Positions 1 through 64,000 of a DNA stretch of 64,000 nucleotides are shown here, one piece after another. The stretch is taken from the NCBI RefSeq assembly GCF_000003815.2, contig NC_049996.1, positions 14,168,374 through 14,232,373 on the forward strand, in the 5' to 3' direction. Origin of the DNA: Branchiostoma floridae. Lineage: Eukaryota > Chordata > Leptocardii > Amphioxiformes > Branchiostomatidae. The translations under genes and the position numbers were made by a program. The notes under the pieces are model-generated. The model did no database searches, was not told the DNA's origin, and saw only the letters and a list, made by a program, of their open reading frames with translations. Within the stretch, counting starts at the first letter, position 1. Each line of letters starts with the position of its first letter.

Positions 1-905
1 CCAAATGATGATTATGATGAGCGTTAGGTAAAGAGCAGGAACATCAAGTTTAAGAACCTTCAAGAACATTCAATTACTATACGTATATGTATCAACTAAT
101 GTTTAGCATACGTGTTAAAGGTCTAGTGTCTACTGTTTTGTTTGACATCACTTGACTTCTAAGTTATTTTACCTGATCAGTCATTGCCAAGGTATGCTGG
201 TGTTTCGAAAGCGCCGGGGTCTTCAGACTCTAGCAAGACGACCCTCCTCCTGGAGCAAGACCTCCCCTGGGGAGCACACTGTATGCATTGCTGACAGGAG
301 TAAAATTATTCTAAGTGTTTGGACAACTAAATTACGATGTAGTGGTCTGGTGTACGAGTCAATGTGAATATTTAAGTGTAGAGGTCAAGTGTGAAAAATT
401 GACTGCATGAAAGTGTGACGTACCGTGTAAAATTAGTGTTTGATGATGCATTGTAGTTGTGGGTAAAGGTCTGAAATGGAATGAGTGTCCTGCAAGGGTA
501 AAATTATTCTAAGTGTTTGAGAAGCTCCTCTGGTGTAGTTGTGTGCTGTATGAGTCAATGTGAATATTTAAGTGTAGAGGTCCTAAGAGTGGTTAAGTGA
601 CTGCATAAAGGTGTGACGTACCGTGTAAAATTCTGGCTAAGTGTTCGAGGATGCAGTGTAGTGTAAAGGTCTGACACATTGTGTAATTAAAAGTGGCTGT
701 GAAAATCAATGAGTAGATGTCTACTGAAGTCTGTGACATACATGTACTATGTAAAATTTTGGCTACGTGTTTGTGGATTCAGTGTAGAGTGATGTGTGTA
801 ACTATGATCTGAAATGGAATGAGTGTCATGCATGTGTTGGGTATTAGTGAAGTGTAAGGGAATGGGACCTGGGTGTGTGACGTACCGTGTAGGTGTATGG
901 GGTGT
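1..905 (+). repeat. irregular tandem repeats around gtgacgtaccgtgtaaaatt
   Basis: The motif recurs near 415, 611, 739 (diverged) and 875, with phrases such as agtgtagaggtc and gagtcaatgtgaatat between. The part at 160-410 has a second copy at 7590-7815. No gene is seen. Confidence 0.6.
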
Positions 906-2805
906 TGTCTTGTGTTAACAAAGAGACCATACTCACAACTCCCATCTTCTTACACAGCTCTGCTCATCAAAGTCTCGGTACCTAAGGTGGCTCACATTTC
1001 AGCATGCATTTGGTTTTAAGAGCTCAAAGGCCTTACAATGTGTACTTCACCTTTGAATAATGTACATGTATATTTAACTACTGCTTCACTGTCAACTTTT
1101 TGTGGGTTAAGATTCTAATGTACAATATGTACATTTTGAATGGTTATATCAACAATAAAAATAAAAGAGAAGGTTAGCTGTTTTACCAATTTATTTTGGC
1201 TTTCTTTGTAGAGTAAGATACATTTCGCATTAGAGAGTACTTCCCTTGTGAAGCGCTCCAAAATCAACACGCCGCCCCAAAATCGACACGCTGGCCCAAA
1301 ATCGACTTGTTAGCTAGGATTCCATTCCTGCGTGCAGGGCGGCGGGTCGATTTTGGGGCAGTATTTCGGGGAACTTGACAGCGCCCTCATGCGGATGAAG
1401 AAATTATCGTCACGTCATAGATGCGATATTCCCGAGCATCTCAAATCCAACTTCACATCAAAATTCATATGTTAACGTGCATCTAATGATATGATACCTT
1501 TTATGGCTTCTTATTATCTAAACTGTAGAGTACTATTAAAGTTGCCGGGCGTCATGCATGCAAAAGCTGAAATCGTTACATCATCGTCAACACAAAGGAA
1601 AACATGCCTGTCCTTGGTGCTGAACACCACCAGCCTTCAATAATCAGCAGAGTTTCGCCGAAAAGAGAGAACTGATTCCTAGGTTGCAACACCTTCACCC
1701 CACGCTGGGTGGCGCTTTATTGGTACCGTGTCACGGTCAGGTGCACCTGGACAGACATGAGTGCCTGCAGTACCTTCACCAGTCACTTTGCGGCACTTTA
1801 TGGGCACCGTGCCACGGCCAGATGCAGTCTGTTTGTGATGAGGGATGAAATGACTTGAAGGTACAGAGAGGGGTCGGGAATAAGGTAGCCGTATAGGCAA
1901 AGGAAACTGCTATTCCGTGATCCAAAGGGCAGTTTCAAACGCTGTAAGCATTGTCGTGAAATTACCACTGTTTTTTTTTCGACCAAAAACGAATAATAGA
2001 AACATTGAACGGTAAGGATTAACATCAGTAGAATTATGAAGGATTATGGCTGTCCATAGATAATGTTTGCGGTGTCGTTTACAGATAACTTTGCTCTCAT
2101 GCCGTCTCCATTTGAGGAGATAAGCTCCTTAGCTGTTCGGCTGACATACTGCGATACTATGTGAATATCAGGTGCCGTTGTGAGAGGTCAAAGGTTAAAA
2201 AGTTTTGCCAGGTGAGTTGACGGACGTCAGCTCCGTGCCTGTAAAAACACGGCTGCTTTTTTTTCGAAATGGAGAAGGCTCAGGTATGTATCGTTTTGTT
2301 CCGTTAATAATCATGTAGAACCTGCATAGCTGAAGATTTTGCAATGCTGATATAATCTATCAAAACTTAACGCAACTTGCAAGTGTTTGTTCTAGACAGT
2401 TCCCTTACATACCAACGATCGCTGTTGTTGTTTATAACCGGGGTATTTGACGGCCGGTGCCTACCAGGACGCCAGTAGACTGGATTAAAGATTGATATTT
2501 AAACTAGCAAATCAAATTACTGGTTAATATGTAAATCCATATTTTGCCAAACACCTGATTTTTCCTACCACTGCGTCACCGTGACACCATCGCGATCGCT
2601 CGTATGTTAGTCTGTTTATGTTACAAAGGTCTTTGTTTTCGCTTTCCGTTCCAACTAACATGCATTCTGCATATACGGCACCAAGCAAATGTTTTAATGT
2701 AAACTTTGTGAGTATTAGTGTTATATCTGTAACTAAATCACATGGACTAACAGAAAATGAGAATACAGTTGTAAAAGCATTTATATATACAATATTTAGC
2801 GATTG
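906..2805. other. no gene recognised
   Basis: Short frames only. Around 1270-1365 gccccaaaatcgacacg and its inverse gtcgattttggggc form a small inverted repeat. A plus-strand AATAAA cluster lies near 1152. The rest shows nothing I can name. Confidence 0.4.
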
Positions 2806-2814
2806 ATAACCGTA

Positions 2815-2875
2815 ATTATATTCACCTGTGTTACAGATGCACATCAACATGATTTATCCAGGTGGCCTTTTAGTG
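2815..2875 (+). other. exon-like segment, twin of 4256-4315
   Basis: cacctgtgttacag followed by atgcacatcaacatgattta resembles an acceptor and exon start, and recurs about 1.44 kb downstream with moderate divergence. It could be a duplicated exon or part of a repeat. Confidence 0.25.
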
Positions 2876-3715
2876 GCTGTCCCACAAGCTAAAGGAATGT
2901 CGGACGACTCGGACCATCACCAACTCGGCCCAGTCAACTCGGCCCATCTGCCGGGACAACTCGGACCATCCCCCCTGGACAGCTATTTAATTAATTTTTT
3001 TTTCGAAAACATAATCCCCAACACTAGTTTTATATGTATATACTCTGAAATGAGAAAACTGTAGGTTGGATTGATTGGATTGAGTAATTCATCGGAAGTT
3101 TTCGGCATTCCAGGCGGCGCACATTAGGTCGTTGACCCCGAAATACGCAGCGTGTGTGGACATGTGGACATGTGTGAGGCGCTTCTAATAGAGGACAGTA
3201 GTAAACTTTATTATTACTTGCTCTTCGGAATAGCGTCCTGATTCCAAGCTGAATGTGCACTGTGAAAGTAGTGTAATAACTCATCAGTACGCTGACTAAG
3301 AAGTTAATTACTCGTCAAAACTTACCAATTGCCAATATGCCGACTTAAGAATGCTCTACGTACATACAAATGTATTAACATATTATGTATCGTGTGCAGC
3401 TTCATTTGTGTACCGCTCCGTCTTGAATGTCACAAGACGATTATCTTAGAGAGGAATGTGGTACACAATATAATTTACTGATCTTATTTCAGTAACGCTG
3501 TGGCATGTATCTGTTGAACTTGACCAACTATGCGGTGTGTAACGTTGTTAGTTCAGTAAAGATCGTAGATGTCTGTTGTTACAAAATATATAATGTTAAC
3601 TAAAGTAACTTTTCTTTATAAGTGTTAGGATTAAGACTTTCTACATGGGTCATGGGCATGTTACTTTGTCTACGTGTAGAACAGTGTTGATTTCGGTGTA
3701 ACATCGACTATCATA

Positions 3716-3982
3716 ATTCCACCAGGTGCCATAATACCGCCACCTCAAAAAATCGTTAGTATGGAGGTCATCCCAAGATTGTCTTCAACACCGAATGTTA
3801 AATATCCTAAATGTAATACACAATTCAGATATCTAGGTGTTGAAAACAATCTTGAGAAGGCCTCTGGCCCGATTTACAGGAGGCAAAAAATCAAACGACG
3901 TACGTCGTTCAAACTGCCTCGTGTAAATTGGGCCTCTGTAACAACGTTTTTGAGGTGGCGGTATAATGACACCTGGTGGAAT
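3716..3982. mobile_element. MITE-like element with ~37-bp terminal inverted repeats
   Basis: The left end attccaccaggtgccataat is mirrored at the right by its near-exact complement (ends with acctggtggaat); the arms run on through accgccacctcaaaaa. The 85-codon frame inside is not a gene. Confidence 0.7.
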
Positions 3983-4255
3983 CATGCGAATGTATGTTAC
4001 TTAGATAGTCTTGGATAGTCGGATTTGTAGCATTTATATTAGAATGGAACTCAGTTTCTATTGTTTTCTGTTCTTGTCCATGCCTAGCTTTTTGAATAAA
4101 GAAAAAGTGTCCACGATCTGCTTGTCAGTCTTTGTTTGTCTTTTCATTCTCACGCCAGATTCTGCCAAGTAGCAAACTAATAGGTCCTGGAATAGTGTTG
4201 GCCACCACACATAGTTTGCAAGTTAGCAATTGATGTATTCAGATTGATTACACTC

Positions 4256-4315
4256 ACCTGTGTTACAGGTGCATGATGAACATAATTTACCCAAATGGTC
4301 TTTTTGATATCAAAA
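4256..4315 (+). other. exon-like segment, twin of 2815-2875
   Basis: cacctgtgttacag then gtgcatgatgaacataattt, with a short frame reading NIIYPNGLF. No gene context supports either copy. Confidence 0.25.
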
Positions 4316-4319
4316 CCAC

Positions 4320-5135
4320 GAGTGAAATATGCATTTTGTATAGGTACTTTAAAAATTTGGTGGGGTGTAGGGGGGCTGGGGTGACAAGAGGCATGAACAA
4401 CAATACTAGTAGTTTCCATTCAATATTAAACCTTGTATTGAGGGGAGGGCTAGAAGAGGTCTGGGAAATTGTGGGAAAATGAACATATAATGAGAAAATT
4501 TAATTTTATTTGTATTTATTTTGTATAAGTCTCCCATAATGCGACATCGTGTTACGTGACGTCTTGCGGCACAGCCTGGCGTGGCCAGACTAGCCTTGAG
4601 GGCACCGCGGAAGGCCCTAGTTTTTTGAGACACTACATTCCCAGACAGAGAACTAGTGATCTCCTAAGCCATAGGACAGCTCAGCTCAGCGGTCCAAGGC
4701 TCGCAGTGCCAACCTATTGGAGCTGGCACCTTAAAAATGGAACATGAAGGCTGCCATTCCAGAACAAGCATGGAATGACGTAACCTCACCACACTCGTGT
4801 CTGAGACCTAGAGAAACTCCGTATAGCTTTTACTTGTGGTCCAAGAACTGGAAGGAAAGAGCAATTCCTGCTTATTCATGTAGTTTTTCTCTCATATAAT
4901 TAAAGTATGAAATACACGTAGTTCAACCCGTTCATTATATAATTTCTCGTTCTCTATGAAGATATAGAATTGGTGTTTTCATCATATATTTTATTTTCTT
5001 CTGGAGCTTTTTGTGCACATGGCTACCTGGGTAAATTATAATTTGCCGATACACCTTAAATGATTATGTGCACCTGTTGGTACCAGGTGATGAAACTTGA
5101 GATGACCTAATTATGATGTTATTTCTAAATGTCCA
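4320..5135. other. no gene recognised
   Basis: Mixed-composition sequence with short frames on both strands. I see no splice-supported exon, RNA gene or clear repeat. Confidence 0.35.
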
Positions 5136-5139
5136 TTCA

Positions 5140-5470
5140 ACCAAACCGAAAGAATCATTATGTTTGAAGAAGTCACAAAGATTTATCCCAACTTCCCCAC
5201 ATTGACAGACGAACAGAAAACCACTTTTCTCTTGAAATCGCGGAAACCTACACATTTTAGAAAAAAAATTCGTCTCCTTCTGCTTCCAAAAAAGAAGTCA
5301 AACCCAACCTGTTTAGAAATAGCCAACACTAGTATTAGAGTAGAATATTGTTTATAACTGCCCATTGTTACTTGTATAATGTCTACATCTACTATGTTTA
5401 TACCATGTACTTGCAATTAGCCCTCGGGCACGAACTTGTAAATAAACTTCTTTTCTTTTCTTTTTTTATT
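5140..5470 (+). mobile_element. LINE 3' fragment
   Basis: A short frame reads FPTLTDEQKTTFLLKS, recalling the C-terminal tails of non-LTR reverse transcriptase proteins. It is followed by an AT-rich stretch ending agccctcgggcacgaacttg and taaataaac, like a LINE 3' UTR. Heavily truncated. Confidence 0.45.
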
Positions 5471-5676
5471 AAACTGCGGTGTTTTCCTAATTACACTCCA
5501 TACCTCCAAGTGCCCGCTCTTCTTCTACAGTCATTATGACATGGCATAGACTCAGGCTACTTCTTTAGCTCAAACAGCTAGATGTAAGTTTCACAGAAGC
5601 TATTGATATCCCAACGCAATTTTTTTCAGTAATGACAACAGCAGGGACTTTATTTTTATATTATAATACTGTAAAT

Positions 5677-5867
5677 GCATGGGATTCAGTTTAGCGGTAG
5701 CGGGAAAAAGGACTTTTCGCAGTGGTTTTAAGTTCGCGGTAACACCATAGACTGCAGTCTAATACCAGTGTAGAAAAATGTTCGCGGTGGTTTTAAGTTC
5801 GCGGTTAAGTGGTCACCGTGAAAACCGCGAACATTAATCCACCGCGAACATTTCTGCATTTACAGTG
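5677..5867. mobile_element. palindromic MITE, TACTGTAAATGCA family, copy 1
   Basis: Terminal tactgtaaatgca at the left and tgcatttacagt at the right, with internal runs of gttcgcggtggttttaagtt and its complement. The same layout recurs at 8413, 41464, 50233, 56927 and 63121. Confidence 0.75.
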
Positions 5868-6011
5868 AATACAATGCAAACACTTCCCCTCATACATAGT
5901 AAACCCTGCAAGGCAGATTCAACTGCAAATATTTCCCCTTTAGAGCAAGTTCAAAAACACACAAGTGACAGCAAAAGAAGACAAAAGCATGGAAGGTTTT
6001 ACCTAAACAAT

Positions 6012-6017
6012 CTTTAT
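6012..6017 (-). terminator. candidate polyadenylation signal AATAAA (minus strand)
   Basis: AATAAA read on the minus strand with GT-rich sequence just beyond. It could end the transcript carrying the terminal exon at 7268-7469, giving a ~1.2-kb 3' UTR that would include the foldback at 6339-6544. Confidence 0.3.
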
Positions 6018-6338
6018 TGGTCAACTCTAACACATAACAATTCCTTTAAAAAAATACAATCTCCTATATTGCAAGGCAGCCATAGTTTCTCTCTCGCACA
6101 CAGCGTGGCATTGCGAAAACCGCCATGAGGAAATGACCAGCATACAACCTGCATCCCCATGCAACACATTTGCAACACATTAGCAGTATCATTATCATCA
6201 TATAACATGGTACAAAAACAGGCGGCAAGCCAGGGCCGAACAAAATATAGTTATCTCCTGAGGTCCGACCCTGGCTTTAGCGAGGAACGAGAATAAATCA
6301 CACGTACGTACGCTAAGATTCTTACGAGGTCAAAAGTT

Positions 6339-6544
6339 TGCCCTAAAGCCCCCTTTACAAATCAAGAATTTAGCTCGGCCGAGTTGTCAGCGAGCTCTAA
6401 ATTACGAGGAGGCACGACCCTGATACCTACGAACAAATGACAGAGTTTCTTCGTCGGCATCAGGGTCATACCTCCTCGTAATTTAGAGCTCGCTAACAGC
6501 TCGGCCGAGCCAAATTCTTGATTTGTAAAGGGGGCTTAAGGGCG
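6339..6544. mobile_element. near-perfect ~80-bp inverted repeat (foldback element)
   Basis: Arms begin aagccccctttacaaatcaa and its complement, and stay complementary with only a few mismatches, around a short loop. The arms include ctcggccgag and gagctctaaattacgaggag. Confidence 0.8.
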
Positions 6545-7267
6545 ACAGCGCTTCCAAAACAATTCTGCTGCGCGACAATCAAGAGCTAAAGTTTGCGAAC
6601 ACTGCTGACCTTCAGTACTTACAAGTTTTTCTACTCCAACTGCTGATGCCACAAAAAAATGCATGTAACAATTGTTTTGACTCTAGGTTAATATGTCCAA
6701 GTACCACACTTGTCTATCATCCCGTACCCCATTTTTTCAAGGCGCCCATTTAGTAATACATGGATGCAAACCCTGCTCCTAAAAATAGATGTACAAAATT
6801 ACTTTCCCATCGTTAAGTCTGCCCTACGAAATGCTCAACATCCAAAAACCATTCGGTTTAATCTCTCCCCAAGTTACAACAGTGTACAACGACTCTTCAA
6901 GGCACAGTCAGTTTGTAAAAATACCTTCTTAGTTCAACAAGCTCTACAACAATAATACCCTTCTTCAAGTTTTTCTTTGACAGGCTTTCTTCATAAGTTC
7001 TGCATCAAGAATTACATTTCATCTGCTCTACTTGCTGCTAGTTCTTTGGTCAATGCATTTGTACAAATTGTAGTACAATTATTTTTAAACACAGGCTCAA
7101 TGGTTTGCCAGACTAACTAGTGATGTACATGTCAATTTTACAAGTCAATGTGAAACGTAAGTACATTTGAACTGCATGATAAAAAAGCTGACATTACAAT
7201 TCTAACAGTACCTGCTGCAAACAGACTACTTTATAACATCTTTTTAAAGTCAAGATGACATCTATTT

Positions 7268-7469
7268 TTAACTTGAAAGTTCACCTGTGTTGGCACCACC
7301 AAAGTTCAGTAACCTCAGAAGTTTCATAACACGTACATTTTCAGTCATCCTGACATTCATCAGGACTTCTGCACTAACGGAGAGGGGCTTTGTGGATTTT
7401 TTTACCCTGGCCCAGAGGTTTTCTTCTCCAGGCTTCGACGCTAGGTTTGGTTGCTTGATGTCAGTATTC
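7268..7469 (-). CDS. possible terminal coding exon of an unidentified gene
   Basis: A ctatctcccag acceptor opens a 66-codon frame to TAA with normal-looking composition: IKQPNLASKPGEENLWARV, then SVSAEVLMNVRMTENVRVM and LLRLLNFGGANTGELSS. I do not recognise the protein. The frame enters in phase 2. The 98-codon plus-strand frame over it is then a shadow. Confidence 0.35.
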
Positions 7470-7589
7470 CTGGGAGATAGTGCGCATAATATACACGTTC
7501 TGAAAATAGTAAGGGGGTGGTTGGTTAAGTTGTGTGTATATATTTATATATTGTTTTTTCTTTCTATTTATAAGCTAAGTTAATTTGTT

Positions 7590-7815
7590 TATTTTATTTA
7601 CCTGATCAGTCATTGCCAAGGTATGCTGGTGTTTCGAAGCACCAGGTCTTCAGCTTAGCAAAGACCTCCCCTGGGGAGCACACTGTATGCATTGCTGACA
7701 GGAGTGAAAAATTATTAAGTGTTTGGGAAACTTGCTCTGATGTAGTGGGTGTGCTGTATATATAAGTCAATGTGAACATGATTTAAGTGTAGAGGTCTTA
7801 AGTGTGAAAAATTCA
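7590..7815 (+). repeat. dispersed repeat, second copy of 160-410
   Basis: Shares acctgatcagtcattgccaa, cctcccctggggagcacact and following phrases in the same order with small indels. Confidence 0.7.
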
Positions 7816-7821
7816 GGTATA

Positions 7822-8214
7822 CACCTTTCTCACGCGGCGGCCATGATAGATCGAAGAAGAGGTCAATGAGGCAAACAGACAAAACTTATTTCTAAAATCA
7901 GGTCCCATTTAGTTTTCCCCCAAACCACACAAATGTTCATGATATAAGATAGAATAATAAATATTACAAGAAGTGTTATGCACCGAAAGATGTAGCAATT
8001 TAGAGTAGTGTAGACTGACCCCATAGTCCCTTAAGAGATGCAAAATAACAACATAATAATGCAAATTTTTAACGAATTTGCAGCCATTCACTTATTGGTC
8101 GATTTCCTAATTGGCAGGCTACCATTGGTCGAACTGCTAATTATGATGGACAGCCTTTTGTTTGCCACATTGAACTCGTTTTAGATCTATCATGGCCGCC
8201 GCGTGAGAAAGGTG
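7822..8214. mobile_element. MITE-like element with long inverted repeats and TATA target duplication
   Basis: Ends cacctttctcacgcggcggc and its exact complement, with homology continuing for ~70 bp. Flanked on both sides by tata. No coding frame. Confidence 0.75.
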
Positions 8215-8412
8215 TATAGGAAAAGTGAGGAATGCCAGATTTCTCTCACCTGATACTCTTGTATCGTGCCACCTGTGGTGAGTTGTCAGGTCTCACCTGT
8301 GGTGTCTCACCTGGTAGAGACAGGTAAGGCTGCATACTTTGCTGGAATCCTATGAAGAATCATTAAACAAACATACAATGTACATGTAAGTCTTAAGTTG
8401 CCATGTGCAATG

Positions 8413-8613
8413 TCCTATAAATGCAGAAATGTTCGCAGTGGTTTTATGTTCTCCGCGTTGCCACTTCCCCACAAACTTAAAACCTGACTGCTAACATTTT
8501 TCCATGGAAGTAAGAGACTATAGTGCATAGTGATGCCACGAACTTAAAACCACCGCGAACTGGCCTTTTCCTGCCTTGCGGTAACTTCGCGGAACTTAAA
8601 TGCATTGACAGTA
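8413..8613. mobile_element. palindromic MITE, TACTGTAAATGCA family, degraded copy
   Basis: Retains ataaatgcagaaatgttcgc on the left and cttaaatgcattgacagtat on the right, with mutated interior. Confidence 0.6.
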
Positions 8614-10380
8614 TACAGAGTCAGCCTGTATTTATACCATCTCTCACTCATGGCTCAGGCTAGGGTTAATGTAGGGCCGGCCGCTAGGAGCGAGATTTTA
8701 GTCAGGCTAGTATACAGAGTAACTCACACCAATGTCATTGCTATACCATAGCCATTAGGAGCCAACTATACTCATTTGGCCCAAAAATGACCGAGAAAAA
8801 TCGATTTCAAGATTTGTCCGGAGAGAGAGGGACAATTACTCCTAGGGTAACCTTTATCGTAATTAAATTTCGTGATATCAAGTCGACTGACGGTGGTCTC
8901 AAACTGCAATATATTGAAAAAAAGCAATTTGAAACCACCGTCCATCTACATGATATCCCCATTAAAAGATATCCTACTTTTAGGTACAACGGATATGGGT
9001 TATCCGGCGAATGACGGTGAACTGGCGTTACAAGAACACACTCAGACATCTATATGCATTATGCAGCACTTTCCCAAAGTTGGAATATTCATTATCATGA
9101 ATGAAGGTTTTTAAAGGAAGAAGAAAGGGACAAAGGTTTTCAGGATTCCGTTGACTTAAAAAGGATATGACTAATTTTTTCCAATCAATCATAAATGATA
9201 GATGCAAATATGATCAACTCAACTAAAATTTACAAACTGATTACTGCGCCTTATGAGGTATGCCCCAGGTATGACTGAGAAAAAAATTCAAAATATTATT
9301 TAACAAAAAATTACAATGTTATTTATCATATAGTCACTGAGTTATGTAGTTCTAATTTCATAATTTAGTATACCTTTCTGTCAAAAGTTGCAATTCTTCT
9401 GTCAAAATTCAAGGTCAAAGTAGCTGTTGCAGCTTAGGGGTAGGTGCACAAAAATGTCAAACTCCTTTGCTTTTGAAACTTGATATCATTGACCTTGTTT
9501 ACCTGAAATTTGGGCGGGAACATCAGAATAATTTCATAATACACATTCGTGCGCATTCCAACACCTGGTGTTCTTGAAACATGTGGAGATAACAAAGGGA
9601 CAATACTTTTTTTGCAAATAGGAACTAAAAACGTTCTATAATACTGAAATAGACAGATAAGATGTAGGGATGGTGGAAAACAAGTCCACAAATTGTGATA
9701 TTTTGTTAGATGTTGTTAGTAGCTGTTTTGTTAAGTCATTTGGACCCAACTGTTTAGCACTGAAGCCCAAAAGTGATTAACATGAAGTCGAGCAGACAGT
9801 ATGCAAAACAACCTTGTTCACAGTAAGACGTTCACTTTTGATGACTAAGACAACAAAAGGTGTGACACCTTCATGCTATTGTTTGAAGCCTTTGGAGGCA
9901 GCTATTTAGCACTTATGTTGTATCAAGTTGAAAGGCCCTGTCATGCTGTCTACTGTTTGTGTCTGGGTTTTGGAATAAAAGAAAGCCGGGAGTTGGAAGT
10001 TGGGACAGTCTGAGTGAGGTGACAGACAGAGAAGGCAGCAGAGAGAGTGTCCAACTCACAGCTCCCGTGCGTGTCAACGGCATGACTGTGTCCTGTGCGT
10101 GCTTTCTGATCCTGTAGTCTAAACGTTCCTCGTGCAGCATTTAAAAGAACATGGGGCCACAACACCACCACCCCTTACAAAGACATACACTAATATTCAA
10201 TACTCTAGTAGCATACCACACGTCCAAACGTTCAAAAATCTGACCAAATCAAAATGGTCTAAAATTGCCTGGCTCTGTGAAAGTCCGTCTTAAACCAAAA
10301 CTGTCAATCGAAGCCTACAGTACTTCACCATTTTTCACGAATCATGACATTCCGTATTTTTAGTTGCTACAAAATGATAC
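8614..10380. other. no gene recognised
   Basis: An imperfect hairpin lies at about 8885-8945 (gacggtggt... mirrored by accaccgtc). Otherwise AT-rich sequence with short frames and no supported exon. Confidence 0.35.
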
Positions 10381-10405
10381 GAGTGGAATGAGTTTGTTGG
10401 TTTAC

Positions 10406-10699
10406 CTGTAAGAATAAGTGAGGTCGTCTCAAAACATCACGCACCTCTTCCCAACCGTCTCGCCATTTTCTTGTCTTCTCCAAAATCGCCAGGTCAATGG
10501 TCAGAAAACCAACCTTTACTTTTCTTCTCAAACTATCCAGAGAGCGGCATAAATCCGCTACGGAAACTCCCAAGGTTCTGCTCCACACTTGAGGAAAACA
10601 TTCTACCGACAAAAATTCGGAAAAGTACCTAAAAACTCGCAAAAAATTATAGTTCCTAAGCATTCCCGTCTTACGAAAGCGCCATTTTGACCGGACCAC
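10406..10699 (-). CDS. possible first coding exon of an unidentified gene
   Basis: An ATG-started frame of 98 codons (MVRSKWRFRKTGMLRNYNF, later ILEKTRKWRDGWEEVRDVL) runs into a good donor (cttacag/gtaaac) in phase 0. It might belong with the terminal exon at 7268-7469, but at least one linking exon would be needed and I could not find one. Confidence 0.25.
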
Positions 10700-11115
10700 T
10701 CCAAACGTGTTTTTTTACACAGGTGTTCAAAACGCCGCTAATCAGTCTGAAGCTGCTGGTCTAATTATTTTTCTAACTTAAATCTCAAAAAGGGCTTTAA
10801 AACGACCAAGAAATATGTACAGCTACGGAGTGACTTTAACATTCCTTTTAGCAACAAAGTTTTCACGGGTAAGCTTGTATACGACCACACGCTGAAACTT
10901 ATCGAAAAATGTTGCGCAAACTTAACGAAGAATGTTGCCCAATTCTACGTAAAACAGTAAATTGATCACTGGAGAAGTACTCGGTGTTTGATGATCCGAT
11001 GGTGAAGAGCTACCCGAATACCATATTGCAAGCTTCTTAAAATCCTTAAGATTGAAGACACTTTCTGTCGCACTACACAGCTCCTTATTCACCTCTCTGT
11101 ATCTGTATCTAATTC

Positions 11116-11252
11116 ATATAGCCGGTATAACCGCCGTTCGGCGTAACACACCAGCTTCGCAGGCACGCGGCGCGGCAGCAGCTGGTTATATTACACCGAA
11201 CGACCCGTCACACCTAATATAACTTTAGCACATCTATCTTCAAGCGTTATTT
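11116..11252. repeat. dispersed structured repeat, copy 1
   Basis: agccggtataaccg through caagcgtt, with an internal inverted repeat (cgttcggcgtaa...accagct against agctggtt...accgaacg). A second copy lies at 23845-23972. Possibly a SINE or MITE; tRNA-type A and B boxes are not clear. Confidence 0.6.
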
Positions 11253-11344
11253 GAAGTTATCCAGAGAAGATGCCCCTACTGTGCTTGGTGATAACAAATT
11301 CCACTCTACGATAGTTCTGGGAAAATACGAATTTTGAACACATC

Positions 11345-11444
11345 NNNNNNNNNNNNNNNNNNNNNNNNNNNNNNNNNNNNNNNNNNNNNNNNNNNNNNNN
11401 NNNNNNNNNNNNNNNNNNNNNNNNNNNNNNNNNNNNNNNNNNNN
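11345..11444. other. assembly gap, 100 N
   Basis: Exactly 100 N, the conventional length for a gap of unknown size. Minus-strand frames crossing it are meaningless. Confidence 0.98.
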
Positions 11445-11700
11445 ATACACACACAGGTAATATGCCGTCCGGGAGCTGAACACCATCCACACAAGTAAAC
11501 ACTCCTGTCTTTGTTGCTGAACACCATCCACACACAGGTAAATATACCTGTTCTTGGTACTAAACACCATCCACACACAGGTAAACATATTTATCAATGG
11601 CGTTGAACACCTTCCACACACAAACACGCCTGTCCCTGTTGCTGAACACCATCCACACACATACCTGTCCTTGGTGCTGAACACCATCCACACAGGTTAA
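11445..11700. repeat. minisatellite with gaacaccatccacacacagg core
   Basis: Units of roughly 45-60 bp pairing cctgtccttggtgctgaaca with caccatccacacacaggtaa. It probably continues into the gap. A related single unit is at 12045-12090 and another near 1605-1630. Confidence 0.7.
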
Positions 11701-11704
11701 CAGT

Positions 11705-12000
11705 ATCCACCTAAACGAAAGACATTCAGAAGATTAATTGCCTACTGTGGACCCAATGTCTGGAACAACCTACCGCCAGACACACGTACGGCTCCAAGTC
11801 TGACCTCCTTCAAATTACTCTTCAAGTAAAAGAAATGACCAAAACGAATGGACACTGAATCCTGAGCTTGCTCTGCATGTTTTGTATGAATGATACATGT
11901 TGATAGAATGATTAGGTCTCGCTGTAATCTGTATCTCAGTCTGTAATATTTTATGTGACCCTTGCTTCTCCTATGACCTGAATAAAGGTCCAAACAAACG
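11705..12000 (+). mobile_element. LINE 3' fragment
   Basis: A frame reads TFRRLIAYCGPNVWNNLPPD, then SLTSFKLLFK and stop, matching the usual end of many non-LTR reverse transcriptase proteins (G-x-LWN-LP...S-x-FK-x-x-LK). An AT-rich tail follows. Confidence 0.55.
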
Positions 12001-12183
12001 GGCGCTTTCCCTCTACTGATCACACACACACGCAGAGGCAATGATGCCTGTCCTTGGTGCTGAATACCACACATGCATGCAGGCACACAAGCACCCCCCC
12101 CCCCCACACACACACCTTCTGTTCTGATATACACATAAGTGGAAACCATACGCGTGTTGTACTGTCCTGGGCATGGTGACCCT

Positions 12184-13148
12184 TTTAATTCATTCTGAAT
12201 CTTACGTTTTTTTTCACATTAAATGCAGGGCTTTGCACTGGATAAAACACACAAATGCTGTTAGAAAAATCTCATGAATTATTTCATTGCATACCAAACA
12301 CAATTCATTCAAGTTATATATACATGTACAATGAAGAACATATTGATATACAAGCATCATATTTAAAAGGGTACTGCCCATATTTGCATACCAAAAATTA
12401 TAATACAAAATATATTCAAAGAAAAATAATGTAATATAAACATTTTGCATAGTTTTTCAATTCTCGTCTTAACATAAGAAGGCAGTATACTTAAGTCAAC
12501 ATGATTGCAAATTCAATCAGTATATTTTTGCTTTGGCATACATGAAAGGTCTCTCTTAATGGACGGATAAATTCAACTCACTCCATGTCTTTGGGAATAG
12601 TATATTTATATAAGCAAGCTATAGGCAAGGCTTTAGAAAAGGTTCGGCACCATTAAACACACAATATATGTACTGCTAATTCACTGAAGTTTTTGGCAAT
12701 TTTGCAGCAAGGTAAACATCAATAAGATCACTATGTCTTCATGATCATGGTCAAAGCAATCAAAGTAATGCAAAAATCTGAGAATGTGATTGAAACTTGA
12801 TGAGTTTGAGGCAAGAACTGACTGCAAAAGCTGTCAACATAAAAGTCTGCTGCAAATACTAGTAATCCATAAATTACAGTGTATAATCCTCTATGCAGCC
12901 ACTACAATTGCAACATAGTACCTGTAAAAAATTCCACAACTTGTCACCTAAACATAGATGTTCCATCTATACAATCTCTTTGTACCCATGTTTAGTCATA
13001 ATAATTTGAAATCATACAATGGAGTTTTGAACTCTTTTAATCTCCAAACTTTGTCTTTCATGATACTATGTACCACATATTTATCAATACACTGCTAGTT
13101 TAGTAAAAGCTCACTAAATTAGAGCAAATAGGAGAGCAGAAATAGTTT
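12184..13148 (-). other. probable 3' UTR of the KIAA2012-like gene
   Basis: AT-rich sequence with no open frame of note follows the stop codon. ATTAAA hexamers read on the minus strand at 13036-13041 and 12184-12189 are candidate polyadenylation signals. Nothing in the sequence decides between them. Confidence 0.35.
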
Positions 13149-13546
13149 CTATCCATTGACATCCTTGTCCCCCTCCTCGGTAGGAAACTGCAGTCCTAAG
13201 AGCTGCAGAAGTTCAAAGTAAGAAAAGGTAAATGCTGGATTGAGGTTCTGTCCATGTTCCAAGTTGCTAGATTCTGATGCTAGTCCTCTCTGGAACTTAA
13301 GCTTCTCTTCCAAGATGGCCCGTTCCTTCGCCATCCGTTCTGCAAGAAGTCTGGCCTCCTCCATTCGAATTCTTGCCTCTTCTTCTTCTCGTATTCTTCT
13401 CTCCTCCTCTTCTTTCCGTCTTCTTTCTTCCTCTTCTCTCTTCTGTCGTTCGTACTCGAGACGTTCCTCTTCCTCCATCTGGGCCATCTTTTCTTCTTCT
13501 TCTCTCCGTCTCTCTTCCTCTTCCCTCGCTCTTTCTGCTGCAATTT
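13149..13546 (-). CDS. KIAA2012: KIAA2012-like exon 28, coiled coil and C-terminus
   Basis: Residues 1743-1874 and stop TAG. A long Glu/Arg helix continues to about AILEEKLKFQRGL. The chain then changes to complex sequence (FTFSYFELLQLLGLQFP) ending DKDVNG. Acceptor cttgaaacag. Confidence 0.85.
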
Positions 13547-16500
13547 CTGTTTCAAGCAAAGACAAGGACATACGTTTTTTAGTTACCTCTTCACTTCAAG
13601 TACCATTATCTTTTTTGTATGATAGAATGTACAAAATATTTTTCTGTCTGACTATCTAAAGGGAAAGTAGTTTCTTAAAGTACAGGACAGGATAACAAAA
13701 AGTGCAATAGACAATGAACCATGACCCACAACCTGAGGTACATTTTTTGTATCCAAACGATTACAACCCAGGGCTCGAAATGCTGGGTGCATGTGCACCC
13801 AGGTGCACCCAAAATTGGAGCTGTGCACCCAATTTGTTTCTGTGGGTGCACTGGTGCACCCAAATATTTTCTTATGTTTACGCATGTTAAGATATAAAAG
13901 TATACTACTAGTCTAGTATACATCATATTCTTGACATCTAAGTGTTAAAAAGATTATAAAAATGTCTGTCATGGTACTTGTTTAAGAATTTAATAGTTTG
14001 TAATTATGTTTTGTAATTAGTTTTTCCTGACATTATAGTTTACCTTATGTGGTGCACCCAAAAAAGTTTTGGTGCACCCAATTTTTTAAGCTGGGTGCAC
14101 CAGTGCACCTAATCCAAAAAATGAATTTGAGCCCTGCAACCTTATCCAGTAGCACTGTTCTTAATGATAAGAAATTGGATGTCCTTACACTGGGGAGCAG
14201 ATACTCTGACAAGCATAAAATTCCAATTGACCAGGGATGCTACTAGATCAACTGTGACCTCTCTGACAGTAATTTTGTTCCTCAGAATGCACCATTTTAA
14301 CTTAAAATTCTCTTAAACTCTGCACCATGGAGGATGGATGCCACTACAATATATCACTTGCCATGGCTCACTAAGAAATTTGGACTCCCTGTAATGAAAT
14401 CCTAGCTAAAAGCCTTACTTTGTCTGTATCAGTATGTGTAATGTATGAAGAAACAATCAGCCAAAGGACCCCAGTATTAACAAACTCTACAAAACAACAT
14501 TTCCTTGGTCCCTTGAGTGGTTGTTGGAGACAAGTTTGACAGTATGTAGAACAAGGTTGACTGTATGCAGTACAATGCAAACTATCTTCCTACACAAAGG
14601 TATACACAGATTAGATTTTCAACGACAACTGTCACCTATTTCAGGATCAATACTGACGGCCAATCATTTCAGGACGTAAACTCGCTAGAGGTGTTGGAAG
14701 AACGTTCAGCATTGTACTATGACTACTACCAACACAGATGAGCTATGATTACTACCAACACTGATGAGCTTCCATGATAATTTGCCTGTATGTGTCAGGG
14801 TTGGACAAGTTTTCTAAAATTCACTTGTCCTATCGGGCAAGTACATAAAAGATTTACTTGCCCGAACCAACTTTTCACTTGCCTGACTAAATGACTAAAC
14901 AATCTAAATGACTTTTTTCTATGCATTTTCACTTCCAGCAATGGAATTATTTTAACATTGCTTCTATTCAACTGTGTTGACCAATGTTTGATGCCATAAC
15001 TAAGAATTTACAAGTATATCAAAATCTCACTCATGGAAAAATCTTACTTGACCGATTGGACAAGTGGAGTAGGACATTCACTTGCCCGATAGGCACTTTC
15101 ACTTGCCCGGGACAATCGGGCTAGTGGACTTGTCCAACCCTGTGTGTTCATGAGGATCTGACTTACCAGCTTTGCGTTGCTCTTCCTCCTTCTTCTTGCG
15201 CTGCATCTCGGCCATCATGCGGCGGTACTCGTCCTGCTGTCTGCGCTCCCTCTCCAGCCGGGCGATCTCCGCCTGCCTCCTCTTCTCCTCCTCATCAGCC
15301 TGCTTCTTCTTCTCCTCCTCCATCTGCTCTTTCCTCCTCCTTAAAGAGAAGAAGAAGGAAGGGAAACATTATAAAGAAATGTATTTTGTCCGTGAATAGT
15401 TTCATCAGGTTGGTACGTCACTGAATAAAGAGACTTGTTTTACACAGCCATTGCTTCCTCCATCTGCTCTTTCCTCCTCCTCAAAGAGAAAACAGAATAT
15501 TTCAGATGGAAAACTTATTGATGAAATGCATTTTGTTCTTGGGCTACAAGGGTCCATTGTCATTTTCACCTTCACAAAACTGTTACATCTTATTAAAGAT
15601 ATAGTTCATACTTTTATTCAATGTATACAGGTAGATACTCAAATATATTTGGCATCAATTTACATACAGATGTGACTTCAAGACACTGTCAATCTTGTAT
15701 AGGACTGTTTAGTCATAATTTTTATGAAGTAGGGTTTTAATATACATTGACCAACAAAGACAATTTAAATACATGTTAATTAGCAATCACTGATGAAGAA
15801 AAACAAACATACTTGTGTTCTTCATCTCTCCTCTTCCTCTCATCCTCCAACTCCTGCTTCATTCGTTCCTGCCGTTCAATCTCCTCCTGTTCCCTTCTCT
15901 TCTGCTCTTCTCTCTCCTTCCGTTTCCTCTCGACCTCTTCCTTCCGTTTCTGGGCGGCCGCGGCGCGAGCAGCCTCTCTCTGGGCCCGCTTCTCCCGAGC
16001 AGCTGCCTTGGCAGCTTCAGCAGCCTCCTCGTCTACTCCATGGTCCTATGGTGAGGAAAAATAACAAACATTCAAAAAATGCTGATACTTCATATCCATT
16101 GTAACAAATCAAACAAAATATTAATATACATAACATATGATATCATGATATGATGATATAGAATACAAAGTCTTCCATATATTTTTGAACATCAAGAAAT
16201 TGCCAACTTTGTGATGTGAAATCAAATATCAGAACAATCCATCCAGACATTCTCTAGTTAACTTGCTGACAGACATCTCTGTGACACAAATAGCCATAAC
16301 TAGAACTATGCCTCAGAGTCTGTTCCACAGAGGTTAAACAGATGCTAAAATATTTGAAATCAAACAACTATTTACTATTCTTTTGGCATCAGTTCCCTGA
16401 AGTAACATTGTAATTCCAATGAAATCAATGAAACAACTACTCTTAAAAGACAAAATCTTGATACTATTAGTTTCTTGCAAAGTTGTCTTAATTTTAGTTG

Positions 16501-19500
16501 TTCCCTTACCGCCTCTGCACTGTCTTCACTCTTGGTGGAGGGGGGAGCGTTGACTGTGCCGAAGGGTAGCGGCTGGACCAGGGCAGGCGTCGCCGTCTTC
16601 TCCGGGGAGGCACGGGACGGGGTGGCCGAGGGTATAGATGCTGTAGATAAAAAAACAATTAACTTAAGAACAGTGTACCGATTCAGTCAGTCATATTGGC
16701 TTATCAATAGCATCTTTTCTAAAATCAATCAGTAAACCTAGTCTAGTAGAATCATAAGCTACACAAAGTTTTTTTTCTGAAATTGACTCCTGCAATGCCA
16801 GGAAGAATTTCCATATTATCTGTTTGCAAGTTGGAATATTGTATGAGTGTAGAATTTGTAGCATAAAGCAGTCTATAGCATTTTGACTAGAGGATATACC
16901 ATAGATGTACAATATTTATTTATTGTAAACTTATGTTTCTGGCTGAATATTACTGGATTATTGGCAATTACATCAATTTTTATTAAAACTTTTTTTTGTG
17001 CTTAGATAAGCAAAGACAAGCAACTATAGGGTCACAACCACCGGATTTGTTGCAGAACTTCATGAAGACAACAATTGATGGATTTCCTTACCTTTTGTGG
17101 GAGACTCCGATGGCGTTTCTTCTTCCTCTTCAGGTTCTGGCTCAGGTTCTGGTTCGGGCTCAGGTTCAGGTTCAAGCTCCTCTGGCTCGGGGGTTGGTGA
17201 CCTGACAATCTCTTCCTCCGGTGCAGGCGCCTCTTCTGTTAAACATAACATATTTTACATATTTAGAATCTTTAATATCTCTTGATTTTGTTAATTTGTA
17301 CCACTATCCTTTTATGCTGTATGATGTATGTGATAATACTGTGTCTAGAAGCCCACATGGGCTGGGCATCTAAAAACGCAAGACACGCAAATAAATTTTC
17401 AATCATTCATTTAGTATAAAGTTTGATTTTTACTTAATGGTTCAACTTTTACCAAACAAGCAATAGAACAGTCTGTATCATTCTATATTCAAAACTACAA
17501 GACATACATGTATGAAGTGTTGCACATGGCTTGTAGAAAAAAAATGTAAGTATTCATACAGATGAGTATAGACACTCAATATATAACTGCCAAAAAATAT
17601 AATTTATAGCTCTTGGTGGCACATTGATGTTGCTACATGTATATTGGCGCACCAAATTTGTGTGTTTTTTGGCACACTTTTGACAGGGGCTTTGTAAACT
17701 TCACTGTCTGGGGATGTTATATAAAGTGCTTTTTTTAAGGGCACAACACCAGGGGCATGACAAGTATGTAGCTTGGAACCTCTTGGTTCTAAGCCACACC
17801 AACACTAACAAATAGAAAAGGCATTTTATCAGAGTATTCTAGATATTTTCTGGCCTAAGGGAGGTATACATGTGATCATGCTCCTACCTTCTGCCTCTGG
17901 AGCAGCTTCTTCAGGTTTCTTCTCTTTTTCTTTCTTTCCTTTCTTCTTCCCTCCTTTCTTGGCAGGTGCTGCTTTGGTAGCTTTGGGTACAGCTTCTTTC
18001 TTAGGGAGTACGGGCAGAGGCTCCTCAGCTTTCACTTCTGTCTTGGGTTGACCTAGAAAAGAAAATTTTATTGTATGAACGACCTTTGATTAAAAAAAAA
18101 AGCAACCAAATGGTTGAACTAAATTTTGTTTCACCTTTAACCTAATCATATAATTGTAGCCTTCGGCACCAGAGTTTGTAATCATGGTTAACTGGTTATG
18201 CAGCAGATAAAATAAAGCTATTAGTAAAACTCTACAGAAAGAAACCTCTAACAACTCACTTTAACTTTATGTTACACTAGTGGGTCGTGATTACATTCCA
18301 TACTGTGTTCCGGACCGTATTATAACTTGGTTTATCACATGGGTTTCTACTGTTATAGCGCATGATTTCATAGAATGATTCGAATGCGCTTCGACTGCAT
18401 CAAGTACCATGTCTGGACGTTAAATTGCTTTATTTTGTTCTTTGTTTGAGGATATTAAATTTCCTGGTGCATCTTGCAGTGAAATGTGTGTTTTCTCAGT
18501 TTTCATGCTGTAATAAGTTCACATACCAATGACAAATGTTGGCCTGTCCTCCAGTGAAGAATGACTCTTTGTGCTTTTCCCACTCTTGGCTGAACCCTTG
18601 GCGGACTTGCCTGGTTTCTCAGCCTGTTTTACAGAAGAAACAAAGTTAAAAGTTAAGCACAATGACAGTCATAATATATACAAGTCATCTGCAACTAAGT
18701 ATTGCAATCACTGAAGGATGAAGCATGAAAACGTCATCCACTTTTGTTTTGATGATTCTGATAATTTAAAAGAAAATTCAGATATATTATTAATAATAGC
18801 ATTTTATCAATTGCTTTTCCTATACAGTCAAACCTGTATTAGGGGCCACCTCTACAGAGGGGCCACCTGTCCATAGTGGCCACTTTTTGTCAGTCCCTTG
18901 GGTATTTTATCTACAAGTTGCCACCTCTATACAGAGGCCACCTTTCTATAGTGGCCAAATTTGTCCGGTCCCTTGAGTGGCCGCTATAGACAGGTTTGAC
19001 TGTATATCAAAGTTGCGCATTAAGTCTTAAAATACTTAAAATTTGAACACTGTGTGGAAAATATGAACAGTGCAGAAAACTTTCAACAAGTGACGAAAAA
19101 ATTTGTGTTTGAACTAAGAGCAACGCTGTGACTTGTTGTATTTCACCCTATTAACATTTTGTAGTTCTCTTTAATAATCAGTTACTATAGGACATTCTGA
19201 CATCTGTTAGTGCTTTAATGAACAGAATGAAACTGTGTGTTCACCACTCCAGGCCATTTCAAATCAACAGGTGCCCAAATGTATGTCAAGAAAATGTGCC
19301 ACGATTATGGAGAAACATTTCCTACCATTACAACCTCATAGGCAGCATGTATGTTATACCAGCCTGATCAACAGTTAGTAAACAAGATGATCGTTAGTAT
19401 TAAATTTGACACACTGACTAATGTACCGTATGATATCTCAAATGGTGAATGGATGTCAGATGCCACATTAAGTTAAAATCAACGTATAACTGAATAAAAT

Positions 19501-22500
19501 ATTATTCTGAATATCTTATAATCAATCTAATAGTAAAAGAGTGGCATACATTGTATGTAATGCTTGCCAAGAGACAAAGCTTTCGAGTTGAGACATTCAT
19601 ACAGTCAAGCACTATGAGTATATGTCATAAGTATTAATAACATTTCTTTAAAAGCCATATATGAAATAATGAATTGCCACTTCAATTCCAACAGGCTGTA
19701 GTCAAGATTTTACTTCCACGCAGCACTAACATTGAACTTGATGTGTACATGCAAAGTTACTGACATTCTTAAACAATCTTCTTAAAGTGAAAGAGCTACT
19801 TTTTTAAAGTGAAAGTGCTGACAATGATTAAGACATCTTATGATGATCATCTTACCGGAGGTTCAGGTGTTTCCTCCTTCGGGGGTTCTGGCTCTTCTTT
19901 GGCAACTTCTTTAACGGGTGACTTGGGCTTCTTCTTCTTCTTACTTTCCTTTTCCTTTGGATGTTTCTCTGCCTTGGCTAAAAAAAAACAATGACGAAAA
20001 TTTGAATGAGTGAAGTTTCTTGGACAGAGAATCTTTCATTTGAGTTCTAGTGACATAAGAAATGACTTAATAGCAATTACTGATTCAGAAGCAACTAGAT
20101 CTGGTTTTGGAACGGTCAGACATTTCAGACAACAGTTGTCATCTTTGAATTCGTCAGTGTCAATATCTGAAAGGTCTGACAGTTTACAAAATCATATCCA
20201 GATCCTTCAGTAACTGCTATTTGGCATATCCTATGACCAAGATTCCTAACCTTCATCGCCATAAGAAATAACACCAAAGAAAAACAGGTATGTACATTAT
20301 CATGTAAGATGTACATGTATAGGAGGGAAAACAACCAGTTAGTCCTACAGTTAGTCATGTTAGATTTAAGCAATAAGTACATTGTAAGACAACAAAACAA
20401 AGTCGTAAGCATCCTGATAAGATTAATCCATTGAAGATCTCACTGAAAGAGTCATAAGTGCATCGGTTAGTTGGGTTGCTCTTTTTTGCCTTGGTTTAGA
20501 CCACAAAGTCAAACATACAGCCAAGACACCTGCTAAAGTAAAAGATTGTTAATTGCTTTCAAATTGTTAATTGCTCCAATCATTTGAGTCCGTGAATGGT
20601 AGAATGTTAGGTAGCCAGGACTAGTGGAAAACACCAGTGTAGGGTGGGTACACATAACTGCCTTCTCCAAACTTCTGAACTCTTCACAGGGTGTTGCATA
20701 AGTTCTTGGTGAAATGACAGGAATGAAATGAAATGAAATATTGTACATGTAGGACTGGTGATTTGAAAATGGACACTTTTGCAACACACTGTGAGTTGAA
20801 CCATCCTGACTTTCCTTAAATCTGGAAGTCAGCAAAGCTTTCAAAATCTCTATAACAAAAGGCAGACATGTGCACCCTCCCCACATGGGTTCTATTTTCT
20901 ACTACCTGGGCTTTCTTTCTCCTTCTCCTTCTCTTCTTTCTTAGGTGCTGGCTCCTCCTTTGCAACAACTTTTTCCTTCTTTTCTTTGGCAGGCTTTGGT
21001 GTCTCTACTTTCTTGGCTGGCTCTTCTTTCTTAGGTGGCTCAGCCTTCTTGGGTGTCTCAACCTTCTTGGGCGCTTCTTCCTTCTTAGGCGTTGGTTTAA
21101 CTTCCTTCTTTGTCTCGGCCACGGGGGCAAGCGGGACTCGAGCTTTCTGTTCATCTTTTTCGGGTTTCTCTTCTTTTTCTGGTGCGTCGGCTTTGCCATA
21201 GTTTGTGACGTCAGGCTTGAGTGGTTCGCTAGGTTTAGCTGCTGGTTTAGCAGCTGGTTTGGGAGGTTTCGGGGCTGTTGTTTTGACAGGTTGAGCAGCT
21301 GCTAGACTTGGCTTGCCTGCTCCGGATAAAACAGTAATTTTAAATCAAACATGAAAATTTGAAAACAAACTTTATAACTCTATGCTATTATTTTATTCTT
21401 AAACTGGACTCCAACATTATCTACCATACTGTTTAAGTGGATTATTAGCAGCTGCATAATGGCCACTTATTAGTGCATGACGTGTAAACGAAGGGTGACT
21501 TACAATGTAGCAAGAAAGTTCATCTGTGTTCAAATGACATTATGACAAAACTAACTTCACATTAGCCAGCACTGAGACGGGGGGCGACACAGGTTATCTG
21601 GCACCTACTGCAATCCAGTGTCACCAATGTTATGTCACAGAAATTGCAGTAGATGGGACTCCATTCCATCAGCCAAAAATTTGGATAAGTCCCAACTATT
21701 TCAGTGTTGGGTACGTTCAAAGATGAGCTTTTTCCTGACTAGACTACACTTATTTGACAAGCAATCTGTTTCATCAGACTTGGTCGCTGAAAAGGGATCG
21801 TGATACTAAGGAAAAGGTTCAGTACTCACTTGACAATTCACTTGCTTTTGATGATCGTCTGGACCGGATGATGTTCTTCCCTGTCGCCTCGTCTCGGACA
21901 ATCTCGATGTCTTCAGGAGTCAGAGACTCGTCCTGAAGCTGCTGTAGAGTGTCTGCATCAACCTCAAAGTCTTCTCCTTCCATACCAAGGAGAGCTGAAA
22001 GGATATAGAAAAACACATTCAGATATGAAAAATACATCACACACTTTTTGCTTTATTCTTGTTTCAATTTCTATGACATTGTGGACTTTTTTTCAAACAT
22101 GCAACAGTATGCGAATGAAGACTCATCTGTATTTGTAGAATCCATAGTAGCTGTTGCTACATAGTAGTTTGAGCTTTGTTCTAACACAGTTCAAATTTTG
22201 CAACTGTGCAAGAGATAGTATGTTTGAAATACTTGTACTTGAAAATCTGTTTAAACATTGAAAAGAGAAGGAACAAAATGAGATATTTTTTTGAGATAGT
22301 TTTTTGAGATATCTTACCTGTATCAATGAAGTGAAATTTTTACCTAATATAGTATATATCAGTGTTATGTCATACCTGCTTGTTTTTTCATCTCCCGAGC
22401 GATTGCCACCAGCGGTCCGGCCGATCGGCTCATCTTATGACTCAGCTGGCCGGCCTCGGGAAGGGGTCCGAGTACGTCCACCTCAATCTCATTCCCCTCG

Positions 22501-25500
22501 CTGTCGTGAACCATTTCCTTCTCCCGCTGCTTCGGCTGGGGGTCGGCCGATCGTGCACGCGGCGGGAGGTCCTCTAGTCTCACCATGTCGTCAACCTCTC
22601 GCCATAATCTGGCAGCAACCTGGAAGTAAACATGTACATTCATTTGATTGTTTAATATAGAAGGGAACCATTTGCTTTATATACACAAAGTGCAGTATAT
22701 TGTACTTGCATCTCATTCAATATCTCAATATTGTACGTTAACTTCTTTCTTGACCAAGAGAACAGTGCTGACATGTCGTCAAAGTGCTATCAATGAAAGT
22801 TACACGTATTGAACAAGAACTGAACTGCTAACACCAGAAGTAATATTGAAAGTGCACACTCTGAGTACTTACCAGAGCGTCTGTGCCGAGGTCTCTCCCC
22901 GTCCCTTGTTTCTGCAGAACGGCAGCAGCGATTGCCGCAGCGTGCTCACGCAGTGACTTCTGGGAGGCAGCCAGGGACCCCTGCGACTCACGGTCGCTTG
23001 CTTCTTTAGCCAGGGCTGGCCAGTCTTCTGAAAGAGTTGAAAGGAAAGTTATGACAGAGGCATTTTTCCAATATCTTTAGATTCTTTAAGCTGACCATGT
23101 AGAAAGTCAACTTCAAGTTCAACCGTGAAAAAGATTATACTCTATACAATGTTATATTGTATGAAAAAGATTCAACATCAAAATTTTGCATTGTCTTCTG
23201 CATCCCTTTTGATGTCAGTCAGACAAAGCTGACCACCCCTTATGTGGCCTTACTTAGTAGCTCCCAAACCATCAATTTTGGCTGATTTTCCAGGTTAACA
23301 GCACAGTCGGAATCAAACTCACGGCTTCTAGTTCCAGAGGCAGAACCATTTAAACTATTTAATAGATTCACACTACATTGACAGACAATATTAAATCAAA
23401 TACAAATGGCGGTTTACAACAATTTTGAAAGATTTTTTCCCCATCATTTACCTTCTTCCTCTTCCTCCTCCTCTTCCTCCCCCTCATCCTCTATAGGAGC
23501 CAGACTGGGGGCATTGCTGGCCAGGTTAGGGTTACTCACAGAGCTCTTCACAGAGCCCTTCTGTGAGCGGGAATCTTTGTCCTCCTCTGATTTCTGCGAC
23601 TTCGAGTCATCCGACTTCACGCTACGAGCCGAGAGGAAGGCAGAGGCATCGAAGTCGCCACTCGTGACATCGATTTCTGGGGAGAAGACAGAAGACATTA
23701 AATAATCACTTCAAACTATAGTTTAATTGTAACTTGACACACTCTACATTTTGGACCACATTGAAAATGCTGAATCTAAGTATACAAGTAACATGTTTGT
23801 GACCACATCTGTGAGCTATGACACCTGTATATGTATCTGTAGCTATATAGCCGGTATAACCGTCCTTCGGCGTAACGCACCAGCTTCGCAGGCACGCGGC
23901 ACAGCAGCAGCTGGTTGTATTACACTGAACGACCCGTCACACCTAACTAATCTATCTGCAAGCGTTCTTTAAAACCTTTAAAAGTGTTCACCTATGATGC
24001 AATGCAAGGTAAACCAGTCAGAACTGTCGTGTTGAATAATGCACTTTGCTGTGTACAGAGAATTTTGTTATTCAGTGACTTGCCAACATGATGAAATTGT
24101 TCACAGAAGTCTTGGGGGTGAACTTGTACAAATGCAGGGCTCGAAATACCACCTGCATATGCACATTAGTGCAGGTAAAATTGGAGCTGTGCAGGTATTT
24201 CTGGTGTCTATCTGCACCTAATTGGGTTTTATACTTAAATGTCACATGATGTAGGTGTATGTGGATTGTTATTAGCTGCTAAGTATAAATTTTAAAGTAA
24301 AAGTAACAATGATTCCTGAACAATTTTAGTATGATCCATACTGAAATTTAGTGTGGTGCAGGTAAAATTTTTCTGGTGCAGGTAATTTTCAATGTTACCT
24401 GCACCAGTGCAGGTATGCAGAAAAAAGGATTTCGAGCCCTGAAATGTAATAACATAGTCCCAGAAGAAGTATCTACATTAACTTAAAGCATAAAGTATAA
24501 AGTTTAACTGTACCTTGTCTTTTGGAGTAGCCATAAATCTTAGATGCTCTTTGTGACCCCAGGGAGGGGCCAGATGCCACTGACTGGATCTCAGCTGGCT
24601 CTTCCTCTCCTTCTGACATGTGACCAGAGTCTTCTGACATACGGTCATCCTCTGTACATGGGGAAGGCAACGTTTTATTACTTTAAAGCATACAATTTTT
24701 TTAGATTGACACACTTATTATAACTAACTTGCTCAGGAACCAGACAGTTTCTTGGTAGAATATATAGCTCCTTTGCTTTTAACTGTATCATAAAGTAAAA
24801 CCGCTCAGATGACAAAATAATGGATACCATTATGAATATGATGTACCTTTAAAAGAAAGAAGACTAAACTTTATCTAACACATCTTCAATCAATTTACAG
24901 AGTACGAAGTCTCTCAGTTATTTGAACTGTCGGTTAGGTAAAGTTTTTTTTTTATAAAGTAACATGTACGAATACAACAGATGAACTCTCATGTTAGCAT
25001 TATGAACATAGTATAAAGTGTAACAGATTTAACTCCTGGGAAAGGAAATTATGAATATCATTAGATATTATTAGATGCCATTTTTACCTCTGTCTTCCTC
25101 CGGCTGTTGTGACCTCCCAGACTCAGACGCAGCTTTAACGGACCCTCCCACACTGACCACCTCCCCTCCGGGTGCAACAATGACACTCCCCCGAAGACTA
25201 CTCCGCTGACTTCCAGCCTCACTAGCAGCTGTCATGGGAGAGAAGGAGAAAGTTTGATAACCTTGTATTACAATACAACAACTATATGGGCGCAGCATTT
25301 TTGAGAATGGCTACAATTTAATTGCCATTTTCACACACACACAGAAAAATTGATTCCAAAGATGCAAGCACTGCTGTCGATATTGGACCATCTAGTACTG
25401 TAGTAATGCTATAAAGAAGTCTTTTTTGTATTTTTTATCGAGTTTTCTATGTGCAAGGCCACATGAACCACTTCTTGGACCTGGACTAATGACTTCACTG

Positions 25501-28500
25501 TAGGAGCATCTCTTCTCCCCAAGTCAGAAATAGGCAGCTAGACTAAATAGGCAGCTAGAGGTTACAAAAAGATTTCCTGTCTGTGTGATACAGCATCAAT
25601 GATAACCAAGAGGGAAAAAGTTTGACAGATGCACGATCATCAACTTTTACAACAAAGGTGAGACCTACCATCTTTCTTCTTGTCCGACCGCCCACTAAAC
25701 TTGGCAGCCCGACTGCTCATCTGACTCCCCCTCATGGACTGGTGGACGTGGGAGGGCGGGGCACTCAGGCTGTCCTGGCTACTCTTCACACTGGCAGCAT
25801 CTCCTCCTGGGGATCAATGTAACATGTTGTAAAGCTTGAATACACAATATTAGGCATGCAATTCTACAGCACATATAGCAAACTGATCTCCATCAAATAA
25901 ATCAACATAAAAGACTGTCTATGAGAAAGATTGGCAAAATGTACAAAGTCATGTACGTAATATGAACTGTACATTTAAAAAGCCACTATGGTACTACTTT
26001 AAGCTGTCCAAGGTATTGTGCACAAAGTCATGTACATGTGTATGTATGTTTTGTATATGCATGTGTGTGTGCATATATGTCTGTGGGTATGTCTAGATCT
26101 GTGTGTGCGTGTCTATGTTTGCAAGCACATGCATGTGTGTCTGTGTGTGCATGTACTGTACGTGTATGTGTGTGTGTGTGTGTGTATGTTTGTGTGTGCA
26201 TGTGTGTGTGTTTGTCAAAAACACACTCAGGTAATTTGATAAAGATCACTAATAGGTACAGTTTGAAATTGTTGAAAAATAAATGAATGCTGACATACCC
26301 GCTATACTGCCATCCCCTATACTCCTGACCACCAGACTCCGGTTGCTCTTCTCACTCCCAGACACACTAACACCAGCCACACTGCCGCTGCCTCTCCTCT
26401 TCCTACTGCCATCTCCTACTGACTCTGCTGTGGAAACAAAACAGTCAAGAGTCAGTCTTCTCACTCCCAGACACACTAACACCAGCCACACTGCCACTGC
26501 CTCTTCTCTTCCTACTGCCATCTCCTACTGACTCTGCTGTGGAAACAAAACAGTCAAGAGTCAGTCTTCTCACTCCCAGACACACTAACACCAGCCACAC
26601 TGCCACTGCCTCTTCTCTTCCTACTGCCATCTCCTACTGACTCTGCTGTGGAAACAAAACAGTCAAGAGTCAGTCTTCTCACTCCCAGACACACTAACAC
26701 CAGCCACACTGCCACTGCCTCTTCTCTTCCTACTGCCATCTCCTACTGACTCTGCTGTGGAAACAAAACAGTCAAGATTCAGTCTTCTCACTACCAGACA
26801 CACTAACACCAGCCACACTACCGCTCCCTCTCCTTTTCCTGCCACCATCTCCTACTGACTCTGCTGGGAAACAAAACAGGAGTGTCAAGATTCAGGCTGT
26901 AATGCAGAGTATCTGATGACAACAATTATCATGGTATTTAACAAATGAAATTTCCCAACATTTTGCCATAGGAACAAAGCAGTTACACTCAAAGCACAAC
27001 TTTTCTTATTAAAATGTGCTTTCTTCTTTGTAGAACTACGATTTGCACATGATTTAACTGCATGTTACCAAGCTTTTGATCGTGATTTAGTAGCATTTCA
27101 AACACGATTCTCATGGCTTTTGCACGAGAAAAAAACACATTTAAAACCTGGTAAAACAAGTCGGAAGGGATGTTGCTCTACATCTGTACTGTGAAAGTCA
27201 GACCTTTACCTGCCAAGTTAGCCAGGTTTTCCCCCAGGCTTGCTTGTGATGGTTGTTTCTGTGGTTTCGGTTTTGCTGCTGCTTTCTGTTCTGCCCCTCT
27301 TGGTGTCACTCCACCTCCCTTTGGAGGAAGTGTCTTTTTCGCCTCCTTTTTAGGCGGTGCAGTGTCCTCAGCAGTCGGAGGAGGGGCTTCAATCTTCTCC
27401 ACTCTCTCCCTTTTGGGAGTGGGAACTTTCCCGATGACAAATTTCTCCACTTTCTTCCCGGAGGAAGACGCCTTGGAGGCTGGAGTCTCCTTTCCTTGAG
27501 GAGCAGAAGATTTTGGCTTAGGAGTCACCACAACAGACATGCGTTCTTCTGTTCTTTCTTCCATCTCTTCTTCTTCTTCTTCATCTTCTTCATATTCCTC
27601 ATCATCTTCTTCTTCATCTACATCTATCTCATCTTCTTCATCATCCTCCTCTTCATTTTCCTCCTCCGGCTCTTCCTCTACTACTTCCCCTATCTTACTA
27701 CCGAGAGAGGAACGAGCAGAAGACTTGGAGCGCTTGCTGGAGTGTTTCTCGGATTGTTTCTCGACCGCGGCAGCCATTTTCTCCTCCTCCTCTGCTCGCC
27801 GAAGGATCTCCTCCTCATCCATCTGTACCCAGCCATGTTCATCATCATCCAGGGACTCATCTGTGGTGCCTGTGGGTTGGACAAATTAATATCAGATTAG
27901 ATGATGATGTATCTTAGAAACTTATGGAAAAGTTTTACCTGTTTTTTCTGTAGCTAGTAATTGGCTTTTTGTTAAAACATACAACTGTTACAGTAAAGTT
28001 GAACAAATCGGCCTCGTAGTAAAGATAGAATTGTCCTGAAAATTATCACAATCATTTACAATGATTGCAAAAAAAAATTATAGAAGAAATCTTATTCAAA
28101 GTATGTACAAGTCATGGTCATTATTGTTAACATGGCATGAAAGTTACTGACAATACAAAAAACAGGGTTTTTCCCAACACTATCAAAACCAAGAGCTATG
28201 TCTAACACTAGTTATAGCAGAGTTCCATAGTCTGACAAGGAGTTAAGCCAGTGCAGGTATCACATTTATGGTGCAGCATTCATTTACACCTTGAGAGTAT
28301 TGATTAATGGATAAAACATCTTTGGCAGTATTTGTACTCACTTTGCCACGGCTCGAATCCAGTGTTTGCCATGGTGGCTCTAATCTCAGGCCGCTCCTGC
28401 AGGGGGGTGCCCTTCTGGGGGGTACCCCCTCCAAGGTGGTGCAGGGGGGTTGGAGGTTCCATTGTGATGGTAGGAAGTTTCTCTGGCACTTTGTCTGACA

Positions 28501-31500
28501 CCTGATAATTGCACAAAATGACAAAATACATCATTATGATAATGTAAACCAAATTAACCCCTGCCAACAATTACTTAAGATCTCTAAGTGGTACAATGAA
28601 AGATAGATGAAACATGGACACCACAACAAGCTGTACTGTTCATAAATTCATGAAAGTTTTTTCCTGTTTCTGTCAATTTTTGAGTGCAATTATTCATTTT
28701 TTTTTATTGTCTTCTGTCTATACATACATTCTATATTGTTCTCAATCCCCTCTATAAACATTCCTGGTGGTTTCATTGTACACAAAATCTGTCTGACTAA
28801 AAAATATGGAACAAAACTGACCTCTCTAACAGTCCGGTAATCCACACTGCCCCTCTTTATCCCCACCTTGATGGGAGGGAGGTTGGGAACACTCGATATC
28901 TCACTCTGTACCTCCGCTAAATCACCTTGGAAAACATCTGTCTGGTACCTGGGGGAAAGAACAGAAAACAAGTCAGCAAAAATCATTATGAAGTAAAGAA
29001 AAAAGGACAAAACTTGGGTATGTTTTGTCATTAGTATTTTCTAACATTCAAAGAACATTATCAATGACTCGCCAAATAGCAGTTACTCAAGCAACTGGAT
29101 ATGATTTTGGAAACAGTCAGACATTTAAGATAGTCAAATAGGAATAAAATTAAAACAAAGAAAAAAAGTCAAGACAAGGTTGTCTTCCTCTCCTTTGCAT
29201 ATAAATTCATAATCATAGTTAGGGTATAAAACCTGCACTCCAACAAAATCTCAGTGTCATTGACAAAAGGTAGTGAATGCTACCAGACACATCTTAAAGT
29301 GTCCAAAATCATATATATATATATATATAGTTGCTTGTCTGACAATGAGTAACTACTACCTGTGTATTTGGCATATCTTATTACCTGGATGTCTAACCTT
29401 CATAGACATACAATGACTCACCCAGTGTCACTCTGCTTGGCCATCCTGTCCTTGGCTATAGGAGGCAGTATGGGTGGAAGGGTTCCCTCGAAAGTGGTAC
29501 TGGAGTACTGCCTAGAGGGAGTGGCTCTGCTGTGGTCTCGTGTGGACAGGCTGGGAACACTAAAGTGGGTCTCTCGGCCGGGCTGGGTGGATGCGATGGA
29601 CGCTCTTCTCATGGCTGGAATAGCAAATGGAACTTGATCAGAAACATTTGAGGTGTGATTTTTATTATTTGATACAACTGAATTGTTTAAGCTTTAAAGC
29701 TTTAAAGCTGCAGTGAAACAGCCAAAAATTCAAAATATTAATACGAATTCAAATGGAACTTCATTAGAACACATTTGAAGGGTGATATTAATTATTTACT
29801 ACAACTGAATTGATAAGATCATCTGAAACATTCACAAAATTAATGTACTATGATAATCAGACTTTTTGTCTTTTTGTTGCCTTCCTTCTAAACAATCAAA
29901 TTCACACAGCCACACAGGATTGAAATAGCATAAAACTAGCAGGTTGAAATACTCTTCAGCTACAATTGCATATGTTTGAAATTACTGTTTTACACTAACA
30001 TGAAATATTCCATATATATGCATCATTATCTTAACACATGTGGTTAGGTTGACATTGTAACATCAGAAGTAGAACTCATAACTGGTGTCAGAAGTGGGAT
30101 TGCTGCAAGTATGCTGCTGGGTCTAAAAAAAATGGGCTGACAACATTTTAAAGCTTTGTAGCATCCCTCCTGCTGACAAAGGAGCAAAAGAGATGGAGGA
30201 AGCTCATAAAAAAACACCACCATGCAGTATGCAGTGCCCCCACAACCGGGCAGTGATGGGTTAAGAGACCCAGGATGATGCTGAAGATGAAGACATTGTG
30301 TAAGAAGAGGAATCGATGTGATCTAACTTGTACAAAGTTGGGCAATACAAACTTACTAGTTTCTGAAGTGAGTCCGCTTCCCTTCAGCATCCCAGTGTAG
30401 TACTTGGCATGTGAAGGGTTCGGGTTCCCCTCTGTACTCTCTGCCTCGGGGATGTCTAACGTCAGAACGCTGGCGCGGCGGTTAAAGTTTGGGAACGTGG
30501 GAGCCGGTCTGCTCGGTGGTTTGGTGGAAGTGACGAGTGACTAGAAAAAACACAGAAATGGATGATGTGAATGGATGGAATTTGTAAGTCACTCTATGCA
30601 ACAACAAATACATTTTCCATGTCACTGTGGATTCCTTTCTAGCTTATCTGCTTTTGGGCTTGGCTAAAGCGATAAGGGACTAGAAAAATAACATGAAACT
30701 AGATGATCATCACAGTGAATGGATGAAATTGTAAAAACACTCAATTCAACACCAAATACATCTTCCATATCCCATGGCCATTCTTTTATAATCTAAGATT
30801 CTAAAAATTTGCAATAAATCATAGAGGTTGCTTAACCTAATAAATTGTCAAAGTCAATAATATGCATCCAAGCTATTGCTTAGAATAAAACAATAGCATT
30901 TACAGTTTACAGCAGATCTTAAGGGTAAGTTGTTTCAAGTTTTACCTCAATGGCCCTCCTCATGTCCACCTGTGTTGTAGTTGAGGCGTTGTCTTTGACC
31001 TCATCATAGATATCTTCTGGCTCCCCTCCCTCACGACTGGACAGCTGGTGTGCGTATGCAGTTGCTAGCAGCTCTGTAAGAACCTAGAATCACAATGAAA
31101 AATACATGCAAATCAATCATTATTATAACAAATTATAGTGTTAGAAAGCCTGGCAGAACAACATCTCTGACTGGACGTCCCTCAGCCTACAGGAGAGGAT
31201 AACCCTGGCTAGGGAAAGACGAACCTGGAGGCAACTCTCTTCTTCGTGGCCTTATCCCCCCAACGACCTGGAGGTCAAGGGACTAGGTAGGTAGGTAGGT
31301 AGGTAGTGTAAACAGTTATACAAACTGCAAACAAAGTATAACTCTACTTAGTATGGTATTGTATTGTAATGTATGTAAAACCATTTAGCCCTACAAAGTA
31401 ATTGAAATGTTGAAATAAGAGTGTGCAGTACTGATTGAAAACTGACAGTAACATTATAGTATCATTCCAGCTGTTACGGTATCATTTTAGTAGTCACATT

Positions 31501-34500
31501 ACAGTTTTTATTTCAGCTCTGTAGCTTTACTAATGGTAAAGTTAACACCATTGGTATACTAGAACTGTTAGAACTGTTAACTGAAGAACTTAGCAGTGAA
31601 ACAGATTTTAACTTTCAGTTTTATATTTTTGCATAGTATTACTATTAGATACCTCATGTTTCTCCCCTAGTCTGAGCTCGTTGTATGGCAGTTCCTTGAT
31701 GTTCCCATCCTCGTGTACGACAGTCTTGATCTGTCCGAAGGGGCTGGGGTGGTGGGGAGGTGACACCGGGCCTATAACAGACTCCTGGTCAACCTCCATG
31801 GCTGAGTCTGGGGTACCACGGCCTGAAAATGAAGGCATTTCCACATTGATATCAATAACAATTTTCTCGAATGAAAACCTAATTTTTTATACTGAATCAT
31901 CATAAAGGTTACCATAAATACAACCATGGCAAAAAGAACTTTTCGAAGATCATTTCTTGGAATGAAAGGGACAGTTATCAAGATTGAATTGTGCACAAAT
32001 TCAGGCTTTAAACTTTAGAATGAAGACCTACAAACAAATGGTCTTGTGAACACTTGTTGGTGAACACTTTACTTGTGTGCACAGTCACACATCTAGATCA
32101 CATCATAACTTGCCTGAACATGTGTTTGACAAGTTTTGGTTCTTATAAGACTAAACCAATACAATGTCATAATGCTTTTTTGATGAAACTACGGTTTGAA
32201 GGGCTGCTACCCACCAGAATCTATCATGTCGGGTTTAACACGGTAAAACTCGTAGTTGCCAAAGTTTCCGGGAGACTGCATCATGTTACGGTTGAGACGG
32301 TACGGCGGAGGGATGTACGACAAGTTCTCGTAGCGCCGCTTGGTAGACAGACTGTGTCCGAAGGGGTTTTCTCTGTACAGCGTCTTGTCAGATACCCTGC
32401 CTATAAAAGAAAAAAGACAACATGGTATTGATTCATTTTAATTTGTATATTACTGTAAAGGAAGAAACGTTTGTGATCACTCAGTGGTTTCATGTTCGTG
32501 GTTATAATGAATGAATGAATGAATGAATGAATGAATGAATTTATTGATCAACAATCCTACAGGGTACAATGTATGGCAACCAATAACAACTAATAGCTAT
32601 ACAGACAATATAATGGAACCACCTCTTTGCCACAAGCTTAAAACCACCATAAAACATGAATGCATATTTTTCTCCCTCCATGAATAAATATGTAAATCCC
32701 CATAGAATTAAATGCAGTTACAGTACTAGTACAATTGAATAAAAGAGTCTGTTTTAATGTCCTGGTGCCAGGAAGATTAGCTACCTACAAATTCTGTATG
32801 GTAGCTAATTAAAGAGCTAAATAAAGTATCCAAGTATCCAAGTTTTTATAATTCAAAATCCCTGTGTAACATATGAAAGGACGATACCTGATGACTTTAA
32901 CTTGTTGAGCATGCTGTCATCCCAGAGTCTGGACCAGTTGGAGATGTATCGTTTTGCTGAGAACCCTGGCCGCACCTTACGAGCCCACAGATCTTTCTGT
33001 CGATGGTGCAGGAATTTGAGATACAACTCCTCATTGGAACCAGTCTGAAAGGAAAACAAAACATCTGTAACTCAAATGACTTTTATGGAAAATTCTCCAA
33101 GTTCAACAATATATGAGTAGGCAAAGGTTAAAATGTTTTTATGTTGAATAACCATTTCATTAAAAAATATTCAAATATAATTATTAGGTAAAGTTTCACA
33201 TTTCTCTTTTAATGACTCTTGATTGCAGCTGATATTTTGTTCACACAGATTCAAAATGGAAATTGAAAACAATTATTTATAATATCATATTGATGTTTTC
33301 ATTCAAAATAAGACTCTGTCTTACTGACTTACCGCTTTGCCATACTGTAGGATTGCCTTGCTTAGATCACTAATATTTTTCAGCTGGAAGGATTCTTCTA
33401 TCTCAGAAAGTCTTCTCAATTGCCGAGCCCTTCTTTTCCTCTTCTCCACCTTGCCTTCGTGTGTCTTGTGCGCTAAGTCCTCAGAGTACAGTAACAGTGG
33501 CCCTTTCCTGGTGCTAAATGTCCGTGGCACAGTGAGAGGGCTGGAGAAGCGTTCTGTATGGGCTGTTGTTGCCCCGCGGACGGACTTGGTGTGGTGGGTT
33601 CCCCGAGAAAGCTGTCGGCTTTCGATCGGTGGCAGGAAAAACTGATTCCGCTGCTCCTCTGAGGGGATGTTATGATAGTCCTGTACAGGCAAATGAAGGA
33701 ACTGTTTATAAATAATAGATCGTGAAGAATGATTCTGATAGTTAGCATTTGGGGTTGGAAAAAGAATTCATCTGTTATATAATACAAGTCAGAGCCATTC
33801 CATTCAAATTGTCAAAGAGGTTCCACTAGAAAGTTTTTACCTCCTTGGTCACAGGCACTCAAATAACTTTTTTTTCAACTCAGCCCTTCCCTTTTCTTTC
33901 AAGTTACAACATTGTCAAATGCACCACCCAACCCATTTGATCTTTTAAAAAAGGTTTACGATAATCCCCATTACTTTTGAATGGAATAGCCCTTTCCAAT
34001 GTACATTTAGACTCTATATTATTTTATAGTAAAAAGAATACCACCACCACTATAGTGCTGCCACCAACCACCATCACCGCTATATAACAGTGCAGAGAAT
34101 GCTCTAAACTTTCAATATGGCATGCTGAAATATAATATGCCAAGGGTTCATGCATTCTTCTCATAGAAGCTTGCATGGACTCTAAGTAAGTCTAACAGAA
34201 GATGCTAAGTTGTGGGAAAAAGAGGCTTGAGAAAACTATTTTATCCAGATGCCCTTAACGCATTTCTCTAGAACATTCCATTTGGAACCTTCGAGAAGGG
34301 ATAACCTGATCTGAATTTTGTCGACAAAATTACAAAGTCGACTGTAAAAATCCAAAGTCGTACATCCAAAAGTTTCCAAAAGGTCCCGTCTTAGAGATAT
34401 AGGTGCATCTGGATATAAGAGATTTCTCAGTAACATAGTATTAGAACTAAGTGTTTTGCTAGTCTCATGCCATGTCTAGTGATGAAGCAAGGGGGTAAAA

Positions 34501-37273
34501 ACCATGTCTAGGGTTCCGAGCGGGTAGGAGCGGCTGGTCTTGTGCTTTGAAGCTTTCCGTTTCCTCTTGCAGTACTTGTGGCGTACTTTGAATTGTGGGA
34601 ACATATTATAGTAGTCCTGGTAGTGATAGAAAGGAAAGCCAACCTCTTAATACTAGCGTATGCACCTTGCAGCGCAGCAAACAAAAAGTACATTGCAATA
34701 GTTAAAACAAAACAAAAAGGATCGGAGGAAAGCTTGCAACAGCCACAAACTCTGCAAAGTAAGCTTGTTGAATGGATCAAGATCATGTTGAATACTTCAT
34801 ATCAGATAAAACAAGTAAATATCGTCTTCAAATTCAGTATTTTACTTTACAAAAGCTTCAAGTTTGTATGTCTTGTACTCCTTTTTGTTAGAAAAAGTTC
34901 TGTCTACCAGTGCCTACCAGATTTAAAGCTTACTGTATAGCATTGTTTGGTGCGTCGCAATTTTGCGCAACAAATCTAGGCAGACTTTGGTAACGCTTAG
35001 ACGTATTCAAGGGATCTACGCACAGTGACTCAACAATTAAGTGAAGGTAACATGGCACCAACAAGTCGAAGACACTAACACCATGTACATTGTGTATGGG
35101 CTACCAATCAAAGTTACTGGTTAACCCGAGATTTTATTCCAAATTGGATAGTCACCCTAGACGGTTAAATCCACGGAAAGCTATGAATAGGCCAGCGAAA
35201 GCTGTACTATAGAAATTGGCACCTTCCGTCCACTCATAGCCATACAGTTTATTCATACCCCCCATAAGTAAACAGTTAACAATGGCCGTCCGTGTCATTT
35301 GATACCACCTACGGAGTCACACTGCATGCAAATACACAAAACAGGTGGCGCTGGAGCGTGCAAATAAAGGGGAGAAAAGACGCTTATGTTTTCGCTCTTT
35401 CTTTTACACTTTGGGTCAAAACACTAAACTTGTTTCATGCTCTTTGCTAAGCTGATTACAATGTCTAGAAATAACCAGATTTAAGGTGTGATCCTCCTAA
35501 TTTTAGCCCCCAAAAGAGACACACTTTGTTTGCCTTGTAGCATGGCAACGAAGATGTTAAATACGGTAGCAACGTCAGCAGTGAAAGACAACATGGCCTC
35601 CTTTTTTTCTTTCAACGCTCATACTAGTCATAGGTTAATTCACTGAACAATATTGCTCACAAAACTGGCTGAAAGGAAGAATAAGATTCACCTGTCCAAA
35701 GTAATTACAGGATACAAATGATGAAAGGAGAAAAGTAAGAGTTTAACTAGAAAAACACTGCGGGTTGCATGGTATGTTGCTCACGTATGGGCTGACGCCT
35801 GGAGTTGTTTTGTCTAAGGCCAACCACTTATACCTGCATAGAAGTCCTTCAATGAGCATTTTCTTTCAAAACAGACTTAAAGTGAGAGGCCTTTCTTTTC
35901 CTTACAAGCTACAACTGTCACTAAAATCCTCAAATCCGTTGCAAAATTGGATTGCCGCAAGATGTATACTATAACGAGGACGCATAGCCCATCAACAAAA
36001 CCGATTGATTGAATTGTCCTGTGAAAGTTGCGGGAGAGAATTTGCCAATCATGCTCTGCATGGCCGAGCGCATATAAAGGGGTTGGTGCAACTTGAACAG
36101 GTGTGCCTTGTGCACGGAATCTTTCCCATTTCACAGCCGGAGGATAATGTGTTTGACCAGTTACCAGCGGGCTTTGAGCCCCGCACACTTGAGTACACTT
36201 CTCCGTGCCACTGGCCTTTATATTTATAGCCACTTCAAATCCATTAGTCTTGGCAGTTTTTGCAGGGCATTGACAAATGCAAACAGTTATGGTTCATAAA
36301 AAAGGTGACTGGGGAAATTGGCAACACCTTTGGAATATAACATTAATAAAACAAAAAGCTTGCCGGAATTAGTAACATATTCAAAACTCTTTTGTGATTG
36401 TTGTATTCTGCTTGCCGTCTGTAAAAACATATTTTTTACAGCTTCTGTGTTTTCAGACTTTGCTGGCTTTTATTCTGATTTCAGTACTGTTTTCTCATCA
36501 CTAAGTAAATGTACAGTAATTGTTTTCTTATATATGTAGCTAGCATCAGCCAAGCTTCAAATATTTTATGGACAATTAGACATACTTTTCTTGACTGTCT
36601 CCGTAATGCTTGTACATGCAGTATTACAACAGTTTTGACTTTGATATACTAACAGTAGGGAATCCTATGCTTTGTGTATTACAGTAATTTTAATGCTATA
36701 TAACACACCATCTCTTATGCCTTGTGTTAAGTTGTAAAACCTGTTTGATGTTGTTTGGGACAATAACAACAAACAACAGGATAAAACAATAAATCTAGAT
36801 ACAGCTATAAAGTAATGATTATACAAACCACATGTGATATCTTTCCCACACCACTCTGAACTTGTCGACAAAATAAACAGAACCTCGTCATGTTTAAATA
36901 TTCCCTGTATTAATGTCAATATGGAACTTCCGCCGTGATTTTTGTTCTGGCTTGACAAAAAATGGTGCTAAAGACGATGTTTTGATTTTTAGGTCCAAGT
37001 TTACATTTTTCCCTATATCTTTTCTTGCACCTGAGCAATCTTACAAAACGTTAACTGTTTGTGAAACCTCAAAATAAGACTTGGTGGAAACATTTACAGG
37101 CTGTTCTTCTACAATCTTAGCAAACGAGAATCAAATTTTGGGTAAGAAATTACGGAAGTTTTTCGCGATTTTTTACTCACCTCGGGCTCCAGAAAGACAT
37201 CTACTTTTTCCTGGCCGTTCCCGGAGACTTGGCCGATCCCGCGGCTAAGTAATGACAAGTTCAGGTTCGACAT
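13149..37273 (-). CDS. KIAA2012: KIAA2012-like protein, complete gene with 28 core exons
   Basis: Homologue of vertebrate KIAA2012, a poorly characterised protein. Recognition rests on three blocks: the N-terminus with LSLLSRG and a following F-EPEDY, the block VPRTFSTRKGPLLLYSE in exon 2, and PGFSAKRYI in exon 3. All three match what I recall of the human protein. All 28 exons have GT-AG borders and compatible phases, and the core exons sum to 5,625 nt, giving 1,874 aa plus stop. That is longer than the human protein (about 1,180 aa from memory). Layout: conserved N-terminal region (1-320), Pro/Ser linker, acidic tract (~620-670), Ser-rich exons (~806-990), two Leu/Ala-rich blocks (~1063-1250), Lys/Pro/Glu repeats (~1250-1560), Glu/Arg/Lys coiled coil (~1610-1840). 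No signal peptide or membrane segment is visible. Four extra 24-codon exons may add 96 aa. The molecular function is unknown. Confidence 0.85.
13769..14136. mobile_element. hAT-like MITE, CAGGGCTCGAAAT family, 5-bp TSD CAACC
   Basis: Ends cagggctcgaaat and atttgagccctg, flanked by caacc on both sides. The interior repeats ggtgcaccca in both orientations near the ends. Confidence 0.8.
14796..15142. mobile_element. hAT-like MITE, CAGGGTTGGACAAGT family, 5-bp TSD TGTGT
   Basis: Ends cagggttggacaagt and acttgtccaaccctg, flanked by tgtgt. The interior repeats acttgcccga-type motifs. Inserted just past the donor of exon 27. Confidence 0.82.
15167..15339 (-). CDS. KIAA2012: KIAA2012-like exon 27, coiled coil
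   Basis: Residues 1685-1742: KKKQADEEEKRRQAEIARL, then DEYRRMMAEMQRKKKEEE. Its gtaagt donor lies only about 14 bp from the target duplication of an inserted transposable element. Confidence 0.8.
15455..15490 (-). repeat. partial copy of the start of exon 27 and its acceptor
   Basis: About 36 bp duplicate the 3' splice site and first codons of exon 27 (KRRKEQMEE) upstream of it. Read from this acceptor the frame continues AMAV to a TAA stop. Confidence 0.5.
15813..16045 (-). CDS. KIAA2012: KIAA2012-like exon 26, coiled coil start
   Basis: Residues 1608-1684. After DHGVDEEAAEAAKAAAREKR the sequence is continuous Glu/Arg/Lys/Gln/Ala helix. Ends in phase 2; the donor gtatgt directly follows GAACACAA. 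Confidence 0.8.
16510..16640 (-). CDS. KIAA2012: KIAA2012-like exon 25
   Basis: Residues 1564-1607: Pro/Ser/Thr/Ala-rich (SIPSATPSRASPEK), then VQPLPFGTVNAPP, returning to phase 0. Confidence 0.77.
17092..17235 (-). CDS. KIAA2012: KIAA2012-like exon 24, Glu-Pro run
   Basis: Residues 1516-1563, phase 1-1. After PAPEEEIVRSPTPEPEE comes a run of about eight Glu-Pro dipeptides, then Glu. Donor gtaagg. Confidence 0.77.
17888..18052 (-). CDS. KIAA2012: KIAA2012-like exon 23
   Basis: Residues 1461-1515, phase 1-1: EEPLPVLPKKEAVPK, then a Lys-dense segment (KKGGKKKGKKEKEKK) and Glu/Ala-rich end. Donor gtagga. Confidence 0.75.
18527..18623 (-). CDS. KIAA2012: KIAA2012-like exon 22
   Basis: A short 97-nt exon: Lys/Ser/Gly-rich, then SSLEDRPTFVI, ending in phase 1 at gtatgt. 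Confidence 0.75.
18823..19004. mobile_element. MITE with tacagtcaaacctgt ends
   Basis: Left tacagtcaaacctgta and right caggtttgactgta, with ggccac/gtggcc motifs inside and TA at each border. Pogo-type ends. Confidence 0.7.
19856..19977 (-). CDS. KIAA2012: KIAA2012-like exon 21
   Basis: Residues 1388-1428: a Lys-rich cluster (ESKKKKKPKSP), then Glu/Pro. Ends in phase 0 at a gtaaga donor. Confidence 0.75.
20906..21316 (-). CDS. KIAA2012: KIAA2012-like exon 20, Lys/Pro/Glu repeats
   Basis: Residues 1251-1387, phase 1-1. Begins Ala/Pro/Lys-rich, then short imperfect repeats of the type (P/A)KK(E/V)E(T/E)P resembling PEVK-like disordered sequence. The acceptor ggagcag was chosen to keep the frame. 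Confidence 0.8.
21830..21994 (-). CDS. KIAA2012: KIAA2012-like exon 19
   Basis: Residues 1196-1250, phase 1-1: LLGMEGEDFEVDADTLQQL, then EDIEIVRDEATGKNIIRS. Donor gtgagt. Confidence 0.82.
22376..22619 (-). CDS. KIAA2012: KIAA2012-like exon 18
   Basis: Residues 1115-1195: AARLWREVDDMVRLEDL, an acidic/valine segment (NEIEVDVLGPLPE) and SAGPLVAIAREMKKQA. Complex sequence, ending in phase 1. Confidence 0.82.
22873..23027 (-). CDS. KIAA2012: KIAA2012-like exon 17
   Basis: Residues 1063-1114, ending in phase 0. Contains DWPALAKEASD and the Ala-rich helix LREHAAAIAAAVLQKQG. It is less repetitive than its neighbours, so it may be a conserved structural segment. Confidence 0.82.
23452..23676 (-). 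CDS. KIAA2012: KIAA2012-like exon 16
   Basis: Phase 1-1, residues 988-1062: a Ser/Asp/Lys-rich region, SNPNLASNAPSLAPIEDEG, then a run of Glu to the donor. Confidence 0.8.
23845..23972. repeat. dispersed structured repeat, copy 2
   Basis: Same order of elements as the copy at 11116-11252, about 85-90% alike by eye, in a KIAA2012-like intron. Confidence 0.6.
24135..24441. mobile_element. hAT-like MITE, CAGGGCTCGAAAT family, 5-bp TSD AAATG
   Basis: Ends cagggctcgaaat and atttcgagccctg, flanked by aaatg. Shares aaaattggagctgtgca with the copy at 13769, but where that has gtgcaccc this has gtgcaggt. Confidence 0.8.
24514..24651 (-). CDS. KIAA2012: KIAA2012-like exon 15, Ser-rich
   Basis: Phase 1-1, about 46 codons: MSEDSGHMSEGEEEP, then SLGSQRASKIYGYSKRQ. 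Donor gtacag. Confidence 0.78.
25088..25228 (-). CDS. KIAA2012: KIAA2012-like exon 14, Ser-rich
   Basis: Phase 1-1, about 47 codons: EAGSQRSSLRGSVIVAPGG, then SVKAASESGRSQQPEEDR. Acceptor cttctctcccatgacag, donor gtaaaa. Confidence 0.78.
25669..25806 (-). CDS. KIAA2012: KIAA2012-like exon 13, Ser-rich
   Basis: Phase 1-1, about 46 codons: SVKSSQDSLSAPP, then RGSQMSSRAAKFSGRSDKKK. Similar size, phase and Ser/Gly/Arg composition to exons 12, 14 and 15. Confidence 0.78.
26000..26225. repeat. TG-rich microsatellite in a KIAA2012-like intron
   Basis: Imperfect (tg)n with gcatg and gtatg variants. The Cys/Val-rich and His/Thr-rich frames through it are artefacts of the repeat. Confidence 0.85.
26299..26427 (-). 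CDS. KIAA2012: KIAA2012-like exon 12, parent of the duplicated exons
   Basis: Codes for residues 806-848, phase 1-1, ending in RSIGDGSIA with a gtatgt donor. The first 72 nt and the preceding 37 nt are the unit copied upstream. In this copy the internal gtgaga is read as exon (Ser-Glu-Lys). Confidence 0.75.
26465..26536 (-). CDS. duplicated 24-codon exon, copy 4
   Basis: Last of the short copies. Its gtgaga donor lies at the point where the full-length exon 12 simply continues (GSEKSNRS). Confidence 0.45.
26574..26645 (-). CDS. duplicated 24-codon exon, copy 3
   Basis: Same 72-nt unit and borders as its neighbours. Unspliced read-through would hit a stop after SEKTDS, so it contributes only if the 37-nt introns are removed. 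Confidence 0.45.
26683..26754 (-). CDS. duplicated 24-codon exon, copy 2
   Basis: A 72-nt exon in phase 1-1 (ESVGDGSRKRRGSGSVAG and onward), set between 37-nt introns. The next copy downstream appears identical. Confidence 0.45.
26792..26863 (-). CDS. duplicated 24-codon exon, copy 1
   Basis: The most upstream copy of the array, slightly diverged. Acceptor tttgtttcccag, 72 nt in phase 1-1, donor gtgaga. Codes for an ESVGDGxRKRxGSGSVAGV type unit. Confidence 0.45.
27210..27869 (-). CDS. KIAA2012: KIAA2012-like exon 11, acidic tract
   Basis: The largest exon, phase 1 at both ends, residues 586-805. It opens with an acidic segment and a basic Ser/Lys/Arg patch (KHSSKRSKSSARSS), then has roughly 45 residues that are almost all Glu and Asp, then Pro/Lys-rich sequence to the gtaaag donor. 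The acidic run explains the Ser/Phe-rich frames visible on the opposite strand. Confidence 0.82.
28342..28501 (-). CDS. KIAA2012: KIAA2012-like exon 10
   Basis: Codes for residues 533-585: Pro-rich (MEPPTPLHH), a Gly/Thr/Pro turn segment and MANTGFEPW. Ends in phase 1, the phase shared by every junction from here to exon 17. Confidence 0.75.
28822..28948 (-). CDS. KIAA2012: KIAA2012-like exon 9
   Basis: Codes for residues 490-532, with VPNLPPIKVGIKRGSVDY. Acceptor tttcccccag; the donor gtcagt is non-consensus at position 3 but keeps phase 0 into exon 10. Confidence 0.75.
29422..29614 (-). CDS. KIAA2012: KIAA2012-like exon 8
   Basis: Codes for residues 426-489: Ser/Thr/Arg-rich, then TLPPILPPIAKDRMAKQ. 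Borders ttccag and gtgagt; ends in phase 2. Confidence 0.78.
30357..30540 (-). CDS. KIAA2012: KIAA2012-like exon 7
   Basis: Codes for residues 365-425: Pro/Ser/Thr-rich start, then NFNRRASVLTLDIPEAE and AKYYTGMLKGSG. Acceptor ttttttctag, donor gtaagt, ending in phase 1. Confidence 0.78.
30946..31083 (-). CDS. KIAA2012: KIAA2012-like exon 6
   Basis: Exactly 46 codons, phase 0 at both ends: a helix-like VLTELLATAYAHQLSS, then an acidic stretch (EPEDIYDEVKD) and VDMRRAIE. Borders are gattctag and gtaaaa. Confidence 0.78.
31140..31315 (+). mobile_element. LINE 3' end with (GTAG)n tail
   Basis: A frame with NNISDWTSLSLQE, then TLARERRTWRQL and ND matches the C-terminus of some non-LTR reverse transcriptase proteins. 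It ends in a gtaggtaggtag microsatellite. Confidence 0.55.
31653..31822 (-). CDS. KIAA2012: KIAA2012-like exon 5
   Basis: Codes for residues 262-318: acidic and Pro/His-rich, then FGQIKTVVHEDGNIKEL and a polar end (LRLGEKHE). Returns to phase 0. Borders are ttttcag and gtatct. Confidence 0.8.
32215..32400 (-). CDS. KIAA2012: KIAA2012-like exon 4
   Basis: Codes for residues 200-261. It starts RVSDKTLYRENPFGHS and has a Pro/Tyr-rich middle (YIPPPYRLN). The acceptor was placed at tttatag rather than the AG three bases further on, because only this choice keeps the frame from exon 3. Ends in phase 1. Confidence 0.8.
32449..32695. mobile_element. degraded palindromic MITE interrupted by a LINE tail
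   Basis: The flanks (tactgtaaaggaagaaacgt... and cttaaaaccaccataaaaca) resemble the MITE family. Between them is a (GAAT)n tract and sequence matching, in reverse, the LINE tail at 56560-56757. Confidence 0.5.
32511..32610 (-). mobile_element. LINE 3' tail, (ATTC)n type
   Basis: Reverse copy of the tail at 56640-56757, including gggtacaatgtatggcaa and gaatgaatgaat. Confidence 0.65.
32888..33044 (-). CDS. KIAA2012: KIAA2012-like exon 3
   Basis: Codes for residues 148-199 and ends in phase 1. It carries PGFSAKRYISNW and the following aromatic-rich segment, matching the vertebrate PGHSAKRY region. The acceptor is ttttcctttcag and the donor gtatcg. Confidence 0.85.
33333..33680 (-). CDS. KIAA2012: KIAA2012-like exon 2, conserved N-terminal block
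   Basis: Codes for residues 32-147, phase 0 at both ends. It contains the family block VPRTFSTRKGPLLLYSE followed by a basic segment (KRKRRARQLRRL) and LSKAILQYGKA. This is the strongest evidence for the family assignment. Confidence 0.88.
34476..34616 (-). CDS. possible alternative second exon of the KIAA2012-like gene
   Basis: A strong pyrimidine-rich acceptor (ttcctttctatcactaccag) precedes a frame that opens DYYNMFPQFK, echoing DYHNIP at the start of the regular exon 2. Spliced to exon 1 it stays in phase 0 and reads 46 codons, with a very basic stretch (KYCKRKRKASKHK), to a TAG stop. A weak internal donor after codon 10 would instead make a 30-nt in-frame cassette. It could be a duplicated or alternative terminal exon, or chance. 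Confidence 0.35.
   Translation of the reverse strand, partial: DYYNMFPQFKVRHKYCKRKRKASKHKTSRSYPLGTLDMVFTPLLHH
37181..37273 (-). CDS. KIAA2012: KIAA2012-like exon 1, start codon
   Basis: Codes for residues 1-31, starting MSNLNLSLLSRG and ending in FLEPE, followed by a gtgagt donor. The first residues align with the start of the vertebrate protein, which is why this ATG was chosen. Ends in phase 0. Confidence 0.85.
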
Positions 37274-37620
37274 TTCGTCAGGAATTGCGAGGAAAGTCTG
37301 GTTAAAAATCGCTCAGTGTCGTCTGACAGCGTCCATCTTGGATGTGCAACAGGCTCGCTCCTTGGGACGTCCCGTGTCGGAATTTACCTCAGAAATCGTT
37401 CAAATTTCCTCATAAGTGGAGAATTCTTGCACCAGGCAATGTCCAAACATCCCAACTGTCCTAAAATATATCTAAAGTGGTCAAAACTTGAGGAATTCTA
37501 CGCCAAAAACGGGAAAATCGCCGGTCCTATCCGAGCACTCACCACACTACCCCTCGATACCCTGTCGCCATGATGTTTCTAATGGTTGCCAGGGTGTCAT
37601 GTGACCTGAATGGCGTCTTT
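37274..37620 (-). promoter_or_regulatory. probable promoter region of the KIAA2012-like gene
   Basis: The region upstream of the start codon is less AT-rich than its surroundings and shows no TATA box. Two RFX-like half sites read on the minus strand: tggcaacc near 37584-37593 and a weaker atggcgaca near 37563-37571. A plus-strand frame here (37316-37573) has no coding signature. Confidence 0.3.
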
Positions 37621-38485
37621 TCATTGGCGGAAAGTTGATAACACCTGTCCTGGGGCGATCAACACACCTGAGTGAGCCAATTGTTCGAGCAATTTATCTT
37701 TGTCCTAGATAATTACCAAGTGTTTGTTCTCAAGGACCATAAACACAGCAAAATATTGGTTTTGTTTGTCAAAAGCTTGTAAATGCTAAAAGTCAGATGT
37801 TTTGCCGTATCGTTCATCGCAATACTAGGAAACGGTGAAGATTTTGCAGCATTAGAAAGACCTACTTTAGTACTTATCATTATGAAATTACCAGCGTGGT
37901 ACTTAACTCTAATCTCATTTCAGTCTTTCTTTTGTTGCATTTCTTTTATCCACTTACATACTTAAAAAGTGCATTTCGACCACTTATATGCTCAAAAGCA
38001 CACACGACATAGTTATAACCGTATTTGCGTTTGCAATCCATGTTGACAAAATAAAGATGGCTTTTACACGAGTGTTGATGTTTTTGAAAAGTATGTGTGG
38101 GAACATTTCACGTGGAATATTTTGTTTGTCTTCATAACCATTGTGCTGGGAAATAAAACCCATCAAACTATATTGCGGCAACAGAGCTTTTCAAGGTCCG
38201 CATTCCTCTAGTTTTTCAAATGTTGACAACTTCCACGGTCTCATCTTGAAGTTTCTTATATAGTTTACAGGACCAAAATCACAATCTTTCACAACCAGAC
38301 TCAAAAATCATGCATTACTTCATTGTAATTGATTTCTAGAAGAGAAGCTAGCAAATTTTTGACGCTCTTTACAAATATCTCTTGTAGATATAAAAGACAG
38401 CTACAGCAAGATTCACACCTAATTCAGTTTTTTTTTTGTATCATGACAACAGCTTGATCGGGCAGCAAACTAGTTAACTCTACTC
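37621..38485. other. intergenic, nothing recognised
   Basis: AT-rich sequence upstream of the KIAA2012-like promoter with short frames only. Confidence 0.4.
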
Positions 38486-38489
38486 TTAT

Positions 38490-38669
38490 CTAACCTCTAC
38501 TAGGCTCCCCTGGTCATCGGAAAAACAATGGAAATTGGCCAAATAGACCGAAAGCACACCAGGTCGCAAACTGTACTCCTCGGTCAACCAACTCATCTGG
38601 TGTGTTTTCCGTCTATTTGTCCAGTTTCTGCTATTTTTCCAGCGACCTTGGGAGCCTGATAGAGGCTAA
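38490..38669. mobile_element. MITE-like inverted repeat element
   Basis: Left taacctctactaggctcccc and right ggagcctgatagaggcta are complementary. Interior halves share ccaaatagaccgaaagcaca and its inverse. Lies between the two main genes. Confidence 0.6.
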
Positions 38670-38984
38670 CCCTTATCAACTACAAAAAAAAATGTAAACG
38701 TTATTGAATTGTACTTAACAATTGCCCATTCCCGACCATCAAACGTGGTTGTTTGGCAAAGGATCAGCTCCAAATGTCACGGACGGAAGGCTTTATTTTG
38801 GTTGTGCATACCTTACACTGTTGCCATAACCGGGGTTCACTTGGTCTCTATGGCAAGACGCGGGTGTGGAGAGTGTCAGGTTTCCACCTGATGAAAGAGC
38901 CACCTAGCGGAATAGGATATACTGTTTCACTTGGTCGTTTGTCTCACTCCAAGCAAAGGTGAAGGACTGCAGTGAAGCGTGTCG

Positions 38985-40065
38985 GGGCTGTGTTCGGACA
39001 GAGAAACTTGTTCTTGGTTATTTGAGTAATTAAATCAATCCGTCTGAGTGGTTGGTAGCGTTTTGAGGTAAAGGGGAGAAGCCACTCATCCAGGGTATAT
39101 TCTGCTGCAATGCCATTGTGCCTTGGTTGTGTTCGGACAGAGGAACTTGTTCTTGATTATTTAAGTAATTAAATCAATCGGTCTGAGTGGTTGATAGCGT
39201 TTGGGGGGGAGGGGGTTGGTCAAACAGCCAGGGTGTACATGTATTTTAATGTATCGAAAACATTTTTGCCTCTGGTGTGTAACGTTATGTTCGAATTTGC
39301 TACAATGCCACTGTGTCTTGGTTGTGTTCGGACAGAGGAACTTGTTCTTGGCGATTTAAGTAATTAAATCAAGAGGTCTGAGTGATAGGTGGCGATTTCA
39401 GGGAATGGGGGGAAAGCCAATCATTCAGGGTGTATTTTGATGTGTTGAAAACATTTTTAATGTGCAGGCCTCCGGTGTGTAACGTTATCAGGTTTTAACT
39501 GTTGGATTTCGCTACAATGCCATTGTGTCTTGGTTGTGTTCGTACAGAGGAACTTGTTCCTGGTGATTTAAGTAATTAAATCAATCCGTCTGAGTGGTTG
39601 ATAGCGTTTTGAGGTAAAGGGGAGAAGCCACTCATCCAGGGTGTATTCTACTGCAATGTCAACGTGTCTTGGTTGTGTTCGGACAGAGAAACTTGTTCTT
39701 GATTATTTAAGTAATTAAATCTGAGTGATAGGTGGCGATTTGAGGGAATGGGGTAGGGGCCAATCAGCCATGGTGTATTTTTAATGTATCGAAAACATTT
39801 TTGCCTCTGGTGTGTAACGTTATGTTCGAATTTGCTGCAATGCCACTGTGCCTTGGTTGTGTTCGTACAGAGAAACTTGTTCTTGGTGATTTAAGTAATT
39901 AAATCAATCGGTCTGAGTGGTTGGTAGCGATTTGAGGTAAAGGGGAGAAGCCACTCATCCAGGGTATATTCTGCTGCAATGCCAATGTGTCTTGGTTGTG
40001 TTTGGACAGAGTGACTTGTTCTTGGTGATTTAAGTAACTAAATCAAGTGGTCTTGGTGATTGGTG
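38985..40065. repeat. tandem array, unit ~140-210 bp
   Basis: About seven copies marked by ggttgtgttcggacagag and aagtaattaaatcaat, near 38985, 39127, 39324, 39533, 39673, 39855 and 39997. Spacer lengths alternate. Confidence 0.8.
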
Positions 40066-40069
40066 GTGG

Positions 40070-40375
40070 TTTATGGTAAGGGGTGTCCTTCAATACTAAG
40101 GAAAGGGATGGTACAGGGTGGGGGAAGGGCCATCAGCACTAAGGAAAGGGATAGTACAGGATAGTCCAGGGTGGGGATGGGTCCTTCAGTACTATGGAAA
40201 GGGATAGTACAGGATAGTACAGGGTGGGGATGGTCCTTCAGTACTAAGGAAAGGGATAGTACAGGATAGTCCAGGGTGGGGAAGGTCCTTCAGTACTAAG
40301 GAAAGGGATTATGCTGGATAGTGCAGGGTGGGGAAGGGCCCTTCAGTAATAAGGAAAGGGAATGGCCTACTGTAC
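40070..40375. repeat. ~55-bp minisatellite, ccttcagtactaaggaaagg
   Basis: Five or six units with gatagtacaggatagt and gggtgggga. The same unit type recurs at 61985-62415. Confidence 0.8.
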
Positions 40376-40489
40376 AAATTAGTACAAGGTGAAAGGAAGC
40401 CTTAGAATATTTTTCATTTTACCTTTAAGTTTGATACATGTATTGACAATTCAATAAAGAAGCAACCAGATCATCCAAGACAAGACCAT

Positions 40490-43039
40490 CTTTATTACAT
40501 GAACATCACTAATAACTGTACATTTACACCTGCTAAACTACGGAAGGAGACCAGTGGTACGGTATATAGAGTAAACAGTTCTCTTGGACGAGGCAACAAA
40601 ACGGATTCAAAAGTTCATATTGTAAAAACTGCTTCACTGTAGGTCACATTGTTAGGAATAGTGACTGAATCTTAATGCTATAGAATTATTGGAAGGTCGG
40701 GGAATTTTAGATATCCTGGTCATAAGATAAACAAGATAAAGGTGCCTCACTGCACTTGGGGCACCAGTGTGGCACTGTGGGGTTCGTAGATGACTCAACG
40801 AATTTCAGAGATAAAGAACAAATTTTCTTACGTTTCATGTATTTTGTTGTCTTTTAAGTCATACTTTTACATATTTAATACACAATATCTAAATTGTAAA
40901 AATCGGCAAAAATAACAAAACAGTGCCCCAAGTGCAGTGAGATGCCACCTTAACAGTCACTCAAACAACAGGATAGAACTTGGAAACCGTCAATGTTTCT
41001 TCAGACAGCATTTGCTGTCTTTTGTCAGCGATGGCCACTAACAAAAAACTGTCTGAGACAAAAACTTCATCTAGTTGCTTGAGTAACTGCATACCTTGCG
41101 AATCATTGGTAGGTTTTTAAGGGTTTCTTATGTATAAGTATTTCCATGTATAACATGGAATATAGGATTATTCCTATCCATTTCTTTTGCAAAATGGAAT
41201 TCAGAAGATCAGAAACACTGGTCTATATGGACAACGTTCAAGACAGAATCGGAAATTTGACCAAGTAGAAGTGACACTATTCTTAGATGCTTCCAACTTT
41301 TTTCTGTGAATGGAGGGGGGGGGGGAGACAAATGTTCTTGACTACCATAGTAAAAAATTTTGTGAAGGTTTTCCTTATGTTTTTTCTGAGAGTTGTTTTT
41401 CCTACTAACAGGGAATAGATGTCTATGAAGAAAAATGGTGGTGCACCAAATCACTTCATTAGATACTGTAAATGCATTTAAGTTCACGGGCATTTAATTT
41501 CGCGGTATCGGGAAAATTAATGACTTTTCGCAGTGGTTTTAAGTTCGCGGTAACACCGTAGACTGCAGTCTAATACCATACTAGAAAAATGTTCACGGTG
41601 GAGTGGTGGCCGCGAAAACCGCGAACATTAATCCACCGCGAACATTTCTGCATTTACAGTATTGTACAAATTGGGTCTGATAATTCATGTATCTAAAAGT
41701 TTACTTGGAATGACAATTGAATTTTCTGGCCTTTGTCTAAAACCAGAAAAATCAGTATTACTTTTCATATCTATGATACAGAACTAAGTAAGTCACAATA
41801 TTTATGACAAGAATCTCAACTGATATACCACCACTATAAGTAGGCTGAATGGTAGAGAAATCATGAACCAATCATATACACATTGTTGCTATCATTGTCT
41901 GTGGTAAAAGAAAAAAAAGATACAAAACATATACTTAATAAGTGAAAAGAAAGTGATAATTAACATATTGAAATTCACTTATTGTATAACCATAGACATT
42001 ACAAACTTGTAGTGTCTTACCAACTGAATTTGTACACAAAATGTAATATATGATTATATGCTTCTGTATTCCTATGCTAATTAAAAAAAATTCTTCACAC
42101 TTTTGAGATGTAGAGACAACTGCTTAAAATCAGTATTCCTAGCTACACTATACATGTAACCATTGTCTGTATATTAAATGTAATACATCATATAACCTTT
42201 AAAATTCCTACAATAGATAATGTCAACAAATATTAACATCCCAGTTACAATATATCAAGGCAAGGTTGGGCCTATAGCAGAATTAAAATGATTGTTTAAT
42301 GTTAATTTTAAAAAAAAGCATACTGCCACAACCATTAATACTGAATAATTCTAGCTCTGTTTACTGAATATCATTTTTCATAAGTAGGCAATCATAAAAT
42401 TCTTTACCTTTAGAAGATTAAGGAAAAGCCACATACAATTTTTGAAATCTTTTCTCAATATTCATGTCATGTCAGCATGAAATCTTTTCAAATTCTACAT
42501 ATCAGCACATTTAATTACATTGCTACATTATGTAAAAATTGCAAATTGTATTGAATGTTGGATAGGATAATCAGCCTACAAGAGTACCAACTCCAAGTAT
42601 CCACAACTACTGCAACTTTTACCCCCCAAAACATACCAGTACTCCTGTTCAGATGTAAAATAATAAGAGAATGATTTTGTTTGTTATGCAGTGGTTTCCA
42701 AGTACATTGTACCATGTTCATATATAATTTTAAAGATTTATCCACATCAATTCCTAAACTGTTTATCTGGTTTGGTGTCCTATTTTTAGAGGTAACTTTC
42801 AAGAAATCCGTGTACTTTCAGACATAGCAACAGTTTACAGCGCCAAATATGATTCTCATATTCATCCCCTGATACGTCGCCAAAAATTCAAACCCGTCCC
42901 CCAAAATTCAAACCCGTCGCCAAAAATTTAAACCCCTATCACTTAATCTTATGATCATGCTATAGCTCCAGCCTTGATACCAATATACATATTACATTAC
43001 ATGATAATTAAAAGTGTAGCCACTCTACACAACAGTCTA
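40490..43039 (-). other. probable 3' UTR of the CUB/EGF gene
   Basis: AT-rich sequence without coding signature. A minus-strand AATAAA near 40491-40496 is a candidate polyadenylation signal. An inverted-repeat element (41464-41661) and part of a dispersed repeat (about 40950-41110) lie inside. Confidence 0.3.
41464..41661. mobile_element. palindromic MITE, TACTGTAAATGCA family
   Basis: Well-preserved copy within the probable 3' UTR of the CUB gene. Interior has accgcgaaaaccgcgaacat-type inverted segments. Confidence 0.75.
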
Positions 43040-43167
43040 TCATAATTCGCTATATCTGGACCTCTGGGAGCGTGAGCCCCTGTGTTTCAGTATCGTGGTG
43101 TATTCTGCTCGGAACCCGCGACCGCTCTTACTCGTGTCTGTCAGGAACATGATGAGAAGATGTCTCC
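43040..43167 (-). CDS. CUB gene exon k, end of fourth CUB and C-terminus
   Basis: Codes [20 protein letters not shown], completing the CUB, then a basic Ser/Arg tail ([15 protein letters not shown]) and TGA. No membrane anchor follows, consistent with a secreted protein. Confidence 0.83.
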
Positions 43168-46100
43168 CTGAAATTCAGAAAATTCAAGAAATGAAAACAT
43201 GATTTTAAATCATGACTTTGAATAAACTATGTCAACATATTATCAAATACTACATTGAATATCAGCTTCCAAATTTAACATACGACGAATTCTGGCTCAT
43301 TCTGCACATATATACACAATGTATACAATACACATAGATAAAAAATCTTTTTTTCACGCATTTAATGCAAGGAGGACATCATTAAATCACAATTCTTAGG
43401 ACAGATTGGCCAAATGGCTTCTCTCTTTTCATCTGCTAACATTAAATGTTACAGAAAATATAAGACATGATGCTCTTCTAGAAATTAGATATTTTGAAGA
43501 AAAATAGAACAGTGCTGATTGGTTGAACTGCTTCAGATAACCAAGATGGCTGCTCTCCTGAACAGCATGTGAAACAAAACAGCTTCATGTTTCCCCTCAC
43601 CTGTGGAGGTGATGGCCCTGGGGGGCTCCGGTCCGCAGAACTGACCAATCACAGGAGAGCCTCGATGTCTCCCATCATGCACCGCTACAAAGTCATACTC
43701 ACAGTCCACAGTAGGCTCCACGTCAAGGTCAATGAACTTCAACCTAGAAAAAGAACATCACGTCCATATATGGTACCTGTAGATGTATAATTCTTCTTAC
43801 ATTTCGTAGGAAACACTCATCCTAAGAAATTGCAGGCAACCATCCTTATCAAGTGTTCATTGTCACTCAACAATCTGATTAAGTAGTGCCCTTTAGACAA
43901 TGCTGGCCAGCTACAGCAGTTGCTAATAGTTTTTTTGAGACAGAGCCTTTAGTACACAGTCACACACACACATAGTCTCACACACACACAGTCTCACACA
44001 CACACAGAGTCTCACACACACAAACACAGTCTCACACACACACACAGTCACCCACACACACAGTCTCACCCACACACACTGAGTCTCACACACACAGAGT
44101 CTCACACACACACAGTCTCACACACACAGAGTCTCACACACGCAAACACAGTCTCACACACACACACACAGTCACCCACACACACAGTCTCACACACACA
44201 CACAGTCACACACACACACAGTCTCACACACACACACAGTCTCACACACACAAACACGGTCACACACAGACACACACAGACACAGTCTCACACAGAGTCT
44301 CACACACACACACACACAAAAAAAAACCCACACACAAACAAACACACAGTCTCACACACACAAACAAACAAACATACACACACAGTCTGACACACAAACA
44401 CATCATGTATACCAAAAATTGCTTGTACTGCTGAATTGACTGGTCAACAGTCTACATATAGCAAGATAATATATATCCCACTGAACAGGAAACATTATTA
44501 TTGCTATAGTATGACAAAATAAATAGTCCCTCCACCATCTTATCAGCAGAGACATTATGTATATGAGGGTACCATCATCATTATTTATCATCCTTTGAGG
44601 TGAAGCAAGTTAAGTTTCTCTTCCAGAACAGTCTGTCTTTAATGGCTGTGAGAAGTTCCAGTCCCTGCAGGCCAGTTTCTTCAAAGTTAGCCTTGGGCGA
44701 CCAACACGTTTCTTACAGAAAACAGGTGTCCAGAACAAGAGTTTTCCGGCTACTACGAGCCACATGGCCGGCAAGGAGTAGTCGGCATTGTTGTTAAACA
44801 ACAGGATACCATCAGTCCTACCTTATTCTGTGGTGCCTGGGCACACTGATTTTCCAGTCCTACCTTATTCTGTGGTGCCTGGGCACACTGATTTTCCAGT
44901 CGTACCTTATTCTGTGGTGCCTGGGCACACTAATTGTCTAGTTCGTTCCTAACTACTGAAACTGGAGCATAGAAGACAGAAGCCCTGGGGTGGCAGTTGT
45001 GAGTTTTAATGCTTAACGTTTCATATGCGTACAAGAAAACCCTGGGATGGGAGGGTGGGGAAAAAACGTGCAGAGTAAAAGTCACTGCATCACATCTAGT
45101 CACGTGGTATCATGGAATAAACCATCCCAGGTGTGGGGGTGCCTCTCATCCAATTACACAGGATGTCCGCTCATCCTATCACAATTGTCTAGTTCGTTCC
45201 TAACTACTGAAACTGGAGCATAGAAGACAGAAGCCCTGGGGTGGCAGTTGTGAGTTTTAATGCTTAACGTTTCATATGCGTACAAGAAAACCCGCCAAAA
45301 ACTAGAAGGAAACCGCCAACACCCAGGGCTAAGGGAACGATAAGAGCGGACACCCCGTGCAGCCGTAAGAGAGGCACCCCCGCACCCTAGAAGTATAAGA
45401 AACCAGCAGATATATACAGTATAACCCAAGGCAACAGTATAACATGATACATAACATACTTGTACCATAGGCTACAGAAATGCTAGATGAAACTTGCTGC
45501 GTAACATGGTTGATGTACAATAATGTGGCATACAACCGGTAATACCTATTGTGCACGAAGGCAACACCTAGGGTTTTGAAGACAAACATTATCGGCACTT
45601 TAAGTCTTCTGAAGTACAAGACTCTCTGGGCAAAGGCTACTGATATCAGGGCATACAAACATATATTCGCTACTATTCCGTTTAGAATCATCGATATCAT
45701 GCCGCATATTGGCAGTCTTCTGAAGTACAAGTGTTTCCGGGCAAATGCTACAAGTAGTAATGTGGCATACAACCGGTAATACCTACTGTGCACGAAGGCA
45801 ACACCTAGGGTTTTGAAGACAATTTGACAATATTCTGTGCACAGCCATAGAGGACTCAATGTAAGGGCTACGCAATTCAGCAATATGCCATCTAAATGGC
45901 ACAGCAATATCGATGTGAAAACACCGGCATACAACCGGTAATACCTATTGTGCACGAAGGCAACACCTAGGGTTTTGAAGACAATTTGACAATATTCTGT
46001 GCACAGCCATAGAGGACTAAATGTAAGGGCTACGCAATTCAGCAATATGCCATCTAAATGGCACCGCAATATCGATGTGAAAACACCGGCATACAACCGG

Positions 46101-49100
46101 TAATACCTACTGTGCACGAAGGCAACACCTAGGGTTTTGAAGACAATTGTTGACAATATTCTGTGCACAAACAGTCATAGAGGACTCAATGTAAGGGCTA
46201 CGCAAATCAGCAATATCCCATCTAAATGGCACAGCAATATCGATGTGAACACACCGGCATACAACCGGTAATACCTATTGTGCACGAAGGCAACACCTAG
46301 GATTTTGAAGACAATTGTTGACAATATTCTGTGCACAAACAGTCATAGGAACTCAAAGTAAGGGCTACGCAAATCAGCAATATCCCATCTTCATGGCACA
46401 GAAATTTTACAAGAACAAGTGTTTCCGGGCAAATGCTACAAGTAGTGTCATTTATTATGTTCGTAGAATCAAGGATTAAACATACACTGACGTCCTCAAG
46501 GGGTAAACATACACTGACGTCATCCTGCACACAGCTACAAACAGTATCGTCCCAAATATAGTCAATGTCATGAATGTATATGAAACAGCCTCCCATCTGG
46601 TCAGGCTTGCTTGCCGGTCGCACTCCGGCCACGACGACCTTTCCGGTTACAGTCCGATGCGCCGTGGTCGTACGCGGCGTCGTTGTGCTGATTCAGGCAA
46701 TTCGCGCAGATGTGGTGTACTTCCCCAAATTGCTCGTCTTCGTGAATGATCTCTGACAGGGGGCAGGACTGAGACTGAAATAATTTGCAATATTTCAGTG
46801 TCTCCTGCAGTTGGGACTGCGATTGAGAAGGGCGCTGCGTCTTCGGTGTTGTGTTGCACTGCAGGTGGGGTTGTACATGCAGCCTGTACATGTGCTCCAC
46901 GTGGTCCTTGTAACCCGAGTCGCCCCAGTCAAACTCGCCACGTTCCACCGCTCGTAACACTTCCCCATGAAAATCACGGATAGCAGGGGCCCATGGATAG
47001 CGCAGTTTATACTCAGCACACTGTTGCACCAGCTTAAGTCTCTCTCGCAACTCGACCGAACCCAACAATTCAGAAGTAAACAGCTTCATGTATCCGGCCA
47101 GGAATTGGTCCCAATTCAATACAGGGTAGGTGAGCTTGCCCGAATCACTCGAGAAGGCGGGCAATTCCTCTTGTGGCCATATCAGGTTTTTCTCAATACG
47201 GGAGGACGAGCGTGGCGTCCTAAAGAAGCCTGAAGTTAACTTCTGCTTACCTCTCTGGTCGGTTGGCTGCACGCTGGGTTTGGGTGCGACCAGTGGATTG
47301 GGGCTGGGCTTCGCCGGCTGCTCAGTTGGCGGCGCGCTGGAGAGGCCAGAGTTGGTTTGTGCGGGCGGCACGCTGGGGTTGGCTGCCGGCAAGCCGAGTC
47401 CAGGGTTTTGCCGTACGGGCTGGACACTGGGGTCGGGAAGACTGAGCTTGCCGGGGTCGGGTAGGGGTAGAACAGGCGCAGGCTGCAGACTCATGGCGCC
47501 CAGTATGCGATCAACCTCTGCGACCGCCGCGCTGTCACGCCGCAGGTCCTGGATAGTGCGCGCCACGTCGTGTGGCGAGGCTGCATCGTGTGTTACCGCC
47601 TGATCCTGAGACAGACCAGGCCGGTCCTTCGCTGACTTGTCCTTTGCCGACTCCACGTCGATAGACCAGGCCAGTCCCTGCCCCTCACGACCAGGGCCGG
47701 TTGGCGCCGATGGAGAAGCCTCTGCGGGAGGGGGGTTGAATTCCCGTCGTGCGGTCGACCGAAATTGTAACTGCACTTTCCTCCTCCGGAGGTCCTCCAC
47801 TTCCTTGGCCAACTCCAAAATCCTGATCTCCTCGAGGAGTGCCGTCCGCTCCTTCTCGAGCGCATCCTCTTCCGCCAGGGGAACGGTGCTTGGGGAACGA
47901 TCTTGTCCCTCAGGAGTTTCTGTCAAGCTGCTGGCGGGGCTCACGACAGGCCGGGCACGACCTTGTCCCTCAGGCGTGGTGGTCAAGGACGACTGGAGAG
48001 AAGTTATTTCCTCGGCCACTTTCTGTATTTCGACTTGTATGTCCGTGTCCAGAAGCCTCGCAGGCAGCTTAGCCGTCCGTTTAGGGCGTACCGATTCCAT
48101 GACATCGGCTCAAAGTGACGAAAATGACGAAGATTTTGGAAAAAACGTGCAGAGTAAAAGTCACTGCATCACATCTAGTCACGTGGTATCATGGAATAAA
48201 CCATCCCAGGTGTGGGGGTGCCTCTCATCCAATTACACAGGATGTCCGCTCATCCTATCACAATTTTCCAGTCCTACCTTATTCTGTGGTGCCCGGGCAC
48301 ACTGATTTTCCAGTCCTAGTCCTTATTCTGTGGTGCCTGGGCACACTGATTTTCCAGTCCTACCTTATTCTGTGGTGCCTGGGCACACTGATTTTACTCA
48401 GTCCTACCTTATTCTGTGGTGCCTGGGCACACTGATTTTCCATTCCTACCTTATTCTGTGGTGCCTGGGCACACTGATTTTCCAGTCCTACCTTATTCTG
48501 TGGTGCCTGGGCACACTGATTTTCCAGTCCTACCTTATTCTGTGGTGCCTGGGCACACTGATTTTCCAGTCCTACCTTATTCTGTGGTGCCTGGGCACAC
48601 TGATTTTCCAGTCCTACCTTATTCTGTGGTGCCTGGGCACACTGATTTTCCACACACAGGAGATGTCCTCTGCATAACCGTTGGGGTACCCTGGGCTGGA
48701 GAAGGAGCCTGAGCGGGGGTCCATCAGTCTGAAGTAGCAGCGTTCTGGGGGAAATTAAAAAAAAAAGAATATCTAGTTGACCACTGTGAGTTTTTTGTTC
48801 CACCTGCTTCATTGGAAGCCAAACAGATTGAGGCAAGTTTAGGTTTGTCATTTTCCTTAACATTTGTATCTTGAATGTATGTGTCATGTAGATGTTCCAT
48901 GCTGCCATTTCTACTCACGAAACAAGCTAGGTAACAAGCTAGGTAAGAACTTTAAATTATATCCTGATAACTGAGTCAGATATAGCTTTGTCCTTTAGTT
49001 ATGAAATGACCATGTGCATGTGTAAATCATATTGCAATATGCACTATCTATAACATCAAATCTCAATTTAACTTGGAAAAGCTGTTCTACTGAAAACACT

Positions 49101-52100
49101 GAATCTTAAACAATTTGAAAGAAGATTTGGAAAAGAGGAATTATCTTGTTTGTTTTTTCAAGTAAACAGGTTTTATTCACACGTACCAAGTCGGAAAAGA
49201 ACTCGGACCTGTCAAATCTACTTGTAGTTATCTCTCCTCCAAAGTGACATAATGTAGAAAAGATAGTCAAACTAACCCGATGACTTTTTATAAGGTTTTG
49301 TCGGAAAAGAAGATCATTTGCAGAGTCGATTTCATTACCTTTCTATCCATTGGCAAGTGACATTATAGAATAATAACCGTTACAAACTAACCCTCTGACT
49401 TTTTGTAAGAAGCGTATGTGACTGACAGTGCTGGCCAGTCCACACTGTTCTGACTGGTCACATGGAGTCTCAGCTGGATGGAACCGCTTCCCGTGGTGAC
49501 GTACGGCGGAGGTTTCCAGTCCCCACAGTATCGACCGCCGTTTCCCTGAGAGATAGAAAAAGAAATCATTAACACTCTGATCCAAAAATTTTCCTCTTCT
49601 TTTAACATATACCTATAGTAATCTGTTTCTCACCAACCTTGCAATGTGACCATTATCATGTCAAGTTATGCCTCTTGGTAAGCTTTGATTTTGTTTGTGA
49701 GCTTTACACTGAATTACAGTTTGTCCTCTTTAATATTGTGTATCAAGAGATTTGAAGTTCTTGTCCATCTTCTGCAGTTACAGTTCTTTCTGCAAGGTGG
49801 CACTGTTGCATGGATCAGCGACAACTTTTTTTTACCAGAAGAATCATTCTATTTCGTATAATGCCACAGTTCAACACCCATCAATTACTTCTTCAGTGAT
49901 AAGCCTGTCCTGAATGTAAAACTAAAAATGCCAAAAAGTGACAAGTAGGACAAGAGTATAAACTTTAGGAAGTTACCTGAAAGTCAGTGTCATGAAACAA
50001 AGCATACAATCAACCATGACAGTGGTTACTGGGTTCACTGGAAATGTTAACCCTTTAGAGTAATACAACTTGGAACATTCACAAAGTAATATTGCTTGGA
50101 ACCTTTTCTTGTAATGCAATGTAATGTTCAAATAGCATGCTTTATTACTTTGTTACTGAAACCAGGCTAGTCCTTTATCACCTCTTTGATTACAGAATGG
50201 CTACAGTCTCACTGTGTATTGCACATGTAATATACTGTTAATGCATTTCAGATTGCAGGAATTTAATTTCACGACAGCGGGAAAATGGAGTGTTCACAGT
50301 GGTTTTAAGTTTGCGGAAGCACCATAGATTGAGTGTAGTCACATAATATAATGGAAAAAGTTCGCAGTGGTTTTAGGTTCGCGGTAAACTGGCTACAGCA
50401 AAAACCACGAACATAAAACTACAACGAACATTTCTGCATTTACAGTACAGTAGAAGCCAGATAATTGCACAACAGATTAACGCACACTTCTGATAACTGC
50501 ACAGAATCCCAAAATCCCAAACTGGTGCGGTCCAGCTAGATAACTTCGCATTATTGCACCATCCGGATAATAGCATGAAATTCACTGGCAAATAGGCCGT
50601 TCAATTATGCGGCTTCAACTGTACTATGAAAACTTTACTAATAGTACGTTCGGGCTAACACACCAGAAACAGGGATTGTCGTTCCTCAGGCCAAAGCCAT
50701 AAACACCCAAATCAGCAGGAAAGCCAAGTTGTCTCTGCTGCAGCCACAATTTTCTCAGCCATTAATCGGGGGCGGTGGTGTAAATTACACGCCGGGATGG
50801 CCCATTCCCGTCTTAATTCCACCATCTATCTAAGTCTCTCCCCGCCGTAAAATCTACCCGCAACCAATTACGGAAATGGCCAGCCTTTGGCACATATCCT
50901 AACAACAATATGGTGCCAAAAACCCAGCGAAAAATTACCTAATAAATTCTGCCGACATCTTTGACCCAAATACTAAAAGGGGGGGTACAACAGCCTAATG
51001 GAAACTCCGAGTAATTTGCTATGTCTGGTTTTTATGTAGATTGGGGGTTTTCTCGTTAATGGATAGCATAATTGAATGTTCCATATTCCGTCTTGTTACT
51101 ATGCCCCATGTTGTGAAGACGAAAGCTTTTTACGACAAAGTCAAGTTTACCATGTTACACAAAGTAAGGTCACTATTGGTGATAAAGTCTGGAAATGTCT
51201 TCTATTCTACTAGTCTATGAACAAGTACCGAACCAAGAAATTATCTTTACTGACACTCATACTATCAGATGAAACATTTATGTACTAAATTGAATAAAAC
51301 AACATTTTGCTTAGATTTTCCAGAATGTTATTCAAGCCCCAGTACAACAGCATTAAAAGATTAATGTATTTAAACCATGAAATCCTACATGTAGTTATCC
51401 ATATCCAACTTTTCCCAGAATCTACAGTAAATGCATGTAAGTCTGCAATGATTTAATTTCCCTGCCGGGAGTAAAATGGATTCATGATTAAATTCAAGAT
51501 AGCACTATTGTGGCAAACAGTAACAGTAGTTAATGTGATGAAAACATCAGCAGTTTTAGTATTAGGAAGCGGTTACCCTACCCCCCCCCCAAAAGTGAAA
51601 CAGAATTACAGCACGTTGAAACTTAATCTATCTTTAAGTTAGAAACATTTCTTCCTCAAGTTATTTCCGGTATCCAATCCAATAAGTATGTGTAGGCCAG
51701 GAAATGTACCTTTATACAGCGCCCTGAAATTTGTCAAACTCTGATTTTTCGCTGCTCCAAAAATTGGGCAAACAGAAATTTAGTCCAAATTAGGAAGTGC
51801 CGGGTCTAATGGATTTAGTGATGTCTATTTCCTGTCCGTCGTAATGAAGTAATTACCTCCGCTGGATTTAGGATGTTATTAGGAGAAAGAAGGGTCTATT
51901 ACGGTCGTTTCACTTTAAATCTTTTCCTTAAAGACATTCTACGCTATAGTGATTAAGGAGGCTTCTAAGTCTGTCCGTAATAATCTGGGTTTAAAAGAAC
52001 TTTTCTAGCTCAAAATCTAATCTCCAAGCAGATCCTAGGTGGCGCAATATAGTGCCCGTTTGACTCCCTTTGGCCGGCTTTACTCCTTGGCCAGCTTTGA

Positions 52101-55100
52101 TACTATATCATGGCACCGTAGGATCTGCTTGGAGATTACTCAAAATCATCAAGCTGTCTACAGGACCCGTCCCTCTGCCCTGGGATGGAAATTTGCTTGT
52201 TGGAATGGACAAAAATTTCACTGCATCAGCCTCAAAATCTGAACTTAACAACATGAATTTGATGAAAATGTACAATTTGTAATCTTGAATTGACAAACAT
52301 ATCTAACAACAACAAAATAAACAACATAGAAAACAACAATGAAATGTGGGACAGAAATAACTTAAAGCTGGAGACAGCCAAAATTCTTTTAAATTTTCGC
52401 AGACTCTGAGGTTTAATTTTTGCTATTTTAACAGTGACCTCTCCAAAATAGGGCTTCAAGTTCAAGGGCTTAAAGAGACATACTTGGTATTACTGACCAC
52501 AAGTAAGATAAATTGCAACATAGCAAAGCCATTTTACAGGAAAGAAATCTGACTCAGTCTGCTACATGTATGTCCCACAGGTAGTCATTTATTGGAAAGT
52601 TTAGTACACTTTATGAAAAATATCAGAAATATTCCAGCAGTTACTTGAACTCATAATGTCCAATATGTCTTTCTGAAAGGTCACCGTCATGGTGGTAGAC
52701 TGTAGTCTTGAATTTGAGCCAACATTCAAATAGGGCCATTAATTCTTAAATGTTCTTCTCAAGAAAGAAACAAATACATTTTCCAAGCCAAGTTCATCTA
52801 TCAAGTGCAACAATATGTCTTCTCATGATCTCTTTACTTTGTTTGCATTAAGAAGACGAATGTGTGGTAAAAATTACACCTCAAATGTTGTTCTACAAGC
52901 TATAATTTAAAGTTTCAACCTGGCAACTGTTCAGAAACTATTAGAAACTCGGGTGGTTTTAAGTTCATATGTACAGGAAGTGGTCACCACAAAAAAAAGA
53001 AATACAGTACCGGTATAATGAAACTTAATCTACCTTCAAGTTTGAAACATTTTTCCTCAAGTCATTTCCGGTATCCATAATCCAATAAGTATGTGTAGGC
53101 TACAGGAAATGTATCTTACAGTGTGAATTTGTCAAACAGATTTTTTGCTCTTAGAACCTGAAGGAGATTTAACGTTTCATGAAGGTGGTAGACGAAAATC
53201 CATACTTGTAGCTGTATACATCTAGTATCAGTACAGGTGCAGGTTAGGCATAAGTCTTCAGAAATATGTGCATAGCTCCAAATCAATGATCACTGTGCCT
53301 GCCTGAACCTGAATATGCAGGACAGGTATTTTGAACAGGAAAGCAGCAAGTTTAAGAGAGATCCTGGTACTTATTTATGAATCGGTACTGACTGGTCTAT
53401 CAAGTGCAGCATTGATCTTAAATGAACCAAGTTCCATCTGATCAATACTTCACAATACCCGTTATCAGCAGCTGTGGTCAAGGTTGACATAATCAATATG
53501 AACGACAGCAGAATGTTAAACATTTCAATCCATATTTTTCGCAAAGGCAATGCAATTCGTTCCTTTAAAAGTGTAAGTCCTTGCCACATCCATTGGTGAA
53601 AAGGAGCAGTGCCCATCTCCTTTTCTATTATTTAAGCCCTTGTGCCACTACAGCTGGGGACAGTCAACCGGTAGTGGAGTGTTGTTCAACTCCCATAGTC
53701 TTTCTCATGACAAGTGTGCTAAGTGCTTTTTTTATTAATGAGTTATAAAAAAAGACTTATATAGGAAAAAGACTGCTCTGGCTACAAAATGGAACTGAAT
53801 GGAACAGGCTCTAGTATAATTTGGGACATCCGGTTTAATTCCGGAAAACTTTTAAGTTTACAATTTGAAAAAAGATAAACCAAATTATTCAATATTTGTA
53901 AGTATGATATTTTATTAATTTTAAGAACTCTTGGATTCTTACACTAACGAATTGTGTCAGTTATAAACATACCCTTATAATTGTGTTAATTTCAATGCTT
54001 TCAAATTGGGACCTTGCAAACCCTGTTATCAAACCAAGAGAGACAACCTGAACAAAATATCTGGAAAACAAAACTCTTAAGATATGACTTCAGCAAAAGT
54101 TATTCCGACAAGCAGAAGAATGAACTGTGAAAAACTAGTACAAATTGCATTACGTCTGCCAGAAATACGACACTAAGTCTTGCAAATGAAAGAAGCTCCA
54201 ATTATTTGACCCAAGAATTGTGCTTACGACCTAACCTAAATTTTACAAATGAGTTCCATCGTCTTGAATCATGCTATCAAACCATAGCTTAGCCCCAGGT
54301 CGTTACAACTATTCACATCACCTGAAGACTTATAGCTAGTGTCATATCCGAAGTGCTTTACTTCACAATGTTGCCTTTATGTAGCTAAACTTTGATAAAC
54401 AGGGTGCCCTTCTGGCCATATTACGGCTCTATAGACTGGATTAATCATGTTAAAGTTTATAATAGCAATGTTTCTTTACCGTAAAACTGAGTTTGCATGA
54501 TGGATACAGGTACAGTAGAGTACTCTAACCTTTGTAAGGTAACAAATGACACTGTTTGGAGAACTACGGTAAACCGTTTTTAAAAAAAGTGGTTGTTGCA
54601 TCTAACAATATTATTATATGAATTATTTGTCTTGTGTGGCATATAATCTAATTGATATCTAAAACTATCAAAACTATCAATTAGCCTGTGTAGAGTACAT
54701 TGTACACACTTCATATGGGCCGCAAAAATATCTGATCCGTTACAGTAACTGATATTGTGTATATTTTACATATTCACTAAAAATGAAAAAATCATGGGCC
54801 ATTGCAAATCTGGTCCTGAAACGCTTTTTCAACAGTGTAACTATGCTTAGAGATTTCAATAAAAGCCCATGGCAACTCCTGTTTGTAATCCTAGCTTGCT
54901 CTGGAAGAAAGAAATCAGAAATAAAAATTACTTCAAATTCCGTCCTAGTGGGATTTGTAATTCTTATTTTTTCAGTTTATTCAATGGTGGCAAAAACACA
55001 AGCCTTTGTACATATTCTATGTTTCATTTTAACAACAACACATCTTCACTGGCCTGCATGAGCTTGCTATACATTACATTTAAAGACCATAGGCTGTCAC

Positions 55101-58100
55101 ACCTAATCCCTTTTAAAATCTAACTCCAGGCATTCTTTAATTAAAATCTACCCCCCCCACTGCAATACCCAGCTTACTGTATTCCCCTAACCTTACAGCA
55201 TTATATGCAACACCAGGCAGAGCTCCGACAAATATGTTTCTATTTACATCAAACAACCATAGGCTGTTACACCTAACCCCTTTTATATCTAACTCCAGGA
55301 ATTCTTTAATTAAAAGCTATAGAGTGGGGACACAGCTTACTGAATTCCCCTAGCCTGACTGCATTATATACAAAACCAGGTAGAGATGGCAAATATCAAG
55401 TTTCTCTTTACAATAAAATACCATTATACTATATGGTGTTACACCTGTCAATATCTAGCTCCAGGTATTCTTTAATTAAAAGTTACGTAGTGGGGGGCAC
55501 CTATACCCAACTTACTGTATTCCCCCAGCCTGACAGCATTATATACAGCACCCGGCAGGGCTCACAAATATGTTTCCGACAAGAGAAACCCACTTCCATT
55601 AGTTACTCCCATTTGTTTGACAACTTGATCCCACAATGCCCTATTCCTACCCAGGTGTATATATCACAGTGTAATGTGACACCAGTAACAAATAGATGTC
55701 ACTGACTGAGTCCTGGGTCTTCACCCAAAAAAAGGATTGCGGTACACTAAAAATGGACCTAAATGGCTAAACATCACACAGATCTGGAAAGCTCAACAGA
55801 GGACAAAACAGACTCAATATCTACAATAGAAATTCAAAAAACAGGCTAAGTTCAGTCTTCATTAAAAGTGTATTCTCCTGTTATGATTCTTCGTCTTGTT
55901 TAGATAAACATACCGTTATGACATAATATTTCACTTAGTATAGCATCTTTGAAATAGCCAGCATTCTTCTTTTAAAATGAAACTACATGTACGACTCTGA
56001 CTAACATATTTTGAAATATAACCACCGTACTTCAAAAGGTTGTCAAATTTGGAATAGAACCGTTACTGTAATATTTCAAAACATAACTGTCAGTGTACAT
56101 TGTACCTGCTCACAATAATTCTATAGAGCCTTACCTTAATGCTATGAATCCTAATGTTTAATATCTTGTCCCACAAGAGCCAATTTGAAGTCAGTTCAAG
56201 CAGCTACTAGCATATGTAGGTACGAGATCAGATACTAATCTTTAATTACTCGTCTTTAAAGTGACTTTTGTCTCCACATAAAAGTCTTGTTTTCTTGGAC
56301 TGTTACAAGAAGGTTTGTATCTGTAAGTTACCACAGGTTTAACTGTAAATGCCCTTCTTTACAGGCTGCTTTCAAGATGAATTCCACTTTGTTATGAAAT
56401 GTCCTACCTACAGTAAAGAGAGAGAAACATTGTTTACGAATATTAGAACCAAAACACACATCTCTCTCGCTGGTGCAGAAAGCAATATTTTCCATGTATT
56501 GCTCTCATGTTCAACTCATATATCCATCTACGTAGGCCAGTTTCTTTATAATGTATTCCAAATGTGAGACCAGATTAATCATACATCAACTGTACTGTTA
56601 TCGATAAATGTTTAATTTGTTGTTGTTTTGTATGTAGCCTCTTAGTACTATTGTCTGTATAGCTATTAGTTGTTATTAATTGCCATACATTGTACCCTGT
56701 GCGATTGTTGAGCAATAAATTCATTCATTCATTCATTCATTCATTCATATCTTAGTTATCAATCTTGGGATACAGATGGGAAATCGCTTCAGCCGAATAA
56801 GACTCATTTCCAAGGGATCTCATCTATCTTTCTTGTAAGACTATAATGAAGAATTCCTGGGGAAACTGATACCAAGACTGAATGTGTCCCCAACAGAATG
56901 AATCTGATCTATCAGATACTGTAAATGCAGAAATGTTCACGGTGGATAAATGTTCGCGGTTTTCGCGGTGACCACTTCACCGCGAACTTAAATCCACCGC
57001 GAACATTTTTCTATTATGGTATTAAACTGCAGTCTACGGTGTTACCGCGAACTTAAAACCACCATTTTCCCCACTACCGCGAAATTAAATACCCGCGAAA
57101 TTAAATGCATTTACAGTACCTCTCAGGAACGGTTGTCAGCTCTGTAATAAGACTCCCAGCATGCCTAATGCATGCTTTACACACATTTGTATAACTTATT
57201 GATGCCCTATCATAAATATAACTAGTTATCATAAATCAAGAAATGTATTGGGAAATTAAAGATGACAAAGCTTTACGAAATGAAAAATGGAGGGCAGGGT
57301 TGGACAAGTCTTCTGGAATTCACTTGTCCTATCTATTCTATAAAGAATGTACTTGCCCGAAACAAATTTTCACTTGCCCAAAATTTAAATGACATTTTTC
57401 TATGCATTTTTACTTCCAGTGATGGTATTCTTTTAATATGGGCTTTTTTTTTTGTTGAATATTACTTGCCAGATCGGGCAAGTGGGGTAAGACATGCACT
57501 TGCCCCATCAGCGCTTTCACTTGCACAGGACAATAGGGCTCACTTGTCCAAACCTGAAGGGAAAGGAAGGAAAATAAAGAGTGAAGATACCTGAGGACTG
57601 AACCTGGCTATTCTTTCTGGAATGTTGGAAATTTCTCTGGACTGATTATCCTTTATTGGGCAGAAAAGTAGGTAAAAATTAAAAGAATCACAAAGAAAAG
57701 TGTGAACATAGAATCAAAAATAAATTAGATATTTTGCAAATAGTCACTTTAATCATCCATTTGACTCCTAATATTGCCTGACCACAACCTAATACCACAA
57801 TTTTTTTTTAAGTGCATTTTAAAGAGAGCAGCATTTTAATCATTATATATAATTAGTGCAGTAGTGCCAAATACTTCATAATAACCATAATAAGATATCC
57901 AGGTGTTCAAGACATTCTTGAGAAGGCTTTGGTTACACTGTTTGCTTGTTTTTTTTTCATGTGGAAATCTGGCAGAAAAATGCAAAACTCTTGTTTGTCT
58001 TTCACAATTAATTCTTGGAAGCTACTCAGGCTATACAACAATAACTTGATAGACATACATATGTATATCTTATGAGATATATCTAAAAACCACGATTACT

Positions 58101-61100
58101 CAGAATTGGCATTCCTACCTTTTGCTTCCCAGTTGTAACTTCCAAGTAGTTGTCTGTACAGGAGAAATCCTCAAAGGAGTTCACGTGGAATTCTTCGAAG
58201 GTGAGGAATATGCGGTGTCCTTTCTCGGCAGATATAACCCATATACAGTCCGTGATGGCATGGGGGACGATCGTGAACTTTATACCTCCTCGGGCCGCCG
58301 TCAGCAAACCTCCGCAAGCAACTAGGACATATAGAACAAAAGGATTACAAAAAATTCTTTACTACACCCTTTTCTGTTTAACCCATCTATAACATTTTAG
58401 GAAATCTAAAGTTTCTGCCCCCAAAACAAAAGGAATTGTAATTTCATAACTCATGAAGACTCACTATGAATTGTGAAATGTTTGATAATGTGTATGATGT
58501 TCATGTTACAGCGCAAACATAATTGTTCTGTCTTTTCTTGTATTCAACTCAAAGACACTCAGAACATGTGAATTTTACCTAACCAGTGTTAGCTTAACAT
58601 TACAGCTTTTCTGCAACAGTAAGTCAAGTCTATATAAGTCAGTATTTGAAAATTAAATTTGATGTTTAACTGTTCCCATCAAACAGTTAAGCATCGCTCT
58701 ATTCTCTTTTTCTTTCACTCTTGTACCAAATCTGTTAGTATCTTACCTGATACTTGTTTCTCCTTTGGCGTACAGTCCCGTCCGTTGTCCGCCAGCGCAA
58801 AGCCTCTCTCACAGTCACAGCGGAAGCCGGGCTGCATGTTGATGCACATCTGACCACAACTGCTCTGGTTCTCTACACACTCATCCAGGTCTACCTATAA
58901 CAACATGAGTCACTCTGATCCATAGGGCAGGGGAACAACTCAAACTACAAACTTCTAGCTATAACACTAGGCAGGGGAACAACTCAAACTACAGATGTCT
59001 AGCTATAACATAGGCAGGGGAACAACTCAAACTACAAATGTCTACCTACAACAACATCAGTCACTCTGATCCATTGGGCCGGGGAACAGCTCAAACTACA
59101 AATGTCTAGTAGTACTTAAAACAACATGTGAGTCACTCTGAACCATTGGGCAGAGTAACAGCTCGAAATGCATATCTTAACAGTTAATGAAGATAATTTG
59201 GGGGAATTCAAACACTTAATATGTTCTTGATATAACATGATCTACCAAATGTAGAAGAATAGTAATTATATATTGAGAAGAAAACATTGTTAGGTCTTCA
59301 CCTATCTTACTGGGTGTCAAGAGTAAGCTTTTACCATATTACATGTATTTACATGCAACATACAGTCATATATCTAAAGAATAGTCAAAAGCCATGCAAA
59401 CATACTCTGCCCTTTTGCAAATAAAAAATTAATCACAATCATATGTAGCATTTATCATCCAGTGCAATAACATGCATCAAAGAACATAACTTTTGCAAGG
59501 CAATTAAAGTACAAAGCAAAATCAATGTTTTGCACCACAATGTTCATAGCAAAAAACCAGAAAACACGGAGTGACGTAAGACTGTATAACCCAATGATGG
59601 AACAGAAGACATGGCTACTGAAACGGAAAGCAAAAGACATCAAGCAGGGAACTTTACCGACTGTGTAGGAGGCGTGGAATCCCGTGAAGCTGCCGATGTT
59701 GTTGCTGTTGGACGAGTACGTGAGCAACAGCTGATCCACCTCCGTCACGATGACATGCGGCATCACCCGGCAGTACCGACCAACCACCATCGAGCTGGGA
59801 ATAAAGTGAAATTGATGAACTGTTGTAATATCCATATATGTGTGTTTACTTGTATTGTAAGTAGTTGCTATACATGTAGACCTTACAAAAGTCACTGCAC
59901 TTTTATCATGTCAATAAAGATTAACATATACAGAAGCACATCCCAGAAACACATCCCTACCCCTTTGCAGGCTTTTAGCCAGGCAAGCGTCATGACATCA
60001 TTTTGGACTTGCTCTTTGGATGCACCATTTTAACTTATTGATAATATACTCGAAAACTCTAGCACTAAGGAAGGTGGATGCCCCCAGACCCCCTACAATA
60101 GTGGTGCCTATATCACTTAACATGACTCACCAAGGAATTTGAACCCCCTATTATAAAATCTAAGCTAAAAGCCTGCCCCTTTGATTTAGTTAATGGGGTA
60201 GATGGGCAAAAGACAGTGGTTTCGGAAGAGGTCACTCCAAAAACAGTGATCACAAAACAACCACAAAGTCCAATGCATTATTGCAGTATTGTTACGGCCA
60301 TTGTTACACTCCATCTCACCATGTTGTGTTACAGTCCGCGTAGCTTCCGTTATCACTGTGGTTGAGCAGGTAGCTGACGTACTGTGTGATGTTCACATAC
60401 AGCTCCTCCACTTGGACATAGTTAAACTCACTGTCACAGTCAAGGTTGATGTCGTGGAATGTCAGGGAGATCGATTCACCTTCTGAACCTGGGGACATGG
60501 AAAGAAATGAATGTACAAATGAGAAAAGGAAGACAGGAACTCAAGGGATTTGTTTGCAAATTTTGCAATTTTGATATACAGTCAAACCTGTCTATAGCGG
60601 CCACTCAAGGGACTGGAGAAATGCGGCCACTATAGATGGGTGGCCACTATAGAGAAAATGCTGATCAATAGACCAATGCTGATCAAGGAACCAACAAAAA
60701 GTGACTGCAATGGCCAGGTGGTTGCTATGCAAAGGTGGCCGCTAATGCAGTTTGACTGTATTTGTCACAAATGTCATGCAACAGAAGCATCATGCAATAA
60801 GTCAGAGTTACTGAAGTAACAGGGTAAAATTTGTTCAGACAGACATTTCCAACAACAGATGCTGTCTGCAACGTCTAACCATTTAAATATATCCTTTAGT
60901 TCCTTGAGAATCTTTTACTTTGTGTATCTTATTACCTGGATGTCTAATCATCATCAATGCATAGGCATTTTGATAATATTATGGGATAACAAAATTCTTA
61001 TATGTCACTTATGAGACCAAAAATAGAAATTGAAAGAAAACAGTACTACACTAAATAGTGACATATGATTGTTTTCAGGTCTCCAAAAACCTTTTATCAT

Positions 61101-63959
61101 TTTAGTTCCCTATTTGGCAATAGACAACAGTTACTGTAGCACTACAGACATGCTTCAAAAATAACAATGTCATCATATCATAATATCTACTAGCAAAGGG
61201 GGCATACAATAAGTAAGAAACATTGGGACCACTTAAGCAGGAGTTTGTTTTCCTACCATACTGTTTATGAATACAGAGACTATTTCAAATAAATTTTATA
61301 CAATCAAAGCTTTACTTCACCAACGTATCAGTGACCATGTATCACCTTCCTCAGAGCAATTCTGACTAGTTCACCTTTTACCACTGTGACAGCAATATGT
61401 GTCACTGCTTACAGATGCATATTGCTGCAACACAATGTTAATAGTCAGAATTGCCCTGGGGAAGATGACAGACGGTTACCGAAACCTCAAAGAAAATAAA
61501 GCTGTGGTTGTGTAAAAAGAGCCTTTTTATTTTACATGCACAAACACAAACTTGCATATAGAGCTAGAACAAAATGTGCTTGTATGAAATAGCCTTGATT
61601 TATGTTGTTTAAAAGTATTTTTTTCTTAAATAGTGACAAACCAACCTGATGAAACTATTCACGCATACCTTTTATAATCCACGCACACTGAATGTCGTTG
61701 TAGTAGCTGTAAGGGTACCCCGGGGATGTGATGTTCCCTTCCCTGGCCGATAGCACACCACCACAGCCTGGGAACAAGAGGTTCAAACTTCTTGATTTTG
61801 GTGTTTAAAAGTTAATGGCATTGATGTTGCCATATCTATTGTTAAACTTCTTGTGCAAGAACAAAAATTTCTGTTAAAAGGAAGACAAGTCTTACAACAA
61901 AGAGAAGCACTTCCAAAATGATAAGGCTTGGAGCAATAAATACTAGAAAACAATTAAAAAGCTCAATCATTTTAAAGTATTCAATGAAGTAGTAATCAAT
62001 AAGGGAGAGTAGACACTAGTGGTAAGGGAGAGTCATTCAGCACCAAGGAAAGAGAACAGTGTGGTAAAAGGTGGTGGAAGGTTCCTTCAGCACCAAGGAA
62101 AGGGATGGCACCAAACAGTACTTGGGGGGAAAGTCCTTCAGTACCAAGGAAAAAGGATGGTGTACAATGTCCGGGGTGCGAAAAGGGACATCAGCACAAA
62201 GAAAAGGAGGGTATAGAATAGTACAAGGTAGGGGTGGTCATTCAGCACCAAAGAAAGGGACGGTACATGATAGTACAGAAATAGTACTTTACAGGATTAT
62301 AGTCTTTTAGCACCATGGAAATGGATTGTGCATAATAGTACATGGAGGGGATGGCCATTCAATACCAAGGAAAGGGATAATACATAATAGTACAGGGTGG
62401 AGGAGGGTCCCTCAAATTTAAAGACCACATAAACACATAAGATGGGAAAGCTTACTTGGTAGATATTTTTCCTTCTCCATCATCATGGGGTCGTCCCCAC
62501 TCCCGCTGTGCAGCATCTGTCCTGATGACTCCAGGAAGGAGAAGGGATCTGTACAGGAACAGATGGGCACAGATCAGTCAAGTAAATCAGTAATACATCT
62601 AGAGTCTTCCTATTGTTAGCTTCTCATAATTCAGCCCCAGGCTGCAAGAAGAGGTTAAGTTTAAGTTGCTCCTACATTTCTAACAAATGCTTTGGGGTGA
62701 CCCTGGCCCCATCTCCATTTCTTTAGCCTTTAGGCCACACATTTGTGCAAACCACTACAGCAGGCAGCAGGAGACTAGGCAGTGATGTGTGTTTAACTCC
62801 CATACTTTTCCTCATTAGTGCTGAGTGCTAGGCAGAGGAAGCAGCATGTACCAAGTCTTTGGTATGACTCGGCTGGGTATTGAACTCACGGCATACAAAA
62901 TGCCTCCTTTCTCTGCTCTGTAACTGGCCCTCTGCCAATGTGAGCAGCTTGCCATCCAGACTTCCAAGGAATGGCAGTACTCAGAACTAATCAGAGCATT
63001 TCCAATGACATTGTGAATAAAAATCATCTACTGTAGCAGCTGTTATATTATCTACAGGAAGCTGTTTTTGCTTGACTTTTTTTTTGGTGATGCTTCAGTG
63101 GCGTATGGCAATAAATGTAATACTGTAAATGCATTTAATTTCGCGGTAGCGGGAAAAGTGACTTTTCGCGGTGGTTTTAATTTCACGGTAACACCATCGA
63201 CTGCAGTTTAATACCTTTATATAAAAATGTTCGCGGTGGATTTAATTTTGCGGTGAAGTGGTCGCCGCGAAAACCGCAAATATTAATCCACCGCGAACAT
63301 TTCTGCATTTACAGTATATAAGCTGTATGCCAATAAACATTGTGCTTCACCTAATATATCAAGTCATATTAAATACTTTTCATTGAAAAGGGTGCCAAAG
63401 GAACTGTACATTTCCAACTTTTGCCTTGTTTATATTATATCAATACTAGTAATTGTCTTGATTATTAATCAAAAGCATTATATCAGAAATACTAAAAAGC
63501 AATACTATACAAATGACAAGCCCCATGGGCAGTGTCATGTATTGAATACAAATTCTATGGACATTAAGAGCCCTATAATTTATAAAAACATGGAACAGAT
63601 GTGTAAGACTTCCAAAAGCATACTGATTAAGCTAGAGTAAATTCAATAACTCACAGTCACAGTCGAATTCTCACCCAATATGAGTCCACATTGCTTAAAC
63701 ATGGTACAGATGTGTGGCACTTGAATGTACAAATGCTTACTGAGCTACAGTAGACTCAATAACTCACAGCCAGCATCGAATTCTCACTCAATATGGGTCC
63801 ACATCGCTTAACACTTACCAAGTTCATACACGGTGTAGTTGACCTTGAAGCCCTTGCCGACCACAGACTCGTCACTCTGGAAGTGCAGCTGGACAAACGG
63901 CCCCAAACTGTACACTTCCGTCGGGACGGCATGGCCGCAGTAACGACCCTGCAGCTTGG
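43040..63959 (-). CDS. secreted CUB/EGF multidomain protein, 3' portion of gene
   Basis: Eleven phase-compatible exons give 511 aa of the C-terminal part; the 5' part lies beyond the window. Domain order: C-terminal half of a CUB domain, a Met/Asp/Ser linker of ~31 residues, a complete CUB, a calcium-binding EGF, CUB, CUB, then a ~20-residue basic tail and stop. CUB hallmarks include SPGYP, D-C-x-[12 protein letters not shown] and RYCG. Such domains mediate extracellular protein binding. The order resembles tolloid/BMP1 and MASP families, but the linker between CUBs and the CUB sequences do not let me choose, and no protease domain is visible here. A cubilin-like or novel protein is equally possible. 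Confidence 0.85.
43601..43743 (-). CDS. CUB gene exon j, middle of fourth CUB
   Basis: Codes [37 protein letters not shown] and PPRAITST. Highly typical CUB sequence; acceptor tttttctag, donor gtgagg, ending in phase 1. Confidence 0.85.
43945..44400. repeat. (CA)n and CACACAGTCT-type microsatellite
   Basis: About 450 bp of cacacaca interrupted by agtctca. Frames through it have no coding meaning. It sits in the same intron as the YR-type element. Confidence 0.9.
44815..44931 (-). repeat. continuation of the 42-bp minisatellite beyond the inserted element
   Basis: Three further units of the array, interrupted at the third by the left end of the YR-type element. They show that the element was inserted into a pre-existing array. 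Confidence 0.8.
44932..45042 (-). repeat. split direct repeat B2, outer 3' end of the element
   Basis: Second copy of the 111-bp B repeat, separated from A2 by 16 bp. Its outer end meets a minisatellite unit at cacacta/att. Confidence 0.75.
45059..45186 (-). repeat. split direct repeat A2
   Basis: 128 bp matching A1, lying between B1 and B2. No coding content. Confidence 0.75.
45183..45293 (-). repeat. split direct repeat B1 of the YR-type element
   Basis: 111 bp, matching B2 at 44932-45042 base for base by eye. It abuts A2 and overlaps it by the four bases aatt, forming the internal junction expected of split direct repeats. Confidence 0.75.
45544..46440 (-). repeat. 162-bp tandem repeats inside the YR-type element
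   Basis: Five occurrences of the unit beginning acaaccggtaatacct, at about 45544, 45781, 45943, 46105 and 46273. Two steps are exactly 162 bp, one is 168 and one longer. Because 162 is a multiple of three, the minus strand keeps an open frame (279 codons, 45329-46168) of repeated hydrophobic ~54-residue units. I do not claim it is translated. Confidence 0.7.
46601..48100 (-). CDS. gag-like ORF1 of the YR-type element
   Basis: Intact 499-codon frame whose ATG lies 38 bp inside repeat A1. Order: basic N-terminus ([16 protein letters not shown]), a Glu/Leu/Arg coiled coil (~85-125), a Pro-rich region with PSVQP/PSVPP-type repeats (~205-285), a helical block with [15 protein letters not shown] and [17 protein letters not shown] (~340-405), and a Cys/His cluster near the end (CANC, then HGASDC, giving C-x2-C-x10-H-x4-C). 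The FxAGY...WGD helical block recalls ORF1 proteins of DIRS-order elements. It is more GC-rich than the DNA around it. An intact frame suggests recent activity. The assignment is by pattern, not by search. Confidence 0.7.
   Translation of the reverse strand: MESVRPKRTAKLPARLLDTDIQVEIQKVAEEITSLQSSLTTTPEGQGRARPVVSPASSLTETPEGQDRSPSTVPLAEEDALEKERTALLEEIRILELAKEVEDLRRRKVQLQFRSTARREFNPPPAEASPSAPTGPGREGQGLAWSIDVESAKDKSAKDRPGLSQDQAVTHDAASPHDVARTIQDLRRDSAAVAEVDRILGAMSLQPAPVLPLPDPGKLSLPDPSVQPVRQNPGLGLPAANPSVPPAQTNSGLSSAPPTEQPAKPSPNPLVAPKPSVQPTDQRGKQKLTSGFFRTPRSSSRIEKNLIWPQEELPAFSSDSGKLTYPVLNWDQFLAGYMKLFTSELLGSVELRERLKLVQQCAEYKLRYPWAPAIRDFHGEVLRAVERGEFDWGDSGYKDHVEHMYRLHVQPHLQCNTTPKTQRPSQSQSQLQETLKYCKLFQSQSCPLSEIIHEDEQFGEVHHICANCLNQHNDAAYDHGASDCNRKGRRGRSATGKQA
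48138..48265 (-). repeat. split direct repeat A1, outer 5' end of the element
   Basis: 128 bp matching A2 at a constant offset of 3,079 bp. It directly precedes the gag-like ORF and probably acts as its leader or promoter (inference). Confidence 0.75.
48266..48655 (-). repeat. 42-bp minisatellite derived from the end of CUB exon i
   Basis: Nine near-identical units containing ccttattctgtggtgcctgg. The rightmost is the exon end itself, and the others carry the same coding end plus donor (aataag/gtagga on the minus strand). One unit has lost the donor GT. The 182-codon minus-strand frame through the array is not the CUB frame. Confidence 0.85.
48618..48744 (-). CDS. CUB gene exon i, start of fourth CUB
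   Basis: Codes [19 protein letters not shown] and [14 protein letters not shown]. The gtagga donor is the first of a series of near-identical donors in the adjoining 42-bp array. Choosing it joins ...[15 protein letters not shown] in the next exon, a good CUB sequence. Confidence 0.82.
49392..49545 (-). CDS. CUB gene exon h, end of third CUB
   Basis: Codes [19 protein letters not shown], then [10 protein letters not shown] and ALSVTYASY. Joined in phase 0 across an 8.6-kb intron it completes the domain. Donor gttagt is non-consensus at position 3. Confidence 0.8.
50233..50447. mobile_element. palindromic MITE, TACTGTAAATGCA family
   Basis: Diverged copy in the long CUB-gene intron. Its right end is shared with the left end of a pogo-like element that follows. 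Confidence 0.7.
50445..50630. mobile_element. pogo-like MITE
   Basis: Left end tacagtagaagccagataat and right end attatgcggcttcaactgta form inverted repeats beginning CAGT and flanked by TA, as in Tc1/mariner-pogo derivatives. Confidence 0.55.
52018..52138. mobile_element. short foldback element
   Basis: taatctccaagcagatccta at the left and its exact complement at the right, with an imperfect palindrome between. Confidence 0.75.
55075..55600. repeat. three tandem copies of a ~167-bp unit
   Basis: Landmarks ccaggcattctttaattaaa and cattatatacaa/gcaacacc recur at spacings of about 169 and 166 bp. Confidence 0.7.
56340..56757 (+). mobile_element. LINE 3' fragment with (ATTC)n tail
   Basis: A frame reads [20 protein letters not shown], then [20 protein letters not shown], typical of the C-terminal end of CR1/L2-like reverse transcriptase proteins. 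The UTR ends in attcattcattc. Confidence 0.7.
56927..57118. mobile_element. palindromic MITE, TACTGTAAATGCA family
   Basis: One of the best-preserved copies: starts tactgtaaatgcagaaatg and ends gcatttacagta. Confidence 0.78.
57295..57556. mobile_element. hAT-like MITE, CAGGGTTGGACAAGT family
   Basis: Ends cagggttggacaagt and acttgtccaaacctg, flanked by gaggg and aaggg (4 of 5 matching). A shorter, older copy of the family at 14796. Confidence 0.75.
58119..58321 (-). CDS. CUB gene exon g, first two thirds of third CUB
   Basis: Codes [36 protein letters not shown] and [16 protein letters not shown]. It lacks the usual SPGYP turn. Ends in phase 0. Confidence 0.82.
58747..58890 (-). CDS. CUB gene exon f, calcium-binding EGF domain
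   Basis: Starts [12 protein letters not shown] and contains six cysteines. [10 protein letters not shown] fits the Asp/Asn hydroxylation motif C-x-[DN]-x4-[FY]-x-C. Acceptor ggtag was chosen over the upstream tatag because only it keeps the frame. A single-exon, phase 1-1 EGF is typical. Confidence 0.85.
59658..59794 (-). CDS. CUB gene exon e, end of second CUB
   Basis: Codes [20 protein letters not shown], then a Ser/Asn-rich turn and [10 protein letters not shown], the closing strands of the CUB fold. Ends in phase 1. Confidence 0.8.
59957..60178. mobile_element. MITE-like element with ggcttttagc ends
   Basis: Left gcaggcttttagcc and right agctaaaagcctgc are inverted. The interior caccattttaacttatt... 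recurs, truncated, at about 14287-14417. Confidence 0.5.
60320..60488 (-). CDS. CUB gene exon d, middle of second CUB
   Basis: Codes [20 protein letters not shown], then a segment not typical of CUB domains with sequons NIT, NHS, NGS and NTT and an extra cysteine. Ends in phase 2, splitting a cysteine codon with the next exon. Confidence 0.8.
60577..60760. mobile_element. MITE with tacagtcaaacctgt ends, second copy
   Basis: Same ends and tatagcggccactcaaggga interior as the copy at 18823, in the CUB-gene intron between exons c and d. Confidence 0.7.
61669..61767 (-). CDS. CUB gene exon c, N-terminal part of second CUB
   Basis: Codes [19 protein letters not shown], then [10 protein letters not shown]: the opening strand pair of a CUB domain with its first two cysteines and an NIT glycosylation sequon. 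Confidence 0.82.
61985..62415. repeat. ~55-bp minisatellite, second locus
   Basis: Units with ccttcagcaccaaggaaagg and atagtaca, more diverged than at 40070. Located in the intron between CUB-gene exons b and c. Confidence 0.75.
62456..62548 (-). CDS. CUB gene exon b, interdomain linker
   Basis: A 93-nt phase 1-1 exon coding a polar linker ([15 protein letters not shown], then [10 protein letters not shown]) with no cysteine. Good borders (tgtacag, gtaagc) and frame continuity support it. Confidence 0.72.
62741..62945 (-). repeat. possible tRNA-derived SINE fragment
   Basis: Reads gtgagttcaataccc on the minus strand, like a polymerase III B box. Parts are shared with 53640-53735, and a similar B-box phrase lies at 23300-23345. 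No convincing A box. Confidence 0.25.
63121..63316. mobile_element. palindromic MITE, TACTGTAAATGCA family
   Basis: Near-intact copy in the intron between CUB-gene exons a and b. Confidence 0.78.
63819..63959 (-). CDS. CUB gene exon a, C-terminal half of a CUB domain
   Basis: Codes [17 protein letters not shown] and onward to [13 protein letters not shown], the typical second half of a CUB domain. It starts mid-codon after a ttccag acceptor, so earlier exons lie off the right edge. Ends in phase 1. Confidence 0.82.
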
Positions 63960-64000
63960 CTGGAATATCAATGAAAAAACAACAGTTGGTGAGAAAAGGA

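What the first reader, a model, noticed from the sequence alone, without database searches (positions are those of the whole stretch)
44932..48265. Intact-looking split-direct-repeat (A1-ORF-B1-A2-B2) element with only a gag-like gene
Seen: two 128-bp A repeats and two 111-bp B repeats, each pair identical by eye, arranged A1, ORF, B1, A2, B2 on the ORF strand, with an unbroken 499-codon ORF. Known: this order marks PAT/Ngaro elements of the DIRS order, which integrate with a tyrosine recombinase. Inference: a non-autonomous derivative that keeps the cis ends and a gag-like protein but lacks reverse transcriptase and recombinase. A gag-only YR element is analogous to gag-only LTR derivatives and would be an unusual class.
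Basis: partly seen in the sequence, partly recalled or inferred. Interest (0 to 1): 0.85.

Follow-up and report, generated by a model that had tools for sequence, protein, structure and literature searches.

The report
Gag-only tyrosine-recombinase retrotransposons in amphioxus
A jumping gene in a (probably amphioxus) genome has kept its ends and its shell-protein gene but lost its copying and inserting enzymes, and two other families in the same genome show the same loss, so this looks like a recurring parasite-of-parasites lifestyle in a poorly studied group of retrotransposons.

Summary
On the minus strand, 48265-44932 is a 3334-nt element ordered A1 - 499-codon ORF - B1 - A2 - B2; A1=A2 (128/128), B1=B2 (111/111). 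A second full copy, 99.5% identical, sits on another contig in unrelated flanks. Genome searches settle the ORF: 21 of 47 matches to it have a tyrosine-recombinase (YR) match just downstream. Its nearest full-length relative lies in L028, a Ngaro-type element with gag, RT/RNase H and YR; homologous A and B ends are seen in L028's sister L029. It is not alone: two further gag-only split-repeat families, with gags about 25% identical, occur in this genome: L030/L031, a 2.6-kb deletion of an autonomous element (L032), and L038/L039. In L038/L039 gag has 0 frameshifting indels in 1782 sites, against 26 in 2726 elsewhere, so gag is retained by selection in a lineage without RT and YR. For the window family selection on gag is not shown (0 synonymous, 5 nonsynonymous differences). 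No autonomous partner with equally close ends was found; trans-mobilisation is inferred. New variant of a known kind.

The parts
48138..48265 (-). A1 repeat (AATT plus 124 nt from GTGATAGGATGAG)
   Evidence: identical to A2 over 128 nt; the same 5' boundary in the 15 A-bearing loci whose left end was fetched
46601..48100 (-). gag ORF, 499 aa; Pro-rich middle (by eye); C-terminal zinc-finger pattern C-x7-C...H-x-C-x2-C-x10-H-x4-C
   Evidence: 37% identity over 520 columns to the gag of L028; seven C/H positions invariant in six aligned gags (two of them, L030 and L032, close kin)
45294..46600 (-). non-coding internal spacer with a 162-bp tandem array (45764-46405); elsewhere in the genome found complete only in the sister copy, with short matches to its B1-side part in five other places
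45183..45293 (-). B1 repeat
45059..45186 (-). A2 repeat; B1/A2 junction CTAGACAATT/GTGATAGG
45043..45058 (-). A2-B2 linker; similar by eye in L029
44932..45042 (-). B2 repeat, right end ...CTAGACAATT
48263..48652 (.). 42-bp satellite flank on the A1 side (target)
44813..44942 (.). 42-bp satellite flank on the B2 side (target)

Best explanation
A non-autonomous, gag-bearing derivative of a Ngaro-type (split-direct-repeat, YR-encoding) retrotransposon. Shown: the cis architecture, two insertions with precise ends in unrelated flanks, homology of the ORF to the gag of autonomous elements, and absence of RT and YR. Inferred: its RNA is packaged with gag (its own, a relative's or both), copied by RT/RNase H supplied by an autonomous Ngaro relative using B1-A2 as the template that restores both ends, and the resulting circle is inserted by the relative's YR at a short A-T-rich core. 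Two other lineages in the same genome appear to have followed the same route independently, and in one of them the gag frame is clearly kept under selection.
For: Structure and second copy in different flanks. Ends: in the 15 loci with a readable left end (of 34 A matches) the 3 nt before GTGATAGG (one-base variants in 3) begin with A and vary (ATT 7, ATG 3, AGT 2, AAT 2, ATA 1), while all 8 B ends printed read CAATT; this is expected of YR strand exchange on a heterologous core, and in the window the satellite unit GGAAAATCAGTGTG is the empty site. Repeats agree within copies but differ between copies: C18 and C13 differ by one base that both B1 and B2 of each copy share. ORF homology; co-location with YR and RT. 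Autonomous-looking relative L028 (A1, gag, RT/RH with RVT_1 E 1e-4, YR with PF00589 E 0.0043, A2) and its sister L029 with complete B1-A2-B2. Homologous A and B ends and linker. L011, with A 86-88% and B 78-79% identical to ours, carries a YR fragment (E 3e-21) between A1 and B1. Parallel families L030/L031 with autonomous relative L032; L038/L039.
Against: No complete RT- or YR-bearing element with A/B as close as ours was found (34 A matches, 13 B matches; only the two at C13:4915k lie within 10 kb of a YR match and only the weak one at C1:24623961, not read, within 10 kb of an RT match), so the partner is inferred. Gag constraint is not visible in this family: 5 nonsynonymous, 0 synonymous differences between C18 and C13, and dN/dS 0.55 over 248 codons against the C5 copy. 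RVT_1, RVT_3 and PF00589 scores of L028 are below Pfam's cut-offs, and Pfam does not list PF00589 for the L032 YR, which rests on 42.5% identity to L028 YR. L028 has no detectable B2. No expression data.
Confidence: 0.88

Rival explanations
1. Passenger gag: the element moves in trans by its ends alone, like SIRE or MITE-type derivatives, and the gag ORF is intact only because the copies are young.
For: C18 vs C13: 17 differences in the element, and all 5 in gag are nonsynonymous. A related element, L011, is only about 1.2 kb with no gag match, though whether it moved in that form is unknown.
Against: It does not fit the other families: L038/L039, 4.8-7.9% diverged by region, keep gag open with 0 frameshifting indels in 1782 sites vs 26 in 2726 outside (Fisher P 2.5e-6; 9e-5 without the tandem array). 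L030/L031: 7 synonymous, 2 nonsynonymous (P 0.002).
Confidence: 0.3
2. Dead internal-deletion relic, with the two copies made by segmental duplication.
For: Low copy number: two full copies among the matches.
Against: Flanks differ and start exactly at the element ends; repeats agree within each copy.
Confidence: 0.04
3. Assembly artefact: RT and YR collapsed or dropped by the assembler.
For: The assembly has N gaps in some copies (C10, C5).
Against: No N in the copies of C18, C13, L030 and L031, L038 or L039; two copies of each family agree on the same internal structure.
Confidence: 0.03
4. Domesticated host gag gene.
For: Intact ORF without pol.
Against: Complete transposon ends and two insertions at unrelated sites. 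Synteny in other species was not tested.
Confidence: 0.02

Closest known systems
Ngaro-type YR retrotransposons (Ngaro-like elements with split direct repeats reported in amphioxus, PMC2632668, passages seen)
   Same: A1...B1-A2-B2 split direct repeats, gag with zinc finger as first ORF, gag, ends and linker related to L028/L029
   Different: No RT/RNase H and no YR; 3.3 kb instead of about 6 kb; a tandem-repeat spacer in place of pol
SIRE, the non-autonomous VIPER derivative in trypanosomatids (PMC6681497, passages seen)
   Same: Non-autonomous derivative of a YR retrotransposon keeping both ends
   Different: SIRE is described as 185 bp of the 5' part, about 30 bp and 220 bp of the 3' end, with no room for a gag gene
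Gag-only LTR derivatives: TR-GAG in plants (listing only; the original paper is not held) and single-ORF Copia families in Ectocarpus (PMC12477816, passages seen)
   Same: Only a gag ORF between retrotransposon ends, presumed mobilised in trans
   Different: LTRs and integrase partners there; split direct repeats and a YR partner here
PAT/TOC elements (TOC1 of Chlamydomonas, recalled, no call)
   Same: Split direct repeats; TOC1 recalled as lacking RT
   Different: DIRS-group elements including PAT are defined by a methyltransferase domain (PMC4157794, passages), not listed by Pfam for L028 or L032

Membership tests
Ngaro (autonomous element) | Split direct repeats A1 ... B1-A2-B2 | tested here: met
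Ngaro (autonomous element) | RT/RNase H ORF | tested here: not met
   No RT ORF in 44932-48265; tblastn of the L028 RT against the window gives no match at E 0.1. L028 and L032 have it
Ngaro (autonomous element) | Tyrosine recombinase ORF | tested here: not met
   present in L028 (PF00589 E 0.0043) and, by 42.5% identity over 280 aa to L028, in L032 (Pfam itself lists no PF00589 there)
Ngaro (autonomous element) | Gag-like first ORF with zinc finger | tested here: met
   seven C/H positions invariant in six sequences
Ngaro (autonomous element) | No methyltransferase domain (contrast with DIRS/PAT) | tested here: met
   Pfam scans of the L028 and L032 ORFs at E<=1 list none; in the window element there is no pol at all
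Ngaro (autonomous element) | RT phylogeny places the parent lineage in Ngaro | not tested
   No reference RT set at hand
Non-autonomous derivative of a Ngaro-type element | Ends homologous to an enzyme-bearing element in the same genome | tested here: met
   A start, B end and A2-B2 linker align with L029; closer ends in L011, which has a YR fragment
Non-autonomous derivative of a Ngaro-type element | Has transposed: precise ends, different flanks, no long target duplication | tested here: met
Non-autonomous derivative of a Ngaro-type element | Mobilised in trans by partner RT/YR | not testable with these tools
   needs experiments
TR-GAG / gag-only LTR element | Long terminal repeats at both ends | tested here: not met
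   split direct repeats, not LTRs

The most novel reading that the evidence does not exclude
Gag-only YR elements are a stable, recurrent class: autonomous Ngaro elements repeatedly shed RT and YR, and the survivors keep gag under selection because gag acts preferentially in cis on its own RNA, with enzymes borrowed. Together with gag-less, YR-keeping copies such as L029, the population would behave as a split, multipartite retrotransposon system in which capsid and enzymes are carried by different elements.
Probability: 0.35. Interest if true: 0.78.

Novelty: new variant of a known kind. Interest (0 to 1): 0.62.

Why it matters
How YR retrotransposons package RNA, rebuild their split repeats and integrate is little studied. 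Natural elements that strip the system to cis ends plus gag show which parts can be supplied in trans, and selection on gag in a lineage without enzymes suggests that gag is the part that must be supplied in cis. It also extends the gag-only lifestyle, known for LTR elements in plants and brown algae, to a retrotransposon order that integrates by a different enzyme, with apparently three independent origins in one animal genome.

Tried and rejected
Pfam scan of the ORF at E<=10: nothing. Viral contigs: no relative. Single-sequence structure prediction of ORF aa 301-499: pLDDT 45, not used and not searched. I expected the RT/YR partner among the copies with the closest A repeats; of the loci then fetched (L001-L027) none matches the L028 RT and only L011 matches its YR, as a fragment. 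L035 (gag with 56-bp direct repeats) and L037 (gag alone) do not show the A1...B1-A2-B2 order in the stretch fetched and were not counted. L036 looked gag-only in the searches but has RT and YR fragments beside an N gap and was dropped. L033 (3' truncated) and L034 (5' part missing, 3' end in an N run) were not counted as complete copies. Of the 22 gag rows without RT or YR, 15 rows (14 loci) were read and 7 were not fetched. L024 is a decayed gag relative. One paper search that included TOC1 gave mostly plant-clock papers. The first frame chosen for one gag alignment was wrong (redone). The last parts did not run (division by zero where there is no synonymous difference); one search gives that pair and the regional counts.

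Purifying-selection tests differ between families and are reported as they came: L030/L031 dN/dS 0.09 (P 0.002), L030/L033 0.15 (P 5e-5), L031/L033 0.22 (P 0.004), L030/L032 0.26, L033/L032 0.26, L031/L032 0.30, L038/L039 0.55 (P 0.045), L034/L038 0.37 (P 0.011), L034/L039 0.61 (P 0.51), C18/C5 0.55, C18/C13 undefined (0 syn, 5 nonsyn). L032 is autonomous, and L033 breaks off before the deletion point, so it may not be gag-only by descent. Copies share history, so the P values are not independent.
Full report
Where the window lies. The window is G000:C18:14168374-14232373 of a 513-Mb, 431-contig genome. A mir-2060 match points to amphioxus (Branchiostoma, probably B. floridae); that mir-2060 is an amphioxus family and the genome-size comparison are from recall, so the species is an inference.

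Observation. The described arrangement is there. Read on the minus strand: A1 48265-48138, 37-nt leader, 499-codon ORF 48100-46601, a 1.3-kb spacer with a 162-bp tandem array, B1 45293-45183, A2 45186-45059, 16-nt linker, B2 45042-44932. A1/A2 are identical over 128 nt and B1/B2 over 111 nt. The element is inserted in a 42-bp satellite array.

It is a mobile element. DNA searches, which count the window's own copies and score only the best candidates, find 34 A-repeat matches, 13 B matches, 7 spacer matches and 7 ORF matches. One other complete copy is among them, on C13 (L009: 99.49% over 3336 nt, ORF 99% in protein). Its flanks are unrelated to those of C18, and homology stops at the ends of A1 and B2. 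In the 15 A-bearing loci whose left end was fetched, the three bases before GTGATAGG (GTAATAGG or GTGTTAGG in three) begin with A and vary (ATT 7, ATG 3, AGT 2, AAT 2, ATA 1), whereas all 8 B ends printed read CAATT before unrelated flank. In the window the satellite unit gives the empty site GGAAA-ATC-AGTGTG, against GGAAA-ATT-GTGATAGG at the left and GACA-ATT-AGTGTG at the right. This is what site-specific strand exchange by a recombinase on a short, not fully matched core would leave, and is unlike the fixed-length duplication left by an integrase; the mechanism is inferred from the pattern.

Repeats are rebuilt together. C18 and C13 differ at 17 positions; two of these are the same base change at the same place in B1 and in B2. 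In C13 the only A1/A2 difference over 128 nt lies in the core. Within copies the repeats agree (A1/A2 125/125 in C18 and C13; B1/B2 111/111 in both, 109/110 in C14) while between copies they differ (B2 C18/C13 110/111, C18/C14 106/110). This is expected if the B1-A2 block is the template that restores both ends at each round (model recalled from work on DIRS, Ngaro and PAT elements).

The ORF is gag. Pfam has no match. In the genome the protein has 47 matches. With the YR of L028 as query there are 103 matches and with part of its RT ORF 88. 21 of 47 gag matches have a same-strand YR match within 8 kb downstream (1.7-2.9 kb; chance about 0.0008 each) and 22 of 47 an RT match. The nearest full-length relative lies in L028 (C13:7631300-7639300), with open frames of 537 codons (gag), 930 (RT/RNase H; RVT_1 E 1e-4, RVT_3 E 5e-4) and 298 (YR; PF00589 E 0.0043), all three scores being below Pfam's cut-offs, and A1/A2 98.3% identical over 175 nt. 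Its gag aligns with the window ORF at 37% over 520 columns (E 7e-86). In six aligned gags the zinc-type residues C, C, H, C, C, H, C are all invariant (L030 and L032 among them are close kin). L028 lacks a recognisable B2, but its 98% sister L029 has B1 and B2 identical over 127 nt around A2. A start, B end and A2-B2 linker of L029 are recognisably those of the window element.

Missing parts. No RT or YR lies in the window element. None of the loci L001-L027 matches the L028 RT. One, L011 (A 86-88%, B 78-79% identical), has a YR fragment between A1 and B1 (E 3e-21), so a lineage with similar ends once carried YR. No complete autonomous copy with ends as close as these was found: of 34 A matches only the two at C13:4915k lie within 10 kb of a YR match, and only the weak one at C1:24623961 (not read) within 10 kb of an RT match. 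Such a copy may still exist, as the searches are not exhaustive and the assembly has gaps.

Two more gag-only families. 22 of 47 gag rows have neither RT nor YR downstream. I read 15 of these rows (14 loci); 7 were not fetched. Six complete split-repeat copies emerge, in three families. Family 1 is the window and L009. Family 2 is L030 and L031 (98.7% over 3133 nt; A 120 nt, B 94-95 nt). Against L032, which has a 448-codon gag frame, RT/RNase H (RVT_1 E 2.3e-7), a YR ORF (42.5% to L028 YR over 280 aa; not listed as PF00589 by Pfam) and full repeats, they lack one large block, L032 2462-5093, from within the RT ORF to the end of the YR frame; both share the junction. Family 3 is L038 and L039 (A 173 and 175 nt, identical within each copy; B 90 of 90 in L038 and 98.9% over 91 nt in L039), with gag frames of 610 and 675 codons, decayed RT fragments in L038 (E 0.003; none found in L039) and a roughly 151-bp tandem array before B1, recalling the window element. 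Between families the C-terminal parts of the gags are 23-26% identical, and neither the elements nor the repeats match each other by blastn (best E 0.3), except that each B ends in AATT. So pol was lost at least three times (inference).

Is gag kept on purpose? Family 3: gag 1782 aligned sites, two in-frame indels, no frameshifting indel; outside gag 26 indels of frameshifting length in 2726 sites (Fisher P 2.5e-6; without the array 15 in 2029, P 9e-5); dN/dS 0.55 (P 0.045). Since both copies share the pol-less structure, their ancestor was already gag-only, so the constraint acted in a gag-only lineage. Family 2: L030/L031 7 synonymous and 2 nonsynonymous (dN/dS 0.09, P 0.002). Family 1 gives no support: 0 synonymous and 5 nonsynonymous between C18 and C13, and 0.55 against the partial C5 copy. 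For the window element, then, retention of gag for a reason is an extrapolation from the other two families.

Mechanism. Most likely the element is transcribed from A1, its RNA is packaged by gag, reverse transcribed by RT/RNase H of an autonomous relative, circularised with B1-A2 as bridge, and inserted by that relative's YR at a core starting with A. Shown: ends, insertions, gag homology, absence of enzymes, existence of relatives with open gag, RT and YR frames. Inferred: transcription, packaging, trans supply, circle. A gag-less complement exists too: L029 joins 131 nt of A1 directly to the last quarter of the RT/RNase H ORF and keeps YR and the full right end.

Known or new. Ngaro-like elements, one with a distinct split-repeat arrangement, were reported in amphioxus (PMC2632668, passages). 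SIRE, a short derivative of VIPER, is known (PMC6681497, passages). Single-gag-ORF Copia families are known in Ectocarpus (PMC12477816, passages) and gag-only LTR elements in plants (listing). In the listings and the passages read I saw no gag-only YR retrotransposon; Repbase and most subscription journals were not searched, so an entry may exist there. Hence: new variant of a known kind. By membership it is not an autonomous Ngaro element (two defining ORFs absent); it is a non-autonomous derivative of a Ngaro-type lineage.

Noticed in passing
window 45344-45386 vs 45130-45172 and 48209-48251: A 43-nt segment upstream of B1 is 79% complementary to the start of the A repeats, and a similar segment precedes B1 in L011 (by eye); it recalls the internal complementary region of DIRS elements and could pair the two ends of the RNA.
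   Followed up: partly
L029 (C1:7813900-7821700) 5056-7756: Complementary derivative: A1 fused to the last quarter of RT/RNase H, then YR and complete B1-A2-B2; lacks gag.
   Followed up: partly
L014 8100-8353: A directly followed by B (A2-B2 type) with no other element sequence found: looks like a solo A-B, the split-repeat counterpart of a solo LTR.
   Followed up: partly
L038 3266-4125, L039 about 3585-4312 (element strand), window 45764-46405: Two gag-only families both carry a tandem array of 151- or 162-bp units between gag and B1, as if filling space left by pol.
   Followed up: partly
L035 349-404 and 1931-1986 (element strand): A gag ORF of 403 codons between 56-bp direct repeats without a B pair; a different derivative or a decayed element.
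   Followed up: partly
window 11618-11701: mir-2060 match (Rfam, 70.7 bits) overlaps a 43-bp-period tandem repeat at 11475-11694, so the miRNA family may be repeat-derived.
   Followed up: no
window 26347-26879: 109-bp tandem repeat, 4.9 copies, 96% matches.
   Followed up: no
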